NCBI RefSeq assembly: GCF_003544935.1
Contig: NZ_CP032098.1
Location: 496,001 to 560,000 of the forward strand
Source: Malaciobacter molluscorum LMG 25693
Lineage (GTDB): Bacteria > Campylobacterota > Campylobacteria > Campylobacterales > Arcobacteraceae
DNA: 64,000 bases
Reading direction: 5' to 3'
The position numbers and the translations under genes were made by a program. Under the pieces are notes generated by a model, which was not told where the DNA came from, did not search any database, and saw nothing but the letters and a program-made list of their open reading frames with translations. This document shows positions 1 through 64,000 of this stretch, one piece after another. Positions within the stretch are counted from its first letter, which is position 1. The number at the start of each line of letters is the position of its first letter.

Positions 1-1
1 T

Positions 2-1981
2 ATTGTGACAATATTTGCTTTTAAAGCATTATTTCCTGAAAGTGAGTTATCAAATACAGGTAATGCAAATATTGCGTCTTATGGGAAAACAAAACATAAA
101 ACAATCCCATATTCTGAACTAAAGGGATTAATTTCTAATGGTAAAGTAGAATATGTAGGAATTGGAAATACACAAATCAAAGCAGTATCAAAACAGAATT
201 CTTCTGATGGTGTTACTACATATACAGCAAGAAGAGTAATCCCTGATAATACTTTGATTCCAACATTAGAAAAAAATAAAATTGAATATGGTGGAATTAA
301 TGAAGAAAATCTACTAGCTGATATATTATTTGGATGGGTTTTACCAATATTTATTTTCTTTGCAATTTGGATGTTCCTAGCAAGAAGAATGTCTAAATCA
401 ATGGGTGGAGGTTCAGGAGGAATTCTTGGAATAGGAAGCTCTAAAAAGATGATTAATTCTGAAAAACCAAAAGTAAAATTTGAAGATATGGCAGGAAATA
501 AAGAGGCTAAAGAAGAAGTTCAAGAAGTAGTTGACTTTTTAAGTAATCCTGACAGATATGTTAAACTTGGTGCACAAATTCCAAAAGGTGTTTTATTAGT
601 AGGACCTCCAGGTACAGGTAAAACATTATTGGCAAAAGCAGTTGCAGGAGAAGCAGATGTTCAATTCTTATCTGTTTCTGGTTCTGCATTTATTGAAATG
701 TTTGTTGGTGTTGGTGCAAGTAGAGTAAGAGATCTCTTTGAACAAGCTAAAAAAGTTGCTCCTGCGATTATTTTTATTGATGAAATTGATGCAATTGGTA
801 AAAGTAGAGCAAGTGGTGGACCAATGGGTGGAAATGATGAAAGAGAACAAACATTAAATCAACTATTAGCAGAAATGGATGGATTTTCAACAGAATCTGC
901 GCCTGTTATTGTTTTAGCTGCAACAAATAGACCAGAAGTTCTTGATCCAGCGCTATTAAGACCAGGGAGATTTGATAGACAAGTTTTAGTTGACAAACCT
1001 GATTATGAAGGAAGAGTTGAAATTCTTAAAGTTCATATTAAAGGTGTAACACTTGGAAATGATGTTGATTTAGAAGAAGTAGCAAGAATGACTGCTGGAT
1101 TAGCAGGTGCAGATTTAGCAAATATTATTAATGAAGCTGCACTTTTAGCAGGTCGTGCTAATAAAGATGAAGTAACTTATGATGATTTTAAAGAAGCAGT
1201 TGAAAGACAAATTGCTGGACTTGAAAAAAAATCTAGAAGAATATCTCCAAAAGAGAGAAGAATTGTTGCTTATCATGAATCAGGTCATGCACTTATTGCT
1301 GAAATTACAAAAGGTGCTAAAAAAGTAAATAAAGTATCTATTGTTCCAAGAGGACTTGCAGCATTAGGATATACACTTAATACTCCTGAAGAAAACAAAT
1401 ATTTAATGCAAAAACATGAACTTATAGCAGAAGTTGATACTCTTCTTGGTGGTAGAGCAGCAGAAGAAGTATTTATTAATGAAATAAGTACAGGTGCAGG
1501 AAACGATTTGGAAAGAGCTACTGATATTATTAAATCTATGGCTTCTGTTTATGGAATGAGTGATATTGCAGGACTTATGGTTTTAGAAAAAAGACAAAAC
1601 CAGTTTTTAGGTGGGCAAACACAAAAAGATTTTTCTGATGATATGGCTAAAAATCTTGATGATTATATTAAAAATATTTTAAATGAAAGATATGAAATAG
1701 TTAAACAAGAATTAAAAGATAATCGTGATGCAATTGAGCAAATGACTGCTGAATTATTAGAAATAGAAGTTATTTCAGGTCAAAGAGTAAGAGAAATTAT
1801 TATAGAAAATGGTGGAAAAGTATTTGAAGAAGAGGATTTACACTCTGATGCAATAGAAGAGAAAGATAAAACTACTCAAGAGCCAAAAGAACAGGCAGAT
1901 AAATCAAGTGATGAAGAAGATAAAAAATCTAATAAAGATTCTTCTACGGATTTATCTGAAGAAACTGATAAAAAAGAATAA
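2..1981 (+). CDS. ftsH: ATP-dependent zinc metalloprotease FtsH (5' partial)
   Basis: Membrane-anchored AAA+ protease that unfolds and degrades membrane and regulatory proteins. The reading frame is open to the window edge. The first residues look like the end of the first transmembrane helix, so the true start lies upstream and the GTG at position 5 is probably not it. Counting from that GTG: periplasmic region about 10-105, second membrane helix about 107-126, Walker A GPPGTGKT near 200, Walker B FIDEID near 257, second region of homology near 305-327, zinc motif HESGH at 424-428 and the third-ligand region AGNDLERAT near 500. The last 40 residues form a highly charged acidic/lysine tail typical of the family. 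The next gene begins 4 bases after the stop, so the two are probably cotranscribed. Confidence 0.96.
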
Positions 1982-1985
1982 ATAG

Positions 1986-2573
1986 ATGAATTTGATAGAT
2001 AAGTATATTCTAAAAGAGGGACAAAGAGTGATTTTATCACTTTTTGTTATAGCAATAGTTTTACACCTATTAAATTTAGAGTTCTTATCTACGCTTTTTT
2101 TATTAATATTCTTTTTATCACTTTATATATTTAGAAATGAAAAAATAGAACTTTGTAAAGATTGTACAATTGTATCTCCTGTTAGTGGAGAAGTTCATGC
2201 AATTGATTTTAATGAAAAATATAAAATTATATATATAAATACTTCTTTATTTGATAATTCTATTTTGATAGCTCCCCAAAGCGGTAATTTAAAATTAACA
2301 TATTTAAAAAGAGGAATAAATTTACCGCTAAATGAAAAGTTATCAAAAAAACTTAATGAAAAACTTATTTTTGAACAAAAAAATATAAAAGTTGAGTTGT
2401 TAAGTTCTACCGCAACAAATGAATTAGCTTTAAGTAAAATCAATGAAAACCTAGATATAGCACAAAAGATTGGAATATTTACACAAGGTGAAGTTATACT
2501 TTTTATTGACAAAAATGTAGATATATCTTTACAAATTGGGCAAAAAATTAAAGTTGGTACGAAAATAGTATAG
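1986..2573 (+). CDS. Phosphatidylserine decarboxylase-like membrane protein
   Basis: A 195-residue protein with two hydrophobic segments near the N-terminus (about 13-48), then a soluble beta-rich domain. The stretch SPVSGEVHAI resembles the metabolite-binding core of phosphatidylserine decarboxylases. The LGST-type motif where those enzymes self-cleave to form the pyruvoyl group is not visible, so activity is doubtful. In Campylobacter a related gene also follows ftsH and is followed by pssA; here the following gene is a signalling gene instead. It could be a lipid-binding relative rather than an enzyme. It starts 4 bases after ftsH. Confidence 0.6.
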   Translation: MNLIDKYILKEGQRVILSLFVIAIVLHLLNLEFLSTLFLLIFFLSLYIFRNEKIELCKDCTIVSPVSGEVHAIDFNEKYKIIYINTSLFDNSILIAPQSGNLKLTYLKRGINLPLNEKLSKKLNEKLIFEQKNIKVELLSSTATNELALSKINENLDIAQKIGIFTQGEVILFIDKNVDISLQIGQKIKVGTKIV

Positions 2574-2600
2574 TTAAAATATATTTTTAGCGCTTTCTTA

Positions 2601-2644
2601 TGATATAATCAATTAAGTAATATAAAAATAAACTTATTTTTATA
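2601..2644 (+). promoter_or_regulatory. Extended -10 promoter with a downstream palindrome, upstream of the HD-GYP gene
   Basis: TGATATAAT at 2601-2609 is a perfect extended -10 element (TGnTATAAT). About 12 bases downstream lies an 11-bp perfect inverted repeat, TATAAAAATAA at 2621-2631 and TTATTTTTATA at 2634-2644, with a 2-base spacer. It would fall just after the predicted transcription start. It could be an operator or an A/U hairpin in the leader. The promoter reading is inference from consensus only. Confidence 0.45.
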
Positions 2645-2674
2645 TATTAGTGACACTATTGTATGGAGAGCATT

Positions 2675-4486
2675 ATGAATAATATTGATGAAATATTAAG
2701 CTATCTAAAGCAAATCAATCTTTTATATGTTGAAGATGATTTAAGTGCTATGGAAGAGGTGAGTTATTTCTTACAATCAAAAGTAAGAAATTTATATACT
2801 GTAAAAAATGGTAAAAAAGCTTTAGAAGTTTTTAATGAAAATGAAATAGATATTATTATTACTGATATTCAAATGCCAATTATGTCTGGTTTAGAATTAG
2901 CTAATGAAATAAAAAAAACATCACCTAAAATACCTATTATTATTACTACTGCATTTAATGATAGCCAATATCTTTTTGATGCCATAAATCTTGGTATTTC
3001 AAACTATATCACAAAACCTATCAATTTAAAAATTTTAGTTGAAAATCTTTTTTCAGTTTCAAAAACAGTTATTTTAGAAAGAGAAAATAAAGAGATTTAT
3101 AATACTCTTTCTCAATATAAAGATATTGTGGATGAACGTTCTATTATTTCTAAAACTGATCAAGATGGAATAATAACTTATGTAAATAAACCTTTTTTAA
3201 AAATTTCAGGCTATTCAAAAGAAGAAATAATTGGAAAACCTCATAGTATTATAAAGCATTCTGATGTAGATAATAAATACTATTCTGAAATTTGGCATGT
3301 TATTAAAGATGAAAAAAAATTATGGCAAGGTGAATTTAAAAACTGTTCAAAAGATGGATATACATATTATCTAGACACTATAATAAAGCCAATACTAGAT
3401 TTAAATGGAAATATTATAGAGTATATATCTTTATCAAATGATATTACATATTTGCGAGAAACAAAAGAGTATTTTAAAAATCAAACTGAAAAAACATCAC
3501 TAGATTTAAAAGAATCAATTAATATTTTAAATCAATATAAAGATGCAATAAATAAAAGTAATATAATTGTTAGAGTAAATAAAAATAGAAAAATTGAACA
3601 TGTAAATGATGCTTTTATTGAAGCAACAGGTTATTCAAGGGAAGAGTTAATAGGACAAGACTACTCATTTTTAAAGCAACCTAATTTAACAAAAGAAGAG
3701 TATGAAAAATTAGTAGAAGAAATTTTTTCAGAAAATGGAAGAAGAGGTATTATTGTAAATGAAACAAAAGATAAAAAACTTTTATATTGTGATGTTTATA
3801 CTTATCCTCTTAAAGATTTAGATGGGAATATATTTGAATATATTGGTATTAGACATGATATTACAGAAATAGTAGAACTGCATAAAGAGTTAGAAAATAC
3901 ACAAAGAGAGATAATTTATAAACTTGGAGAAATATCTGAAAGTAGAAGTCAAGAGACTGGGCAACATGTAAAAAGAGTTGCTGAATATTCAAAACTTTTA
4001 GCAATAAAATATGATTTATCTGAGGAAGAAATAAATACTGTTTTTACTGCTTCTCCTATGCATGATATTGGTAAAATCTCAATACCTGATGCAATTTTAC
4101 ATAAACCAGGTAAGCTTGATGAACAAGAGTGGGAGATTATGAAGACACATTCAAAAATAGGCTATGATATTTTGAAAAATTCAACAAGACCAATTTTAAA
4201 AGCAGCAGCAGAAATTTCACATTCTCATCATGAAAAGTGGGATGGTTCTGGTTATCCTCAAGGTTTAAAAGGTGGTGATATTCCAATTTTTGGAAGAATA
4301 ACTGCTATTGCAGATGTTTTTGATGCTTTAGGAAGTGATAGAAGTTATAAAAAAGCCTGGCCAATTGAAAATATATTAGACTTATTTCATAAAGAAAGAG
4401 GGAAACATTTTGACCCTAATTTAGTTGATATATTTTTTGAGAATATTGATGAGTTTTTAAAAATACGAGATAAATTTAAAGATTGA
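2675..4486 (+). CDS. Response regulator with two PAS domains and an HD-GYP domain (probable c-di-GMP phosphodiesterase)
   Basis: Cytoplasmic signalling protein of about 603 residues. The receiver domain (about 12-125) has the acidic pair in VEDD and the phospho-acceptor Asp near 64 in ITDIQMP. Two PAS domains follow (about 155-270 and 290-405). The HD-GYP domain (about 415-590) has HD in MHDIGKI at 463-464, HH in SHSHHEKWDGSGYP and the GYP triplet at 526-528, so hydrolysis of cyclic di-GMP is likely. An in-frame ATG at 2663 would add four residues. The ATG at 2675 is preferred because GGAGAG lies 4 bases upstream. The gene overlaps or abuts the next response regulator and heads a four-gene signalling operon. 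Confidence 0.88.
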   Translation: MNNIDEILSYLKQINLLYVEDDLSAMEEVSYFLQSKVRNLYTVKNGKKALEVFNENEIDIIITDIQMPIMSGLELANEIKKTSPKIPIIITTAFNDSQYLFDAINLGISNYITKPINLKILVENLFSVSKTVILERENKEIYNTLSQYKDIVDERSIISKTDQDGIITYVNKPFLKISGYSKEEIIGKPHSIIKHSDVDNKYYSEIWHVIKDEKKLWQGEFKNCSKDGYTYYLDTIIKPILDLNGNIIEYISLSNDITYLRETKEYFKNQTEKTSLDLKESINILNQYKDAINKSNIIVRVNKNRKIEHVNDAFIEATGYSREELIGQDYSFLKQPNLTKEEYEKLVEEIFSENGRRGIIVNETKDKKLLYCDVYTYPLKDLDGNIFEYIGIRHDITEIVELHKELENTQREIIYKLGEISESRSQETGQHVKRVAEYSKLLAIKYDLSEEEINTVFTASPMHDIGKISIPDAILHKPGKLDEQEWEIMKTHSKIGYDILKNSTRPILKAAAEISHSHHEKWDGSGYPQGLKGGDIPIFGRITAIADVFDALGSDRSYKKAWPIENILDLFHKERGKHFDPNLVDIFFENIDEFLKIRDKFKD

Positions 4487-4488
4487 AA

Positions 4489-5373
4489 ATGTTAGATATT
4501 ACAAATGAAAAATTTAATGATATAACAGTTTTATATGTGGAAGATGATCTTATGACATCTGAAGAAATTACTTATTTTTTAAGTAAATATGTAAAAAAAG
4601 TTATTATTGCAAAAGATGGAGAAGAAGGTTTAAAATTATTTAAAGAACATTCAATTGATATTGTAATTACTGATATTCAAATGCCAAAAATGAATGGTCT
4701 TGATATGTCAGAAAAAATATTAGATATTTCCCCTAGTGTCCCTATTGTATTAACTACAGCATTTACAGAAGCTTCTTATTTAGTACGAGCAATTGAGTTG
4801 GGTATTGATAAATATTTATTAAAACCAGTAAATTTAAATGAGATTTTAGCAATAATTAAAAAAAGTTTGTATATAAAAAATTTAGAAGATGATCAAATTA
4901 TATATGAAGATTATATCCAATTTATATTAGACAATAACTCTACTTTTATGTTTATTATGAACTCTTCGAATATTGAATATGTTAGCAATCAATTTTTAGA
5001 GTTTTTAGGTTATTCTGATTTAAAATCTTTTAATAATCAATTAAATCAAAACGAATCAATAATGCAAATAGATGAATTAAAACTTGGCAAAGGCTGGTTT
5101 GATTATTTAGTACAAAATAAAGATAAAAGACATCTTTTGAAAGTAAAAAAGAATAGTAGTGATATATTTGTTTATCAAGAGTTCTATGTTACTTATAAAT
5201 ATTTTGAAAATATGCATAAAAGTATTTTATTATTTGTTGATAAAAATGAAGATAAACTTGAAAAAATTAGTAAAATTACTAATGAGTTAATTATTGATTT
5301 AAATAATAATATTTCTAATAATATTTTGATGAAAAAACTAAAAGATATTTTAGAAATTACAGAAGGAAAATAG
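4489..5373 (+). CDS. Response regulator with uncharacterised C-terminal region
   Basis: A 295-residue protein with an N-terminal receiver domain (about 8-125) closely resembling the receiver of the preceding gene. It has VEDD near the start and the phospho-acceptor Asp near 62 in ITDIQMPKMNG. The remaining 170 residues contain a PAS-like stretch (MFIMNSSNIEYVSNQFLEFL) but no DNA-binding, HD or GGDEF motif. It may act by protein contact, for example as a phosphate sink or adaptor for the downstream kinases. A TTG at 4483 would give a 4-base overlap with the previous stop; the ATG at 4489 is the more conventional start. It ends 1 base before the next gene. Confidence 0.8.
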   Translation: MLDITNEKFNDITVLYVEDDLMTSEEITYFLSKYVKKVIIAKDGEEGLKLFKEHSIDIVITDIQMPKMNGLDMSEKILDISPSVPIVLTTAFTEASYLVRAIELGIDKYLLKPVNLNEILAIIKKSLYIKNLEDDQIIYEDYIQFILDNNSTFMFIMNSSNIEYVSNQFLEFLGYSDLKSFNNQLNQNESIMQIDELKLGKGWFDYLVQNKDKRHLLKVKKNSSDIFVYQEFYVTYKYFENMHKSILLFVDKNEDKLEKISKITNELIIDLNNNISNNILMKKLKDILEITEGK

Positions 5374-5374
5374 A

Positions 5375-7942
5375 ATGAAAAGATTAAGTATTCGTGTAAA
5401 ATTAATCTTAATCTTTATTTTTATAAAAGTAATTCCTCTTCTTTTTATATCTTATATTGTATATAAAGGTGTAATAAAACTAGATGAATATTTGAAAAAT
5501 AACACTCAATATCTTTTTAATCATAGTAAAGAAATTATTTTAAATACTGCAAATGAATCAATAAGTGATAGTATTAAAATATTAGATAAAAAATCTCAAC
5601 AATCTTTAGAGAGATTAAGTTATGAAATAGCTAATAATATAGCAAACTTTTTGTATCAAAGAGACGAAGATATTCTATTTTTATCAAAAATAGATTTAAA
5701 TCAACAAGTAATAGATGAATTTTATAATAGTAAAAAAAGAGATATTATCGTTCATGGAAAATATTATTATGATGATAGAACAAAAAGTTATAAATTAGAA
5801 AATGAAACAGAAAATAACTATGTGATTAGAAAAACTTCATTAAAAGATAATCAAAAAGAGTTCAATTATATTGATCCAAAAAAATTAAATAAGATTAAAA
5901 TACCTATATATAAAGAAGTTAGTTTTTTTGATTTAAATGGAAAAGAGATTTATAAAAAAACCCAAATTAATCCTAAACTATTAGATATATCTAAAAAGAA
6001 AAATACATATATAAATTCAGAAGACTATTTTTATCAAATTAAAAATTTAAAGAAAAATGAGATTTATGTAAGTGATGTAATAGGGCAAAGTGTTAATAGT
6101 AAAATTATTGGAATATTTACTAAACAAAAAGCAAAAGAGGTTAATATAAAATTTGAACCTGAAAAATATGCATATGCAGGTAAAGAGAATCCTTTAGGTA
6201 AAAAGTTTCAAGGTATTATTAGATTTATCACACCTGTTTTTAAAAATTCAAAAAAAATAGGATATTTAAGTTTAGCGTTAGATCATGAACACATTATGCA
6301 ATTTACAGATACTGTAAATCCAATAGATAAAAATCCATTACAAGATATTTCAGATGCAAGTGATGGAAATTATGCTTTTATGTGGAATTATGAAGGTAAA
6401 AATATCTCACATCCAAGGGACTATTTTATATATGGGTATGATCCAAAAACAGGAAAGCCACAAATGCCTTGGCTTAGTAAAGATGTGGCCAATAAATATT
6501 ACAAGTCAAAAAAACAAATAAATGAATTTTTAAAAACTTATCCTAAATATGAAAATCAAAGTTTAAAAAAACAACCAAATATAAAACAAATAAAAGAAAA
6601 TGGTAATCTAGGCTTAGATTGTAGATATTTAAATTTTGCACCACAATGTAAAGGTTGGATGGAAGTTACACAAAATGGTGGATTTGGTTCTTTTTTAATA
6701 CATTGGAGTAATGTTTGGAAACTCACAACTGCAGCAACAATTCCTTATTATACAGGGAAATATAAAAATAGCAAAAGAGGTTTTGGTTTTGTTACTATTG
6801 GTGCAAATGTTGATGAATTTCATGCAGCTGCAAATGAGACAAAAAATGATGTACGAAAAATTTTGAAAGAGCAAGCTCTTAATATGAAAGAGGTAGTTGA
6901 TGAAAATGATTCAGAGATAAAGAAATTTATAAATACTTTAATAAATGAGTTAATATTTATAACATTTATTATGATCATAATTGTAATTTTTATTGCATTA
7001 TGGATGTCTAATTATATTACCTCAAAAATCAAAAAATTATTAGTTGGAACAAAAAAATTTTCACAAAATCAATTAGATTATAGAATTGAAAAAACTTCAG
7101 AAGATGAAATAGGAATGTTAGAAAAATCATTTAATGATATGGCTGAACAAATTCAAATTTATATAAAAAAAGAAAAAGAGACAAATCAATTATTAGAAGT
7201 AAAAGTAAAAGAAGAGATAGAGAAACAAAGGAAACAAGAGCAAATGCTAATACAACAGAGTAAATTAGCAGCAATGGGAGAGATGATAGGGAATATAGCA
7301 CATCAATGGAGGCAACCATTAAATGCATTAGGATTAGTGATGCAAAATATACAATTTGCATATAAAACAGGAGATTTAGATGAAGAGTTTATCCAAAGAA
7401 GTGTAAATAAAGCAAATATGCTAACAACAAATATGTCAAAAACAATAGATGATTTTAGGAATTTTTTTAGACCAAATAAAGATAAAGAGTTATTTGATGT
7501 AGCAAAAACAGTAAAAAAAGCGATAGAATTAATGGAATCAACATTACAAAATCATCAAATAAATTTAAAAGAAGATATAAAAGAAGATATAAAAGTATAT
7601 GGATTTGAGAATGAGTTTTCACAAAGTATATTAAATATAATATCAAATGCAAAAGATGCGTTAGTAGAAAGAAAGATAAAAGAAGCAGAGATAAGAATAA
7701 AAACCAAGCAAACACAAGAAGAGGTAATAATAGAGATAGAGGATAATGCAGGAGGGATAAAAGAGGATATAAAAGATAAAATATTTGAGCCATACTTTAC
7801 AACAAAAGAAGAAGGAAAAGGAACAGGTATTGGATTATATATGACAAAAACAATTATTGAAAATAATATGCAAGGTAAAATATTTATTAAAGATATTCAA
7901 AATGGTATATCTTTTATTATTAAATTGCCTAAAAGTAAATAA
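5375..7942 (+). CDS. Cache-domain sensor histidine kinase with HAMP
   Basis: An 855-residue membrane kinase. A membrane helix at about 10-28 is followed by a large periplasmic region (about 30-520) with Cache-like features, including DGNYAFMWNYEGKNISHPR near 328 and PYYTGKY. A second helix lies near 525-545, then HAMP (about 545-600), a coiled coil, and a HisKA-type segment with the phospho-acceptor His near 643 in AHQWRQPLNALG. The ATPase domain has NIISNAKDA near 756, DNAGG near 790 and GKGTGIGLYM. The HQWRQPLN motif is common in Arcobacter kinases. The ligand is unknown. From about base 7180 to 7820 codon use shifts, with more ATA, AGG and GAG, and part of this stretch is nearly identical to the next gene. 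Confidence 0.9.
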   Translation: MKRLSIRVKLILIFIFIKVIPLLFISYIVYKGVIKLDEYLKNNTQYLFNHSKEIILNTANESISDSIKILDKKSQQSLERLSYEIANNIANFLYQRDEDILFLSKIDLNQQVIDEFYNSKKRDIIVHGKYYYDDRTKSYKLENETENNYVIRKTSLKDNQKEFNYIDPKKLNKIKIPIYKEVSFFDLNGKEIYKKTQINPKLLDISKKKNTYINSEDYFYQIKNLKKNEIYVSDVIGQSVNSKIIGIFTKQKAKEVNIKFEPEKYAYAGKENPLGKKFQGIIRFITPVFKNSKKIGYLSLALDHEHIMQFTDTVNPIDKNPLQDISDASDGNYAFMWNYEGKNISHPRDYFIYGYDPKTGKPQMPWLSKDVANKYYKSKKQINEFLKTYPKYENQSLKKQPNIKQIKENGNLGLDCRYLNFAPQCKGWMEVTQNGGFGSFLIHWSNVWKLTTAATIPYYTGKYKNSKRGFGFVTIGANVDEFHAAANETKNDVRKILKEQALNMKEVVDENDSEIKKFINTLINELIFITFIMIIIVIFIALWMSNYITSKIKKLLVGTKKFSQNQLDYRIEKTSEDEIGMLEKSFNDMAEQIQIYIKKEKETNQLLEVKVKEEIEKQRKQEQMLIQQSKLAAMGEMIGNIAHQWRQPLNALGLVMQNIQFAYKTGDLDEEFIQRSVNKANMLTTNMSKTIDDFRNFFRPNKDKELFDVAKTVKKAIELMESTLQNHQINLKEDIKEDIKVYGFENEFSQSILNIISNAKDALVERKIKEAEIRIKTKQTQEEVIIEIEDNAGGIKEDIKDKIFEPYFTTKEEGKGTGIGLYMTKTIIENNMQGKIFIKDIQNGISFIIKLPKSK

Positions 7943-7951
7943 GGTTTTAGG

Positions 7952-8971
7952 ATGTTTAACAAATTAAAAAGTATAAGTGATTTGATTATTTCAATTGTTT
8001 TTTCGATAGTTATTTGGTTAGTTCTTGGGCATTATGATGCATTTGAAAAATTAATGTATTTTTTAAGAACGCATGAAGAGTATGAATTAGATGAGCTCTT
8101 ATTATTACTTATGGTTTTTGGAATTATCTCAATATTTTATATATATAGACGTGTAGTAGAACAAAGGGTTATTAATTCTCAACTAAAGAAGCTAAATGAA
8201 ACTTTAGAACAAAAAGTAAAAAATGAAATAGATAAGAGAAGAAAACAAGAGCAAATGTTAATACAACAGAGTAAATTAGCAGCAATGGGAGAGATGATAG
8301 GAAATATAGCACATCAATGGAGGCAACCCTTAAATGCTTTAGGATTAGTGATTCAGAATATACAATTTTCATATAGTAGAGGTGAATTAAATGAAGAAAA
8401 TTTATCTAGAAATATAAATAAAGCAAATATGTTAACAACGAATATGTCAAATACTATTGATGATTTTAGGAATTTCTTTAAACCTGATAAACAAAAAGAA
8501 ATATTTAAAGTATATGAACCAATAAAAAAAGCTATTTATTTAATAGAAGCAACTTTAGAAAAAAATAAAATAAAAATAGAAACTTCTTTTGAAAATGATT
8601 TAGAAATATATGGTTTTGAAAATGAATTTTCGCAAAGTATATTAAATATAATCTCTAATGCAAAAGATGCGATTATTGAAAATAATATTTCTTTAGGAGA
8701 AATAAAAATCAAAACTTTCAAGATAGAAGATAACATTATAATAGAAATTAAAGATAATGCGGGAGGAGTAAAAGCTGAAATAAAAGATAAAATTTTTGAA
8801 CCATATTTTACAACAAAAGAAGAGGGTAAAGGTATGGGTATAGGTCTTTATATGTCAAAAACAATAATTGAAAATAATATGGATGGACAAATAAATATAA
8901 AAGATATTCCTAATGGTTCATGTTTTGTTATTAAATTGTCGATACCTAATATAAAAAATGATATAAGATAA
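7952..8971 (+). CDS. Membrane histidine kinase lacking a large sensor domain
   Basis: A 339-residue kinase with two membrane helices near 10-28 and 45-63 and almost no periplasmic domain. A coiled coil leads into the phospho-acceptor His near 124 in AHQWRQPLNALG. The ATPase domain carries NIISNAKDA, DNAGG and GKGMGIGLYM. Its catalytic half is a close paralogue of the upstream 855-residue kinase. With no evident sensor it may read the membrane state or work with the neighbouring kinase and the two response regulators. It starts 9 bases after the previous stop and is the last gene of the operon. Confidence 0.87.
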   Translation: MFNKLKSISDLIISIVFSIVIWLVLGHYDAFEKLMYFLRTHEEYELDELLLLLMVFGIISIFYIYRRVVEQRVINSQLKKLNETLEQKVKNEIDKRRKQEQMLIQQSKLAAMGEMIGNIAHQWRQPLNALGLVIQNIQFSYSRGELNEENLSRNINKANMLTTNMSNTIDDFRNFFKPDKQKEIFKVYEPIKKAIYLIEATLEKNKIKIETSFENDLEIYGFENEFSQSILNIISNAKDAIIENNISLGEIKIKTFKIEDNIIIEIKDNAGGVKAEIKDKIFEPYFTTKEEGKGMGIGLYMSKTIIENNMDGQINIKDIPNGSCFVIKLSIPNIKNDIR

Positions 8972-8983
8972 TATTACTTATTG

Positions 8984-8996
8984 GATAATTATTATC
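8984..8996. promoter_or_regulatory. Fur/PerR-like box upstream of dps
   Basis: GATAATTATTATC is a perfect 13-bp palindrome. The surrounding 15 bases match 13 of 15 positions of the 7-1-7 Fur pattern TGATAATNATTATCA, and also resemble PerR boxes. It lies about 90 bases before dps, in keeping with iron or peroxide control of dps and katG. Which of the two regulators binds is not decidable from the sequence. Confidence 0.5.
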
Positions 8997-9086
8997 TTAT
9001 AATAAAATTTATTAAATTACTTTTAAGATTAAATGTGTAGAATTTCAATATAAACTCTTAAAGTTTAAAAAAATAAAGGATAAGTT

Positions 9087-9524
9087 ATGTCAAAAGTAGT
9101 AGAAAGTTTAAAACAAATTCAAGCTGATGCACATGCATTATATATAAAAATGCATAATTATCATTGGAATATAAAAGGGATGGATTTCTTTCCTGTACAT
9201 AGTCACACAGAAGAGATTTATAATAGTATGTCTGTACTTTATGATGATACAGCAGAAAGAATCTTACAATTAGGAGAAAAACCATATTTAACTATAAAAC
9301 AGTTAGCTGATGCAACAAAAATTGAGACAGAAACAAAAGATTCATTTAATTCAAAAGAAATAGTTGTATCAATTATTAAAGAGTATAACTATTTATTAAA
9401 TGAGTTTAAACATTTAAGTAAAGTTGCATCTGAGAATGCAGATAAAACAACTGAAACTTTTGCAGATGATAAAATTGCAAAATTTGAAAAAGATGTGTGG
9501 TTGATGTCAAATATGATTTCATAA
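9087..9524 (+). CDS. dps: Dps-family DNA-protecting ferritin
   Basis: A 145-residue protein, slightly short for the family but complete. The N-terminal helix carries the Dps ferroxidase signature HNYHWNIKGMDFFPVH, followed by the partner acidic residues in YDDTAERI. Such proteins form dodecamers that oxidise ferrous iron with hydrogen peroxide, store it and protect DNA. The ribosome-binding site AAGGA precedes the ATG by 6 bases. It stands just upstream of katG, which also removes peroxide, and behind a Fur/PerR-like palindrome. Confidence 0.93.
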   Translation: MSKVVESLKQIQADAHALYIKMHNYHWNIKGMDFFPVHSHTEEIYNSMSVLYDDTAERILQLGEKPYLTIKQLADATKIETETKDSFNSKEIVVSIIKEYNYLLNEFKHLSKVASENADKTTETFADDKIAKFEKDVWLMSNMIS

Positions 9525-9556
9525 ATTATTATTTGTTTCAAGAAAATAGAATAATT

Positions 9557-9575
9557 TAAGATTTAGATAATCTTA
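9557..9575. repeat. Inverted repeat between dps and katG
   Basis: TAAGATT at 9557-9563 and AATCTTA at 9569-9575 form a perfect 7-bp inverted repeat with a 5-base spacer, 26 bases before katG. The half-site TTTAAGATT also occurs upstream of dps near 9021. It could be an operator for a shared regulator or a weak hairpin; no T-run follows closely. Confidence 0.4.
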
Positions 9576-9583
9576 TTTATTAA

Positions 9584-11803
<2,220 letters not shown>

Positions 11804-11812
11804 AATCTTGTT

Positions 11813-11840
11813 GTTACAAAGAGTTTTTACTCTTTGTAAC
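11813..11840 (+). terminator. Hairpin terminator after katG
   Basis: GTTACAAAGAG at 11813-11823 pairs perfectly with CTCTTTGTAAC at 11830-11840 across a 6-base loop. It lies 9 bases after the katG stop. A run of eight T bases follows only after 12 further bases, so it may be a terminator with a distal U-tract or an mRNA 3'-end hairpin. Confidence 0.7.
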
Positions 11841-11848
11841 ATATAGTA

Positions 11849-11878
11849 TTGACTTTTTTTATAAGTTTATGATAAAAT
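11849..11878 (+). promoter_or_regulatory. Sigma70-type promoter for the leu leader and leuA
   Basis: TTGACT at 11849-11854 and TAAAAT at 11873-11878 are 18 bases apart. A start near 11885 would give about 70 bases before the leader ORF and about 250 bases before leuA. This is by consensus only. Confidence 0.45.
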
Positions 11879-11956
11879 TTTTCCAATCAATGCTAAATAT
11901 AAAAAATGTTGATTTAACTACTAAAAATCTCAGATATACTGGGAATGGAGAGGAAA

Positions 11957-12034
11957 ATGAAAATATTCAATTTTTACAATAATCATTTTATAAAAAGTGT
12001 TAACACTCTTCTTCTGCTTTCTAAATCACTCTAA
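11957..12034 (+). CDS. Putative leucine leader peptide (25 aa)
   Basis: A 25-codon ORF with a strong ribosome-binding site (GGAGAGGAAA directly before the ATG), 99 bases upstream of leuA. It begins MKIFNFYNNHF and ends NTLLLLSKSL. The four consecutive Leu codons are CTT CTT CTG CTT, with a fifth Leu, CTC, before the stop. In this genome Leu is nearly always TTA, and CTG and CTC are rare, so the run would stall ribosomes when leucyl-tRNA is scarce. Amino-acid runs in a short leader before the matching biosynthetic gene are the hallmark of attenuation. A GC-rich attenuator is not obvious downstream. There is a TATATA-TAAA-TATATA hairpin, an eight-T run and a weak TTCAA/TTGAA pairing. Confidence 0.72.
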   Translation: MKIFNFYNNHFIKSVNTLLLLSKSL

Positions 12035-12133
12035 TATATATAAATATATACAAAAAAATCACAAATTCAAACAATAGTTTTTTTTCTTTATTGAAAAATA
12101 GATATAATATTATACTTTTTAAGAGGTAAAATC

Positions 12134-13687
12134 ATGGATAAAAATAGAATATACGTATTTGATACTACGTTAAGAGATGGGGAGCAAAGTCCTGGTTGTT
12201 CAATGAACACAGAAGAGAAGATTAAAGTCGCTTTACAATTAGAAAAATTAGGTGTAGATGTTATTGAAGCTGGATTCGCTGCAGCAAGTCCTGGGGATTT
12301 TGATGCAGTTAGTAGAATTGCACAAGAAGTAGAGAAATCATCAATCTGTTCATTAAGTAGAGCAGTAGAAAATGATATTAAACAAGCTGGATTAGCAGTA
12401 GAAAAAGCCAAATTAAAAAGAATTCATACTTTTATTGCAACTTCGCCAATTCATATGAAATATAAATTAAAAATGAGTGAAGAAGAGGTAATTAAAAGAG
12501 CCATTAGAGCAGTTGAATATGCAAAAACTTTTGTAGATGATGTGGAGTTTTCTTTAGAAGATGCAGGAAGAAGTGAAATTCCTTTTATGAAAGAAGTAAT
12601 GGATGCTGTAATTAATGCTGGTGCAACTACAATTAACTTACCAGATACAGTTGGATATAGATTACCAACTGAATTATCTGCAATGATTAAAGAGTTAAGT
12701 GATTTTGCAGGAAATAGAGCAATTATTTCTGTTCATAATCATAATGACTTAGGATTAGCAACAGCAAATACATTAGCAGCAGTTGCAAGTGGTGCTAGAC
12801 AAATAGAAGTTACAATTAATGGTTTAGGTGAAAGAGCAGGTAATTCTGCTTTAGAAGAAGCTGTAATGGCAATCAAAACAAGAAAAGATGCTTTTGGAGA
12901 TTTATATACAAATATAAATACAAAAGAACTTTATGCTACATCAAGATTAGTTGCAACAATTACAGGTGTTGAACCACAACAAAATAAAGCTATTGTTGGT
13001 AAAAATGCATTCTCTCATGAAAGTGGAATTCATCAAGATGGGGTATTGAAACATCAAGAAACTTATGAAATTATGAAACCTGAAGATGTTGGTGTTATTA
13101 AAGATTCTACTTTAATTTTAGGAAAACATAGTGGTAGAGCTGCGTTTAGAGATAAAATTAATCAATTAGGTTTTGATAAAGTAAGTGATGAAGAGTTAAA
13201 TTCAGCATTTGAGAAATTTAAAGTTTTAGCAGATAAGAAAAAAGATGTTACCGATGATGATGTTAGAATGTTAATCACTGATGAGTCTTTAAATCAAGAT
13301 AAGATTTATGAATTAGATTCATTACAAATTAGTGATTGTTCAAATGGACTTCCAACAGCAGCTGTATCTATTAAATTTAAAGATGAGTTCTTAGTTGATG
13401 CAAATATTGGTAATGGTACAATGGATGCAATCTTTAAAACTATTGATAGATTAACAGGTTATAATGGTCAATTGCAAAACTATAATGTAACCTCTGTAAC
13501 AGAAGGACAGGATGCTTTAGCAAAAGTTACAACAAGAGTTGTTTTTGATGAAACTTCACCATCTTTTGTTGGTCATGGATTAAGTGTTGATACTATGGTA
13601 GCAACAGCAAAAGCTTATATTAGTGCTTTAAATTCATATCTTTCTCAAAAAGAGAGATTGGCAGCAAAACGTGAACATCAAGTTTAA
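12134..13687 (+). CDS. leuA: 2-isopropylmalate synthase LeuA
   Basis: Condenses acetyl-CoA with 2-ketoisovalerate, the first committed step of leucine synthesis. At 517 residues it has the normal bacterial length. The TIM-barrel domain starts with [12 protein letters not shown], which includes the metal and substrate residues, and contains [13 protein letters not shown] near 200 with the metal-binding histidines. The C-terminal region (about 385-510) is the LeuA regulatory domain that binds leucine for feedback inhibition. The start has the ribosome-binding site AAGAGG 8 bases upstream. A leader peptide rich in Leu codons lies before it, suggesting control at both transcript and enzyme level. 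Confidence 0.96.
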
Positions 13688-13691
13688 TATG

Positions 13692-13710
13692 CAAGGGTTA
13701 AAATCCCTTG
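13692..13710 (+). terminator. Short hairpin between leuA and the K+ channel gene
   Basis: CAAGGG at 13692-13697 and CCCTTG at 13705-13710 form a 6-bp stem with a 7-base loop, followed by TAATGAAAAA rather than a T-run. It lies 14 bases before the channel start codon. It may be a weak or partial terminator, a transcript-stabilising hairpin, or a modulator of channel translation. Confidence 0.4.
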
Positions 13711-13723
13711 TAATGAAAAATAT

Positions 13724-15301
13724 ATGAAAACTAGTATAGTTAAATTTTTTTACTTTTTAGATAATTCTTCTTTCTATACAGATTTTAAGGCTTTTACAAA
13801 AAATATATTAGAAAATAGTAAATATAAATATAAAAAATATTTTGATTTTTTTATGATTTTTTTAGTAATAAGTACAATTGGAATACTTATCTATGAAGTA
13901 AATCATCCTCATTTGGCTCTATTTGATAATTATGAATATGCAGCAATTATTATATTTATTATTGAATGGCTTGGACGTCTTTGGGTTTATAATGATACAC
14001 GAAAAATAGTTATTCAAGATTATGAAGAATCACTCTTTCTTGCTTCAAATTATAATTTAAAAAATTCAATAAAAAAAGCTTTTAATGAAAAGTTGAAATT
14101 TATCTTCTCTCCCATGTCTATAATTGATTTACTTGCTATTTTACCTGCATACAGACCTTTACGAGTTCTTAGAATATTTTTACTTTTTAGATTATTTAAG
14201 ATTTTAAGATATACAAATTCTCTAAAAGAGTTTTTACATATTTTTAAAGAAAGAAAATTTGAACTTTATACTTTAGTGATTTTAAGTACTGTAGTTATTT
14301 TCTTCGGTTCAACAATTATGTTTATTTATGAAGGACCAGTAGGTCAAAATCCAAATGTAAATAATTTTTTTGATGCTGTTTATTGGTCATTAATTACTAT
14401 TTCTACTGTTGGTTATGGTGATATTGTGCCTATTACCCCAGAAGGAAAATTTGTAACTTTAATTTTAGTAATAAATGGATTTTTAGTAATAGCATTTAGT
14501 ACATCAATTTTAACAACAGCATTAGCTGAAAGAATGGAACATATAAAACAAAATAGAATTGAAAGTGAAGTTGAAAAACTAAAAGAGTTTATTATTATAT
14601 GTGGATATAGAACTATATCCAAAAGTTTAATTGAAGAGTTAATTAAAATCAAAAAAAAGATTTTAATAGTAGATGAAAATCCAGAAAAGATCGCTTTAGC
14701 AAAAGAACAAAATTATTTAGCAGTTTGCGGTGATTGTACTGATATGGACTTTTTGGAAAAAATTGGTGTAGGAAAAACTGCTGTAACAATTATTTGTTTA
14801 TTTGAAAATGATGCCATAAATTTATCAGCCGTTCTTGGTGCAAGAACTTTAGATGCTAATATAAAAATAGTAACATTGGTAAATAATATAGAAGTTGAAA
14901 GTAAATTAAAATTAGCAGGAGCAAATTTTTTAATAAATCCAAATCAAATAAGTGCTATGGTTGCAAGTGAATATATTGGACAACCTGTAGCTTTTGATGC
15001 TTTATATGGTATTTTGTTAAATGAAGATATTTCAGCTGAAGTTGATGAAATAGAAATAGTTGAAGGTATGCAAATTATAGGTTTTGATATAAATCAGATC
15101 GATTTTGATGATTATAATATTGTATTAATTGGTGTAATTGATACAAAACAAAATCATAAATTTATTTTCAATCCCACAAATATAAAATATACTATAAAGC
15201 AAAATGATATTTTAATTGTAATAGGTTATAAAAGTTCAATAAAAGAATTAAAAACAAATTTCTTCAATAATAAGTTTTTAAAGGTACAAGATGAAAAATA
15301 G
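13724..15301 (+). CDS. Voltage-gated-type potassium channel with C-terminal RCK (TrkA) domain
   Basis: A 525-residue inner-membrane ion channel. It has six predicted helices. The S4-like helix carries regularly spaced basic residues (PLRVLRIFLLFRLFKILR, about 145-165). The pore loop has the K+ selectivity filter TVGYGD at about 228-233. A cytoplasmic RCK/TrkA-N Rossmann domain starts near 288 (FIIICGYRTISKSLIEEL) and a TrkA-C-like domain lies near 440-520. An extended N-terminal cytoplasmic stretch precedes S1. The ribosome-binding site is poor. The next gene, another RCK protein, begins inside its last 11 bases, so the two are likely translated together and may form a mixed gating ring. Confidence 0.9.
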   Translation: MKTSIVKFFYFLDNSSFYTDFKAFTKNILENSKYKYKKYFDFFMIFLVISTIGILIYEVNHPHLALFDNYEYAAIIIFIIEWLGRLWVYNDTRKIVIQDYEESLFLASNYNLKNSIKKAFNEKLKFIFSPMSIIDLLAILPAYRPLRVLRIFLLFRLFKILRYTNSLKEFLHIFKERKFELYTLVILSTVVIFFGSTIMFIYEGPVGQNPNVNNFFDAVYWSLITISTVGYGDIVPITPEGKFVTLILVINGFLVIAFSTSILTTALAERMEHIKQNRIESEVEKLKEFIIICGYRTISKSLIEELIKIKKKILIVDENPEKIALAKEQNYLAVCGDCTDMDFLEKIGVGKTAVTIICLFENDAINLSAVLGARTLDANIKIVTLVNNIEVESKLKLAGANFLINPNQISAMVASEYIGQPVAFDALYGILLNEDISAEVDEIEIVEGMQIIGFDINQIDFDDYNIVLIGVIDTKQNHKFIFNPTNIKYTIKQNDILIVIGYKSSIKELKTNFFNNKFLKVQDEK

Positions 15302-16001
15302 AGTTATAGTATATGGTTATACTTCATTGGGTTCAAAAATTGCTATAACATTAAAAGATAAAGATTATGAAGTCTTAGTTGTAGATTTTGATGAAGATAA
15401 TCTTCTTAAAGCTAAAAAAGATGAATTTAAAACATATAATTATACTCTATTAAATGATGATGAATTAATATCTTTAGGTATTGAAAATAAAATTGATTCT
15501 ATTTTTTGTGTAAGTAAAAGTGATAAAAATAATCTTTTTGTTACATTATCTGTTAGAAATTTAAATAGAAATTTAAAAATTATTTCTGTTTCAAAAACAA
15601 AAGCAGAATCAAAAAAATTGTTAGTTGCTGGAGCAACAAAAGTTTTAAATCCTAATGATTTGGGTGCTCTTAAAATCTATAGAAATCTTACAAAGCCATT
15701 AATGACTAAAGTTTTAGATGATATATTATTTACTAAATCTGATTTAAATATATCTCAAATATATATAAACAAAAATTCTATATTTAATCAAAAATTTTTA
15801 AAAAATATTAAAGTTCATAAGCAATTTAATATCCTTCTTCTTGGTATAATGGATAAGGAGTTAGGCGACAAATTTATTTTTAAAACAAAAGGAATAAATC
15901 ACAAAATTGATGAAGGAGACATATTGGTTATTGTAGGGAAGAACAATGATTTACAAAGGTTTAGGCAATACGTAGAAGGAACTGTAAATGGCACAATTTA
16001 A
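15291..16001 (+). CDS. TrkA-like RCK protein (nucleotide-binding K+ channel regulator)
   Basis: A 236-residue soluble protein with a TrkA-N Rossmann domain (about 4-120, beginning VIVYGYTSLGSKIA) and a TrkA-C domain (about 145-232). It overlaps the preceding channel gene by 11 bases and the following membrane gene by 14 bases. The context suggests that it gates the channel or the DUF1538 protein in response to nucleotide or redox state. In place of the usual GxGxxG nucleotide motif it has GYTSLGSK, so NAD binding may be altered. No TrkG/TrkH partner is seen nearby. Confidence 0.85.
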   Translation: MKNRVIVYGYTSLGSKIAITLKDKDYEVLVVDFDEDNLLKAKKDEFKTYNYTLLNDDELISLGIENKIDSIFCVSKSDKNNLFVTLSVRNLNRNLKIISVSKTKAESKKLLVAGATKVLNPNDLGALKIYRNLTKPLMTKVLDDILFTKSDLNISQIYINKNSIFNQKFLKNIKVHKQFNILLLGIMDKELGDKFIFKTKGINHKIDEGDILVIVGKNNDLQRFRQYVEGTVNGTI

Positions 16002-18015
16002 TTTCTTTTTACGTTTATTAAAAGATTCTTTTAGAGATTTACTACCTATTATTGTAGTAATTTTATTTTTTCAATTAGCGATTATCCAATCTGTTCCAGA
16101 TAATTGGATTTCAACTGCTATTGGATTAACTATTGTTGGTTTTGGTCTTGCAATTTTTTTACAAGGACTAGAAATTGGTATTTTCCCAGTTGGAGAGGGA
16201 TTAGCAAGGGATTTTGCAAAAAGTGGGAAAGTTGTATGGATTCTGTTTTTTGGATTTTTAATTGGTTTTGGTACAACAATTGCAGAACCTGCTCTTGCTG
16301 TAATTGCAGATAAAGCAGCAGCAATTTCAAGTGGAAGAATTGATTCAACGATATTAAGATTAGTAGTTGCAGGTTCTGTTGGATTTGCAATTTTGTTAGG
16401 TGTATTTAGGATAATAAAAGGACATCCTATTCATTATTATATAATAATTGGATACCTTTTAGTTGTGGGAGTTACTTTTTTTGCTCCAAAAGAGATTATT
16501 GGTTTGGCTTATGATTTAGGTGGAGTTACAACTTCAACAGTTACTGTTCCTTTAGTTGCTGCACTTGGTATTGGTTTAGCTACTTCTATAAAAAATAGAA
16601 ATCCTGTTATTGATGGTTTTGGGCTTATTGCATTTGCTTCTTTAACTCCTATGATATTTGTTCAAATTTATGGAATTGCAGTTTATAATTTAGTTGATGC
16701 AAAAGATGTTGCAAGTGTTGTAGTTGATGCAACTGTTTCTAATGTTGCTCAAATTACTTTGATAAAAGTCGTTAATGGTTTAGTTGCTGTTACAAAGGAT
16801 GTAATTCCGATTTTAGCAATTATTTTATTTTTTCAATATCTTGTATTAAAAAAGAGTATTAATAATATAAAAACTGTATTTTTAGGTTTTATATTAGTTA
16901 TTATTGGATTATATGCATTTATTTTAGGTCTTGAAATGGGTCTTTTCTCTCTTGGAGAGACAATGGCTTATCAATTAACTAAAAGAGAATCTATTTTTGT
17001 TGTTTATGCTTTTGCATTTGCAATAGGTTTTTCTACAACTATGGCTGAACCAGCTCTTATGGCAATTGCAAAAAAAGCAAAAGAGATAAGTGATGGTAAA
17101 ATAAATGATTTTGCTTTAAGATTATTTGTAGCACTTGGTGTTGCTATTGGTATTGCACTTGGAGCTTTTAGAATTGTTGATGGTGGACATATTCATTATT
17201 ATATTATTGTGGGATATATAGTTGTAATAATCTTAACTTTTGTTGCACCAAAATATATTATTCCTGTTGCTTATGATAGTGGAGGAGTTACAACTTCAAC
17301 AGTTACTGTTCCTTTAGTTGCTGCACTTGGTATTGGTCTAGCTACAAATATAGAAGGAAGAAGTGCTTTAGTTGATGGTTTTGGGCTTATTGCATTTGCA
17401 TCTCTTTTTCCAATGATTACAGTGATGCTTTATGGTATAATTATTGAAAAACTTGGTGTTAAATCTGATACTGAAATTGAAGCTGCAAATATTTTAAAAG
17501 ATGCTCTTATTGATGCAGAAAATATGGATTTAGCTACAGTTAATATTGATGGAAGTGATAGAAGACATTCTTTAACAATGGATTTTAGTGCAGTTGTTAT
17601 TATTGTTCCTACTGATAAAAAGATAGATGCAATTGAAGCTGCAAGTAAAGCAGGTGCTACGGGAGTAACAGCATTAAAAGCTGAAGGTATAGGAATTAGT
17701 GAAATGACTAATTTTTATCGAACTACAAAAGAAGCTGATGAAGTATTATTACTATTTTTACTTCCTACTGGAATGGTAAATCCAGTTATCAAATCAATTA
17801 TACACTCTTTACATATAACAACTGTTGGAAAAGGTGTAGCCTTTGCTTTTCCATTAACTCATATGAAAGGTATAAGTTTAACAAGACATGATATTTATAC
17901 ATTTAGAAAAGAGCATAAAGATACTTCTTCTAAAAATAAAACAGAGAAGTTTGATGAAAATAGTTTTAATGAAAGATTGGAAAAAGAGTTAAATGCAAGA
18001 AGTGAAAGAACTTGA
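15988..18015 (+). CDS. Duplicated DUF1538 membrane protein with C-terminal P-II-like domain
   Basis: A 675-residue multi-pass membrane protein made of two homologous halves (about 1-250 and 265-500). Each half contains a matching AEPAL block, H[IP]HYYI, and GGVTTSTVTVPLVAALGIGLA, which is almost identical in both copies. This is the DUF1538 family, putative transporters of unknown substrate. Residues about 530-645 form a P-II-like ferredoxin-fold domain (starting DFSAVVIIVPTDKK) that would sense a small ligand. The inverted or tandem pseudo-symmetry is typical of transporters. It overlaps the upstream RCK gene by 14 bases and the downstream thioredoxin gene by 23 bases. Ion transport linked to the K+ channel is inferred from context only. 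Confidence 0.85.
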   Translation: MAQFNFFLRLLKDSFRDLLPIIVVILFFQLAIIQSVPDNWISTAIGLTIVGFGLAIFLQGLEIGIFPVGEGLARDFAKSGKVVWILFFGFLIGFGTTIAEPALAVIADKAAAISSGRIDSTILRLVVAGSVGFAILLGVFRIIKGHPIHYYIIIGYLLVVGVTFFAPKEIIGLAYDLGGVTTSTVTVPLVAALGIGLATSIKNRNPVIDGFGLIAFASLTPMIFVQIYGIAVYNLVDAKDVASVVVDATVSNVAQITLIKVVNGLVAVTKDVIPILAIILFFQYLVLKKSINNIKTVFLGFILVIIGLYAFILGLEMGLFSLGETMAYQLTKRESIFVVYAFAFAIGFSTTMAEPALMAIAKKAKEISDGKINDFALRLFVALGVAIGIALGAFRIVDGGHIHYYIIVGYIVVIILTFVAPKYIIPVAYDSGGVTTSTVTVPLVAALGIGLATNIEGRSALVDGFGLIAFASLFPMITVMLYGIIIEKLGVKSDTEIEAANILKDALIDAENMDLATVNIDGSDRRHSLTMDFSAVVIIVPTDKKIDAIEAASKAGATGVTALKAEGIGISEMTNFYRTTKEADEVLLLFLLPTGMVNPVIKSIIHSLHITTVGKGVAFAFPLTHMKGISLTRHDIYTFRKEHKDTSSKNKTEKFDENSFNERLEKELNARSERT

Positions 18016-18325
18016 TTTTTTAATATCTAAGATTAATACAGGAAATCCTGTATTAATCTATTTTAGTTCTGAAAATTGTTCAGTTTGTAAAGTTTTGAAA
18101 CCAAAAATTGAAAATGAAATAAAAAATAACTTCCTAAAAATTGAGTTATTTGAAGTTAAGGCTGATTTATATAAACAAATAGCAAGTCATTTTACGATAT
18201 TTTCTATACCTAGTATATTAGTTTTTTTTGATAAAAAAGAGTTTAATCGACAAGGACGAAATATAAGTGTTCCTATGTTTATCAAAGATATAAAAAGAGT
18301 CTATGAATTATTTTATATGGAATAA
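17993..18325 (+). CDS. Thioredoxin-fold protein
   Basis: A 110-residue cytoplasmic thioredoxin-like protein. The active site is CSVC (Cys29, Cys32) in FSSENCSVCKVLKP, and the cis-Pro loop is FSIPSILVF. The active-site pair differs from the canonical CGPC, so its redox potential and partners probably differ from housekeeping thioredoxin. The start codon lies 23 bases inside the end of the DUF1538 gene, and the next gene begins 2 bases after its stop. The tight coupling suggests a redox role for this operon rather than general metabolism. Confidence 0.82.
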   Translation: MQEVKELDFLISKINTGNPVLIYFSSENCSVCKVLKPKIENEIKNNFLKIELFEVKADLYKQIASHFTIFSIPSILVFFDKKEFNRQGRNISVPMFIKDIKRVYELFYME

Positions 18326-18327
18326 AA

Positions 18328-18747
18328 ATGAAAAAAACATTATTAATTATAGTTGGATTATTTATAGCAATACAGTTTATTAAACCAACACAACAAAATG
18401 CAAAAGTAATAGATGATTTACAATTAAAAGCACGACCTGAAGTGATGAAAATATTAAAAACTTCATGTTATGATTGTCATTCTGATAATACTATTTGGCC
18501 ATGGTATTCTAAAATTGCTCCTTTTTCTTGGACTATTACAGCACATGTAGTTGATGGAAGAGAAGCTGTTAATTTTAGTATATGGGAAACTTATTCAAAA
18601 GAAAAAAAACAAAAAGAGTTAAAATCTATTTATAAAAAAGTATATGCATCTATGCCTCTTAAAAGTTATGTATGGATTCATAAAGATGCAATATTAACAA
18701 AAGATCAAATTAAAACGATTAGAGATTGGACTGGAGTGAGAAGATAA
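18328..18747 (+). CDS. Exported haem-binding-domain protein (CxxCH)
   Basis: A 139-residue protein with an N-terminal signal or anchor helix (about 3-18, LLIIVGLFIAIQFI) and one c-type haem motif, CYDCH, at 47-51, followed by SDNTIWPWYSKIAP. This pattern fits the Haem_bd domain family, small periplasmic or membrane-anchored monohaem proteins of unknown role. It follows the thioredoxin-like gene by 2 bases and precedes the MutS gene by 1 base. A periplasmic redox or gas sensor for the channel/DUF1538 proteins is possible, but this is inference. Confidence 0.82.
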   Translation: MKKTLLIIVGLFIAIQFIKPTQQNAKVIDDLQLKARPEVMKILKTSCYDCHSDNTIWPWYSKIAPFSWTITAHVVDGREAVNFSIWETYSKEKKQKELKSIYKKVYASMPLKSYVWIHKDAILTKDQIKTIRDWTGVRR

Positions 18748-18748
18748 A

Positions 18749-21703
18749 TTGAGAGAAGAAGTTCAAGAGTTATTAAATGAGAAAAAAACACTATTAACAA
18801 AAATATATTTCAAACTTCAAAAAATGTTTGAAGAAAAGTATGGTAAAAATACCATAATTCTTATGGAAATAGGAACATTTTTTGAAGTTTATGAAGTAAA
18901 TAATGAAATAGAGCAAATTGGAAAAGCAAAAGAGATTGCAGAATTATTAAATATTCAATTGACAAGAAAAAACAAATCAATTTTAGAAAATTCACAAGAA
19001 AATCCAATTATGGCAGGAGTTCCTGCAATTTCTTTTGATAAGCATTTAGCAAGAATAATAAATGAACAAAAATATACAGTTGTTGTAATAAGACAAAAAG
19101 GTCTTCCTCCCAAAGTATCAAGATATTTAGATACAGTAATAAGTCCAGGAACAAATTTTGATTTTGTAGTTGATCAAGATGAGAATAATATAACTTCTTT
19201 AGTTGTTGATCAAGTAAAAGGAATATATTTAGTTGGTTATAGTGCAATTGATGTAACAACTGGAAAATGTTATTATAATGAAGTTCATGGAACAAGTGAA
19301 GACAAATTTTATGCGCTTGATGAGACATTTAATTATATGAATATGCACAAAACCAATGAAATAGTAGTTACTTTTGCAGATAAAAATATAAACCAAAAAG
19401 AGATTCTTGATTATCTAGAACTTAGTTTAAAGACATTTCATATAGGCTCTTTTAGACCAAAAATAACTTATCAAAACGAACTTTTTAAAAATGTATTTAA
19501 TATTGAATCACTTCTAACTTCAATAGAACATCTTGATATGGAAAGAGTACCTTTAAGTACAGAAGCATTAGCAATTTTGATTGATTTTGTGATTGGTCAT
19601 GATTCAAATATCATCCAAAAATTATCTTTTCCTATAAAATTAGATATTTCAAAATATATATATTTAGGAAATAATGCACTTGAACAATTAAATATAATAG
19701 AAACTTCTCATAATCCAAGTCTGATAAAACTTATAAATAATACTTCAACTGCAATGGGTAAAAGACTTTTAAAAGAGAGACTTACTCATCCTGTAAAAGA
19801 TAAAAAAGAGATAATAAGAAGATTTAATCTATCTGAAAAACTTTATGATTATCATACCCCAATTGAGAATGAATTAGCAAATATTTATGATATTGAAAGA
19901 TTAACAAGAAGAATAAAATTAAATAGATTACATCCTTTTGAATTAAACTATTTATATGATTCTTTACTTAGCATAAAAGAGGTTGTTAAATTTATGGAAA
20001 ACTATAAATTTTTTACTCCTCCTTGTAGTTCTTCTGAGTTACAGCTTTTTATTGATTCTATTGATTCTACATTTGATTTAAATGTCTCTGGTAAATTTAT
20101 GTTAAAAGATGTTGATTCAAATATGGTTTGTGAAGGAATAAATGTTCAAATAGATGAACTTACAAACAAGAATTTAGAACTTTATTCTAAACTTGATTTA
20201 TTAAAAGAGCATATTTTATCATATTTAAAAAGTGATGATAAAAATCAAGTTACTATAAATAGACTTGATAAAGAAGGATTTTATCTATCTTTGACAAAAA
20301 ATAGATTTAATTTAGTAAAAGATGAATTATTAAATTCTCATATAATAATTGATGATGAGTTACTTTTATTTAAAGATTTTAAAATAAAAGTTCAAACTAC
20401 AAATGTAAAAATTTCTTGTAGTTTAACAGAAACAACTTCAGATAAATACGTACATAATTTAAGAAAAATTGTTGAACTAAATAAGTTAGTATTTAAAGAA
20501 AAACTAGTTGAATTTGAGAAAAAATTTGCTCAATTATTAGAAGAATTAGTTCAGTTTATTGCAGAAGTTGATTTAACAGTTTCAAATATCAAAACAGCAA
20601 AGAAATATAACTACTCTTGTCCTAAAATTGTAAATACTAAAGATAATGAAAACTTTTTAGAATTGATTGATTTAAGACATCCTATTATTGAAGCAAATGA
20701 AGAGCAGGGTGTTTATGTTCCAAATGATGTAATTATGGGGCAATTAAATTATGCTTCAAAAGAGTATAAAAATAATGTAATAGTTAAAAACTCAAATCCA
20801 TTAAATATTACAGATAATAAAATGAATGGAGTTTTATTATATGGTATTAACTCTTCAGGAAAATCATCTTTAATGAAATCAATTGGAATTGCAGTTATAT
20901 TAGCTCAAGCTGGATTTTATGTACCATGCAAATCTATGAGATTTTCAATATTTGATGCAGTATATACAAGAATAAGTGGTGCTGATAATATTGCAAAAGG
21001 ATTGTCTTCTTTTGCTGTTGAAATGCTTGAATTAAAAAATATTTTTAATAGAGCAACAAAAAAATCATTGATTTTAGGTGATGAAATATCGCATAGTACA
21101 GAAACTATGAGTGGATTAAGTATTGTTGCAAGTGCTATTTTAAAATTGGCAAAACTTGAAGCAATATTTGTATTTGCTACACATTTACATCAATTACCTG
21201 AAATAAAAGAGATAGAACAATTAAGAAATATTATATCTTTACATCTATCTGTGATGTATGAAGATAAAGAAGATAAACTAATCTTTGATAGAAAACTAGC
21301 TTATGGAAGTGGCTCTTCTATGTATGGATTAGAGTATGCAAAATCTTTACATATGGATAGAGAATTTTTAAGTGTTGCAAATGATATAAGAAAAAGAATA
21401 ACAGACGATTATGACAAAATAGAGAGATTAACTCAACGAAAAACTTCAAAATATAATAAAGATGTATTTGCAAGCACTTGTATAATTTGTGGTAAACCTT
21501 GTGATGATATTCATCATATAAAAGAACAAGCAAAAGCTGATGAAGAAGGCTTTATTGGTCATATGAATGCAAACCATAAATATAATCTAGTTCCATTATG
21601 TAAAAATCATCATAAATTAGTACATGAAGGTAAAATAAATATAAATGGATTTGTAACTACAAGTAAAGGTTTAGAACTTCACTATACAATGATAGAAGGG
21701 TAG
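18749..21703 (+). CDS. MutS7-type MutS with C-terminal HNH nuclease domain
   Basis: A 984-residue DNA mismatch-repair-type ATPase. The N-terminal domain has the Phe-x-Glu motif in GTFFEVYEV, which contacts mismatches in MutS1. The core and clamp regions follow, then the ATPase with GINSSGKSS near 699, GDEISHSTE and FATHLHQLPE. After a linker, the last 75 residues form an HNH endonuclease-like zinc domain: CIICGKPC near 911, DDIHHI, and LVPLCKNHHKLVH near 950. This arrangement is the MutS7 class known from Campylobacterota, giant viruses and octocoral mitochondria. It begins with TTG 1 base after the previous stop; the first internal ATG would remove the start of domain I. The domains suggest recognition and nicking by one protein without MutL. 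Confidence 0.9.
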   Translation: MREEVQELLNEKKTLLTKIYFKLQKMFEEKYGKNTIILMEIGTFFEVYEVNNEIEQIGKAKEIAELLNIQLTRKNKSILENSQENPIMAGVPAISFDKHLARIINEQKYTVVVIRQKGLPPKVSRYLDTVISPGTNFDFVVDQDENNITSLVVDQVKGIYLVGYSAIDVTTGKCYYNEVHGTSEDKFYALDETFNYMNMHKTNEIVVTFADKNINQKEILDYLELSLKTFHIGSFRPKITYQNELFKNVFNIESLLTSIEHLDMERVPLSTEALAILIDFVIGHDSNIIQKLSFPIKLDISKYIYLGNNALEQLNIIETSHNPSLIKLINNTSTAMGKRLLKERLTHPVKDKKEIIRRFNLSEKLYDYHTPIENELANIYDIERLTRRIKLNRLHPFELNYLYDSLLSIKEVVKFMENYKFFTPPCSSSELQLFIDSIDSTFDLNVSGKFMLKDVDSNMVCEGINVQIDELTNKNLELYSKLDLLKEHILSYLKSDDKNQVTINRLDKEGFYLSLTKNRFNLVKDELLNSHIIIDDELLLFKDFKIKVQTTNVKISCSLTETTSDKYVHNLRKIVELNKLVFKEKLVEFEKKFAQLLEELVQFIAEVDLTVSNIKTAKKYNYSCPKIVNTKDNENFLELIDLRHPIIEANEEQGVYVPNDVIMGQLNYASKEYKNNVIVKNSNPLNITDNKMNGVLLYGINSSGKSSLMKSIGIAVILAQAGFYVPCKSMRFSIFDAVYTRISGADNIAKGLSSFAVEMLELKNIFNRATKKSLILGDEISHSTETMSGLSIVASAILKLAKLEAIFVFATHLHQLPEIKEIEQLRNIISLHLSVMYEDKEDKLIFDRKLAYGSGSSMYGLEYAKSLHMDREFLSVANDIRKRITDDYDKIERLTQRKTSKYNKDVFASTCIICGKPCDDIHHIKEQAKADEEGFIGHMNANHKYNLVPLCKNHHKLVHEGKININGFVTTSKGLELHYTMIEG

Positions 21704-21712
21704 AAGGGTAAA

Positions 21713-23023
21713 TTACTCTTCTTCTATCTCTTTTAAATTTAAAGCTAATATAACTCCAATAAGTCCAATAACTGATAAAAATAAGATGATTCCATTTAGT
21801 CCAATAATACTATTTAGTGTTCCTATAAAACCACTAAAAAGTAAGATAATTCCAATTAGTGTATTACTTACAGCTACATAATCAGTTCTTTTATTTCCTT
21901 CAGCTAAATCAACTAAATATGTCTTTCTTCCTATTCTTATTCCTTGATACCCAATACTTAATAGAAAGTATAAAGTAGGCATAAAATAAATAGATGAAAG
22001 AAGTGATTTTTCATATACACTTATAAAAAATACAATAAAGCCTAAAATAACTGTAATAGTAGAGCCAATAATCATAACTTTTTTACTTGAAATATCAGAA
22101 AAATTACCCCAAATTGGAGCAGATAATAGGCTAGCCAATCCACTAGAAAGTATAAATAATCCTAAAAGATAAGTATCTGAATCAGAGTGTTGTTGTGCGA
22201 TTACTACATAAAATGGTGCACTTAAAACTGAGCATAAAAACATTGCTCTTGTTATTACAAATAATCTAAAAGGTTTGTCTGTTATTAAAATACTAAGTTT
22301 TTTAAATGCAACAATAGCAGCATTTCCTCCACCATCAGTTTCTCCTGGAAACTCTTTTATTTGAGCATAAACAGCAGAAGCTATAATCCAAAAGAATCCA
22401 GCAATTGTAAGTAATACACCAAAGTTTTCTGCACTAAAAGGTTTTTTACCATTTATAAGAAAATATATACCAAGAAATATAACTAAAAGACCAGCAAGAC
22501 TTGCAGAATATCCATTTAACATACCTCTTCTAGTTTTAGGAATAGTTTTACCTACTACATCTTTAGATGCAACTGAGCTTAATCCTCTTGCAAGACTAAA
22601 TAGAACCATTAAAGCAATTATTGTATATCCAGCCCTTAATCCTTGCATAGTATAAGCAACAATCCCAATACCAAACATACTAACTGCTTGTAAAAATGCT
22701 CCTAATGACCATATATATTTTCTTATAGGCATTTTTCTTACATATGCTGCTATAAAAAGTTGAGGTAATAATGATCCTGATTCTCTAATTGGTACTAAAA
22801 AACCAATTAAAAAAACAGGTACATTTAGTGTATGCATAATCCATGGTAATACAACTTTTGTATTTGCAACTGAATCTGCCAATTTATTGAAAAAATAACT
22901 AATAATTGTAAGAAAAAAATTTCCAGGAACTACTTTGCATGCACTTTCATCAATTGCTTTACAAACTCTTGCATCTTCTTCATTTGAGATTTTTGAATAT
23001 AAGTTATCAATCTTTTTTTTCAA
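21713..23023 (-). CDS. Major facilitator superfamily transporter
   Basis: A 436-residue inner-membrane protein with about 12 predicted helices and an MFS-like cytoplasmic loop (RKTYLVDLAEGNKRTDY). The family motif between helices 2 and 3 is weak. The substrate cannot be read from the sequence. The start is TTG at 23023, sharing bases with the TGA of the upstream 51-residue membrane protein gene (TTGA overlap), which implies coupled translation. It is the last gene of the comF-hisH-hisA operon and converges on the mutS7 gene, whose stop is 9 bases away. Confidence 0.85.
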   Translation of the reverse strand: MKKKIDNLYSKISNEEDARVCKAIDESACKVVPGNFFLTIISYFFNKLADSVANTKVVLPWIMHTLNVPVFLIGFLVPIRESGSLLPQLFIAAYVRKMPIRKYIWSLGAFLQAVSMFGIGIVAYTMQGLRAGYTIIALMVLFSLARGLSSVASKDVVGKTIPKTRRGMLNGYSASLAGLLVIFLGIYFLINGKKPFSAENFGVLLTIAGFFWIIASAVYAQIKEFPGETDGGGNAAIVAFKKLSILITDKPFRLFVITRAMFLCSVLSAPFYVVIAQQHSDSDTYLLGLFILSSGLASLLSAPIWGNFSDISSKKVMIIGSTITVILGFIVFFISVYEKSLLSSIYFMPTLYFLLSIGYQGIRIGRKTYLVDLAEGNKRTDYVAVSNTLIGIILLFSGFIGTLNSIIGLNGIILFLSVIGLIGVILALNLKEIEEE

Positions 23024-23175
23024 GTTCTTTTTGCCCTTGTTTTTATGATATTTCTTATCATAAGAATAATAAATAAAAAAGCAATAGCTATATTAATATA
23101 AACGCCTAACATATTTGAATCAGTATAGAAAGTGTATGCTAAAGCTAAAAATATTAAAGCTATTACTAAACACAT
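23020..23175 (-). CDS. Small two-helix membrane protein (51 aa)
   Basis: A short ORF encoding MCLVIALIFLALAYTFYTDS followed by a second hydrophobic helix (INIAIAFLFIILMI) and the basic tail KTRAKRT. The ATG lies 1 base after the hisA stop, and the TGA overlaps the TTG start of the MFS gene. Placement with no gap on either side supports a real gene. It could be an accessory subunit of the transporter. I do not recognise the family. Confidence 0.65.
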   Translation of the reverse strand: MCLVIALIFLALAYTFYTDSNMLGVYINIAIAFLFIILMIRNIIKTRAKRT

Positions 23176-23176
23176 A

Positions 23177-23884
23177 TTATAAAACTTTAAAAGCTTCTTC
23201 TAAATCAATAGTACCTTCATAAAAAGCTTTACCTACAATTACACCTGATACATTTCCATTATTCTTGCAATTAACAATATCACTAATATCTTTTACTCCA
23301 CCACTTGCAATAGTATCAACTTTACTTGCAAGAGCAATACTTTGAGTAAACTCTACATTTACACCACAAAGCATTCCATCTTTTGAAATATCTGTACAAA
23401 TAATTGCTTCAACACCTGCATTTGCAAACTCTTTTGCAAGTTCTGTTGCTTTCATATTTGACACTTCTGCCCAACCTTCAACTGCAACCATCCCATCTTT
23501 TGCATCAATTCCAACAGCTATTGGATAACGTGAAGCCATATTTTTTACAAACTGTGGATCTTTTACAGCAATTGAACCTAAAATTAATCTATCGACCCCA
23601 AGTTTTATGTACATTTTGATAGTCTCTTCATCTCTAATTCCACCGCCAAGTTCAATTTTAAGATTACAATTTTCTCTAATTTTCTTAATTTGTTCCAAAT
23701 TTGCAGGGCTACCTTTAAATGCACCATTTAAATCAACAATATGAAGCCATTTACTTCCTAACTCTTCAAACTTTTTTGCAACTTGCCATGGTTCATCTGA
23801 ATAAATCTTTGCACTTTCCATTAAACCTTTACTAAGTCTTACTGCTTTTCCATCTTTTAAATCAATCGCTGGTAATATATCCAT
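23177..23884 (-). CDS. hisA: ProFAR isomerase HisA
   Basis: Phosphoribosylformimino-5-aminoimidazole carboxamide ribotide isomerase, the fourth step of histidine synthesis. At 235 residues it is a typical single TIM barrel. The catalytic Asp is in PAIDLKDGK (Asp8) and the second acidic residue is in GIDAKDG. Phosphate-binding loops are seen in ELGGGIRD and ASGGVKD. It lies in the minus-strand operon with hisH, although the epimerase-like gene separates them. Confidence 0.95.
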
Positions 23885-23906
23885 ATAAGTTTTTCTCTCC
23901 CCTTTT

Positions 23907-24746
23907 TTAAACTAAACTATTTACTGTTTCTTGTATATTATTATATTTAAATTTAAAACCTAAATCTAAAAGTTTTTTCGGTATTGCTTCTTGTCCATCT
24001 GTTAATACTTTTGCACCTTCACTAAATATTAATTTTAATGCAAATTCTGGAACAGGAAAGATTGTTGGTCTATTTAATGCTTTTCCTAAAGCTTTAGTAA
24101 GTCCATAATTTGTTGTAGGTTCTGGTGCTGTTAGATTAAATGTATCTTCAATACAATTTTCTATAACAAACTTGTAAGCATTTAATAAATCATCTATATG
24201 AATATAAGAAAATGATTGTTTTCCGCTTCCAATTATTCCACCAAGACCTAATTTAAAAGGCAACATCATTTTTGCTAATGCTCCTCCATTTTTTCCTAGT
24301 ATAATTCCAAATCTAAAAATTGATACTTTAGTATTTGCTTTTTTTGCTTCATCTTCCCATGTTTGACATAGATTTGATAAAAAGTCATTTGAAAAATCTC
24401 CTTTTTCATCATATCTATGTTTATTATCATAAATCCCAACAGCCGAAGTTGAAATAAGAATATTTGGTTTATTTTCTACACTATTAATTGCATTAACTAT
24501 CTTTTTTGTAGTATCTATTCTACTTGAATAAAGAAGCTTTTTGTACTCATCTGACCATCTATTTATTATATTTGCTCCTGCAAGATTAATTATAATATCA
24601 CTAGATGAAACTATATTTTCTAGTTCTTTTTTATTATCTAGAACCTCTCTTTTTATTGGAAGAATTTTATAACCTAGATTTCCAAAAAAATCTCTTAAAG
24701 AAGTGCCTACAAAGCCACTTGCACCAGTTATTGCTATAGTTTTCAT
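23907..24746 (-). CDS. TIGR01777-type NAD-dependent epimerase (YfcH-like)
   Basis: A 279-residue extended short-chain dehydrogenase/epimerase protein. The nucleotide-binding motif [10 protein letters not shown] is at 8-17. The region [16 protein letters not shown] and the C-terminal DUF1731-like stretch ([13 protein letters not shown], then [10 protein letters not shown]) define the YfcH group, whose substrate is not known. It lies between hisH and hisA with gaps of 11 and 22 bases, so it is cotranscribed with them; no histidine role is known for this family. Confidence 0.85.
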
Positions 24747-24757
24747 GATAAACTCCT

Positions 24758-25366
24758 TTATTTTATTTTCATAAAGTTTTGAAGAATTCTTAATCCATTA
24801 TCATGTGATTTCTCAGGGTGTGGTTGGAAACCATAAATATTATCTTTGTTCACTGCACTTGCAAACTCATAGCCATAAGTCGTTTTTCCTATGATATTTT
24901 CTTCTTTTGTAACTGCATGATATGAGTGAACAAAATATAAATATGGATCTTCCAATCCATCAAAGAGTTCATGCTCTTTATTTTTTATTGTATTCCAACC
25001 CATATGAGGAATTTTGAAATCTTCTTTCATCTTAGATTTATCAAATTTTATAATATCACCTTTTATTAGTCCTAAACCTTGAGTTTTGCCAAACTCTTCA
25101 GAACTATCAAATAAAAGCTGCATTCCAAGACATATTCCAATCATTGGTTTACCACTTTTTGAATATTCTAAAATAGCTTCTTTCATTCCTGTTTTATTTA
25201 AGTGTTCCATAGCATCTGCAAAAGCTCCAACTCCTGGTAAGATTATTCTATCAAACTCTTTTAATTTTTCAGGCTCTTTAACAAAAGATGCTTTTGTATC
25301 TAAAAGACTACAAGCATTATAAACACTTGCCAAATTCCCCATATTATAATCAATAATTCCTATCAT
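24758..25366 (-). CDS. hisH: Imidazole glycerol phosphate synthase glutaminase subunit HisH
   Basis: Class I glutamine amidotransferase that supplies ammonia to HisF in histidine synthesis. At 202 residues it has the usual length. The nucleophile is Cys79 in GICLGMQLLFD, the oxyanion region is LPGVGAFADAM, and the His-Glu pair is in FQPHPEKSHDNG near the C-terminus. hisF is not in this window. It starts 30 bases after comF on the minus strand. Confidence 0.95.
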   Translation of the reverse strand: MIGIIDYNMGNLASVYNACSLLDTKASFVKEPEKLKEFDRIILPGVGAFADAMEHLNKTGMKEAILEYSKSGKPMIGICLGMQLLFDSSEEFGKTQGLGLIKGDIIKFDKSKMKEDFKIPHMGWNTIKNKEHELFDGLEDPYLYFVHSYHAVTKEENIIGKTTYGYEFASAVNKDNIYGFQPHPEKSHDNGLRILQNFMKIK

Positions 25367-25395
25367 TTTTCACCCTCTAAATAAAATTGATTATA

Positions 25396-25968
25396 CTAAA
25401 TTTTAGCATCAGCTAGGGTTAAAGAAAAAAGAACCCGATTATTTTTATTCTTTAAAACTTTTTTACCTTCTAATATTGTAGCACCTGTTGTTATTAAATC
25501 ATCACATAAAATTGTTGTTTTATTATGTATATTTGCTAGTTTAAAATTTCTAGGATTATTTTTTCTAAAATTTAAATCTTTTCCTGCATATTTTATTTTA
25601 GATTGTGCTTTTAATATATTGGATTTAGTTTCTATATATTCTGATTTTAGATGTTTTGTTAGTATTGCAGTATGTGAAAAATCATGTCTTGTATGATCAT
25701 CAAGAGCAATTGCAAGTATTTTTTCATCAAACATGAAATTTTGTGCAAACTTTTTAAAAGAAAGCTTTGCAAGAATATTGAAAACTTTGTCTCCATAAAA
25801 GTAATATTTTGAATTTATTAAGTCTTCAATGTCACTTAGTGCATAAAAAGAGTAATTATAAAAATTTTCTTCAATTTCTCTTTTATGAAAAGATGGTTTT
25901 AAATACTTTTCTTGGCAGTTTTTACATATTATATAAAAAGATAATTTTTCACAAGATATACAACGCAT
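25396..25968 (-). CDS. ComF-family phosphoribosyltransferase-like protein
   Basis: A 190-residue protein with an N-terminal zinc-finger-like set of cysteines (C3, C6, C15, C18) and a phosphoribosyltransferase domain ending in the PRPP-loop motif ILCDDLITTGAT (about 150-161). Members of the ComF/GntX family are linked to DNA uptake in competent bacteria, though the reaction is not defined. It heads the minus-strand his operon. The start ATG is immediately followed by the cysteine motif, as in homologues. Confidence 0.88.
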   Translation of the reverse strand: MRCISCEKLSFYIICKNCQEKYLKPSFHKREIEENFYNYSFYALSDIEDLINSKYYFYGDKVFNILAKLSFKKFAQNFMFDEKILAIALDDHTRHDFSHTAILTKHLKSEYIETKSNILKAQSKIKYAGKDLNFRKNNPRNFKLANIHNKTTILCDDLITTGATILEGKKVLKNKNNRVLFSLTLADAKI

Positions 25969-26030
25969 ATTATGTAGATTATATCAAAAAAGTTTTGTAT
26001 AGTAAAGTTTAATTAAATAAGTTCTTAAGT

Positions 26031-26045
26031 TCATAATTATTATAT
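26031..26045. promoter_or_regulatory. Fur-like box upstream of the plugless barrel gene
   Basis: TCATAATTATTATAT matches 12 of 15 positions of the 7-1-7 Fur pattern TGATAATNATTATCA, 46 bases before the gene at 26091. In DNA this A+T-rich such matches arise by chance, so support is moderate. Confidence 0.35.
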
Positions 26046-26090
26046 TAGTAATATAGAGGTAAAACTGTAAATTTAAGAAAGGTTTTTAGT

Positions 26091-27287
26091 ATGTATATAT
26101 TAAAGTTATTTGTTTTTTTACTATTTTCATATATATATTCTTATTGTGGACAACTTGATTTTATTAAGTTTGAAAATACAGATAAAAATAATGCAATACT
26201 AAAAGCAGAGAAAAAAAATAAACTTTATGAATATGTTATTAAATATAAATTTGAGAAATTTGGTTATACAAATCAAGATAATCCTAATACAAATTTTTTT
26301 GATACAAGTAATGAAGATAAACAAAGTGTAATTTTCACAAATAGTATATATTTAAATGATAATATTTGGATCGATTTAAATATAAATTATGAAAATTCAT
26401 TACAAAAGAAAGTAGATGGTTCTTTAGGTTTACTTTCACAAAACAGAGTTTATAAACAACAATCTTTAGTAAAGTTATATTTTAAACCAAACTCTATATT
26501 AACTACTAATCTAATTTTTGAAGGTATAAATAAAGACTCAGATATTGATATAAATACAAATAGATATAGAAATAATATTTTAAATGATGAGAAAGAAATT
26601 AGTTTTAATACATATTTGGATCTTGATTTTATTGATATTTATACAAAATTTTATCAAACACATAGCAATTATAATAAACTTTATAAAGATATAGATTCTG
26701 ATTATAATAAAAATAAGAATAACTTGACAAGAGGTATAGAATTAACATTTGAAAAAAACTTTTTTAATTCATATTTGATTAGCACTACTTTCTTTGCATC
26801 TACTAATGAATATGATTATCTTTATGAAAAAACTAATTCTAATAAAAAACATAGAATAGATAGTTTATCTAAAGGTGTAGAATTTTTTATAGAAAAAAAT
26901 TTTTATGATAATTTAATATTATCAACAACAGCAAGATTTAGTAGTGATGAAATAAAAAATAGTAGTAAAAAAGACTTAATTGGTAATAGAGTCGAAAATA
27001 AAGCAAATAATCAATATGATATTGATTTAGAATATAGACTAAAAAAATTTAAATTTTTTAGTAAATTAACTCATATTTCAAGTAGATATGCAAATGAAAA
27101 GAATAGTGAGAAATTAAACGCTTATACTATAGCTACTCTTGGAAGCTCTTTTTATACAAAATTAAAAAATAGTAATTTGAAATTTGATTTTAATATAAGA
27201 AATATTTTTAATAAAAAATATTTTATTGATTCAGATACTCAAGGTGAAAATAGAAATTATTTTTTAAATATGATTATGAAATTTTAA
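26091..27287 (+). CDS. Outer-membrane beta-barrel protein resembling a TonB receptor without a plug
   Basis: A 398-residue protein with an N-terminal signal peptide (about 1-18, ILKLFVFLLFSYIYS) followed by alternating polar/hydrophobic strands typical of an outer-membrane barrel. The C-terminus (FDFNIRNIFNKKYFIDSDT, then YFLNMIMKF) matches the last strands of TonB-dependent receptors, where NIFNKKY is characteristic, and ends with the barrel-assembly Phe. There is no plug domain or TonB box between the signal peptide and the barrel. The intact signal peptide and ribosome-binding site (AAGAAAGG) argue against a simple receptor remnant. Function unknown; I did not recognise a named family. Confidence 0.65.
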   Translation: MYILKLFVFLLFSYIYSYCGQLDFIKFENTDKNNAILKAEKKNKLYEYVIKYKFEKFGYTNQDNPNTNFFDTSNEDKQSVIFTNSIYLNDNIWIDLNINYENSLQKKVDGSLGLLSQNRVYKQQSLVKLYFKPNSILTTNLIFEGINKDSDIDINTNRYRNNILNDEKEISFNTYLDLDFIDIYTKFYQTHSNYNKLYKDIDSDYNKNKNNLTRGIELTFEKNFFNSYLISTTFFASTNEYDYLYEKTNSNKKHRIDSLSKGVEFFIEKNFYDNLILSTTARFSSDEIKNSSKKDLIGNRVENKANNQYDIDLEYRLKKFKFFSKLTHISSRYANEKNSEKLNAYTIATLGSSFYTKLKNSNLKFDFNIRNIFNKKYFIDSDTQGENRNYFLNMIMKF

Positions 27288-27358
27288 AATATATTTAATT
27301 TATAATTCTTAGCTTAAGTAAATATTAAATTATATATCATTAATTAAAAGGAGTTATC

Positions 27359-27910
27359 ATGAAGATTAAATTATTTATTGGTATTTTTTGTTTATTGTCA
27401 TTTATTTCTCTAAATGCATATGAACTAAATGGTGATTTAAAGCTACAATGGACAGGGTATAAAACTGAAGATAAAGTTGGTGTTTCAGGAACTTTTAAAG
27501 AGATAAAATTAAAAATTAAGAAAAATGATAATTTTGTTGACTTCTTAAAAAGTGCAAATGTTAAAATTAATACTCTTAGTTTAGATTCTGGTTTAGATGT
27601 TAGAAATAAAAGTATGGTAAATACACTTTTTTCTTTAAAAAGTTCACAAAAAATTACAGCATCAATTACAAAAGTTGATGAAAAAGCACATACTTTGAAT
27701 ATGAAACTAACTATGAATAAAGTAACAAAGAATGTTCCCATGAAATATATGATTAAAGATGGAAAAGTTATGGCAAAAGGTGAAATTGATATATTAAACT
27801 ATAAAATGAGTGACTCTTTTGCTAAATTTGCTAAAGAGTGTTTTGATTTACACAAAGGTAAAACTTTTTCAGAAGTTACCGTAGCTTTTGAATTGCCATT
27901 TAAAAAGTAG
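27359..27910 (+). CDS. YceI-family periplasmic lipid-binding-like protein
   Basis: A 183-residue secreted protein. The signal peptide (about 1-19, LFIGIFCLLSFISLNA) precedes a single YceI domain, a lipocalin-like barrel that binds isoprenoid-type lipids in characterised members. The conserved pattern LQWTGYKT...GVSGTFKEIKLKI and the terminal strand VTVAFELPF are visible. The ribosome-binding site AAGGAG precedes the ATG. It is transcribed alone, with a strong hairpin after the stop. Confidence 0.88.
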   Translation: MKIKLFIGIFCLLSFISLNAYELNGDLKLQWTGYKTEDKVGVSGTFKEIKLKIKKNDNFVDFLKSANVKINTLSLDSGLDVRNKSMVNTLFSLKSSQKITASITKVDEKAHTLNMKLTMNKVTKNVPMKYMIKDGKVMAKGEIDILNYKMSDSFAKFAKECFDLHKGKTFSEVTVAFELPFKK

Positions 27911-27919
27911 TAAATAACT

Positions 27920-27948
27920 ATAACAAGCAGAAAAATACTGCTTGTTAT
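27920..27948 (+). terminator. Hairpin terminator after the YceI gene
   Basis: ATAACAAGCAG at 27920-27930 and CTGCTTGTTAT at 27938-27948 form an 11-bp perfect stem with a 7-base loop, 10 bases after the stop. The downstream T content is modest (ATCTTTCAAATTTTT). Confidence 0.75.
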
Positions 27949-28095
27949 ATCTTTCAAATTTTTCCTCTAGACTTTTATCTTTATACAATACATTATTATT
28001 TATTTTCTATTAAGAACAAGCAAACTTTTTTTAGTTTTATAACTTTTATATCTAATAGAGAACAAAAATGTATAAACATAATAATATATCATTAT

Positions 28096-28110
28096 TAATA
28101 ATTATTATCA
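28096..28110. promoter_or_regulatory. Fur box upstream of the TonB-dependent receptor
   Basis: TAATAATTATTATCA matches 14 of 15 positions of the 7-1-7 Fur pattern and is embedded in a longer run of ATTATT/AATAAT repeats, 81 bases before the receptor start. Iron-repressed control of a siderophore receptor is expected. Confidence 0.6.
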
Positions 28111-28190
28111 TAATTAAGTATTTACTAAGTAAATTTTGCTAATATTTTGCCTTTGCAAAGAGTTTGCAACAAATAAATACAAGGAAAAAT

Positions 28191-30336
28191 ATGCATAAAA
28201 AAGTTTTTTCGATATTATCAGTATCTTTTATATTGATTCCTAATATAATGCTTTCAGCTGGAACAAAAACTGATAATGTTTCTTTATCTGATGTAACAAT
28301 TGTAAGTAATTCAGATGAGAATAAACAATCTTATTATAAAACAGAATCTACCTCTGTTACGCGTACAAATACACCTCTTTTAGAAACAGCACAATCTGTT
28401 CAAATAGTTACAGATGATATATTAAATGATATGGGGATGGTAAGTCTTGATGATACATTAGATTATGTAAGTGGAATTTCAAGACAAAATGATTTTGGGG
28501 GAGTATGGGATAACTTTTCAATTAGAGGTTTTTCTGGGCATGAAAATACAGAAATAAGTATGCTAAAAAATGGTTTTGCTGATAATAGAGGATATAATGC
28601 TCCTCGTGATGCAGCAAATATTGAAAGTATTGAGGTTTTAAAAGGACCTTCTGGGGCTCTTTATGGAAATACTGAACCTGGTGGAACAATAAATATTGTT
28701 ACAAAACAACCAAAATTTACCAATGAAAATTCTATTACAACTATGGCTGGAAGTGATGATTTTTATAGACAATCAGCAGATTTAACAGGACCTTTAAGTG
28801 AATCTTTTGCTTATCGTTTAAATGTAGCAGCTGAAAATAAAAAAAGTTTCCGTGATTATATTGAGAGTGAAAGATATGTTGTAGCACCTTCATTTCTTTG
28901 GCTAATAAATGACAATACTCATTTAACATATATGGGTTGAATATATTAGACAAGAAGCTCCTTTTGATAGAGGAATAGTCGCCTTTGATGGTGATCTTAA
29001 TGGTGTTGATCATAAAACATTTTTTGGAAATCCAAAAGATGATAATATGGTACTTGAAAATTTTACGCATCAATTAATGTTAGAACATGATTTTTCAAAT
29101 AATTGGAGTACAAAAATTGGTTTAGCCTATAAAACTGGAGATTTTAAAGGAACAGGTGCAGAGGTAAAACCTTTTGTAAATGTTACTACTGATTCTTTGA
29201 TGCTTCGTTCTAGATATAAAGACTTTGAGTCAGATGATATTTCTTTGCAAGCAGATGTAAAAAATGTTTCAACTATAAAAGGTTTAAAAAATACTCTTTT
29301 ATTTGGTATGGAAACATATCGTTATGAGTTAGATTTTGCTTTATATAATTTAAATAATACAGTAAGAATGGATAATATAAGAGGTAATCCAACATATACT
29401 ACTTTAGCTACAGGAAAAGGTAATATCATAAGAGATGAAAATCAAGTGCAAAGAGGAATGGCGTTTTTTGCACAAGATGAATTAGCTTTATCTGATTCAT
29501 GGAGATTACTTGTTGGTTTAAGATATGATAAAATTGATACTCAATTAGAAGAATATAAAAAAGGTATTACATATTCTCAAAATGATTATGCCTTATCTCC
29601 TAGAATAGGCTTAACTTATCTTATTAATCCTAATTGGTCTTGGTATGCTACTTCTGGAAAATCATTTAGACCAAACTCTGGTTTAGATAAAAATGGGAAT
29701 ACTTTTGAAGCAGAAGAAGGAATCTCTTTAGAAACAGGTCTGAAATTTGAATCAGATAATAAAGACTTAGGAGCAAGTTTAGCTTTATATAGAATAGATA
29801 AAGAGAATGTATTAACAGGTTCTGATCCTAGTGGTGTTTATTCTATTGCAGCAGGTGAAGTAAGAAGTCAAGGTATAGAGTTTGATATATCTGGAAAATT
29901 AAACTCTCATATAAAAATCAATGCAAACTATACTTATACAGATACTGAAGTTACTAAAGATACAGGTGGTGCTGTTGATTGGTCAACTGGAAAAGTTGTG
30001 AATTTAGAAGGTAAAGCTTTATCAAATGTTCCTAAACACAGTGGCGCACTTCTTTTAATGTGGGAAGATGATTTATCAAATAATTCTTCTTATGGTATAG
30101 GAAGTAATGTTATATATGTAGGAAAAAGAGAAGGAAATTATATCAATAGTTTTAAATTACCTGATTATACTACAGTTGGATTACTTTCTTATTGGCAAGT
30201 TAATAAAAGTTTAAAATTAAAATTTAATGTTAATAATATTTTTGATAAAGAATATATTGCAAGTAGTTATGACCGTTCATGGGCAGTACCTGGCTCACCA
30301 AGACGTTTTACCTTAAGTATGAATTATAAATTCTAA
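28191..30336 (+). pseudogene. TonB-dependent siderophore receptor, interrupted by a 1-base frameshift
   Basis: Outer-membrane receptor for ferric siderophores split into two frames. The first part, 28191-28940, has a signal peptide (ending MLSA), the sequence VSLSDVTIVSN, and a plug domain with SIRGFSGHENTEI and EPGGTINIVTKQPKF. It stops at TGA 28938-28940 just after HLTYMG. Removing one G from the GGG at 28934-28936 restores the frame, giving HLTYMVEYIRQEAPF and then the barrel to the terminal strand FTLSMNYKF. The repaired protein is 714 residues, normal for the family. The start at 28191 has AAGGA upstream; an earlier in-frame TTG at 28164 is unlikely. Everything except the single base is intact, so the lesion is recent or a sequencing error. 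Confidence 0.85.
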
Positions 30337-30350
30337 TGTAATTTCAATTA

Positions 30351-30383
30351 AAAAAAGAGTCTATTTTAATAGACTCTTTTTTT
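30351..30383. terminator. Bidirectional terminator between the receptor and lepA
   Basis: GAGTCTATT at 30357-30365 pairs with AATAGACTC at 30368-30376. It is flanked by six A bases on the left and seven T bases on the right, so it can stop transcripts from both the receptor and the convergent lepA gene. Confidence 0.88.
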
Positions 30384-30398
30384 AATATTAAATTTACT

Positions 30399-32186
30399 TT
30401 ATATTTTTAAAACTGCCATAAAAGCTTCTTGTGGTACATTTACTTTTCCAATAGCTTTCATTCTTTTTTTACCAGCTTTTTGTTTTTCTAAAAGTTTTCT
30501 TTTTCTTGTAATATCACCACCATAACATTTTGCAGTAACATTTTTACCCATTGATTTTACCGTTTCTCTTGCAATAATTGTATTACCAATACTTGCTTGA
30601 ACAGCAACTTCAAATAATTGTCTAGGTATTAATTCTTTTAAAGCTTTGATAAATTCTCTTCCTCTTGATACTGCTTTATCTTCTGGAACAATAATTGAAA
30701 GTGCATCAACTATATCTCCTGCAACTCTAATATCAAGTTTTTTAAGATCTCCTGGTCTAAATCCAATAGGCTCATAATCAAAAGAAGCATAACCTTTTGT
30801 AGTTGATTTTAATTTATCATAAAAATCCATTACAATTTCATTCATTGGAATATCATATTCAAGTAGAACTCTTTTACCTAAATAATCCATTTTTACTTGG
30901 ATCCCTCTTTTGTCATTTAGAAGTTTGATAACATTTCCTAAAAATTCATCAGGAACTAGTATTGTAGCTTTTACATATGGTTCATAAATTGTTTGAATAT
31001 AATTTGGCTCAGGTAGTTCTGATGGATTTTGAATAATTATTTTTTCACCATCTGTTTTAAGAACTTCATATACAACTGTTGGTGCAGTAGCAATTAAATC
31101 TAAATCAAACTCTCTTTCTAGTCTTTCTTTGATAACTTCCATATGTAGCATTCCAAGAAAACCTGTTCTAAATCCGCTTCCAAGTGCAGCTGAACTCTCT
31201 GGTTCAAATGAGATAGAAGAGTCATTTAGTTGAAGTTTAATTAGTGCTTCTCTTAGATCTTCAAACTTATCTGTTTCTATTGGATATAATCCAGCAAATA
31301 CAAAAGGTTTAGCTGGTTCAAAACCTCCAATTGGTTTTTGTGTTGGATTTTTTGCATCAGTCATCGTATCTCCAACTGCAATTCCATCTAAAGTTTTAAG
31401 ACCAAGTACAACAATACCAATTTCGCCTGTTTTAATCTCTTTTGTTTTTTCTCTATTTATTGGATGTGGATACATTAAATCAAGTACTGGATGCTCAACT
31501 TTAGTATTCATCATTTTAAGAACTTGACCTTTTTTTATACTACCATCATAAACTCTTACCAGTGCTAATGCACCAAGGTAATTATCAAACCAAGAATCAT
31601 AAATCAGTGCTTTAGTAGAAGCATTTTCATCTCCTTGTGGTGCTGGAATTCTATCTACGATTGAGTCAATTAACTCTTTTACTCCTAATCCTGTTTTAGC
31701 ACTAACTAAATTATGTTCTGTACAATCTAACCCTATTGCTTCTTCTGTCTCTTCAAGAACTCTCATAGGATCAGCACTTGGTAAATCAATTTTATTAACA
31801 ACTGGAAGTAGTTCTAAATCATTATCCAATGCAATATAAACATTTGCAATTGTTTGTGCTTCTACACCTTGTGTTGAATCTACAATAAGTAGTGCACCTT
31901 CTGATGAAGCTAAACTTCTACTAACTTCATAAGAAAAATCGACATGCCCTGGAGTGTCTATTAAATTAAGTATATATTCTTGATTATCTTTTATATATTT
32001 TAATCTAACACTTTGAGCTTTTATTGTGATTCCTCTTTCTTGCTCAATTTCCATAGTATCCATCATTTGAGATGATAATTCTCTATCTGATACTGCTCCA
32101 CACTCTTGAATAATTCTATCAGCAAGTGTAGATTTTCCATGGTCAATATGTGCAATAATACTAAAATTCCTAATATTTTGTTGCAA
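30399..32186 (-). CDS. lepA: Elongation factor 4 (LepA)
   Basis: Ribosome-associated GTPase that back-translocates stalled ribosomes and aids ribosome biogenesis. At 595 residues it has the standard length. The G-domain motifs are [10 protein letters not shown] (G1), DTPGHVDF (G3) and NKIDLPSA (G4). The LepA-specific C-terminal domain ends with [20 protein letters not shown]. It has no close operon partner. Confidence 0.97.
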
Positions 32187-32264
32187 AGTAATTTCCTATT
32201 GATTTATATTTTACGCGATTATATCTAATTTAATGTTATGTAGTGTTTAAGTTTTTTAGTAGAT

Positions 32265-32290
32265 AAAAGATAGGAGTTTTCCTACCTTTT
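32265..32290 (-). terminator. Terminator after the OmpA-like gene
   Basis: On the minus strand, AAAAGGTAGG pairs with CCTATCTTTT through a G-U wobble, ending in T bases, 11 bases after the stop at 32301. On the plus strand the same position would be an A-C mismatch, which favours the minus orientation. Confidence 0.6.
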
Positions 32291-32300
32291 ATAGTTTTTA

Positions 32301-33344
32301 TTATTTTATAATAGTAGCTTCAACTCTTCTGTTTTTAGCTCTACCTTCTTTAGTCTCATTTGTAGCAATTGGTCTTGATTCACCATATCCATATGATTTT
32401 AATCTACTTTTATCAATTTTATAAGCTTTTAATGCTTCAACAGTTGAAAGAGCTCTTCTTTCTGATAATTTCTGATTGTATTCTTTTGTCCCTATAGCAT
32501 CAGTATGAGCTTCAATTTTTGCTTTAGTTGTAGGGAATTTTTTCATAAATTCAGCGAATCTTTTAATTTTTGATTCATATGAATTATTGATTTTTGCACT
32601 ATCAAATGCGAAATTAATATTTAAATCTGTTTTTAGTGAACAACCAACTTTATCTACAAAATCACCTTTTGGTGTATTTGGGCATTGGTCAATTGAATCA
32701 GGAACCCCATCACCATCACTATCTATTTCATCTAGTTGTGCCATTTTCTTTGGTTCTTCTTTTTTTGCAGCAATTGGTTCTTCTTTTACTGGTTGTTTTT
32801 GAACAGGAGCAACATTTGTAGCTTTTTTACCAAATGAAATTGCAAGACCTACTGTATATAAAAGTGTATTATCTCCATGATCTGCATTAATTAAATGTCT
32901 AATATCTGTTTTTAATGCTATGTCATCAGTAAATTTGTATTTATATCCGATACCATAATTTCCAAATAATCCAGAATCATTTCTGTTATCTTCATTACTA
33001 AATACTTCAACACCAGCACCTACTAATCCATAAATTGAAGAGTTCTTTGTAATCTCAAAGTCTTTAATTACGTTAGTAAAAAGTCTTGTTATTTGTGTAT
33101 CTCCACCATGACGATAATCAACTTCACCTAAAGAATTTAAAAACCCTAATTCTACTTGATTAAAAAAGCTTTTATCATCTAAGTTAAACCCTAAGCTTAA
33201 CCCACCAACTCCATAATCATCATCTAAGTTTGTGTTACCTTCTGTTATAGCTCCACCAATAATTGGAGTTATTTCATATTTATATTCACTTGCAGCAAAC
33301 ATTAAACTACTACAAAGAATAGTTGATAGTAAAACTTTTTTCAT
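32301..33344 (-). CDS. OmpA-family outer-membrane protein
   Basis: A 347-residue outer-membrane protein. The signal peptide (about 1-18, ending MFAA) is followed by an eight-stranded-type barrel (about 20-178, with KFTDDIALKTDIRHLINAD near its end), a Pro/Lys/Glu linker, a calcium-binding thrombospondin type 3 repeat (DSDGDGVPDSIDQCPNTPKG, about 203-222) and a C-terminal OmpA peptidoglycan-binding domain with the conserved AHTDAIGTKEYNQKLSERRA. It links the outer membrane to the cell wall and is similar in plan to CadF/OprF proteins, but adhesion cannot be claimed from this sequence. Confidence 0.92.
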   Translation of the reverse strand: MKKVLLSTILCSSLMFAASEYKYEITPIIGGAITEGNTNLDDDYGVGGLSLGFNLDDKSFFNQVELGFLNSLGEVDYRHGGDTQITRLFTNVIKDFEITKNSSIYGLVGAGVEVFSNEDNRNDSGLFGNYGIGYKYKFTDDIALKTDIRHLINADHGDNTLLYTVGLAISFGKKATNVAPVQKQPVKEEPIAAKKEEPKKMAQLDEIDSDGDGVPDSIDQCPNTPKGDFVDKVGCSLKTDLNINFAFDSAKINNSYESKIKRFAEFMKKFPTTKAKIEAHTDAIGTKEYNQKLSERRALSTVEALKAYKIDKSRLKSYGYGESRPIATNETKEGRAKNRRVEATIIK

Positions 33345-33419
33345 AAAAAATCCTTAATTTATGTTTATTTCCAATATAACAAATAATAGATATAAAATTA
33401 TTTAAATCTAAAAATTAGT

Positions 33420-34352
33420 TTAACTTTTGAAAATAGAGTTAACTGATTCGTTATTGTGAATTCTTTTTATAGTTTCTCCAATAATATCAGCAGCAGTTAA
33501 AACTGTAATTTTATCACTTTCTTGTTTTGCCGGAATTGTATCTGAAATTACAAGTTCATCTAAAACACCATTTTCTATTCTTTCATATGCAGGTCCAGAA
33601 AGAACGCCATGAGTACAACATGCCATAACAGATGTTGCGCCTTTTTTCTTTAGTACTTCAGCTGCTTTAACTAACGTACCAGCAGTATCTACCATGTCAT
33701 CAACAAGAATAACATCTTTTCCATTAACATCGCCAATAATATTCATAACTTCAGCAACATTTGCTTTTTCTCTTCTTTTATCAACAATTACTAAATCATA
33801 ACCTAATTTATTAGCATAACTTCTTGCTCTTGCAACTCCTCCAATATCAGGACTAGCAATAATAGGATTAGCTAATTTTTTTGATTTGATATAATCAACA
33901 AACATAATTGAACCAAATAAGTTGTCAACAGGAACATTAAAGAAACCTTGGATTTGAGCAGCATGTAAATCTATTGTAATAACTCTATGAATTCCAGCTT
34001 TTTCAAGTAAATCTGCAACTAATTTTGCAGAAATCGGAACTCTTGGAGCCGCTTTTCTATCTTGTCTTGCATAACCATAATAAGGGATAACTGCAGAAAT
34101 TGATTTTGCACTTGACCTTTTTAATGCATCAATCATAATTAAAAGTTCCATTAGATTATCATTTGTTGGAGCACATGTAGGTTGAATAATAAAAACATCT
34201 TGTCCTCTTACACTTTCTGTAACTTGAACAGATATTTCACCATCACTAAATTTATTGAGGTTTGCTACACCAATAGGTTCTTTTAAGTATTCTCCGACTT
34301 TCTTTGCAAATTCAGGGTTGGCAGAACCACTAAAAAGTTTAAAACACGACAT
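33420..34352 (-). CDS. prs: Ribose-phosphate pyrophosphokinase
   Basis: Makes PRPP from ribose 5-phosphate and ATP for nucleotide, histidine and tryptophan synthesis. At 310 residues it is a class I enzyme of normal length. YGYARQDRKAAPRVPISAKL carries the ATP-binding and catalytic flap residues, DLHAAQIQGFF the metal-binding His, and VILVDDMVDTAGTL the PRPP loop. It is transcribed alone from the intergenic region at 34353-34480, divergent from the putative small RNA. Confidence 0.96.
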   Translation of the reverse strand: MSCFKLFSGSANPEFAKKVGEYLKEPIGVANLNKFSDGEISVQVTESVRGQDVFIIQPTCAPTNDNLMELLIMIDALKRSSAKSISAVIPYYGYARQDRKAAPRVPISAKLVADLLEKAGIHRVITIDLHAAQIQGFFNVPVDNLFGSIMFVDYIKSKKLANPIIASPDIGGVARARSYANKLGYDLVIVDKRREKANVAEVMNIIGDVNGKDVILVDDMVDTAGTLVKAAEVLKKKGATSVMACCTHGVLSGPAYERIENGVLDELVISDTIPAKQESDKITVLTAADIIGETIKRIHNNESVNSIFKS

Positions 34353-34482
34353 TATATTTTTTCCTTGTAATTTATTAGTATTTGTATAGTGCGATTTTAT
34401 CTAAATACTTCTTATATTGAATTTAGATGTTTTTTGTAAAAAATATATAGACTAGCAGTATATAAAATATACAGATAAAATA

Positions 34483-34510
34483 TTGATTTTTTATTTTTTC
34501 ATGTTATACT
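34483..34510 (+). promoter_or_regulatory. Promoter of the putative small RNA
   Basis: TTGATT at 34483-34488 and TATACT at 34505-34510 are 16 bases apart on the plus strand, giving a start near 34517. There is no protein gene on this strand in the gap. Confidence 0.55.
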
Positions 34511-34515
34511 TTGAC

Positions 34516-34753
34516 TGTTCTTCTAATAAAGAGAAGATTAATACAGGAATTTTTTAAGCGCGAGTCCGTTATTTTGATTACACACCTTGTAATTTTGTAA
34601 TTGCAAAATATTGTTAAGATTTTAAGCACCCGTTCATTTACTTTTAATCTTAAATTAGTTTTGTAATTTTGTGATGATTGTCAATGTTTGACTTCATATG
34701 TACTTTCTAGTGTAGAATTCTAAGAGAGAATCCCTCCTCCTCTCTTAGTTTTT
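34516..34753 (+). ncRNA. Putative structured small RNA with C-rich terminator loop
   Basis: About 238 bases between prs and mnmA, opposite in strand to both, with a promoter and an intrinsic terminator but no ORF of note. Visible hairpins are TCTTCT/AGAAGA (34519-34537), ATTTTG/CAAAAT (34592-34609), TTAAGATTTTAAG/CTTTTAATCTTAA with a CACCCG-containing loop (34614-34653), GTCAA/TTGAC (34680-34692) and the terminator. The GC-richer patches (AAGCGCGAGTCCGTT) stand out from the A+T-rich background, as is typical of RNA genes in such genomes. It does not show tmRNA, RNase P or SRP RNA signatures. A 6S RNA, or a trans-acting regulator like Helicobacter RepG, is possible. Confidence 0.6.
34720..34753 (+). 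terminator. Intrinsic terminator with anti-Shine-Dalgarno-like loop
   Basis: CTAAGAGAG (34720-34728) pairs perfectly with CTCTCTTAG (34740-34748), followed by TTTTT. The 11-base loop contains CCCTCCTC, complementary to purine-rich ribosome-binding sites. The T-run exists only in the plus direction, so it terminates a plus-strand transcript, not mnmA. Confidence 0.8.
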
Positions 34754-34755
34754 AA

Positions 34756-35793
34756 TTATTTTGAAGTATTTTCTATCCATCCACTACCAATAACTTTTTG
34801 CCCATCATAAAATACTGCAAGCTGACCTGCCGCAACTCCAAATGCTGGTTGTTTAAGTTTTATGATAGCTTTTGAATCATTTATTATTACTTCACATTCT
34901 GTTGTCACACTTCTATATCTTAACTTTACTCCACAATTAAATTTAGTATCATCTATGTACATATTTAAATTATTTGCAGTGACAAAATTTACTTCAAGTG
35001 CATCTTTTTCACCTACAACAATTGTATTATTCTTTGGATCTAATTTTGTTACAAAATGAGGAACATGTGCTCCATCTACAGTAAATCCTCTTCTTTTACC
35101 AATCGTATAATGCATATAACCTTTATGTTTTCCTACTACATTACCTTGTTGATCAAGAACATCTCCGGGGATATCTATATTTGCATGTTTTTTTACAACA
35201 TCTGTATATACAGTTTCTACAAAGCAGATTTCTTGTGATTCATTTTTTTCTGTTATTTTTTTATAAGCAACATCAAGTTGAGCTGCAAATTTTATAATAT
35301 CTTCTTTTTTATAAGTGCTCAATGGAAACATCATATATGGTAATGCTTCTTTTTCTACTTGTGAAAGAAAATAACTTTGATCTTTTGTTTTATCATCAGC
35401 TTCATAGAAAAATTTACCATCAGTTTTTGCATAATGCCCTGTTGCTAAATATGAAGCTTTATGATCTTTGGCAAACTTTAGCATAGCCCCAAATTTTATT
35501 TGTCTATTGCATTTAACACATGGATTTGGAGTTGTTCCTTGTAAATAAGAATCTACAAAATAATCGTAAACTTCTTGTGTAAATTTATCTGCTAAATCTA
35601 ATATATGATATTTAATACCTAAATATTCTGCAACATCTTTTATATATCCAATATTTTTTTCATGATAACCATCAGTTCTATTATGAAGTTTTAAATAAAC
35701 ACCTTCAACTTCAAATCCATCTTTTTGTAGCATATATGCAGTAACTGATGAGTCAATTCCTCCACTCATTCCTACCATTACTTTCTTTTTCAT
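34756..35793 (-). CDS. mnmA: tRNA 2-thiouridylase MnmA (copy 1, Campylobacterota type)
   Basis: Adds sulfur to U34 of the Lys, Glu and Gln tRNAs. A 345-residue protein with the PP-loop ATP motif GMSGGIDSS (8-16), the first cysteines in TPNPCVKCNRQIKF (Cys92, Cys95) and the catalytic Cys189 in ESQEICFVE. The middle and C-terminal beta domains follow (MHYTIGKRRGF, then AFGVAAGQLAVFYDG). The extra Cys92 in NPCVKCN distinguishes it from copy 2. It is preceded by AAAGGACAT as ribosome-binding site and, further upstream, by a decayed folK fragment. Confidence 0.92.
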   Translation of the reverse strand: MKKKVMVGMSGGIDSSVTAYMLQKDGFEVEGVYLKLHNRTDGYHEKNIGYIKDVAEYLGIKYHILDLADKFTQEVYDYFVDSYLQGTTPNPCVKCNRQIKFGAMLKFAKDHKASYLATGHYAKTDGKFFYEADDKTKDQSYFLSQVEKEALPYMMFPLSTYKKEDIIKFAAQLDVAYKKITEKNESQEICFVETVYTDVVKKHANIDIPGDVLDQQGNVVGKHKGYMHYTIGKRRGFTVDGAHVPHFVTKLDPKNNTIVVGEKDALEVNFVTANNLNMYIDDTKFNCGVKLRYRSVTTECEVIINDSKAIIKLKQPAFGVAAGQLAVFYDGQKVIGSGWIENTSK

Positions 35794-35834
35794 TTATGTC
35801 CTTTAAAAAGTCTCTTTTTAAGATTATTTTTTAA

Positions 35835-35961
35835 TAAAGGAATAATCACTGATTCTCTATTTGCCCAATTTTATGAAGAACTATTATGTTCTTCATTTTT
35901 ATAATTAATGTGAGATTTAATTTTTGGTGTTAGGCGCATCTTGAAAGGATCGCTTTCTTCC
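35835..35961 (-). pseudogene. Decayed duplicate of the folK 3' end
   Basis: Positions 35931-35961 are identical over 31 bases to 37367-37397 inside folK (the part encoding RKRSFQDAP). Positions 35835-35874 closely match 37257-37297 (the part encoding HKDWANRESVIIPL), with a 1-base deletion that breaks the frame. The stretch between has decayed. So a copy of the folK end lies between the two mnmA genes, while the intact folK lies beyond mnmA copy 2. Confidence 0.88.
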
Positions 35962-36005
35962 ATATTTATTTTTTAATGAGTAATAAAAGATGAGATTATA
36001 ACATA

Positions 36006-37103
36006 TTAATTATAATCACTAATAAATCCACCACCAAGACAATAATTACCATCATATAAAACAAGACTTTGTCCTAAAGTTACTGCTCTTTGTAGATTAT
36101 CAAATTCAACTATAACTTTTTCATCATTAACTTCTACTACGGTACATGCTTGTTTTTGCTGACGATAACGAACTTGTGCCATTAATTTATCACCAATTTT
36201 TGGTGGAGTTTCTAATACCCAATGCATATGACTAGCTTCTACATTTTTACTCATAAGTAATGGATGATTTGTATCTTGTACAATTGTTAAAGTATTATTT
36301 GTCATGTCTTTTTTAGCAACATACCATGGTTTATGAATATTATTTTCTAATTCCGTTTCTTTAATGCCTCCAAGACCAATACCTTTTCTTTGTCCTAGTG
36401 TATAACAAACAAGACCTTTGTGTTTACCTATTACTTTTCCATGTTCATCTATGATGTCTCCAGGGATTGCTTTTAAATATTGGGTAATAAATTCATCAAA
36501 TTTTTGTTTACCAATAAAACATATTCCTGTGCTATCTTTTTTATCACTTACTGGTAAATTATGTTCTTTTGCTATTTGTCTAACTTCTTTTTTTGTTAAA
36601 TCTGCAAGTGGAAACATTGCTTGAGAAAGTTGTTCACTTGATAATGCATGTAGAAAATAACTTTGATCTTTTGTATTATCTTTTGGTGTATCTAAAACAT
36701 AATGATCTTTATATTGAGCTATTTTTGCATAATGTCCAGTAGCAATAAAATCAGCACCCATTTTTTTTGCTTCATTTAAAAATACATTAAATTTAATTTC
36801 ACGATTACATAAAATATCAGGATTTGGAGTAAGACCTTTTTTTAGACCTTCTAAGAACACATCAAATACTTTTGTTCTGTACTCTTCAACAAAGTCTTTA
36901 CCTTTTACTTCAATGCCTATTAATTTACCTACTTTTTTTGCATCTTCAAACTCGATACGGTTAGGACATTGGCTACCTTCGATGCCATATTCCCAATTAC
37001 GCATAAATAAGCCTTGTACATCATAACCTTGTTGTTTTAGTAGTAATGCTGTAACTGAAGAGTCAACACCACCAGACATTCCTACTACTACTTTTTTTTT
37101 CAT
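36006..37103 (-). CDS. mnmA: tRNA 2-thiouridylase MnmA (copy 2, gammaproteobacterial-like)
   Basis: A second 365-residue MnmA. The PP-loop is GMSGGVDSS (8-16). It has the MRNWE motif and the catalytic pair in TPNPDILCNREIKF (Cys99) and DSTGICFIG (Cys195), as in the E. coli enzyme (Cys102 and Cys199 there). TLGQRKGIGLGG and the C-terminal VTLGQSLVLYDG complete the fold. It differs from copy 1 in these signatures and in length, so it is not a recent duplicate; acquisition from another lineage is likely. It is flanked by folK on the upstream side and a folK fragment on the downstream side. Confidence 0.92.
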   Translation of the reverse strand: MKKKVVVGMSGGVDSSVTALLLKQQGYDVQGLFMRNWEYGIEGSQCPNRIEFEDAKKVGKLIGIEVKGKDFVEEYRTKVFDVFLEGLKKGLTPNPDILCNREIKFNVFLNEAKKMGADFIATGHYAKIAQYKDHYVLDTPKDNTKDQSYFLHALSSEQLSQAMFPLADLTKKEVRQIAKEHNLPVSDKKDSTGICFIGKQKFDEFITQYLKAIPGDIIDEHGKVIGKHKGLVCYTLGQRKGIGLGGIKETELENNIHKPWYVAKKDMTNNTLTIVQDTNHPLLMSKNVEASHMHWVLETPPKIGDKLMAQVRYRQQKQACTVVEVNDEKVIVEFDNLQRAVTLGQSLVLYDGNYCLGGGFISDYN

Positions 37104-37120
37104 AATTTGCCTTTAAAAAA

Positions 37121-37246
37121 AAGTTCCTTTTTAAAAGAACTTATAATATTATGTTTACTTTTTTACATTGGAACAAAGTTTCAATGTAAAACAAGCTTGT
37201 CTTTAGAATATTTGAGAAAATTCTAAAGAGAACAATGAGTTGTTCT
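37121..37246 (-). repeat. Four consecutive hairpins between folK and mnmA copy 2
   Basis: Four perfect or near-perfect inverted repeats follow each other: AAGTTC/GAACTT (37121-37142), TTTTACATTG/CAATGTAAAA (37161-37191), CTTTAGAAT/ATTCTAAAG (37201-37228) and AGAACAA/TTGTTCT (37229-37246). The last covers the folK stop codon. They fill the 141-base gap and would fold in a folK-mnmA transcript as a structured spacer. Confidence 0.6.
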
Positions 37247-37721
37247 ATAAATGTTTTAAAGGAATAATCACAGACTCTCTGTTTGCCCAATCTTTATGAG
37301 GAATAATAAGTTTTTTTGTATTAATTTTCTTATCGTCAAAAAATATAATATCTATATCCAAGGTTCTAGGCGCATCTTGAAAGGATCGCTTTCTTCCCAA
37401 TCTTTTTTCTAATCTTAGCATATTTTTTAGAAAATCATTTGGTGCTAGATTAGTTTTAAGCGCAATTATACCATTTAAAAAGTCATTTTGTTCCAAAAAA
37501 CCAAAAGGTGGGTTAAGAAGTAGGGGTGATGTTATAAGTATATCAAATCTTGTATCAGCTTTTAAATATAAGAATAACTTATCAAATCTTTTTTTAACAT
37601 TTCCTATATTACCTCCTATACCGATAGTAACAAGATGTTTTTTATCTGATTCTTTTTTTGATATATATGGAAAATTATTTGTATAGTATAGTGTCAAATC
37701 ATTATTTATTTTTTTTCTCAT
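37245..37721 (-). CDS. folK: 2-amino-4-hydroxy-6-hydroxymethyldihydropteridine pyrophosphokinase
   Basis: Transfers pyrophosphate from ATP to the pterin in folate synthesis. A 158-residue protein with TIGIGGNIGNVKKRF, ITSPLLLNPPFGFLEQNDFLN and the signature RKRSFQDAPRTLDIDIIFFDD (binding of pterin and metals). An N-terminal extension of about 25 residues before the usual start is present. It lies 38 bases downstream of the M24 peptidase gene and probably shares its transcript. Confidence 0.92.
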   Translation of the reverse strand: MRKKINNDLTLYYTNNFPYISKKESDKKHLVTIGIGGNIGNVKKRFDKLFLYLKADTRFDILITSPLLLNPPFGFLEQNDFLNGIIALKTNLAPNDFLKNMLRLEKRLGRKRSFQDAPRTLDIDIIFFDDKKINTKKLIIPHKDWANRESVIIPLKHL

Positions 37722-37759
37722 TTTTCTCCTAAATCTAAACTAAAGTAAATTTATCAACT

Positions 37760-38785
37760 TTATAAAATTACAGCCTTACCATCAATCATTGCAATTGTAT
37801 CTTCTATTCTTACTCCAAATTCATTTGGAAGATAAATACCAGGTTCAATTGTAAATACCATATTATCTTCAATGATTACATCAGATTTAGAGTTTATAAA
37901 TGGGAATTCATGAATATCTAAACCAACTCCATGTCCAGTGCTATGTACAAAGTATTTACCGTAACCAGCTTTTGTAATTACATCTCTTGTAAGAGCATCA
38001 ATTTGTGATGCTTTCATTCCTGAACGTGCATTATTAATTGCATTAAGTTGTGCTTTATATACTAAATCATAAATTTTTTGATGTTTTTTATTTTTGAAAT
38101 TTTGTTCTCTTTTAAAAGAGAATGTTTCAAAATCTACATGGGAAGTACAAGTTCTATCTGAACAATATCTTTTATATTTAATTCCTGCATCAACTAAAAG
38201 TAAATCATTTAATTTTAATTTTTTCTTTGTTGGTAAAGCATGAGGTTTTGCAGCATTTTCATTTATTGCAACTATGGGTTCAAAACTTAAATCAAATTTA
38301 CCTGTTTGACTCATTTTTTCTATGGCTTTAAAATATAATAGTTGTTCTTTTTGGTTAAAGCCATTTTTTCTTATATATTTTGCTAAATATTTAAAACCTT
38401 CTTTCCCTAATTTTGCAGCTTTACTTAATATTGCAATTTCATCATCAGATTTAATAATCCTTTTTTGTTTTGAAAAATTTAATTCTTCAATAAATTCAAT
38501 ATCTAAATCTTCAACTAATGTTTTGTAAATGTGATAGGTAAAATCATTTGGATCAAAGGTGAGTTTTTTTATTTTACTATCTTTTAATAGTTCTTTTGTT
38601 GTTTTTATTAAATCACTTGATTCTATAATAGAACAATTTCTAGCATACTCTTTTGCTTCTAGCACATATCTTGCATCAGTAAGAAAAAAACTCTCACTTC
38701 CTAACGTAATAAATATTACATTATCACAAGAAAATCCACATTCATAATAGATAGCATTTTCATCTCGTAATATATAGTTTTCCAT
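37760..38785 (-). CDS. M24-family aminopeptidase (X-Pro type)
   Basis: A 341-residue cytoplasmic metallopeptidase, the shorter PepP/PepQ form. The N-terminal creatinase-like domain (about 1-115) is followed by the pita-bread catalytic domain. The metal ligands are visible as [14 protein letters not shown] (two Asp), [13 protein letters not shown] (His), FTIEPGIY (Glu) and VRIEDT (Glu). It cleaves X-Pro peptides by family. The ATG lies 66 bases from the divergent aroQ start, so the two promoters share this short gap. Confidence 0.92.
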
Positions 38786-38851
38786 AACTCATCTTTCATT
38801 AACAAAAATTTTAATATAATCTTATCTAAAATTTATAAAAGGAAATATAAT

Positions 38852-39325
38852 ATGAAAATTGCAGTAATTCAAGGTCCAAATTTAAATATGTTAGGAATTA
38901 GAGAAAAACATATTTATGGACCAATGTCTTTAGAGCAAATACATGAACAATTAAAAGCAAGTGCAGACCAAAATAATGTGGAATTAGAGTTTTTTCAATC
39001 TAATTTAGAAGGTGAAATTGTTGATAGAATTCAAGAATGTTTAGGTGAAGTAGATGGAATTATTATTAATCCAGCAGCATATTCTCATACATCAATTGCA
39101 ATAAAAGATGCTTTAAGTGCTGTAAATCTTCCAGTAGTAGAAGTACATATATCAAATATTTATAAAAGAGAAGAGTTTAGACAAAAATCAATTACAGCTA
39201 GTGCAAGTACTGGTGTAATTTCTGGATTTGGTCCATTTGGTTATCATTTAGGATTAATTTCATTAATGCAAATGATTACAGAAATTAAAGCTGTTCAGCA
39301 AGCAAATGATGCTAAAGAACAATAA
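38852..39325 (+). CDS. aroQ: Type II 3-dehydroquinate dehydratase
   Basis: Third step of the shikimate pathway. A 157-residue dodecameric-type enzyme. [19 protein letters not shown] contains the substrate-binding Asn and the catalytic Tyr. [17 protein letters not shown] and [14 protein letters not shown] contain the catalytic His and binding residues. AAAGGA precedes the ATG. It is followed after 5 bases by the deaminase gene, the same order as in Campylobacter. Confidence 0.96.
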
Positions 39326-39330
39326 TTGTA

Positions 39331-40554
39331 ATGAAACTAATAAGTGCAAAGTGGGTAATTACCTGCGATGAAAATAGTAGCATCATAGAAAATGGTGCTA
39401 TTGTTTATGATAAAAAAATAATACAAATTGATACATTAGAAAAAATACAAGAAAATTATCCAAACTTACAACCTTTAATATTAGAAGAAAATTCTGTTTT
39501 AATGCCAGGTCTTATTAATACTCATGTTCATTTGGAATTTAGTTCTAATTCTACAACACTAAAGTATGGTAATTTTATGTTATGGTTAAACTCTGTAATT
39601 GGTTCAAGAGATGAACTTATTCAAAAAGCAACTACAAATCTTATTGAAAAAAAACTAGATAAAATGAAAAAAAGTGGTACTACAACTATTGGTGCTATTT
39701 CATCTTATGGTTTTGATATGCAAGCTTGTTTAAATTCTCCTATAAATACAGTTTTTTTTAATGAAGTAATTGGAAGTAAAGCAGATATGATTGATACATT
39801 ATTTGCTGATTTTAAATCAAGACTTGAAGAATCTAAAAAAAATAAAAATAGTAGTTTCTTCCCAGCTATTGCAATACACTCTCCATATTCTGTACATCCA
39901 ATACTTATAAGAGAGACTTTAAATATAGCTAAAAATGAAAATCTACCTGTAAGTGCACACTTCTTAGAATCTATAGAAGAGTATGATTGGTTACATAAAG
40001 ATGAAGGTGGGTTTACAGATTTTTTTAAAAACTTTTTGGGTCAAGAAAAAGCTGTTACTAGGCCAATGAATTTTTTAAATCAATTTGAAGGTATAAAGAA
40101 TTTATCTTTTACTCATTGTGTTGAGGCAAGTAATGAAGATTTAAAAAAAATCAAAAGTTTAAATGCAATTATAAATCATTGTGTTACTTCTAATAGAATT
40201 TTGAATAATACAAAACTAGATCTTTCAAGAATTGATGATACAGATTTTGCAATAGGAACAGATGGATTAAGCTCAAATAACTCTTTATCAATGTTTGATG
40301 AGATGAGAAATGTATTAATGATGCATACAGATTTTGAAATTAATAGTTTTGCAAAGAAAATATTAAAAGCTTCAACTTCAAATGCATCAAGAGCATTAGG
40401 ATTAAATAAGGGTATTTTGCAAAATGGTAAAGATGCAGATATAATTGCAATTAATCTACCAGATAAATTAAAACATAAAGAAGATATTGCAACACATATA
40501 ATTTTACATACTAAGTATGTGAAAAAAACAATAATAGGAGGGGAAGATGTTTAA
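39331..40554 (+). CDS. mqnX: Amidohydrolase, probable aminodeoxyfutalosine deaminase
   Basis: A 407-residue metal-dependent deaminase of the COG0402 group. The metal-binding HxH is in GLINTHVHLEF, further His ligands in PVSAHFLESIEEYDW and SFTHCVEA, and the catalytic Asp in IGTDGLSSNNSLSMFDEM. Members in Campylobacterota convert 6-aminodeoxyfutalosine to futalosine for menaquinone synthesis, and the aroQ-deaminase-sppA order matches that group. No other mqn genes lie in the window, so the substrate assignment rests on family and neighbours. The next gene overlaps it by 8 bases. Confidence 0.8.
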   Translation: MKLISAKWVITCDENSSIIENGAIVYDKKIIQIDTLEKIQENYPNLQPLILEENSVLMPGLINTHVHLEFSSNSTTLKYGNFMLWLNSVIGSRDELIQKATTNLIEKKLDKMKKSGTTTIGAISSYGFDMQACLNSPINTVFFNEVIGSKADMIDTLFADFKSRLEESKKNKNSSFFPAIAIHSPYSVHPILIRETLNIAKNENLPVSAHFLESIEEYDWLHKDEGGFTDFFKNFLGQEKAVTRPMNFLNQFEGIKNLSFTHCVEASNEDLKKIKSLNAIINHCVTSNRILNNTKLDLSRIDDTDFAIGTDGLSSNNSLSMFDEMRNVLMMHTDFEINSFAKKILKASTSNASRALGLNKGILQNGKDADIIAINLPDKLKHKEDIATHIILHTKYVKKTIIGGEDV

Positions 40555-41437
40555 TTTTTTTAAAACCTTGTTTTCACCAATTATTGCAATTTTAGATTTT
40601 ATTACTAAATATTTTAAAACAATTGTATTTTTAACAATTATGTATTTTGTTATATTTAGTGGTTCAAATAATGAAATAAGTAAATTTCAAGAAGATTATG
40701 CAAATTTGCAAAAGATTGAATTAACAGGTCCTATAATAAATTCTAAAGCTATTTTAGAACAAATAGAAAAAGCAAGAACAAATGTAAATATAAAGGGTGT
40801 ATTACTAGAAGTGAACTCTCCTGGTGGTGCCGTTGCTCCTTCTATAGAAATAGCTTACGCAATAAAAAGATTAAAACAAGTAAAACCAGTTGTAGCATAT
40901 GCAAGTGGAACAATTGCAAGTGGAAGTTATTATGCTTCAATTTGGGCAAATAAAATAATAGCAAATCCAGGAAGTATTGTGGGTTCTATAGGAGTTATTT
41001 TTCAAGGAGCTAATGTTGAAGAGCTTATGGAAAAAATTGGAGTAAAAGCACAAACAATTAAAGTTGGTAAATATAAAGAAGTTGGAACTTTGACAAGAAC
41101 ATGGTCAACATATGAAAAAGATGAATTAGAAAAAGTAATAAATGATACTTATGATATGTTTATTTCAGATGTTGCAACAGCAAGAAATCTTAAAAAATCA
41201 GATTCTAACAAATTTGCAGATGCACATATTTTTACTGCAAGACAAGCAAAAGAAGTAAAATTAATTGATGAAGTAGGTACTATGTATTCTGCTAAAGCTG
41301 AATTAATAAAGTTATCAAAAGTTTCTAATCCTATTTGGAAAAAAGAAGATAAAATAAATAAATTGATTGATAAATTTATGAATGAGGCAGTTAGTCAATT
41401 CTCTTTAAGATTTATGGATAGTTTAAAAGCATACTAA
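40547..41437 (+). CDS. sppA: Signal peptide peptidase SppA
   Basis: A 296-residue membrane-anchored serine protease that degrades cleaved signal peptides. One N-terminal helix (about 22-42) precedes a single S49 domain, so this is the short form. The nucleophilic Ser is in GTIASGSYYAS, the catalytic Lys in KVGKYKEVG, and the substrate-binding strand in EVNSPGGAV. It overlaps the deaminase gene by 8 bases. Confidence 0.94.
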   Translation: MFNFFKTLFSPIIAILDFITKYFKTIVFLTIMYFVIFSGSNNEISKFQEDYANLQKIELTGPIINSKAILEQIEKARTNVNIKGVLLEVNSPGGAVAPSIEIAYAIKRLKQVKPVVAYASGTIASGSYYASIWANKIIANPGSIVGSIGVIFQGANVEELMEKIGVKAQTIKVGKYKEVGTLTRTWSTYEKDELEKVINDTYDMFISDVATARNLKKSDSNKFADAHIFTARQAKEVKLIDEVGTMYSAKAELIKLSKVSNPIWKKEDKINKLIDKFMNEAVSQFSLRFMDSLKAY

Positions 41438-41463
41438 AAGAAGAAGTATAAAACTTCTTCTTT
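41437..41463. terminator. Terminator between sppA and ackA
   Basis: AAAGAAGAAGT (41437-41447) pairs with ACTTCTTCTTT (41453-41463) across a 5-base loop, between convergent genes, with T bases at the right edge and A bases at the left. It probably serves both. Confidence 0.8.
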
Positions 41464-41481
41464 AATGTGAAATATATTTGT

Positions 41482-42684
41482 TTATTTATCAAGTCCAGAA
41501 ACAATTTTATATGTATCATTTGCAATAACGAACTCTTCATTTGTTGGAATAACAAAGATTCTAGCAGCAGAACTATTTGTAGCAATATCTCTTGCATTTG
41601 ATCTTTTTTTATTATTTTTAGTTGGGTCTATAATTAATCCCATTCCATCAAGTCCTGCACATACGATTTCTCTAATTAAAGCAGAATTTTCCCCAATTCC
41701 ACCTGTAAAACATAATGCATCAACACCATCAAGTGCAGCAACATAAGAACCAACATATTTTTTGATATTATAAGCAACCATTTCAACAGCTAACCTACAT
41801 CTATCATTTCCTTCTTGCATACCTTCAAGTACTTCTCTTAAATCAGAAGATTTTCCAGATATTCCTAAAATACCTGATTTTTTATTCATTATGTCAAGTG
41901 TTTCATTTATTGAAAGTCCTTCTTGACTCATCATAAATGAAATTGCGCCAGCTCCAACATCACCAGCTCTTGTTCCCATCATTAAACCTTGAACAGGAGT
42001 AAGTCCCATTGATGTATCAATACATTTTCCATTTAATACTGCACTTACAGAAGATCCATTTCCTAGGTGACAAACAATAATTCTTGTATTACTTTTTTTA
42101 TCTAACATATTTCTTGCTTCATTTGAAACAAAGAAATGGCTTGTACCATGGAAACCATATTTTCTAATACCATGTTTAGTATATTGGTCAAATGGTAAAG
42201 CATACATATAAGCATAATCAGGCATAGTTTGATGAAATGCAGTATCAAATACAGCTACATTTGGTTTTCCTGGCATTAATTCCTGACAAATTTCCATTCC
42301 CATAATATTTGCAGGATTATGTAAAGGTGCAAGGGGAATAAGTCTTTTCATAGCTTCAATTACTTTTTCTGTAACAATTACTGACGAAGCAAATTCTTCT
42401 CCACCATGAACTGCTCTATGTCCAATAGCTTCAATGTCATCAATTGAATCAATAACTTTTCCTTCGCCTTGTGTTAATGTTCTTAAAACTAATTCTATTG
42501 CTTCTTTATGAGTAGGCATAGAAACATCAATTTTTAATTTTTGATCTTCTCCAAATTCATGTTTTAATACACCATCAATTCCAATTCTTTCACAGATTCC
42601 AACTGCTAAAACTTTTTTCGAAATAGGGTTCATTAATTGATACTTTAGTGATGAACTCCCTGCATTTAAAATAAAAATATTCAT
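41482..42684 (-). CDS. ackA: Acetate kinase (copy 1)
   Basis: Converts acetyl phosphate and ADP to acetate and ATP, or the reverse. A 400-residue enzyme of normal length. NAGSSSLKYQL is the N-terminal phosphate-binding motif. HRAVHGGEEF, FDTAFHQTMP, HLGNGSSVSAV and TRAGDVG carry active-site residues, and FTGGIGENSALIRE the nucleotide-binding end. It follows pta by 22 bases as the second gene of the pta-ackA operon. A second ackA lies on the other side of pta. Confidence 0.96.
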   Translation of the reverse strand: MNIFILNAGSSSLKYQLMNPISKKVLAVGICERIGIDGVLKHEFGEDQKLKIDVSMPTHKEAIELVLRTLTQGEGKVIDSIDDIEAIGHRAVHGGEEFASSVIVTEKVIEAMKRLIPLAPLHNPANIMGMEICQELMPGKPNVAVFDTAFHQTMPDYAYMYALPFDQYTKHGIRKYGFHGTSHFFVSNEARNMLDKKSNTRIIVCHLGNGSSVSAVLNGKCIDTSMGLTPVQGLMMGTRAGDVGAGAISFMMSQEGLSINETLDIMNKKSGILGISGKSSDLREVLEGMQEGNDRCRLAVEMVAYNIKKYVGSYVAALDGVDALCFTGGIGENSALIREIVCAGLDGMGLIIDPTKNNKKRSNARDIATNSSAARIFVIPTNEEFVIANDTYKIVSGLDK

Positions 42685-42706
42685 AATTATCTCCTCCCCT
42701 TTATAA

Positions 42707-43705
42707 TTAATCTTCTACTTGTGTTGCTGTAATTGCTACTAAATTTGCAATATCATCTACTGAACAACCTCTTGAAAGGTCATTTACTGGTTTTGCAAGC
42801 CCTTGTACTATTGGTCCATGTGCATCAGCTTTTGCAAATCTTTGAACTAATTTGTAACCAATATTTCCAGATTGTAAATCAGGAAATACTAAAATATTTG
42901 CATTTCCTGCAACTTTACTATTAGGTGCTTTTTTTTCTCCAATTGAAGGAATAATTGCTGCATCAGCTTGCATTTCTCCATCAAATTTAAAATCAACATT
43001 TCTATTTTTTAAAATCTCAACTGCTTCTTGTACTTTTGAAACTAATGGATGTTTTGCACTTCCCATTGTAGAAAAAGATAACATAGCAACTCTTGGATCA
43101 AGTCCAACTACATTTTTTGCAGTTGCAGCTGTACTTGATGCAATATCAGCTAATTGTTCTGATGTTGGATCTGGTAAAACTGCACAGTCTGCAAAAAGTA
43201 TTAATCCATCATCTCCAAATTCTGTATCTATTGTTTCCATAATAAATGTTGATGAAACAGTATTAATTCCAGGTGCTGTTTTAATAACTTGAATAGCAGC
43301 TCTTAATACATCTGCTGTTGGAGAATTTGAACCAGCAACTAGACCATCTGCATCTTTTAATCTTACCATCATACAACCAAAAAATCTTGGCTCTGTTGTC
43401 ATGATTTGTGTTGCTTCTTCTTTTGTTAATCCCTTTGATTTTCTAAGTTCTACTAATTCATTAATATATTTATCAATATCATGAAAATTTTTAGGATCTA
43501 CAATTCTTGCACCATCAATATTTGCTTCGCACTTTCTTGCATCAGTTTTGATAGTTTTTTCATTACCTATTAGGATAATATTAGCTGTTTTATCTTCTAA
43601 AACTTGCTGTGCAGCTTTTAAAACTCTTTCGTCTTCTGATTCAGGAAGAACAATAGTTCTAAGCTTTTCTCTAGCATTATTTTTAATACTATTTATTAGA
43701 CTCAT
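42707..43705 (-). CDS. pta: Phosphate acetyltransferase (short form)
   Basis: Interconverts acetyl-CoA and acetyl phosphate. At 332 residues it is the catalytic-domain-only form, lacking the long N-terminal regulatory region of the E. coli enzyme. VLPESEDERVLKAAQ near the N-terminus and FPDLQSGNIGYKLVQRF and GPIVQGLAKPVNDLSRGCS near the C-terminus are the family signatures. It leads the pta-ackA operon. Its promoter region (43706-43927) carries sequence motifs also found before the acetate symporter operon. Confidence 0.95.
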   Translation of the reverse strand: MSLINSIKNNAREKLRTIVLPESEDERVLKAAQQVLEDKTANIILIGNEKTIKTDARKCEANIDGARIVDPKNFHDIDKYINELVELRKSKGLTKEEATQIMTTEPRFFGCMMVRLKDADGLVAGSNSPTADVLRAAIQVIKTAPGINTVSSTFIMETIDTEFGDDGLILFADCAVLPDPTSEQLADIASSTAATAKNVVGLDPRVAMLSFSTMGSAKHPLVSKVQEAVEILKNRNVDFKFDGEMQADAAIIPSIGEKKAPNSKVAGNANILVFPDLQSGNIGYKLVQRFAKADAHGPIVQGLAKPVNDLSRGCSVDDIANLVAITATQVED

Positions 43706-43799
43706 TTATATATCCTTTATTTATATTCTTTGAAAATTATAAAAGACTAGTATAGCATTTATATAGCAATATTGAAATATTTGAAAAAAAAATATATAC

Positions 43800-43858
43800 A
43801 AAATGTGTAGAAATGTATGATTTATGTACATATAATTATAAATGTATAAAAATTGTGT
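43800..43858. promoter_or_regulatory. Possible shared regulatory motifs upstream of pta
   Basis: AAAATGTGTAG (43800-43810), TGTACAT (43825-43831) and AAATGTATAAAAATTGTGT (43840-43858) recur, in the same order for the first and last, upstream of the DUF485/actP operon at 49032-49042 and 49059-49075. They may be sites for one regulator of acetate genes. High A+T weakens the case. Confidence 0.35.
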
Positions 43859-43889
43859 GGATTTGAAACGATTAGAAAAACTTATATTT

Positions 43890-43920
43890 CTCTCAGCAAA
43901 AATAAAGCTTTTGCTGAGAG
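43890..43920 (-). terminator. Hairpin terminator after acetate kinase copy 2
   Basis: CTCTCAGCAAAA (43890-43901) pairs perfectly over 12 bases with TTTTGCTGAGAG (43909-43920), 7 bases after the ackA stop. It separates ackA copy 2 from pta, so the two are different transcripts. Confidence 0.8.
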
Positions 43921-43927
43921 ATGAATA

Positions 43928-45118
43928 TTATAAGTCTTTTACAAGATTATATGTATCATTTGCAATAACAAATTCTTCATTTGTTGGAATTACAAATACT
44001 TTAACTTTTGATTTATCAGAACTTACTTCTCTTGTACCTGATTGTTTGGCATCATTTTTATCTTTGTCTATTTCTATACCCATAAATTCTAGGTTTGCAC
44101 AGACTTTTTCTCTAATGATACTTGCATTTTCTCCAACACCAGCAGTAAAGCAAATAGCATCTATTCCACCTAATACTCCAGCATAAGAACAAATATATTT
44201 TTTAATTCTATTAGATTTTAAATCAATTGCAAGTGTAGCTCTCTCATCTCCCTTTTCACTTGCTTGAATAATTTCTCTTAAGTCTGAGCTTATCCCAGAA
44301 ACTCCTAATAGACCTGATTTTTTATTTAGATAATCGATTATATCTTGTGCGTTCATCTTCTTTTTTTCCATTAAATAAGATATAACTGCAGGATCTAAAT
44401 CTCCACTTCTTGTACCCATTACTAAACCTTCTAATGGTGTAAGTCCCATTGAAGTATCTATTGATTTTCCATCTTTTACAGCACAGATTGAAGATCCATT
44501 CCCTAAATGACAAACAATAACTTTTGCATTGTCATCTTTTAATAATTTACATGCTTCTTTAGATACAAAGTGATGACTTGTACCATGAAAACCATATTTT
44601 CTTACACCAAACTCTTTATAATCTTCATATGGTACTGCATACATATATGTGCTAGGACTCATAGTTTGATGAAAAGCTGTATCAAATACTGCAACATTTG
44701 GTTTTCCTGGCATTAATTCTCTACAAATCTTTATTCCCATAATATGTGCAGGATTATGTAGTGGAGCTAATGGTATTAAATTCTCAAGTTTAGATATTAC
44801 ATCTTCATCTACTATTACTGATTTAGAAAAATATTCTCCTCCATGTACCACTCTATGACCAATTGCATCAATATCTTTTTCAACTGAGTCAATAACCTTA
44901 TGTTCACCTTTAACTAAGGATTTTAAAACTACTTCAATTGCCTCTTTATGTGTAGGAAGGTTTACTTCTCTTTTTGTTTTAGTACGTGATTCTATAACTA
45001 GTTTTCCATCTATTCCTATTCTTTCTGCAACTCCTGAAGCAAAAACATCATGAGTTGCATGATTCATTAATTGAAATTTTAATGATGAACTACCAGCATT
45101 TAAAATTAATACTAACAT
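43928..45118 (-). CDS. ackA: Acetate kinase (copy 2)
   Basis: A second complete acetate kinase of 396 residues. All the family motifs of copy 1 are present (NAGSSSLKFQL, HRVVHGGEYF, FDTAFHQTM, HLGNGSSICAV, TRSGDLD, AGVGENASIIRE). It lies upstream of pta on the same strand but has its own terminator. The two proteins are alike in most motifs but differ throughout, so the duplication is old. One copy may favour acetate assimilation or another short-chain acid such as propionate; this cannot be told from motifs. Confidence 0.94.
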   Translation of the reverse strand: MLVLILNAGSSSLKFQLMNHATHDVFASGVAERIGIDGKLVIESRTKTKREVNLPTHKEAIEVVLKSLVKGEHKVIDSVEKDIDAIGHRVVHGGEYFSKSVIVDEDVISKLENLIPLAPLHNPAHIMGIKICRELMPGKPNVAVFDTAFHQTMSPSTYMYAVPYEDYKEFGVRKYGFHGTSHHFVSKEACKLLKDDNAKVIVCHLGNGSSICAVKDGKSIDTSMGLTPLEGLVMGTRSGDLDPAVISYLMEKKKMNAQDIIDYLNKKSGLLGVSGISSDLREIIQASEKGDERATLAIDLKSNRIKKYICSYAGVLGGIDAICFTAGVGENASIIREKVCANLEFMGIEIDKDKNDAKQSGTREVSSDKSKVKVFVIPTNEEFVIANDTYNLVKDL

Positions 45119-45393
45119 ATATTATTCCCCTCTATTCTAAATTGTGAAGATTATACCCAAAGCAACTAAAAGAGCAATTTAAATATTATTAGTTATATTT
45201 TTTATAACTCTTTTATCTTTTTAGCTTTTAAATAAATCTTTATTTTTATTTTAATGTACGATGAAATAGTAACTCTATCTATTTAAAAGTTTATAAAATA
45301 AATTAAGTTATTTTGCTTTAAAAAGATTATTGTATAAAATCGTAATACTTTTTTTATTTATGATGTAAGAAAGTAATATGTAATAGTAATTTA

Positions 45394-46824
45394 TTATATA
45401 AAGTTTAGTTTATAGTGATATTCTAGTTTTTTCTTAAGTTTATTTACTATCTTGAAGCTATCTTTTAATAAGTCTTTTTGCATTGAATTTAATTTTTCTG
45501 GATTTATAAAGTTAGTTATTTTTTCTTTTTTATACATGTTATTTAAATTTGATTGTAGTTTTAAATAACATAAAAAGTTAAAAGCTTCTTGTAACTCTTT
45601 TGAAAAGTCTTTTTCTATGATATTTAATTTTGTTAGTTCTTGAATTCTTTTTATGGTATTTGTTCTATAAAGTTTATGTTCTAAACTTAAAGTTCTAATG
45701 CCCTGAACTAATATAAAAATCCCACCTCTTTTTATATCAATTTCTTTTGTTTTTTTATCAACGATAAATCCATCAAAAAAACCTAAAGGTACATCAAAAC
45801 TATTAATGACTTTAGCAAAATTCATATAAAAACTTTGAGAATCTGTAGTGATTTTTAGTAAATGAGTTTTTAAATCTAATAGTAGTTGTCTATCTCCACT
45901 TACACAAAATGAGTCATAAAAAATTGCAAGATTCATAAAGTCATCGCTATTTTTTCCAATAACCCAATCAAAAATTAGTTTTTTAAAATCAGAAAATTTT
46001 CTACACCAATATGGATTTGAAACCATAATATTACCTTTGCATCTTGGAAAACCAAAATCAACAAGAGTTTTTGTAAATTCTTTTGTAAAAGCATATATAT
46101 CTTCTTGTTTTAAACTACAATTATCAGAAATTATCAAAGCATTATCTTGATCTGTTTTTATGATTTGTTCTGCTCTTCCTTCACTCCCCATTACAATTAA
46201 AGCTGAATTATTTTTTAGTTCCTCACAGGCTAAAATATTAAATATTTTTGAGATCAATTTTTTATTTAATTGATTAATTAATTTTGCAATAAAATTTACT
46301 TTTACTCCTTTTGCATGTAATTGTTTTATTATTCTAATAAATTGTTTTGAAATATATTTTAATTCATCTAATGATTTAGCATTATTAATTTCATTTGATA
46401 CCCAGAATGTATTTGTTGCAAAAAATGATGATAATGATATTTGATCAATTATTCCAATAATTTGATTATCATCATTTTTTACAACTAATCTTTTTAAAGA
46501 GTGTTTTGTCATTGTAAGTTGTGCATTAAATAAAAAGTCATTTTCATTTATATATATTAAATCTGAGTTTGAAATTTTACCTACTTCATCATCAAAACTC
46601 ATTTTATTTAAAATTACTTTTTCTCTAAAGTCTGAATCAGTAACAATATAAATGTTGTCTTTTTTATCTTTTAGTAAAAGTGTTGGTATTTTATGTTCTT
46701 TTATTGTTTTTGCAGCTTCATATATTGATGTATTATATGGCAAGACTAAGATTTTATGAATTTTTGCATCTTTAACTTTTGAAATCATAATATTTGCAAG
46801 TTCAGTATCATTATAATCTTTCAT
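45394..46824 (-). CDS. CBS-domain / DUF294 nucleotidyltransferase-like protein
   Basis: A 476-residue cytoplasmic protein. Two CBS repeats (about 12-140) are followed by a DUF294 nucleotidyltransferase-like domain with VMGSEGRAEQIIKTDQDNAL (about 209-228) and a C-terminal substrate-binding-like helical domain. Related proteins sit beside acetate-type symporters in many bacteria. Unlike its 604-residue paralogue at 49735, it lacks the N-terminal cyclic-nucleotide-binding-like domain. Adenylate binding by CBS and nucleotidyl transfer are family expectations only. It follows the symporter gene, separated by a hairpin. Confidence 0.85.
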   Translation of the reverse strand: MKDYNDTELANIMISKVKDAKIHKILVLPYNTSIYEAAKTIKEHKIPTLLLKDKKDNIYIVTDSDFREKVILNKMSFDDEVGKISNSDLIYINENDFLFNAQLTMTKHSLKRLVVKNDDNQIIGIIDQISLSSFFATNTFWVSNEINNAKSLDELKYISKQFIRIIKQLHAKGVKVNFIAKLINQLNKKLISKIFNILACEELKNNSALIVMGSEGRAEQIIKTDQDNALIISDNCSLKQEDIYAFTKEFTKTLVDFGFPRCKGNIMVSNPYWCRKFSDFKKLIFDWVIGKNSDDFMNLAIFYDSFCVSGDRQLLLDLKTHLLKITTDSQSFYMNFAKVINSFDVPLGFFDGFIVDKKTKEIDIKRGGIFILVQGIRTLSLEHKLYRTNTIKRIQELTKLNIIEKDFSKELQEAFNFLCYLKLQSNLNNMYKKEKITNFINPEKLNSMQKDLLKDSFKIVNKLKKKLEYHYKLNFI

Positions 46825-46851
46825 AAAAACTCCAAAATAATATTATTTTAT

Positions 46852-46872
46852 CAAAGAGGAATATCCTCTTTG
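46852..46872 (-). terminator. Hairpin after actP
   Basis: CAAAGAGGA (46852-46860) pairs with TCCTCTTTG (46864-46872) across a 3-base loop, 8 bases after the actP stop. It probably ends or attenuates the DUF485-actP transcript before the CBS gene. Confidence 0.7.
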
Positions 46873-46879
46873 ATTATTT

Positions 46880-48532
46880 TTAGTGATCAACAGCACCTGA
46901 TGCACCAAAGCCAGTTTCAGCTCTAATACTTTGAGCTTCAAAAGCTTTTTGTTCATCTTTTGCTCTTTGAGATTTATCTGTAATTGAGAAAAACCAAATT
47001 GCAATAAAAGCTACAGTTACTGAAAATAGTGCAGGGTGTTTATATGGGAAAAGTGCATGTTCATTTCCTAAAACTTGTACCCAAACAATTGGTCCAATGA
47101 TTACTAAAATAACAGCAGTTAATAAACCAATTGAACCTCCAATAACAGCACCTCTTGTTGTTAATTTTCTCCAATAAATTGATAAAAATAAAATAGGGAA
47201 GTTTGCTGATGCAGCAATAGCAAATGCAAGACCTACCATGAATGCTATATTTTGTTGTTCAAATGCAATTCCTAAAACTACACCAATAATTCCAATTATA
47301 ATAACTGAAATTTTTGAAATTTTAATTTCTTGTTCTTCAGTGGCATTTGGATTTATTACTGATGCATAAAGATCGTGTGATATTGCACTTGCTCCTGCAA
47401 GAGTAAGACCAGAAACAACAGCTAATATTGTAGCAAAAGCAACTGCTGAAATAAATCCCAAAAATATATTTCCACCAACTATATGAGATAAGTGAATTGC
47501 TGCCATATTATTTCCACCAAATAATTTCCCATCAACAAAATATTGCGCTCCTGCATCTGAGTTTAAAAATACAATAGCTCCAAGACCAATAACAGCAATT
47601 ACTAAATAGAAGTAACCAATAAATCCTGTTGCGTAAACAACTGATTTTCTAGCTTCTTTTGCATTACCAACTGTAAAAAATCTCATTAACACATGAGGAA
47701 GTCCCGCTGTTCCTAACATAAGTGCCATACCAAGAGAAATAGCTGAAATTGGATCAGATATAAAACCACCAGGAGCCATAATAGCTTGACCTTTTGAATG
47801 TGATTCTACAGCCTTAGATGCTAATGCTTCAAAGCTAAATCCAAATTGACTTAACACCATAAATCCCATAAATGATACACCTGAAAGTAATAAAATTGCT
47901 TTAATAATTTGTACCCATGTTGTTGCAAGCATTCCCCCAAATGTTACATAAATAATCATCATAATACCTACAAGAATAACTGCATATTCATACTCTAATC
48001 CAAATAATACTTGAATAAGTTTACCTGAACCAACCATTTGTGCAATTAAATATAAAGTTACAACAGAGAGTGAACCAAAAGCAGCTAATGTTCTTATCTC
48101 TTTTTGACCAAGCCTATATGCAGCAATATCTGCAAATGTAAATTTACCTAAATTTCTTAATTTTTCTGCCATTAAAAATAAAATTACTGGCCACCCAACT
48201 AAAAATCCAACAGCATAAATAAGTCCATCATATCCACTTAAGTAAACAAGCCCTGAAATACCTAAGAAAGATGCTGCTGACATATAATCACCTGCAATTG
48301 CCATACCATTTTGAAAACCGCTAATTCCTCCACCTGCTGTATAAAAATCACTTGCAGATTTTGTTCTTCTTGCTGCCCAATATGTAATACCTAACGTTCC
48401 TGCTACAAAAATGAAAAACATTACAATTGCAGGAATATTTAATTCTCTTTTTGTTGCTTCAAAACTTGCATCACCCGCTGCAAATAAAGTTATACCAAAA
48501 ATAGTAGTTATAATTAAAAAAATTCTAGTCAT
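46880..48532 (-). CDS. actP: Cation/acetate symporter ActP
   Basis: A 550-residue sodium:solute symporter with a cleavable-looking N-terminal segment and about 13 helices. [31 protein letters not shown] near 62-92 is the SSS signature region, and [15 protein letters not shown] is conserved in acetate symporters. It overlaps the last base of the DUF485 partner gene, as yjcH-actP do in E. coli. It should import acetate with sodium or protons. It sits between the two CBS/DUF294 genes. Confidence 0.92.
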
Positions 48533-48861
48533 TATAATTTATCCTTTACATCTTCTCTTATGGCATTTGTCAAATCTTCAAATTCACCATTAGCTCTTTT
48601 TACATATATTAATGTAGTAATAAAACTTATTAATATAATTGCTGCTGCAATTGGAAAAGCAATAGTCATTACCCCTTCACCTGTTTTAATTGCCATGATG
48701 TTTGGCTCAAATGCAATTGTTAGAATGTATGCATAAAACATAACTAAAACAAAGATTCCTAATTTAAGAGCAAAACTAGTTCTTTTTTTTACTAATTCTT
48801 GATATTTTGGATTAGATTTTATTTGTTCCACTAATTCATCATTCATACTCTTTCTCCTCAT
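48532..48861 (-). CDS. DUF485 (YjcH-like) small membrane protein
   Basis: A 109-residue protein with two membrane helices (about 33-52 and 68-88) separated by a short loop, and charged ends. DUF485 proteins nearly always precede ActP-type symporters, and here the stop overlaps the symporter start by 1 base. It is probably an accessory subunit. The start could be the second ATG ([12 protein letters not shown], position 48846), as in most relatives; the MRRKS extension is less certain. Confidence 0.88.
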
Positions 48862-49031
48862 AATTTTTGTGAATTTTATAGTAATTTTAACCTAGTTTAA
48901 TCTATTGAAAATGTCCTAAATATCGACTTCGTAGCATTAAAATAGCATTGGTTAAATACTAATTCATTATACATATATAAATAATTTATTTCTAGAAATA
49001 TTATATTTTTAAGTATAGTTTAATTGAGTAA

Positions 49032-49075
49032 AAAATGTGTAGTAACTTTTTGTAACCAAAATGTATAAATTGTGT
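49032..49075. promoter_or_regulatory. Possible shared regulatory motifs upstream of DUF485-actP
   Basis: AAAATGTGTAG (49032-49042) and AAATGTATAAATTGTGT (49059-49075) match the motifs before pta at 43800-43858, apart from a 2-base gap in the second. They lie 170-215 bases before the DUF485 start. Confidence 0.35.
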
Positions 49076-49102
49076 ATAAAGTACATATTTTATTTTGTGT
49101 AA

Positions 49103-49735
49103 TTAATTTGTATAGAAAGTTGTTTTTGCTGGAGTTTTATCTTTTAATTTTAAAAATATCATGGAAGTCATTATTGCATCATTTAATGCATCGTGTTTAC
49201 CTAGTTCAGGAATATCTAGTTCTTTCATAATTGTATCAAATTTTAAATCAACAAATTCATATTCACTTGAACGTTTTTTTGTTTTGTAGTACATTGATGA
49301 TACTTCTATTGTTTCATTTGGAAGTTTTATTCCAATTAATTCTTTTGTATATTTTGATATTATTGAAACATCAAATTTTATGTAATATCCAATAATAGGT
49401 CTAGATCCAATAAATTCTAATAGTTTAAAAATTGCATCACTAGGTTCAGTTGCATTTTCTAAATCAATAGGTCTTATTTGATGAATTTTTATTGATTCTT
49501 CATTTGTATTAATAGAAGATTTTAGAAAAATATTAAAATTCTTTCTTATTATTATTTTATTGTCTTTTATCATTACTGCACCAATTGATAATATTTCATC
49601 TTTTTTAGGATTTAAACCTGTAGTTTCACAATCTAGACAAATAAACTCATTTTTTGGAGGTTCATCAAAAAGATATAAAAAAGATTTATCTTTTAATTTT
49701 CTTATTTTATATTTTTTTATTAAATTTTTTAACAT
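49103..49735 (-). CDS. DnaQ-like 3'-5' exonuclease
   Basis: A 210-residue RNase T/DNA polymerase III epsilon-type exonuclease. The DEDD motifs are visible as FICLDCETTGLNPKKDEI (Exo I, about 31-48), GYYIKFDVSII (Exo II) and KHDALNDAIMTSMIF (Exo III with His, so the DEDDh class). It overlaps the CBS/DUF294 gene upstream by 1 base. Similar exonucleases often accompany the DUF294-symporter cluster; the reason is not known. It could process nucleotide products rather than proofread DNA. Confidence 0.88.
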   Translation of the reverse strand: MLKNLIKKYKIRKLKDKSFLYLFDEPPKNEFICLDCETTGLNPKKDEILSIGAVMIKDNKIIIRKNFNIFLKSSINTNEESIKIHQIRPIDLENATEPSDAIFKLLEFIGSRPIIGYYIKFDVSIISKYTKELIGIKLPNETIEVSSMYYKTKKRSSEYEFVDLKFDTIMKELDIPELGKHDALNDAIMTSMIFLKLKDKTPAKTTFYTN

Positions 49736-51549
49736 TATAAAATCTTATCTATTTTAAATGTATATGTAATAAACTTTTTAAAAGCAACAACTATTTTAAA
49801 ACTATCTTTTAATAAATCTCTTTCTATTTTGCTAAGTAAATGAGTATCTATTTCATTATTTATTTTTTCTTTATTATCAACTTGTTTTAATTGAGATTTT
49901 AATCTTAATGTACTTAATACTTCAAAAGCTTCAATTAATTCATTTGCTAACTCGCTATTTAATTCATCTCTTTCTTGTAAAATCTTGATTCTTTTTACAG
50001 TAGTTGTTTCTCTAATTCTTTCTCTTAATGCTAGACTTCTTACTCCTTGAACAATAGGAAAAACACCAGTTTTTTTAATATCAATAAAATGTGTTTTTGT
50101 CATAAAATTTGCAATTGTATTTGGTGTATCAAAAGTTAAAGTTGCTTTTGCAAAGTAGGCTAAAAATACATCTTTGTCATGGAGTTTATTAAATAGATTA
50201 TCTTTCAATTTTATTAATAATTCTTTATCTCCAGCAACTGCAAAAGAATCAAAAAATATTGCTAAATCCATATAATTTTGCATATCAGGTGCTTCTATCC
50301 ATCTTGATGTTTCTGCTTCATACTCTTTTACTGTCTTACACCAAAATGGATTTGAAACCATAATATTTCCTTCGCAAGGGGGGTATCCAAAGTCAATTAA
50401 AGTTTCTGTCATTTTTTTCATATATGGTCTATATTGTTCAACATCTATGCCATCTTTTACAACAAGTGCATTATCTTGATCAGTTTTTATTATTTGTTCA
50501 TTTCTTCCTTCACTACCCATTACAATAAAACAAGCATTATTTTGTAAATCTTCTGGAACAATTAATTGATATAGTTTTTTATAAACTTTCGTATTTAATT
50601 GTCCAATTAGGTTTGATATATGATTTACCTTTACACCTTTTGTATGTAAAGATCTAATAATATTTATCAAATCTTTGCTCGCACTTTTTAGTGCATCAAT
50701 TGATTTTGCTTTTTTTATTTGTGTATCTACAACAAAAGAATGATTTGCAAAGTGTGAAAGAACATCTAATTGTTCTAATATCCCAATAAGTTCATGATTA
50801 TCATTTATTACACCAACTCTTTTTATACCTTTTTTTATTAATAAAGTTAATGCTTCAAATAAATAATCATCTTTAAAAACTGTAAGTAGTGGAAAAATAG
50901 CAATATCTTCTACAAAATTTTCTAAATTCTTTTCTGTTAAAAGAACTTTCATTTTGAGCAAAGAGTCTGTGATAATTCCATATTCATTATCTTTTTTTAC
51001 TATAATTGTTGATGTTTTATATTCAATGGATTTTGCAATTGCATCTTTTAATGTTGTACTTTTTTGCACAATACAAGGTTCATGAATTAAAGTATCTTCA
51101 ACTTTTGAAATCATAAAAGAAGTAAGTTGAGAAGTGTACTCTTTTGTTTTTAATGTTTGAATTTTATTTACTAAGTTATTTAAGAAAAAATCTTTGAATT
51201 CACTATTTTCTTCAATTAATTCTAAAAAAGTTTTTTTATTTAATTCATAACAAATCAAATCTTCTTGTACTTTAAAACTACTTTTTGTAGTTGAATATAT
51301 TAATGAGTTTGCATCAAAAGAGTCTTGTTGGTGATAATCCATAACTAGTTGTTCATCTCTATATTCATGAATTATACCTTTTATGATAATAAAATATGAA
51401 TTAGGTATATGTTCAGGATTTATAAGAGTTGTATCTTTTGGATAGTAAGCTATATCCATATTATTTATACATTTACTCATCTGTTTTGGTGATAAAACTT
51501 CAAATGGATGAATATTAGATAAAAAGGCTTCTTGATCACGCAGACTCAT
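49735..51549 (-). CDS. Cyclic-nucleotide-binding-like / CBS / DUF294 protein
   Basis: A 604-residue protein. The N-terminal cNMP-binding-like fold (about 15-130) is followed by two CBS repeats (about 145-280), the nucleotidyltransferase-like DUF294 domain with VMGSEGRNEQIIKTDQDNAL (about 345-364) and a C-terminal helical domain. The architecture suggests that it senses adenylates and modifies a target. It is a longer paralogue of the 476-residue protein at 45394. It lies downstream of the symporter at 51641, separated by a terminator-like hairpin, and overlaps the exonuclease by 1 base. Confidence 0.87.
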   Translation of the reverse strand: MSLRDQEAFLSNIHPFEVLSPKQMSKCINNMDIAYYPKDTTLINPEHIPNSYFIIIKGIIHEYRDEQLVMDYHQQDSFDANSLIYSTTKSSFKVQEDLICYELNKKTFLELIEENSEFKDFFLNNLVNKIQTLKTKEYTSQLTSFMISKVEDTLIHEPCIVQKSTTLKDAIAKSIEYKTSTIIVKKDNEYGIITDSLLKMKVLLTEKNLENFVEDIAIFPLLTVFKDDYLFEALTLLIKKGIKRVGVINDNHELIGILEQLDVLSHFANHSFVVDTQIKKAKSIDALKSASKDLINIIRSLHTKGVKVNHISNLIGQLNTKVYKKLYQLIVPEDLQNNACFIVMGSEGRNEQIIKTDQDNALVVKDGIDVEQYRPYMKKMTETLIDFGYPPCEGNIMVSNPFWCKTVKEYEAETSRWIEAPDMQNYMDLAIFFDSFAVAGDKELLIKLKDNLFNKLHDKDVFLAYFAKATLTFDTPNTIANFMTKTHFIDIKKTGVFPIVQGVRSLALRERIRETTTVKRIKILQERDELNSELANELIEAFEVLSTLRLKSQLKQVDNKEKINNEIDTHLLSKIERDLLKDSFKIVVAFKKFITYTFKIDKIL

Positions 51550-51610
51550 AAAAAATCCTTTATAATTTCTTTTATATTAAATCTAAGCAATTTAGCATAA
51601 AACAAATTAT

Positions 51611-51638
51611 AAAAAGCCAACATTAATGTTGGCTTTTT
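51611..51638. terminator. Terminator after the second symporter gene
   Basis: AAAAAGCCAACAT (51611-51623) and ATGTTGGCTTTTT (51626-51638) form a 13-bp stem with a 2-base spacer, with A and T tracts at the ends. It lies 2 bases after the symporter stop. Confidence 0.85.
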
Positions 51639-51640
51639 AT

Positions 51641-53536
51641 TTAATGATCAACTGCTGCACCAGCTCCTGAAGGGATTCTGATGTTTTCAACAATTTCTTG
51701 TACATGTTCTGGTGGCTCTGGTGTCATTCTAGATACCACAAATGCAACTATTAAGTGAAGTATTGTACCCACTGTACCAATACCTGTAGGAGCAATTCCT
51801 AAGAAATAATCTTCTTTACTTCCCCCTAAGAATACAAAGTAAACAATGTATCCAAATGTAAAGATTAGACCAGTTAAAATACCTGCAATTGCACCTTCTT
51901 TATTCATTCTTTTATCAAATACACCAAGAATAATTGTAGGGAAGAATGCTGCTGCTGCTAAACCAAAGGCAAAGGCAACAACTTGTGCAACAAATCCTGG
52001 AGGGTTAATTCCCAAATATCCAGCGACACAAATAGCTGCAACCGCTGATATTCTAGCCCAAGTTAACTCAGATTTTTCTGTCAATTTTGATTTACCTGTA
52101 TCTTTGTCTTTAAAGATAACTTGTCCCATTAAATCATGTGATATAGCTGAAGCAATTACAAGTAATAAACCAGCTGCTGTTGATAATGCTGCTGCAAGTC
52201 CCCCAGCTGCAATAAATGCAATTACCCAGTTTGGTAAGTTTGCAATTTCTGGATTTGCAAGAACCATAATATCTCTATCAACATATAATTCATTATGCAT
52301 ACCATTATTTTTTGCTAACTCTTCTTGTGTTGGCATACCTTTACCATTTGTAGTAATTCTATGTCCATCTTCTGCTTTTTTCTCACCATCAAATACTGGC
52401 TTACCTTTAGGTCCATCAAATGCTGTACCTTTAGCATATTGGATCTTACCATCACCATTTCTATCTGTCCAAGCAAGTAGTCCACCTTGTTCCCAAGTTC
52501 TAAACCAGTTACCATCATTTTTTGTTCCATCTGCATGTGATAATTCACCATTTACAAAAGCTTTATATTCAACATTTTGAACATTTTTAATTAAATTTAC
52601 TCTTGAAAATGCTGCAACTGCTGATGCTGATGTATACATTATTGCAATAAATACTAAAGCCCAACCTGCAGAAACTCTAGCATCTTTAACAGTTGGTACT
52701 GTAAAGAATCTTACAATAACATGTGGTAAACCAGCAGTTCCTAACATTAATGCAGTTGTTAACATAAACATATTCCATAAGTTTCCAGGCTCAGTATAAG
52801 CACTAAAACCAAGGTCAGTTATGGCAGAATCAAGAGCATGTAGTAAATATGTCCCTTCGGGAATAACTTTAACTCCATCATCGAATGCAAAAGTTGTTTG
52901 ACCAAAAATACCTAATTGTGGTAAAAATGTATCAGTAACTTGTAATGATAAGAAAATTGCAGGAATTGTATATGCAAAAATCATTACTATATATTGTGCA
53001 ACTTGTGTATAAGTAATACCTTTCATTCCTCCTAGTACAGAGTAGAAGAATACAATTACCATACCAATAATTACACCTGTATTTACATCAACTTGTAAAA
53101 ATCTTGAAAATACGATACCAACCCCTCTCATTTGACCAGCAACGTATGTAAAAGATACAAATATAACAGCAATAACTGCAACTGTTCTTGCAACATCAGA
53201 GTAGTATCTATCTCCAACAAAATCTGGAACTGTAAACTTACCAAATTTTCTTAAATATGGAGCTAAAAGCATGGCAAGTAAAACATATCCACCTGTCCAT
53301 CCCATTAAGTAAGCACTTGCATCACTACCAATAAAAGCAATAATCCCCGCCATTGATATAAATGATGCAGCACTCATCCAGTCTGCTGCTGTGGCCATAC
53401 CATTTGCTACTGGATGAACCCCTCCACCAGCAACATAAAAGTCTTTTGTAGAACCAGCTTTAGCCCAAAGTGCAATACCAATATATATTGCAAATGAAAT
53501 ACCTACGAATAAATAAATTAATGATTGTAATTCCAT
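51641..53536 (-). CDS. Sodium:solute symporter, acetate-type, with a loop insertion
   Basis: A 631-residue SSS-family transporter, longer than ActP because of an insertion of about 100 residues between helices (about 318-415). TKDFYVAGGGVHPVANGMATAADWMSAASF is the family signature region, and [16 protein letters not shown] is shared with acetate symporters. The insertion includes the calcium-loop-like segment DRNGDGKIQY and should face the periplasm or cytoplasm as a soluble loop. It is paired with a DUF4212 subunit 15 bases upstream. This subgroup is related to but distinct from ActP; the substrate is likely a short monocarboxylate. Confidence 0.88.
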   Translation of the reverse strand: MELQSLIYLFVGISFAIYIGIALWAKAGSTKDFYVAGGGVHPVANGMATAADWMSAASFISMAGIIAFIGSDASAYLMGWTGGYVLLAMLLAPYLRKFGKFTVPDFVGDRYYSDVARTVAVIAVIFVSFTYVAGQMRGVGIVFSRFLQVDVNTGVIIGMVIVFFYSVLGGMKGITYTQVAQYIVMIFAYTIPAIFLSLQVTDTFLPQLGIFGQTTFAFDDGVKVIPEGTYLLHALDSAITDLGFSAYTEPGNLWNMFMLTTALMLGTAGLPHVIVRFFTVPTVKDARVSAGWALVFIAIMYTSASAVAAFSRVNLIKNVQNVEYKAFVNGELSHADGTKNDGNWFRTWEQGGLLAWTDRNGDGKIQYAKGTAFDGPKGKPVFDGEKKAEDGHRITTNGKGMPTQEELAKNNGMHNELYVDRDIMVLANPEIANLPNWVIAFIAAGGLAAALSTAAGLLLVIASAISHDLMGQVIFKDKDTGKSKLTEKSELTWARISAVAAICVAGYLGINPPGFVAQVVAFAFGLAAAAFFPTIILGVFDKRMNKEGAIAGILTGLIFTFGYIVYFVFLGGSKEDYFLGIAPTGIGTVGTILHLIVAFVVSRMTPEPPEHVQEIVENIRIPSGAGAAVDH

Positions 53537-53551
53537 TTTCTCTCTCCTTGA

Positions 53552-53806
53552 CTATTCATTTACGCCATATTTTTCATCTATTTTTGTCATTAATTTAACG
53601 TAAACAAAAATAAGAATTACAAATACATATATTGCACCTTGTTGTGCGAACCAGAACCCTAACTTAACACCACTTATTTCGATTGAATTAAGTTCATTTA
53701 TAAAAATGATTCCACAACCAAAAGAAACGATAAACCAAACTACTAGCAATTTTAATATAGTAGATATATTTTCTTTCCAATAAGCTTGAGCTTTTTCAGG
53801 ACTCAT
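53552..53806 (-). CDS. DUF4212 small membrane protein (symporter partner)
   Basis: An 84-residue protein with two helices (about 18-36 and 50-70). The N-terminal AQAYWKENISTILKLLVVWF is characteristic of DUF4212, which consistently precedes a class of SSS symporters. It lies 15 bases before the symporter and is probably its small subunit. A clear ribosome-binding site (AAGGAGAC) precedes the ATG. Confidence 0.9.
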   Translation of the reverse strand: MSPEKAQAYWKENISTILKLLVVWFIVSFGCGIIFINELNSIEISGVKLGFWFAQQGAIYVFVILIFVYVKLMTKIDEKYGVNE

Positions 53807-53973
53807 AATTGTCTCCTTTTTAAATCTAAGTTAAACAAATCATCTTGTTTAGTCATCCCTCATTGAAAGTATATATCTTGTATATAGCAAAAAGGTAGCA
53901 ATTGAAAAAATTTATAGATAAAAAATATTTTTTATGGAAGAATAGGGCAAGAAAGCCCTAAAAATTGGTAGTT

Positions 53974-54636
53974 TTATATAGAGTAAAATCTATCGATTTT
54001 ATAGCCTAAACCTCTTATATTTTTAATAAAATCCTCTTTTAATGCTTTCTTTAACCTAGAAATTTCTGCTCTAATTGTAGGATTATCTATATCTTCACCT
54101 TTCCAAATATCGATTCTGAATCTTTCAAAATCTACAATCATATTTATATTTAATGCTAGAATATGAATGATTTCAGATTGTTTTTTTGTTAATGTTTGGG
54201 GTTCTCCATTAAAATATAATGTTTGAGTATCTTTTGCGTAAGAATAGTGTTCACTAAATCTCATATGAGAAGTATTTTTTTGATCTTTTTTTAGTATTTG
54301 ATTTATTTTTATACCTAATTCACCAAGATGAAAAGGTTTTTTTATATATTCTCTACAACCCAGTTCATATGCTTTTGTAATATCTTCAATATCTACTTGA
54401 GCACTGATATATATAGTAGGAACATAAATCTTTTTTTTATTTAGTTCTTCTAATATTTCAAAACCATCTTTTTTAGGAACATTTATATCTAAAATTAATA
54501 AATCAAAAGAGCCATCAACATTATCAATAACTTGTTGCCCATCTGTAAAACTCTCTATCATATGTCCAATATCTTTTAGATATTCTGTAATTGCATTATT
54601 TAACATTAATTCATCTTCTAGAAGTAGTATTTTCAT
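53974..54636 (-). CDS. OmpR-family response regulator
   Basis: A 220-residue DNA-binding regulator. The receiver domain (about 1-115) has EDE near residue 7 and the phospho-acceptor Asp in LLILDINVPKKDG; the C-terminal winged helix (about 125-215) includes TLTKKQSEIIHILALN. It overlaps the upstream kinase gene by 26 bases, so the two form a pair. Adjacent to the DUF4212-symporter operon, it is a likely regulator of acetate uptake genes, which is inference from position. Confidence 0.92.
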   Translation of the reverse strand: MKILLLEDELMLNNAITEYLKDIGHMIESFTDGQQVIDNVDGSFDLLILDINVPKKDGFEILEELNKKKIYVPTIYISAQVDIEDITKAYELGCREYIKKPFHLGELGIKINQILKKDQKNTSHMRFSEHYSYAKDTQTLYFNGEPQTLTKKQSEIIHILALNINMIVDFERFRIDIWKGEDIDNPTIRAEISRLKKALKEDFIKNIRGLGYKIDRFYSI

Positions 54637-56194
54637 TTATATTAAACCTATAAGTAAATTTTGTTTCTTGTTCATTTGAGTCTAATTTGATTATAACGAA
54701 GTTCTTATCACAAATTTCTTTTACGATTCTTAATCCTAGGCCAAAACCACCACGTGCACTATTTTCTCTATAAAAATCATCGAATATTTTATCTTTATTA
54801 TCAATTTGTTCAGATGCAGTTTTTATCTCAAAATCAATTTGCTCATCATTTATATATTTCAATTTGATATATATTGGAGATTTTGCATATGAATATTTTA
54901 TAGCATTTGATATATTGTTATCAATTATTCTTTGTAGTTGCGTTTTATTAAATTTAATATAAATATCTTCTTCGATATTAGAAATAAAAAATAGACTATT
55001 TGATTTTGCTATTTCCTCAAAAAAATCAATTCTTGATTGTAGGATTTCAGAAAAGTTAAGATACTTTTTTGTATATTCAACTCGATCTTTTTTTATCATA
55101 AAAGATAAATCATTATAAATATTCTGAATTAGTTTTGAACCAGATTCTATATTTGTTATATATCTATTGTCCGGTATTTTTCTTTTAAGTAAATCTATAT
55201 TTGTTTGAATAATAGCTAATGGCGTATTTATTTCATGTACTGAGTTTTTTAAAAACTGCTTTTGTGATTCAATTAAGTTTGTTAGTTCTTTTGTTTTTTC
55301 TTGAACACTTACTTCCAAATTTTTATTTATATCTTCAAGTAGATGTTTTTTATATTTTATACTAGTTAAAGCTTCATTTGCATAGTTTACAATAGTTTTG
55401 AATTCATTGAAAAGTATTTTATCTTGATTTATTGGCTTCTCATCTGTTTGTGTTTTTTTGAAGTAATTACCTATTTGTTTTACTTCATTTGCAATAAGCA
55501 AAGTTGCATTTTTAAATATGAAAATTGAATATAAAACTAACATTATAGTTAAAGATGTTATTTGTAAAGTTGAGTTTGAGATTTTTTCATCATATTCATT
55601 CTCTTTTTCTCTTACTAACTTTTGTATATTATCTAAATATACACCTTTGCCTATAGTCCAATTCCATGGTTTGTACGACATTGCATAAGAGATCTTATTT
55701 GCTTCTTTTTTTATTTCTGGTTTATACCAAGTATATTTAATAAATCCACCATCTTTATTTTTAGATATATTAATTAAATCTTTTACTATAGTTGTGCCAT
55801 TTTTATTCATATATTCAAGTGATTTTCGTTCTTCTTTTTTTCTTGGATAATATATTGAAGTTCCATCAAAAGAATAAATAAAGGTATAATTATCTATATC
55901 ATTTTGTACTTCCATATTTTTAATTGCAAGGATTACTTCTTTTTTTATTTGGTCTTCACTTTTTTTATTTTTATTTATATTGTGATAAAACTCAATAAAT
56001 TTAATTGTATTTATAATATCTTGTTTAATAATATCTTTTTGTTTATTAATATAATTGCTTTTTATTATTTTTATTTTTTCTTGAAACTCTTCAAATGTAT
56101 TATCAATTATAATAACTGTAAAAAAAGATATAAGTACAATAATAAAGATGATACTATAGACAATAAGTTGATATAGTGATTTGGCTTTAAACAA
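54611..56194 (-). CDS. Cache-domain sensor histidine kinase
   Basis: A 527-residue membrane kinase. The N-terminal helix (about 10-30) is followed by a periplasmic single-Cache-type domain (about 35-200) ending in MSYKPWNWTIGKGVYLDNIQ, a motif of small-molecule-binding sCache domains. A second helix lies near 205-225, then a coiled coil and HisKA with the phospho-acceptor His in SVHEINTPLAII. The ATPase has IIDNNISNAIKYS and GGFGLGLRIVKEIC. The DXG-type G1 box is weak (SEQIDNKDKIFDDFYREN). The neighbouring symporters suggest a carboxylate signal. Confidence 0.9.
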   Translation of the reverse strand: MFKAKSLYQLIVYSIIFIIVLISFFTVIIIDNTFEEFQEKIKIIKSNYINKQKDIIKQDIINTIKFIEFYHNINKNKKSEDQIKKEVILAIKNMEVQNDIDNYTFIYSFDGTSIYYPRKKEERKSLEYMNKNGTTIVKDLINISKNKDGGFIKYTWYKPEIKKEANKISYAMSYKPWNWTIGKGVYLDNIQKLVREKENEYDEKISNSTLQITSLTIMLVLYSIFIFKNATLLIANEVKQIGNYFKKTQTDEKPINQDKILFNEFKTIVNYANEALTSIKYKKHLLEDINKNLEVSVQEKTKELTNLIESQKQFLKNSVHEINTPLAIIQTNIDLLKRKIPDNRYITNIESGSKLIQNIYNDLSFMIKKDRVEYTKKYLNFSEILQSRIDFFEEIAKSNSLFFISNIEEDIYIKFNKTQLQRIIDNNISNAIKYSYAKSPIYIKLKYINDEQIDFEIKTASEQIDNKDKIFDDFYRENSARGGFGLGLRIVKEICDKNFVIIKLDSNEQETKFTYRFNINENTTSRR

Positions 56195-56304
56195 AAATAA
56201 TCCTTATGTAGATAATATGTATTAGATAAATATTATCTTATTTTTGATTAAAGTAAACAAATATATTTAAATATGATTTTATCAAATTTTGAAGTATTTT
56301 TAAG

Positions 56305-56381
56305 TGGCGCGGTTGACGAGACTCGAACTCGCGACCTCCTGCGTGACAGGCAGGCATTCTAACCAACTAAACTACAACCGC
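56305..56381 (-). tRNA. tRNA-Asp (GUC), copy 3
   Basis: Cloverleaf of 77 bases with encoded CCA. Acceptor GCGGTTG/CAACCGC; anticodon loop CTGTCAC gives GUC. Last tRNA of the third transcribed unit. Confidence 0.96.
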
Positions 56382-56385
56382 ACAA

Positions 56386-56461
56386 TGGTGGTCGATAGTG
56401 GACTCGAACCACTGGCATCTACCTTGTAAGGGTAGCGCTCTACCAACTGAGCTAATCGACC
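56386..56461 (-). tRNA. tRNA-Val (UAC), copy 3
   Basis: Cloverleaf of 76 bases with encoded CCA. Acceptor GGTCGAT; anticodon loop CTTACAA gives UAC. Confidence 0.96.
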
Positions 56462-56489
56462 TGAAGATATTTTTTTTGATTTTTTTGAA

Positions 56490-56564
56490 TGGTGACCCCT
56501 AGGAGACTCGAACTCCTGTGGCATGGATGAAAACCATGAATCCTAACCGCTAGATGAAGGGGCC
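56490..56564 (-). tRNA. tRNA-Glu (UUC), copy 3
   Basis: Cloverleaf of 75 bases with encoded CCA. Acceptor GGCCCCT; anticodon loop TTTTCAT gives UUC, a substrate of MnmA. The spacer to tRNA-Val is longer here than in the other units. Confidence 0.96.
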
Positions 56565-56573
56565 AAAAAAAAA

Positions 56574-56649
56574 TGGTGACCCGTGAAGGATTCGAACCTT
56601 CGGCCACCTCCTTAAAAGGGAGATGCTCTACCAGCTGAGCTAACGGGTC
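56574..56649 (-). tRNA. tRNA-Lys (UUU), copy 3
   Basis: Cloverleaf of 76 bases with encoded CCA. Acceptor GACCCGT/ACGGGTC; anticodon loop CTTTTAA gives UUU, a substrate of MnmA. Confidence 0.96.
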
Positions 56650-56665
56650 AATAAACAATAATAAG

Positions 56666-56742
56666 TGGCGCGGTTGACGAGACTCGAACTCGCGACCTCC
56701 TGCGTGACAGGCAGGCATTCTAACCAACTAAACTACAACCGC
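56666..56742 (-). tRNA. tRNA-Asp (GUC), copy 2
   Basis: Identical to the copy at 56305-56381. Confidence 0.96.
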
Positions 56743-56746
56743 ACAA

Positions 56747-56822
56747 TGGTGGTCGATAGTGGACTCGAACCACTGGCATCTACCTTGTAAGGGTAGCGCT
56801 CTACCAACTGAGCTAATCGACC
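56747..56822 (-). tRNA. tRNA-Val (UAC), copy 2
   Basis: Identical to the copy at 56386-56461. Confidence 0.96.
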
Positions 56823-56833
56823 TAAAATAATAA

Positions 56834-56908
56834 TGGTGACCCCTAGGAGACTCGAACTCCTGTGGCATGGATGAAAACCATGAATCCTAACCGCTAGATG
56901 AAGGGGCC
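56834..56908 (-). tRNA. tRNA-Glu (UUC), copy 2
   Basis: Identical to the copy at 56490-56564, with an 11-base spacer to tRNA-Val. Confidence 0.96.
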
Positions 56909-56917
56909 AAAAAAAAA

Positions 56918-56993
56918 TGGTGACCCGTGAAGGATTCGAACCTTCGGCCACCTCCTTAAAAGGGAGATGCTCTACCAGCTGAGCTAACGGGTC
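56918..56993 (-). tRNA. tRNA-Lys (UUU), copy 2
   Basis: Identical to the copy at 56574-56649. Confidence 0.96.
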
Positions 56994-57009
56994 AATAAAC
57001 AATAATAAG

Positions 57010-57086
57010 TGGCGCGGTTGACGAGACTCGAACTCGCGACCTCCTGCGTGACAGGCAGGCATTCTAACCAACTAAACTACAACCGC
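57010..57086 (-). tRNA. tRNA-Asp (GUC), copy 1
   Basis: Identical to the other Asp copies; fourth tRNA of the first transcribed unit. Confidence 0.96.
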
Positions 57087-57090
57087 ACAA

Positions 57091-57166
57091 TGGTGGTCGA
57101 TAGTGGACTCGAACCACTGGCATCTACCTTGTAAGGGTAGCGCTCTACCAACTGAGCTAATCGACC
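57091..57166 (-). tRNA. tRNA-Val (UAC), copy 1
   Basis: Identical to the other Val copies. Confidence 0.96.
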
Positions 57167-57177
57167 TAAAATAATAA

Positions 57178-57252
57178 TGGTGACCCCTAGGAGACTCGAA
57201 CTCCTGTGGCATGGATGAAAACCATGAATCCTAACCGCTAGATGAAGGGGCC
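57178..57252 (-). tRNA. tRNA-Glu (UUC), copy 1
   Basis: Identical to the other Glu copies. Confidence 0.96.
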
Positions 57253-57261
57253 AAAAAAAAA

Positions 57262-57337
57262 TGGTGACCCGTGAAGGATTCGAACCTTCGGCCACCTCCT
57301 TAAAAGGGAGATGCTCTACCAGCTGAGCTAACGGGTC
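57262..57337 (-). tRNA. tRNA-Lys (UUU), copy 1
   Basis: Identical to the other Lys copies; first tRNA transcribed, 41 bases after the upstream CinA-type gene. Confidence 0.96.
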
Positions 57338-57377
57338 ATCTTTCTCAAAATGGAGTGGAATTATATAAAAAAAATAT

Positions 57378-57884
57378 TTATTTGTCAAGGGTTTTTTCAA
57401 AAAATAATAAAAATTTTTTAAAACTAGTTTTAGCAGCTTGTATTTGTACAGATTTTCTATCTCCATTGAAGTGATAAATCTCTATGTGATTTCCATGAAC
57501 CTTGGAACCAATTCCTATTACAACTGTACCTACAGGCTTATTTTTTGTAGCTCCAGTTGGTCCTGCAATACCACTTGTTGCAATTGAAAAATCTGCATTA
57601 AATTTATTTATAGAGCCATTTAGCATATCATTTACGACCTCAATACTAACTGCACCAAAGTTATCTAAATTATCATTTTTTACATTTAATTCTTGCATTT
57701 TTATTTCATTTGAATAAGAGACTATTGCTCCATTAAATATATCTGAGGATCCTGATAATTCCGTTATCATAGAAGCAATTAATCCACCAGTACAACTTTC
57801 TGCACTTGTAATTGTTTTATTATGTTCTCTTAATAGATCTTGAAGTTTTTGCATTTTTATTTTATCAAATATATCATCATACAT
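57378..57884 (-). CDS. CinA C-terminal family nicotinamide-nucleotide amidase
   Basis: A 168-residue stand-alone CinA C-terminal domain (PncC type), which deamidates NMN to nicotinic acid mononucleotide in pyridine-nucleotide recycling. TSAESCTGGLIASMIT (about 26-41), GAIVSYSNEIK and SGIAGPTGATKNKPVGTV are the family's conserved blocks and hold the catalytic Ser/Tyr/Lys residues. It lies directly upstream of the tRNA array and may be cotranscribed with it, since no terminator is evident between. Confidence 0.9.
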   Translation of the reverse strand: MYDDIFDKIKMQKLQDLLREHNKTITSAESCTGGLIASMITELSGSSDIFNGAIVSYSNEIKMQELNVKNDNLDNFGAVSIEVVNDMLNGSINKFNADFSIATSGIAGPTGATKNKPVGTVVIGIGSKVHGNHIEIYHFNGDRKSVQIQAAKTSFKKFLLFFEKTLDK

Positions 57885-57999
57885 AATTTTATCCTTGATT
57901 TTAAATTATATACTATTATATTATATATGAAATGAAAGTATATATAAAGAGGGATATATATAGTATGAAAAAATCATACTATATATTATAAGAAGTAGT

Positions 58000-59346
58000 T
58001 TATTCTTTGTCTGTTAGGTCTTCTAAAAATTGTTTTTCATCAAATTCCAAGTTCAAGTATTCTGAAATAGTTTTAACATCTCTTTGAGCATTACCTAAGC
58101 ATGAAGTAGCACCTGGACTTGGAGTCATATTGAATATTATTCCTTCACCAGTATTTATAGAAGCTTCACCAAGCATTAGTTTTTGTTCTTTTTTATTTAG
58201 AACTTGAGGTCTAACACCTCCAAATCCTTTTGCATATTCTATATCTTCTTCTTTTAAAGAAGGAACAATTTTTCTAGCATCTTTTACAAATAGTTTTTTA
58301 TTTAAAACTGGTACTTCAAATAAAAAGTTTTTAAATACGTAGTTTCTAATTTCGCTATCTTTTAATAAATCCCAGAATATTTTAATAATATTTCCATCTA
58401 AATTTAGTGTTTTTAAGAAATCTAAATATGTACCTGGTTTGTATCTTTCTAATTTTGGAAGCATAAGTGCAGTTGGTCCAAATCTTGTTTTTCCATCAGC
58501 TAAGATATCAGGGTCTCCATGAAGTGCGGCAAATGGTAATTTGTCATTTTGAACCATATATACTTTACCATTTAAGAACTCACCACCAGTAATATAGAAA
58601 CTTCCTGCCATAGGAAGACAACCCATATGTTTACCATGTCCCATTTTGTGAGCTAAGTATAAAGAGTGTGCACCAGCATCAACAACAACAAAATCAGCTG
58701 TAAATACTGTACCAGAAGTAGTAGTTAATTTATATTTATCTCCTACTTTTTCTATCTCATCAACTTGTGAGTTAAAGAAAATGTCTGTAACAACATCATC
58801 ACATGCTTGTGCAGCTTTTGCTAGTTCTTTAGTCATTTGTCCATATTCAACAGTTGTATATTGATCTTTTGCACCCATAGCTAAAATAGGTTCAGGTCTT
58901 TCACTTCCATCTTCCAAATATACTAATTTTGGTTCTAACTCTTTTAGTTTTTCTTTATCCCACAATTCTAAATAAGGGAAAACTGTTTTAAACTCTTCAT
59001 ATCTATTTCTAATAAACTCAACTTCTTTTTCACCCACCCCAAGTGCCATTTTCTGGTGTTTGAACATAACTTTGTCTTGCAAGTCGTATTGTAAACAAAA
59101 TTTTTCAACCATTTTTGCAGTTCGTTTTGTGATTTTTGCTTTTTCTAAAGTATAGTTAGTCTCAATATCTCCTACATGGATAGTTTGAGAGTTACTTGTA
59201 CCTTTTGTATTTAAAGTAGCTAAGTCTTCATATTTTTCTAACATACAAAGGCTTTTAACATTTGTATATTTAGCTAGCTCGTAGAATAGAGCTGCGCCAG
59301 AGATCCCTCCACCGACAATAACTACTTCATAATGTTTTTCATTCAT
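58000..59346 (-). CDS. mqo: Malate:quinone oxidoreductase
   Basis: FAD-dependent peripheral membrane enzyme that oxidises malate to oxaloacetate and passes electrons to quinone. 448 residues from the chosen start. The FAD-binding motif VVIVGGGISGAALFYEL lies at the N-terminus, the substrate region in KGTSNSQTIHVGDIETNY, and the C-terminal FAD contact in MTPSPGATSCLGNAQRD. The frame is open 55 codons further upstream, but those residues look like translated promoter DNA. The ATG at 59346 has GGGGA 9 bases upstream and puts the Rossmann motif at the usual distance. Several TGTAC sites lie upstream. Confidence 0.93.
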   Translation of the reverse strand: MNEKHYEVVIVGGGISGAALFYELAKYTNVKSLCMLEKYEDLATLNTKGTSNSQTIHVGDIETNYTLEKAKITKRTAKMVEKFCLQYDLQDKVMFKHQKMALGVGEKEVEFIRNRYEEFKTVFPYLELWDKEKLKELEPKLVYLEDGSERPEPILAMGAKDQYTTVEYGQMTKELAKAAQACDDVVTDIFFNSQVDEIEKVGDKYKLTTTSGTVFTADFVVVDAGAHSLYLAHKMGHGKHMGCLPMAGSFYITGGEFLNGKVYMVQNDKLPFAALHGDPDILADGKTRFGPTALMLPKLERYKPGTYLDFLKTLNLDGNIIKIFWDLLKDSEIRNYVFKNFLFEVPVLNKKLFVKDARKIVPSLKEEDIEYAKGFGGVRPQVLNKKEQKLMLGEASINTGEGIIFNMTPSPGATSCLGNAQRDVKTISEYLNLEFDEKQFLEDLTDKE

Positions 59347-59429
59347 ATTAATAATCCCCATAGTTTTTGTAAAAAATCTAAACGATATTATCATAAATAA
59401 GTTATTTTCTAAATAAAAATAAAAAAAAC

Positions 59430-59510
59430 TGTACATTATTAAGTATTTATATCCATTTTTGTAACAATATAGCCCACTGTACTCTATGTATAATGTACAA
59501 TAATTGTACA
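59430..59510. promoter_or_regulatory. Cluster of TGTAC sites upstream of mqo
   Basis: TGTAC occurs at 59430, 59478, 59494 and 59505. The last two form the palindrome TGTACA-ATAAT-TGTACA (59494-59510). All lie 84-165 bases before the mqo start. Clustering of a GC-containing word in this A+T-rich gap suggests a regulator site. Confidence 0.5.
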
Positions 59511-59702
59511 ATTATGTGACAAAATGGTTACTAATATGGTAAGTTTTATTTTAACTTAAAATAAAAATTAGAATAAAAATTTAAACTATAAAAACATTAA
59601 TGTAAAAAATGATTAAATCTAAATTTACTAAAACTTAGATATAATCTATGATTTTAATAAATATACATAAATAAAATACTAAAAATCGAAGGTAGTACGG
59701 AT

Positions 59703-62429
59703 ATGGATTATAAAGACAGTTTATTACTTCCAAATACTAAATTTCCAATGAGAGGAAATTTACCGCAAAATGAGCCTAAGAGATATAAATCTTGGGAAGA
59801 AAAAAAAGTTTACGACAGAATGAAAAAAAATAGAGAAGGTAAACCTAGTTTTACACTTCATGATGGACCTCCATATGCAAATGGACATATTCATATAGGT
59901 CATGCATTAAATAAAATTTTAAAAGATATTATTGTTAAATATCACTATTTTAATGGAAAATCTGTTAGATATGTTCCAGGGTGGGACTGTCATGGTTTAC
60001 CAATTGAGCAAAAAGTTGAAGAAAAAATTGGTAGTTCAAAGAAAAAAGAACTTCCAAAGTCAAAAATTAGACAATTATGTAGAGAACATGCAGCAAGATT
60101 TATTGATATTCAAAGAGAAGAGTTTAAACAACTTGGTGTTATAGGTGATTGGGATAATCCTTATATGACTATGGATTTTCAATTTGAAGCGAATATTTAT
60201 AGAGAATTATGTGCGATTGCACAAAAGGGTTTATTAGTTCAAAGAAGTAAACCTGTATATTGGTCTTGGGCTGCACAAACTGCACTAGCTGAAGCAGAAG
60301 TTGAATATGAAGATAAAACTTCTCCTTCAATTTTTGTAGCATTTAAACATCAAGATTTAGATGCAAGTTTAATTATTTGGACAACAACACCTTGGACTCT
60401 TCCTGCAAATACAGCAATTTCGTTAAATGGTGAAGAAGAGTATGTTATTACAACAGATAAATTTATTGTTGCAAAAAAACTTTATAATTCATTAGTTGAG
60501 CAAGAAGTAATCAAAGGTAAAATAGAAAAAACAATTATGGCTACAGAATTAGAAAATACAGTTGCTATAAATCCACTAAATGGTAGAACATCTAAAATAA
60601 TATTAGGTGATCATGTTGAAATGGAATCTGGTACAGGTTGTGTTCATACAGCAGGTGGACATGGTGAAGATGACTACAAAGTTAGTTTAAGATATGGACT
60701 TGATGTTATTATGCCAGTTGATGATTATGGTAAATATGATGAGACAATTGTTAGAGAAAAATTATTTAAAGATACAGATAAATATTTAGGTGTACATGTA
60801 TTTAAAGCAAATGAGTTAATTTTAGAAGATTTAGGTGATGCATTATTAAAATATACAGATATTAGACACTCTTATCCTCATTGTTGGAGAACTCATAAAC
60901 CAATTATTTTTAGAGCTACTAAACAATGGTTTATTTCAATTGATGATAATTATGGTGAAAAAAATAATACATTAAGACAAAATGCACTTGAAGTTGTAGA
61001 AAATATTAAATTTTATCCAGAATGGGGAAGAAATAGATTAAAATCAATGTTAGAAGGAAGACCTGACTGGTGTATCTCAAGACAAAGAGATTGGGGTGTT
61101 CCAATTGCATTTTTTAGAAATAAAAAGACTGATGAAATCATTTTTGATGAAAAAGTTCTTAATTATGTTGCAATGATTTTTGAACAAAAAGGTTGTGATG
61201 CATGGTACGATTTATCTATTGAAGAATTATTATATCCAGGAAGTGGTTTAAATCCAGAAGATTTAGAAAAAACAATGGATATTTTAGATGTGTGGTTTGA
61301 TTCAGGTTCTACTCAAAATGCAGTATTAAGAAGTAGAAATTATGATGCTGGAACATTCCCTGCTGATATGTATTTAGAAGGAAGTGACCAACATAGAGGT
61401 TGGTTCCAATCTTCTTTATTAACAACTTTAGCATCAAATGAAATTGCACCTTATAAAGCTTTAGTAACTCATGGTTTTACTATGGATGAAAAAGGTGAAA
61501 AAATGTCTAAGTCTAAAGGAAATGTAATAGATCCTGCAAAAATTATGAAACAATATGGTTCTGAAATACTTAGACTTTGGGTAGCAATGAGTGATTATCA
61601 AAATGATCAAAAAATTTCAGAAAATATTTTAAAACAAAATGCAGAACTTTATAGAAAAATCAGAAATACATCAAGATTTTTACTTGCAAATATTGATGAT
61701 TTAGATGAGGTTGTATCTATAGATAAAATGGGAATTTTAGATAAATGGATTTTATCAAAAGCTAAAAAAGTATTTACAGAAATAGAAGAATCTTTTGAAA
61801 TTTATGAATTTTCTAAAGGATTAAATAAATTAAATAACTTCTTAGTTGTTGATTTATCAGGTATATATTTAGATGTTTGTAAAGATAGATTATATTGTGA
61901 TGATAAAAATGATATTCATAGAAGAAGTTCTCAAAGTGCAATGGCACTTATTGCTAAAAAATTAATATCAACTCTAGCTTGTATTTTAACATATACGATG
62001 GATGAGTTATTAGAATATGCTCCTTCATTTATGAAAGATAATTTAGAAGATATTTTTGATATTGAAAATGAAAAATTAGTTGAAGTTGAAACTAATCTTA
62101 ATGAAGAAATTGTATTAAAAGCTAAAGAGAAGTTTTCTGAAGTGATTGATACACTTAAAAAAGATAAAGTAATAAAATCAACTTTAGAATTAGGTATTTC
62201 AACAAATTGTGAAGATATTTTATCTTTACCTCAAGTTGAATCAGAAGATTTATTTTTAGTTAGTAGTGTAAGAAAAGATTATGAAGGTGAAGTTTTAGTA
62301 ACTTTTGAAATTGATTCGATTAAATTTGATGTATTTAAAATACAAGAGCATAAATGTCCTAGATGTTGGAAATTTAAATCACAAGCAGAAGATGAATTAT
62401 GCCAAAGATGTGAAAGTGTGATAGGATAA
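59703..62429 (+). CDS. ileS: Isoleucyl-tRNA synthetase
   Basis: Class I synthetase of 908 residues, a normal bacterial length. The HIGH motif is in PPYANGHIHIGHALNK (about 59-70), the editing domain in IIWTTTPWTLPANTA, and the KMSKS loop in GEKMSKSKGNVIDP. The C-terminal zinc site has two CxxC pairs, KCPRCWKF and LCQRCESV. No T-box-like leader was recognised in the 190 bases upstream, as expected outside Gram-positives. It is followed by three short genes and murE on the same strand, almost without gaps. Confidence 0.97.
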   Translation: MDYKDSLLLPNTKFPMRGNLPQNEPKRYKSWEEKKVYDRMKKNREGKPSFTLHDGPPYANGHIHIGHALNKILKDIIVKYHYFNGKSVRYVPGWDCHGLPIEQKVEEKIGSSKKKELPKSKIRQLCREHAARFIDIQREEFKQLGVIGDWDNPYMTMDFQFEANIYRELCAIAQKGLLVQRSKPVYWSWAAQTALAEAEVEYEDKTSPSIFVAFKHQDLDASLIIWTTTPWTLPANTAISLNGEEEYVITTDKFIVAKKLYNSLVEQEVIKGKIEKTIMATELENTVAINPLNGRTSKIILGDHVEMESGTGCVHTAGGHGEDDYKVSLRYGLDVIMPVDDYGKYDETIVREKLFKDTDKYLGVHVFKANELILEDLGDALLKYTDIRHSYPHCWRTHKPIIFRATKQWFISIDDNYGEKNNTLRQNALEVVENIKFYPEWGRNRLKSMLEGRPDWCISRQRDWGVPIAFFRNKKTDEIIFDEKVLNYVAMIFEQKGCDAWYDLSIEELLYPGSGLNPEDLEKTMDILDVWFDSGSTQNAVLRSRNYDAGTFPADMYLEGSDQHRGWFQSSLLTTLASNEIAPYKALVTHGFTMDEKGEKMSKSKGNVIDPAKIMKQYGSEILRLWVAMSDYQNDQKISENILKQNAELYRKIRNTSRFLLANIDDLDEVVSIDKMGILDKWILSKAKKVFTEIEESFEIYEFSKGLNKLNNFLVVDLSGIYLDVCKDRLYCDDKNDIHRRSSQSAMALIAKKLISTLACILTYTMDELLEYAPSFMKDNLEDIFDIENEKLVEVETNLNEEIVLKAKEKFSEVIDTLKKDKVIKSTLELGISTNCEDILSLPQVESEDLFLVSSVRKDYEGEVLVTFEIDSIKFDVFKIQEHKCPRCWKFKSQAEDELCQRCESVIG

Positions 62430-62430
62430 G

Positions 62431-62538
62431 ATGTTTTCAGAACCAGTTAGTCTATCTTTCGTATTAAAAACAATAGCAGTAGTATTAATTTTAACTGCTA
62501 TTGGTATATATTATGTAAATAAAAAAAGAGGTAATTAA
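62431..62538 (+). CDS. Small single-helix membrane protein (35 aa)
   Basis: A 35-codon ORF starting 1 base after the ileS stop and ending 2 bases before the NifU-like gene. It begins MFSEPVSLSF and has one hydrophobic helix (about 12-28, TIAVVLILTAIGIYYV) and the tail NKKRGN, an inside-basic single-pass pattern. AGGA precedes the ATG. Perfect packing within the operon supports a real gene. No family recognised. Confidence 0.6.
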   Translation: MFSEPVSLSFVLKTIAVVLILTAIGIYYVNKKRGN

Positions 62539-62540
62539 TT

Positions 62541-62819
62541 ATGATGCCATTTTCAGATGAAGATTTAAAACTTCCTGTAAGTTCTATAATAGAAAGTAAA
62601 ATTGCGCCTATGTTAGCACAAGATGGTGGAGCTATTTCATTATTATCAATAAAAAATGGAAAAATATATGTACAATTACAAGGTGCATGTGTAGGATGTA
62701 GTTCAAGTGGAAGCACTTTGAAATATGTAGTGGAAAAAGAGTTACAAGCTTCAATTCACCCAGATTTAGTTATTGTAAATGTGCCACAAGGTATGGAAAA
62801 TAAACTAGAGGAACTTTAA
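62541..62819 (+). CDS. NifU-like iron-sulfur scaffold domain protein
   Basis: A 92-residue protein equal to the C-terminal NifU domain. APMLAQDGGAISLL and QLQGACVGCSSSGSTLK are conserved, with the cluster-binding CVGC pair. It probably carries or delivers Fe-S clusters. Two ATG codons are adjacent; either may start translation. The stop overlaps the start of the next gene by 1 base. The order NifU-like, hypothetical, murE is the same as in Campylobacter. Confidence 0.92.
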   Translation: MMPFSDEDLKLPVSSIIESKIAPMLAQDGGAISLLSIKNGKIYVQLQGACVGCSSSGSTLKYVVEKELQASIHPDLVIVNVPQGMENKLEEL

Positions 62820-63412
62820 TGATAAATGAAAGAAGATTATTGAATGAAGCAAATTCATATTTTTTAAATAAAGAGTATGACAAAGCACTATTTATTTATT
62901 CTCAACTTTCTTCTTTATTCCCTAAAAAAGAAGAGTATAAAGTATATTCTCTTTTTTGTGATATTGCAACAGAAGATGAACAAAAAGCATTATCACTATA
63001 TGATTATTTTTGTGTTGCTGTAGAAGAAGATAAAGATGCAGCAATTTCTTATGTAGAGCAAGCAATAAATGCTTATGATGGTGATATAGATAATATGATG
63101 AATCTATTATATGATATTACAGAAACAAGTGTAGAAACATTAGATGCAATTAAATATGAAGATTTTATACAATTAGTAGAATCAAGAGGATCTTTTAGAG
63201 TTGCTTTTGAGGATATTATGTTTTCTACAAAAGTAGCTATTGAAACAAAAGAAGATTTTTTTGATTTTGTTTCTAAATTAATTGATAATGGATTTAATAC
63301 TACTGCATATAGCTATTTAGATGGTTTTAATGAGTACTTTAGTTATGATAAAAAATTAGAAGAGCTATATAAAAAATTAGAAGAGAAAAACATTGTTAAT
63401 AACCATAAATAA
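62819..63412 (+). CDS. Conserved hypothetical protein, TPR-like
   Basis: A 197-residue acidic, mostly helical, cytoplasmic protein. The N-terminal part (about 1-75) resembles tetratricopeptide helices (LLNEANSYFLNKEYDKALFI). No catalytic motif is seen. Its position between the NifU-like gene and murE is shared with other Campylobacterota, which suggests a conserved but undefined role. Its last 20 bases overlap the murE start. Confidence 0.8.
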   Translation: MINERRLLNEANSYFLNKEYDKALFIYSQLSSLFPKKEEYKVYSLFCDIATEDEQKALSLYDYFCVAVEEDKDAAISYVEQAINAYDGDIDNMMNLLYDITETSVETLDAIKYEDFIQLVESRGSFRVAFEDIMFSTKVAIETKEDFFDFVSKLIDNGFNTTAYSYLDGFNEYFSYDKKLEELYKKLEEKNIVNNHK

Positions 63413-64000
63413 TAAAAAATTTACAGATAATTCAAAAGAAGCAAATAATGAAGTTGCTTTTGTCTATTCAGCTCAAAATGAAAAATTTTGTGATGATGCA
63501 AAAAATAATGGATGTAATGAATTAATTGCTTCTGAAAACTTAAAAGACTATGTTGATTTTTCAAAAATTAAAGTAATTGGAATTACAGGTACAAATGGAA
63601 AAACTACAACAGCAGCTGCTATTTATTCTATTTTATTAGATTTAGGATATAAAGTTGCACTTCAAGGAACAAGAGGTTTTTTTATAAATGATAAAAAAAT
63701 AGAAGATTATACATTGACTACACCTGTACAACTGGCCAACTTTGAACATATACAAAAAGCAATAGATAATCAATGTGATTTTTTTGTAACTGAAGTTAGT
63801 TCACATGCAATTCAACAAAAAAGAATTGAAGGAATTGATTTTGAGTTAAAAGTACATACAAATATTACAAGAGATCATTTAGATTATCATAAAACAATTC
63901 AAGAATATATAAATGTTAAAAATTCATTTTTTAATGATGAAACAAAAAAATTAATTAATAGAGATGATAAAATTGTAAAATTTAATACAAAAAATGCATA
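63393..64000 (+). CDS. murE: UDP-MurNAc-tripeptide ligase MurE (3' partial)
   Basis: Adds the third residue, expected to be meso-diaminopimelate, to UDP-MurNAc-dipeptide in peptidoglycan synthesis. The frame runs off the window after 202 codons. The start is TTG at 63393: a stop at 63378 lies just upstream in this frame and no ATG comes before the conserved region. It begins with LITINNKKFTDNS. The ATP-binding loop is GITGTNGKTTTAA near 64-76, and substrate-binding segments TTPVQLANF and VTEVSSHAIQQKRI follow, then TNITRDHLDYH. It overlaps the previous gene by 20 bases. Confidence 0.9.
   Translation, partial: MLITINNKKFTDNSKEANNEVAFVYSAQNEKFCDDAKNNGCNELIASENLKDYVDFSKIKVIGITGTNGKTTTAAAIYSILLDLGYKVALQGTRGFFINDKKIEDYTLTTPVQLANFEHIQKAIDNQCDFFVTEVSSHAIQQKRIEGIDFELKVHTNITRDHLDYHKTIQEYINVKNSFFNDETKKLINRDDKIVKFNTKNA

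Follow-up and report, generated by a model that had tools for sequence, protein, structure and literature searches.

The window, i.e., the whole stretch of 64,000 nucleotides of Malaciobacter molluscorum LMG 25693 that was analysed, contains an intergenic gap at 34353-34755, which is bounded by prs (33420-34352, minus strand) and mnmA (34756-35793, minus strand) and in which no plus-strand open reading frame (ORF) of at least 30 amino acids is found. This mnmA-type gene is adjacent to another at 36006-37103, and both score above the NCBIfam MnmA cut-off. The first-pass annotation had placed in the gap an unannotated plus-strand RNA gene, with a promoter pair, hairpins and a terminator, and each of these elements was found again on re-examination, as was the lack of an ORF. 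The features of the locus, observed or predicted, are the following.

34363-34373, minus strand: site AAATTACAAGG (mRNA sense) of the prs 5' leader, which includes the prs Shine-Dalgarno; an 11-nt perfect complement of the RNA
34458-34472: operator dyad GTATATAAAATATAC (GTATA-N5-TATAC), 32 nt before the -10 hexamer
34502-34510, plus strand: extended -10 element TGTTATACT, invariant in the three RNA-bearing species and matching the TGTTATAAT of the porins
34516-34756, plus strand: predicted small RNA of ~235-240 nt with no credible ORF, based on fold and conservation
34518-34537, plus strand: hairpin 1, UUCUUCU...AGAAGA, whose 5' arm is the porin-leader element TGTTCTTCTAA
34556-34575, plus strand: invariant box AAGCGCGAGTCCGTTATTTT, with a GCGCG-type motif that is present in Opr porin leaders too
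34577-34593, plus strand: hairpin 2, AUUACA-CACCU-UGUAAU, which contains the prs-matching segment
34599-34668, plus strand: long inner stem with arms at 34599-34626 and 34641-34668 (z of -4.3 to -5.8 in the three species)
34672-34696, plus strand: hairpin 4, UGAUGA..GUCA..UUUGAC.UUCA, whose 3' arm resembles porin C-terminal codons
34697-34714, plus strand: hairpin 5, UAUGUACUUUCUAGUGUA, which overlaps the region of the relic porin stop
34720-34748, plus strand: intrinsic terminator CTAAGAGAG-AATCCCTCCTC-CTCTCTTAG, followed by the U-rich TTTTTAATTATTTT

The promoter-like pair at 34483-34510 reads TTGATT-16-TATACT with an extended TG, and transcription is predicted to start at about 34516-34518. 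The terminator was skipped by a simple terminator scan, given that its loop has 11 nt and the limit of the scan is 8; this loop, AAUCCCUCCUC at 34729-34739, is C/U-rich, as in RepG. The region 34516-34756 folds at -48.2 kcal/mol (z = -3.25), a value that 0 of 200 shuffles equalled, but the opposite strand folds equally well (z -3.45), so that the fold alone cannot fix the strand, and the plus strand is assigned from the promoter, the U-tract and the orientation of the homologous porin genes. No Rfam family matches the RNA gene. An RNA gene very probably exists in the prs-mnmA gap.

Comparison with congeners supports the RNA gene of the first-pass annotation well. Homologs (257-284 bits) lie in the same slot of the genomes G005 and G002 (Arcobacter sp. 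CECT 8985), and the carriers are three related marine Arcobacter-type species of one genus, beyond which no homolog was found among 104 family genomes, whether by model or by pattern; the AAGCGCGAGTCCGTTA of the invariant box is likewise present in three of the 104. The 4-fold sites of mnmA are 58-59% identical among the three carriers, yet the RNA contains long blocks without any change. The flanking blocks are near-invariant, and the arms of the inner stem differ in sequence but keep pairing, with energies of -16.6, -18.6 and -21.3 kcal/mol for the own arms of the three species. When the arms are swapped between species, five of the six pairs reach -4.3 to -12.1 kcal/mol and the remaining one -16.1, and arms that have changed and been re-paired point to selection on the RNA structure. 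The covariation in relatives that had been proposed as a check was not recovered by RNAalifold, which returned no double changes for the three sequences, since an alignment by sequence puts the inner stem out of register; the evidence is instead the swap test, in which the exchange of arms mostly destroys the inner-stem pairing. In the loop of this stem, CGYUCAUU is the conserved part, and the CACCCG loop remarked on earlier is present here but unconserved, G002 having UUUUCG.

The plus strand of the prs-mnmA slot encodes an outer-membrane protein in the congener G001 and in nine of the family loci examined. An Opr family porin (NF033922) occupies the slot of L035, L040-L043, L046, L047 and L051, with two of the slot Opr porins tested by the family model and the others assigned by sequence likeness, and a 224-aa TorF-type porin, of which a close relative was tested, occupies that of L045 and L118. 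When the promoter block of the RNA gene is aligned with its L040 counterpart, none of 300 shuffles does as well in M. molluscorum, G005 or G002, and the start of the leader (TGTTCTTCTAA) also aligns with the porin leader (0-1 of 300). Upstream of the terminator, the 3' end of the RNA gene matches the last part of the porin gene of G001, again better than all 300 shuffles. The RNA gene and the G001 slot porin share the terminator stem, the two terminators being homologous, and the G001 loop already contains C (UUUUCCUACUG), from which the loop of the RNA may be partly inherited. The operator dyad also holds the same position in the promoters of the slot Opr porins. No porin reading frame is found in the gap, where just the last codons are recognisable.

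The RNA gene thus has its slot, operator, promoter, leader start, last codons and terminator in common with the Opr porin gene (NF033922), and differs from it in having, between the shared ends, a structured RNA core and no porin coding sequence. Judged from these alignments, the RNA gene occupies what was a porin gene, of which the coding body has disappeared, and the change would have run from porin to RNA gene, given that the porin spans many genera and the RNA just three species of one. GCGCG-type and UUCUYCUAA motifs also occur in the leaders of a second Opr porin (L205-L209), where their order is the reverse of that in the RNA and the slot porins.

Two other congeners differ at this slot. 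In G003, the promoter-like start, the 5' end and the terminator match those of the RNA gene and the body is unrelated, its homology to the RNA core being unsupported by comparison, which indicates that the core is young or fast-evolving. What lies between the same promoter-like start and terminator in G003 (L037, ~2534-2807, minus strand) is another structured body, which may represent an RNA of independent origin in that porin slot. In G004, neither these shared ends nor the body is present, the element having been lost.

The operator provides a link to nitrogen metabolism. The dyad lies 32 nt from the -10 hexamer at the RNA gene and 33 nt at amt and amt2 of the same genome, and the pattern dyad-N(30-40)-TGTTATA has 28 matches in the 104 genomes versus five for a reversed control, with the copy at the RNA gene, which has 29 nt in the dyad-N-TGTTATA arrangement, lying outside the 28 counted matches. 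The genes that follow these matches encode ammonium transporters in eight cases, glutamine synthetase in two and an ABC substrate-binding protein in two more (its best family match is SsuA-like, and it is read as nitrate-type); the others are porins and a few unrelated genes. A perfect dyad precedes amt in six of the six genomes of the genus, and perfect dyads are present at amt2 in M. molluscorum itself (G000, with two), G005 and G004, while in a 424-kb sample of the M. molluscorum genome the single perfect dyad is that of the RNA gene. This distribution suggests a nitrogen regulon in the Arcobacteraceae with the dyad as a nitrogen-control operator, and the RNA gene is likely to be under this control; given that the operator is common to both, the RNA is probably made together with the ammonium transporter genes.

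Across the Arcobacteraceae, GTATA-N5-TATAC was seen before amt, glnA and the gene of the ABC substrate-binding protein (L220-L247). The cyanobacterial NtcA site is GTA-N8-TAC, and the dyad, with a spacing of GTA-N9-TAC, resembles that site without equalling it. The papers searched contained nothing usable on nitrogen operators of the Campylobacterota.

The earlier idea of a C-rich loop acting on ribosome-binding sites has gained a candidate target in amt. The terminator loop is complementary over 8 nt to the amt Shine-Dalgarno GGAGGGAU in M. molluscorum and G005, an extent that 0 of 341 sampled gene starts reached, and the predicted loop:amt energy is -15.5 kcal/mol, against -14.3 for the best of these starts, the ranking having been made on the 424-kb sample (~15% of the genome). 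In G002, both the loop (UUCCUCC) and the amt Shine-Dalgarno (GGAGGA) differ and 6 nt still pair; the amt genes of G003, G004 and G001 have a weaker GAGGA. The match is a short one, and amt is a possible rather than a probable target of the RNA. Elsewhere in the window, the Shine-Dalgarnos of the gene starts at 40547 (plus strand) and 41482 (minus strand) also pair well with the loop (-13.9 and -14.3 kcal/mol), and the second of these genes resembles acetate kinase at its N-terminus. Long anti-Shine-Dalgarno targets of the form GAGGAGGRA were sought in three genomes and rejected, as most of the sites fall within long reading frames or on the strand opposite a gene, and no convincing ribosome-binding site was found among them; this pattern is unable to detect amt (TGGAGGGAT).

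A second anti-Shine-Dalgarno segment, CCUUGUAAUUU, begins at 34585 in hairpin 2 and matches the leader of the neighbouring prs. In the form CCUUGUAAUUU(U), it is complementary to the prs leader over 11 nt in M. molluscorum and 12 nt in G005 and G002, and shuffled prs leaders did as well in 24, 8 and 11 of 2000 cases, respectively (p ~0.004-0.012). For this segment, prs ranks first of 338 gene starts, and the site is absent from the different prs leaders of G003 and G004, which are without the RNA body. As 9 of 342 starts have a run of at least 11 nt to some part of the whole sRNA, prs stands out mainly as a neighbour whose Shine-Dalgarno is covered and whose match is kept in relatives, and its regulation by the RNA seems slightly less probable than that of amt. 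The papers searched contained nothing usable on a prs sRNA or on sRNAs of Malaciobacter or Arcobacter. This segment, the descent from a porin locus and the ammonium-regulon operator are additions to the first-pass annotation, which had none of them.

The conserved structured RNA, the ancestry in the porin slot, the shared operator and the complementarities are supported by the sequence, and we infer from it transcription, a response to nitrogen, the direction of regulation and the actual pairing. In the proposed explanation, which has roughly even chances and takes the RNA for a nitrogen-regulated antisense sRNA that descends from a porin gene and acts as RepG does, a standalone sRNA gene would have replaced the Opr porin gene between prs and mnmA, with the porin operator, promoter, first leader bases, last codons and terminator being kept and a structured core filling the body. 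The RNA would be transcribed together with the ammonium transporter genes, under nitrogen control. Its C-rich terminator loop would cover the Shine-Dalgarno of the amt mRNA, which would lower ammonium uptake, and hairpin 2 would cover that of prs, which would lower its translation and the synthesis of PRPP, so that ribosome binding would be blocked at both genes in a manner analogous to that of RepG (PMC8295292) and CJnc190 (PMC8687705). The complete version, in which the conversion took place within the porin gene itself and yielded an RNA that now represses PRPP synthetase and the co-induced ammonium transporter, is the more doubtful one. Two precise target predictions, amt and prs, follow from the analysis.

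This RNA would be a new family of a known kind, the antisense sRNA, with an unusual, traceable origin. The origin of new bacterial sRNAs is an open question, their evolution being too fast to trace, and here the states before and after, porin and RNA, are visible in the same slot of close relatives. If the proposal is true, it would give the Campylobacterota a nitrogen-control sRNA whose protein-coding ancestor is still present in relatives.

RepG of Helicobacter pylori (PMC8295292), from the same phylum, is likewise standalone and has a C/U-rich terminator loop, with pairing to G-rich leaders as proposed here. Its target is the homopolymeric G-repeat of tlpB (PMC8295292), whereas the Shine-Dalgarnos of amt and prs are proposed for the present RNA, which has ~235 nt, a second pairing hairpin, an ammonium-regulon operator and an origin in a porin slot. 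No sequence relation to RepG, no Rfam match and, among the 104 family genomes, no relative outside the genus was found. The RNA may work like RepG with no sign of descent from it, and the link drawn at first pass reads as a functional analogy. CJnc190 of Campylobacter jejuni also places a C/U-rich loop on a ribosome-binding site, but it is processed by RNase III and has an antisense partner (PMC8687705), neither of which is seen here. Nitrogen-controlled sRNAs that tune nitrogen-related metabolism are also found in NsiR4 of cyanobacteria, which is linked to NtcA (PMC9196836), and in the sRNA released from the glnA 3'UTR of Enterobacteriaceae (PMC9731577), whereas the present RNA is a gene that replaces a porin. 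No credible Hfq was found in the genome, the best match having 18.2 bits against a cut-off of 61.7, with stops.

On the other hand, the RNA may be a nitrogen-controlled sRNA of the porin slot whose targets are not amt and prs (e.g., the remaining Opr porin), or a decoy that soaks up some RNA or factor bound to porin leaders via the UUCUUCUAA and GCGCG motifs that they share with it, a reading with about one half the chance of the main proposal. Motifs like these two recur in the leaders of both the slot porins and the second Opr porin, and in sampled leaders GCGCG is found in just 1 of 338 and TTCTTCTAA in 4 of 338, but their order varies between the porin families and the complementarity to amt and prs exceeds the background.

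It is rather improbable that the RNA is a functionless by-product of a porin gene in decay, with a promoter and terminator that remain active. The clearly porin-derived promoter, leader start, last codons and terminator would fit such decay, as would the missing element of G004 and the unrelated body of G003, but the blocks that are invariant in three species against the 58-59% identity of the mnmA 4-fold sites, and the compensatory changes of the inner stem, would not be expected under it. Still less probable is an mRNA for a tiny peptide like MIVRFDFIYTF, a porin C-terminus, since the short frames ending in FDFI(Y/C)TF in all three species have start codons and upstream frames that vary by species, a Shine-Dalgarno is absent, and the remainder of the RNA is structured.

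The 6S RNA (RF00013) that had been named as the alternative agrees in size and in its position in a gap, but there is next to no chance of this identity, given that the Rfam search, taken up to an E of 10, returned no match in the gap and that a better, full-length candidate (38.2 bits, E 3.5e-6, below the gathering score of 46.4) lies directly upstream of purD, the place of the 6S RNA in C. jejuni and H. pylori (PMC3847290). Of the earlier interpretation, the RNA gene thus stands and its RepG-like loop has a candidate target, while 6S is dropped. The AGUCCGUUAU of the RNA gene is also part of a known tracrRNA, and a Cas9 tracrRNA was rejected, there being no Cas9 in the three carrier species. 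A Cas9 gene (413 bits) was seen in L122 of G001, the other five congeners having none.

Finally, at 56305-57337 of the window, a unit of four tRNA genes (Asp, Val, Glu and Lys; minus strand) is present in three tandem copies, which are ~344-361 bases apart.
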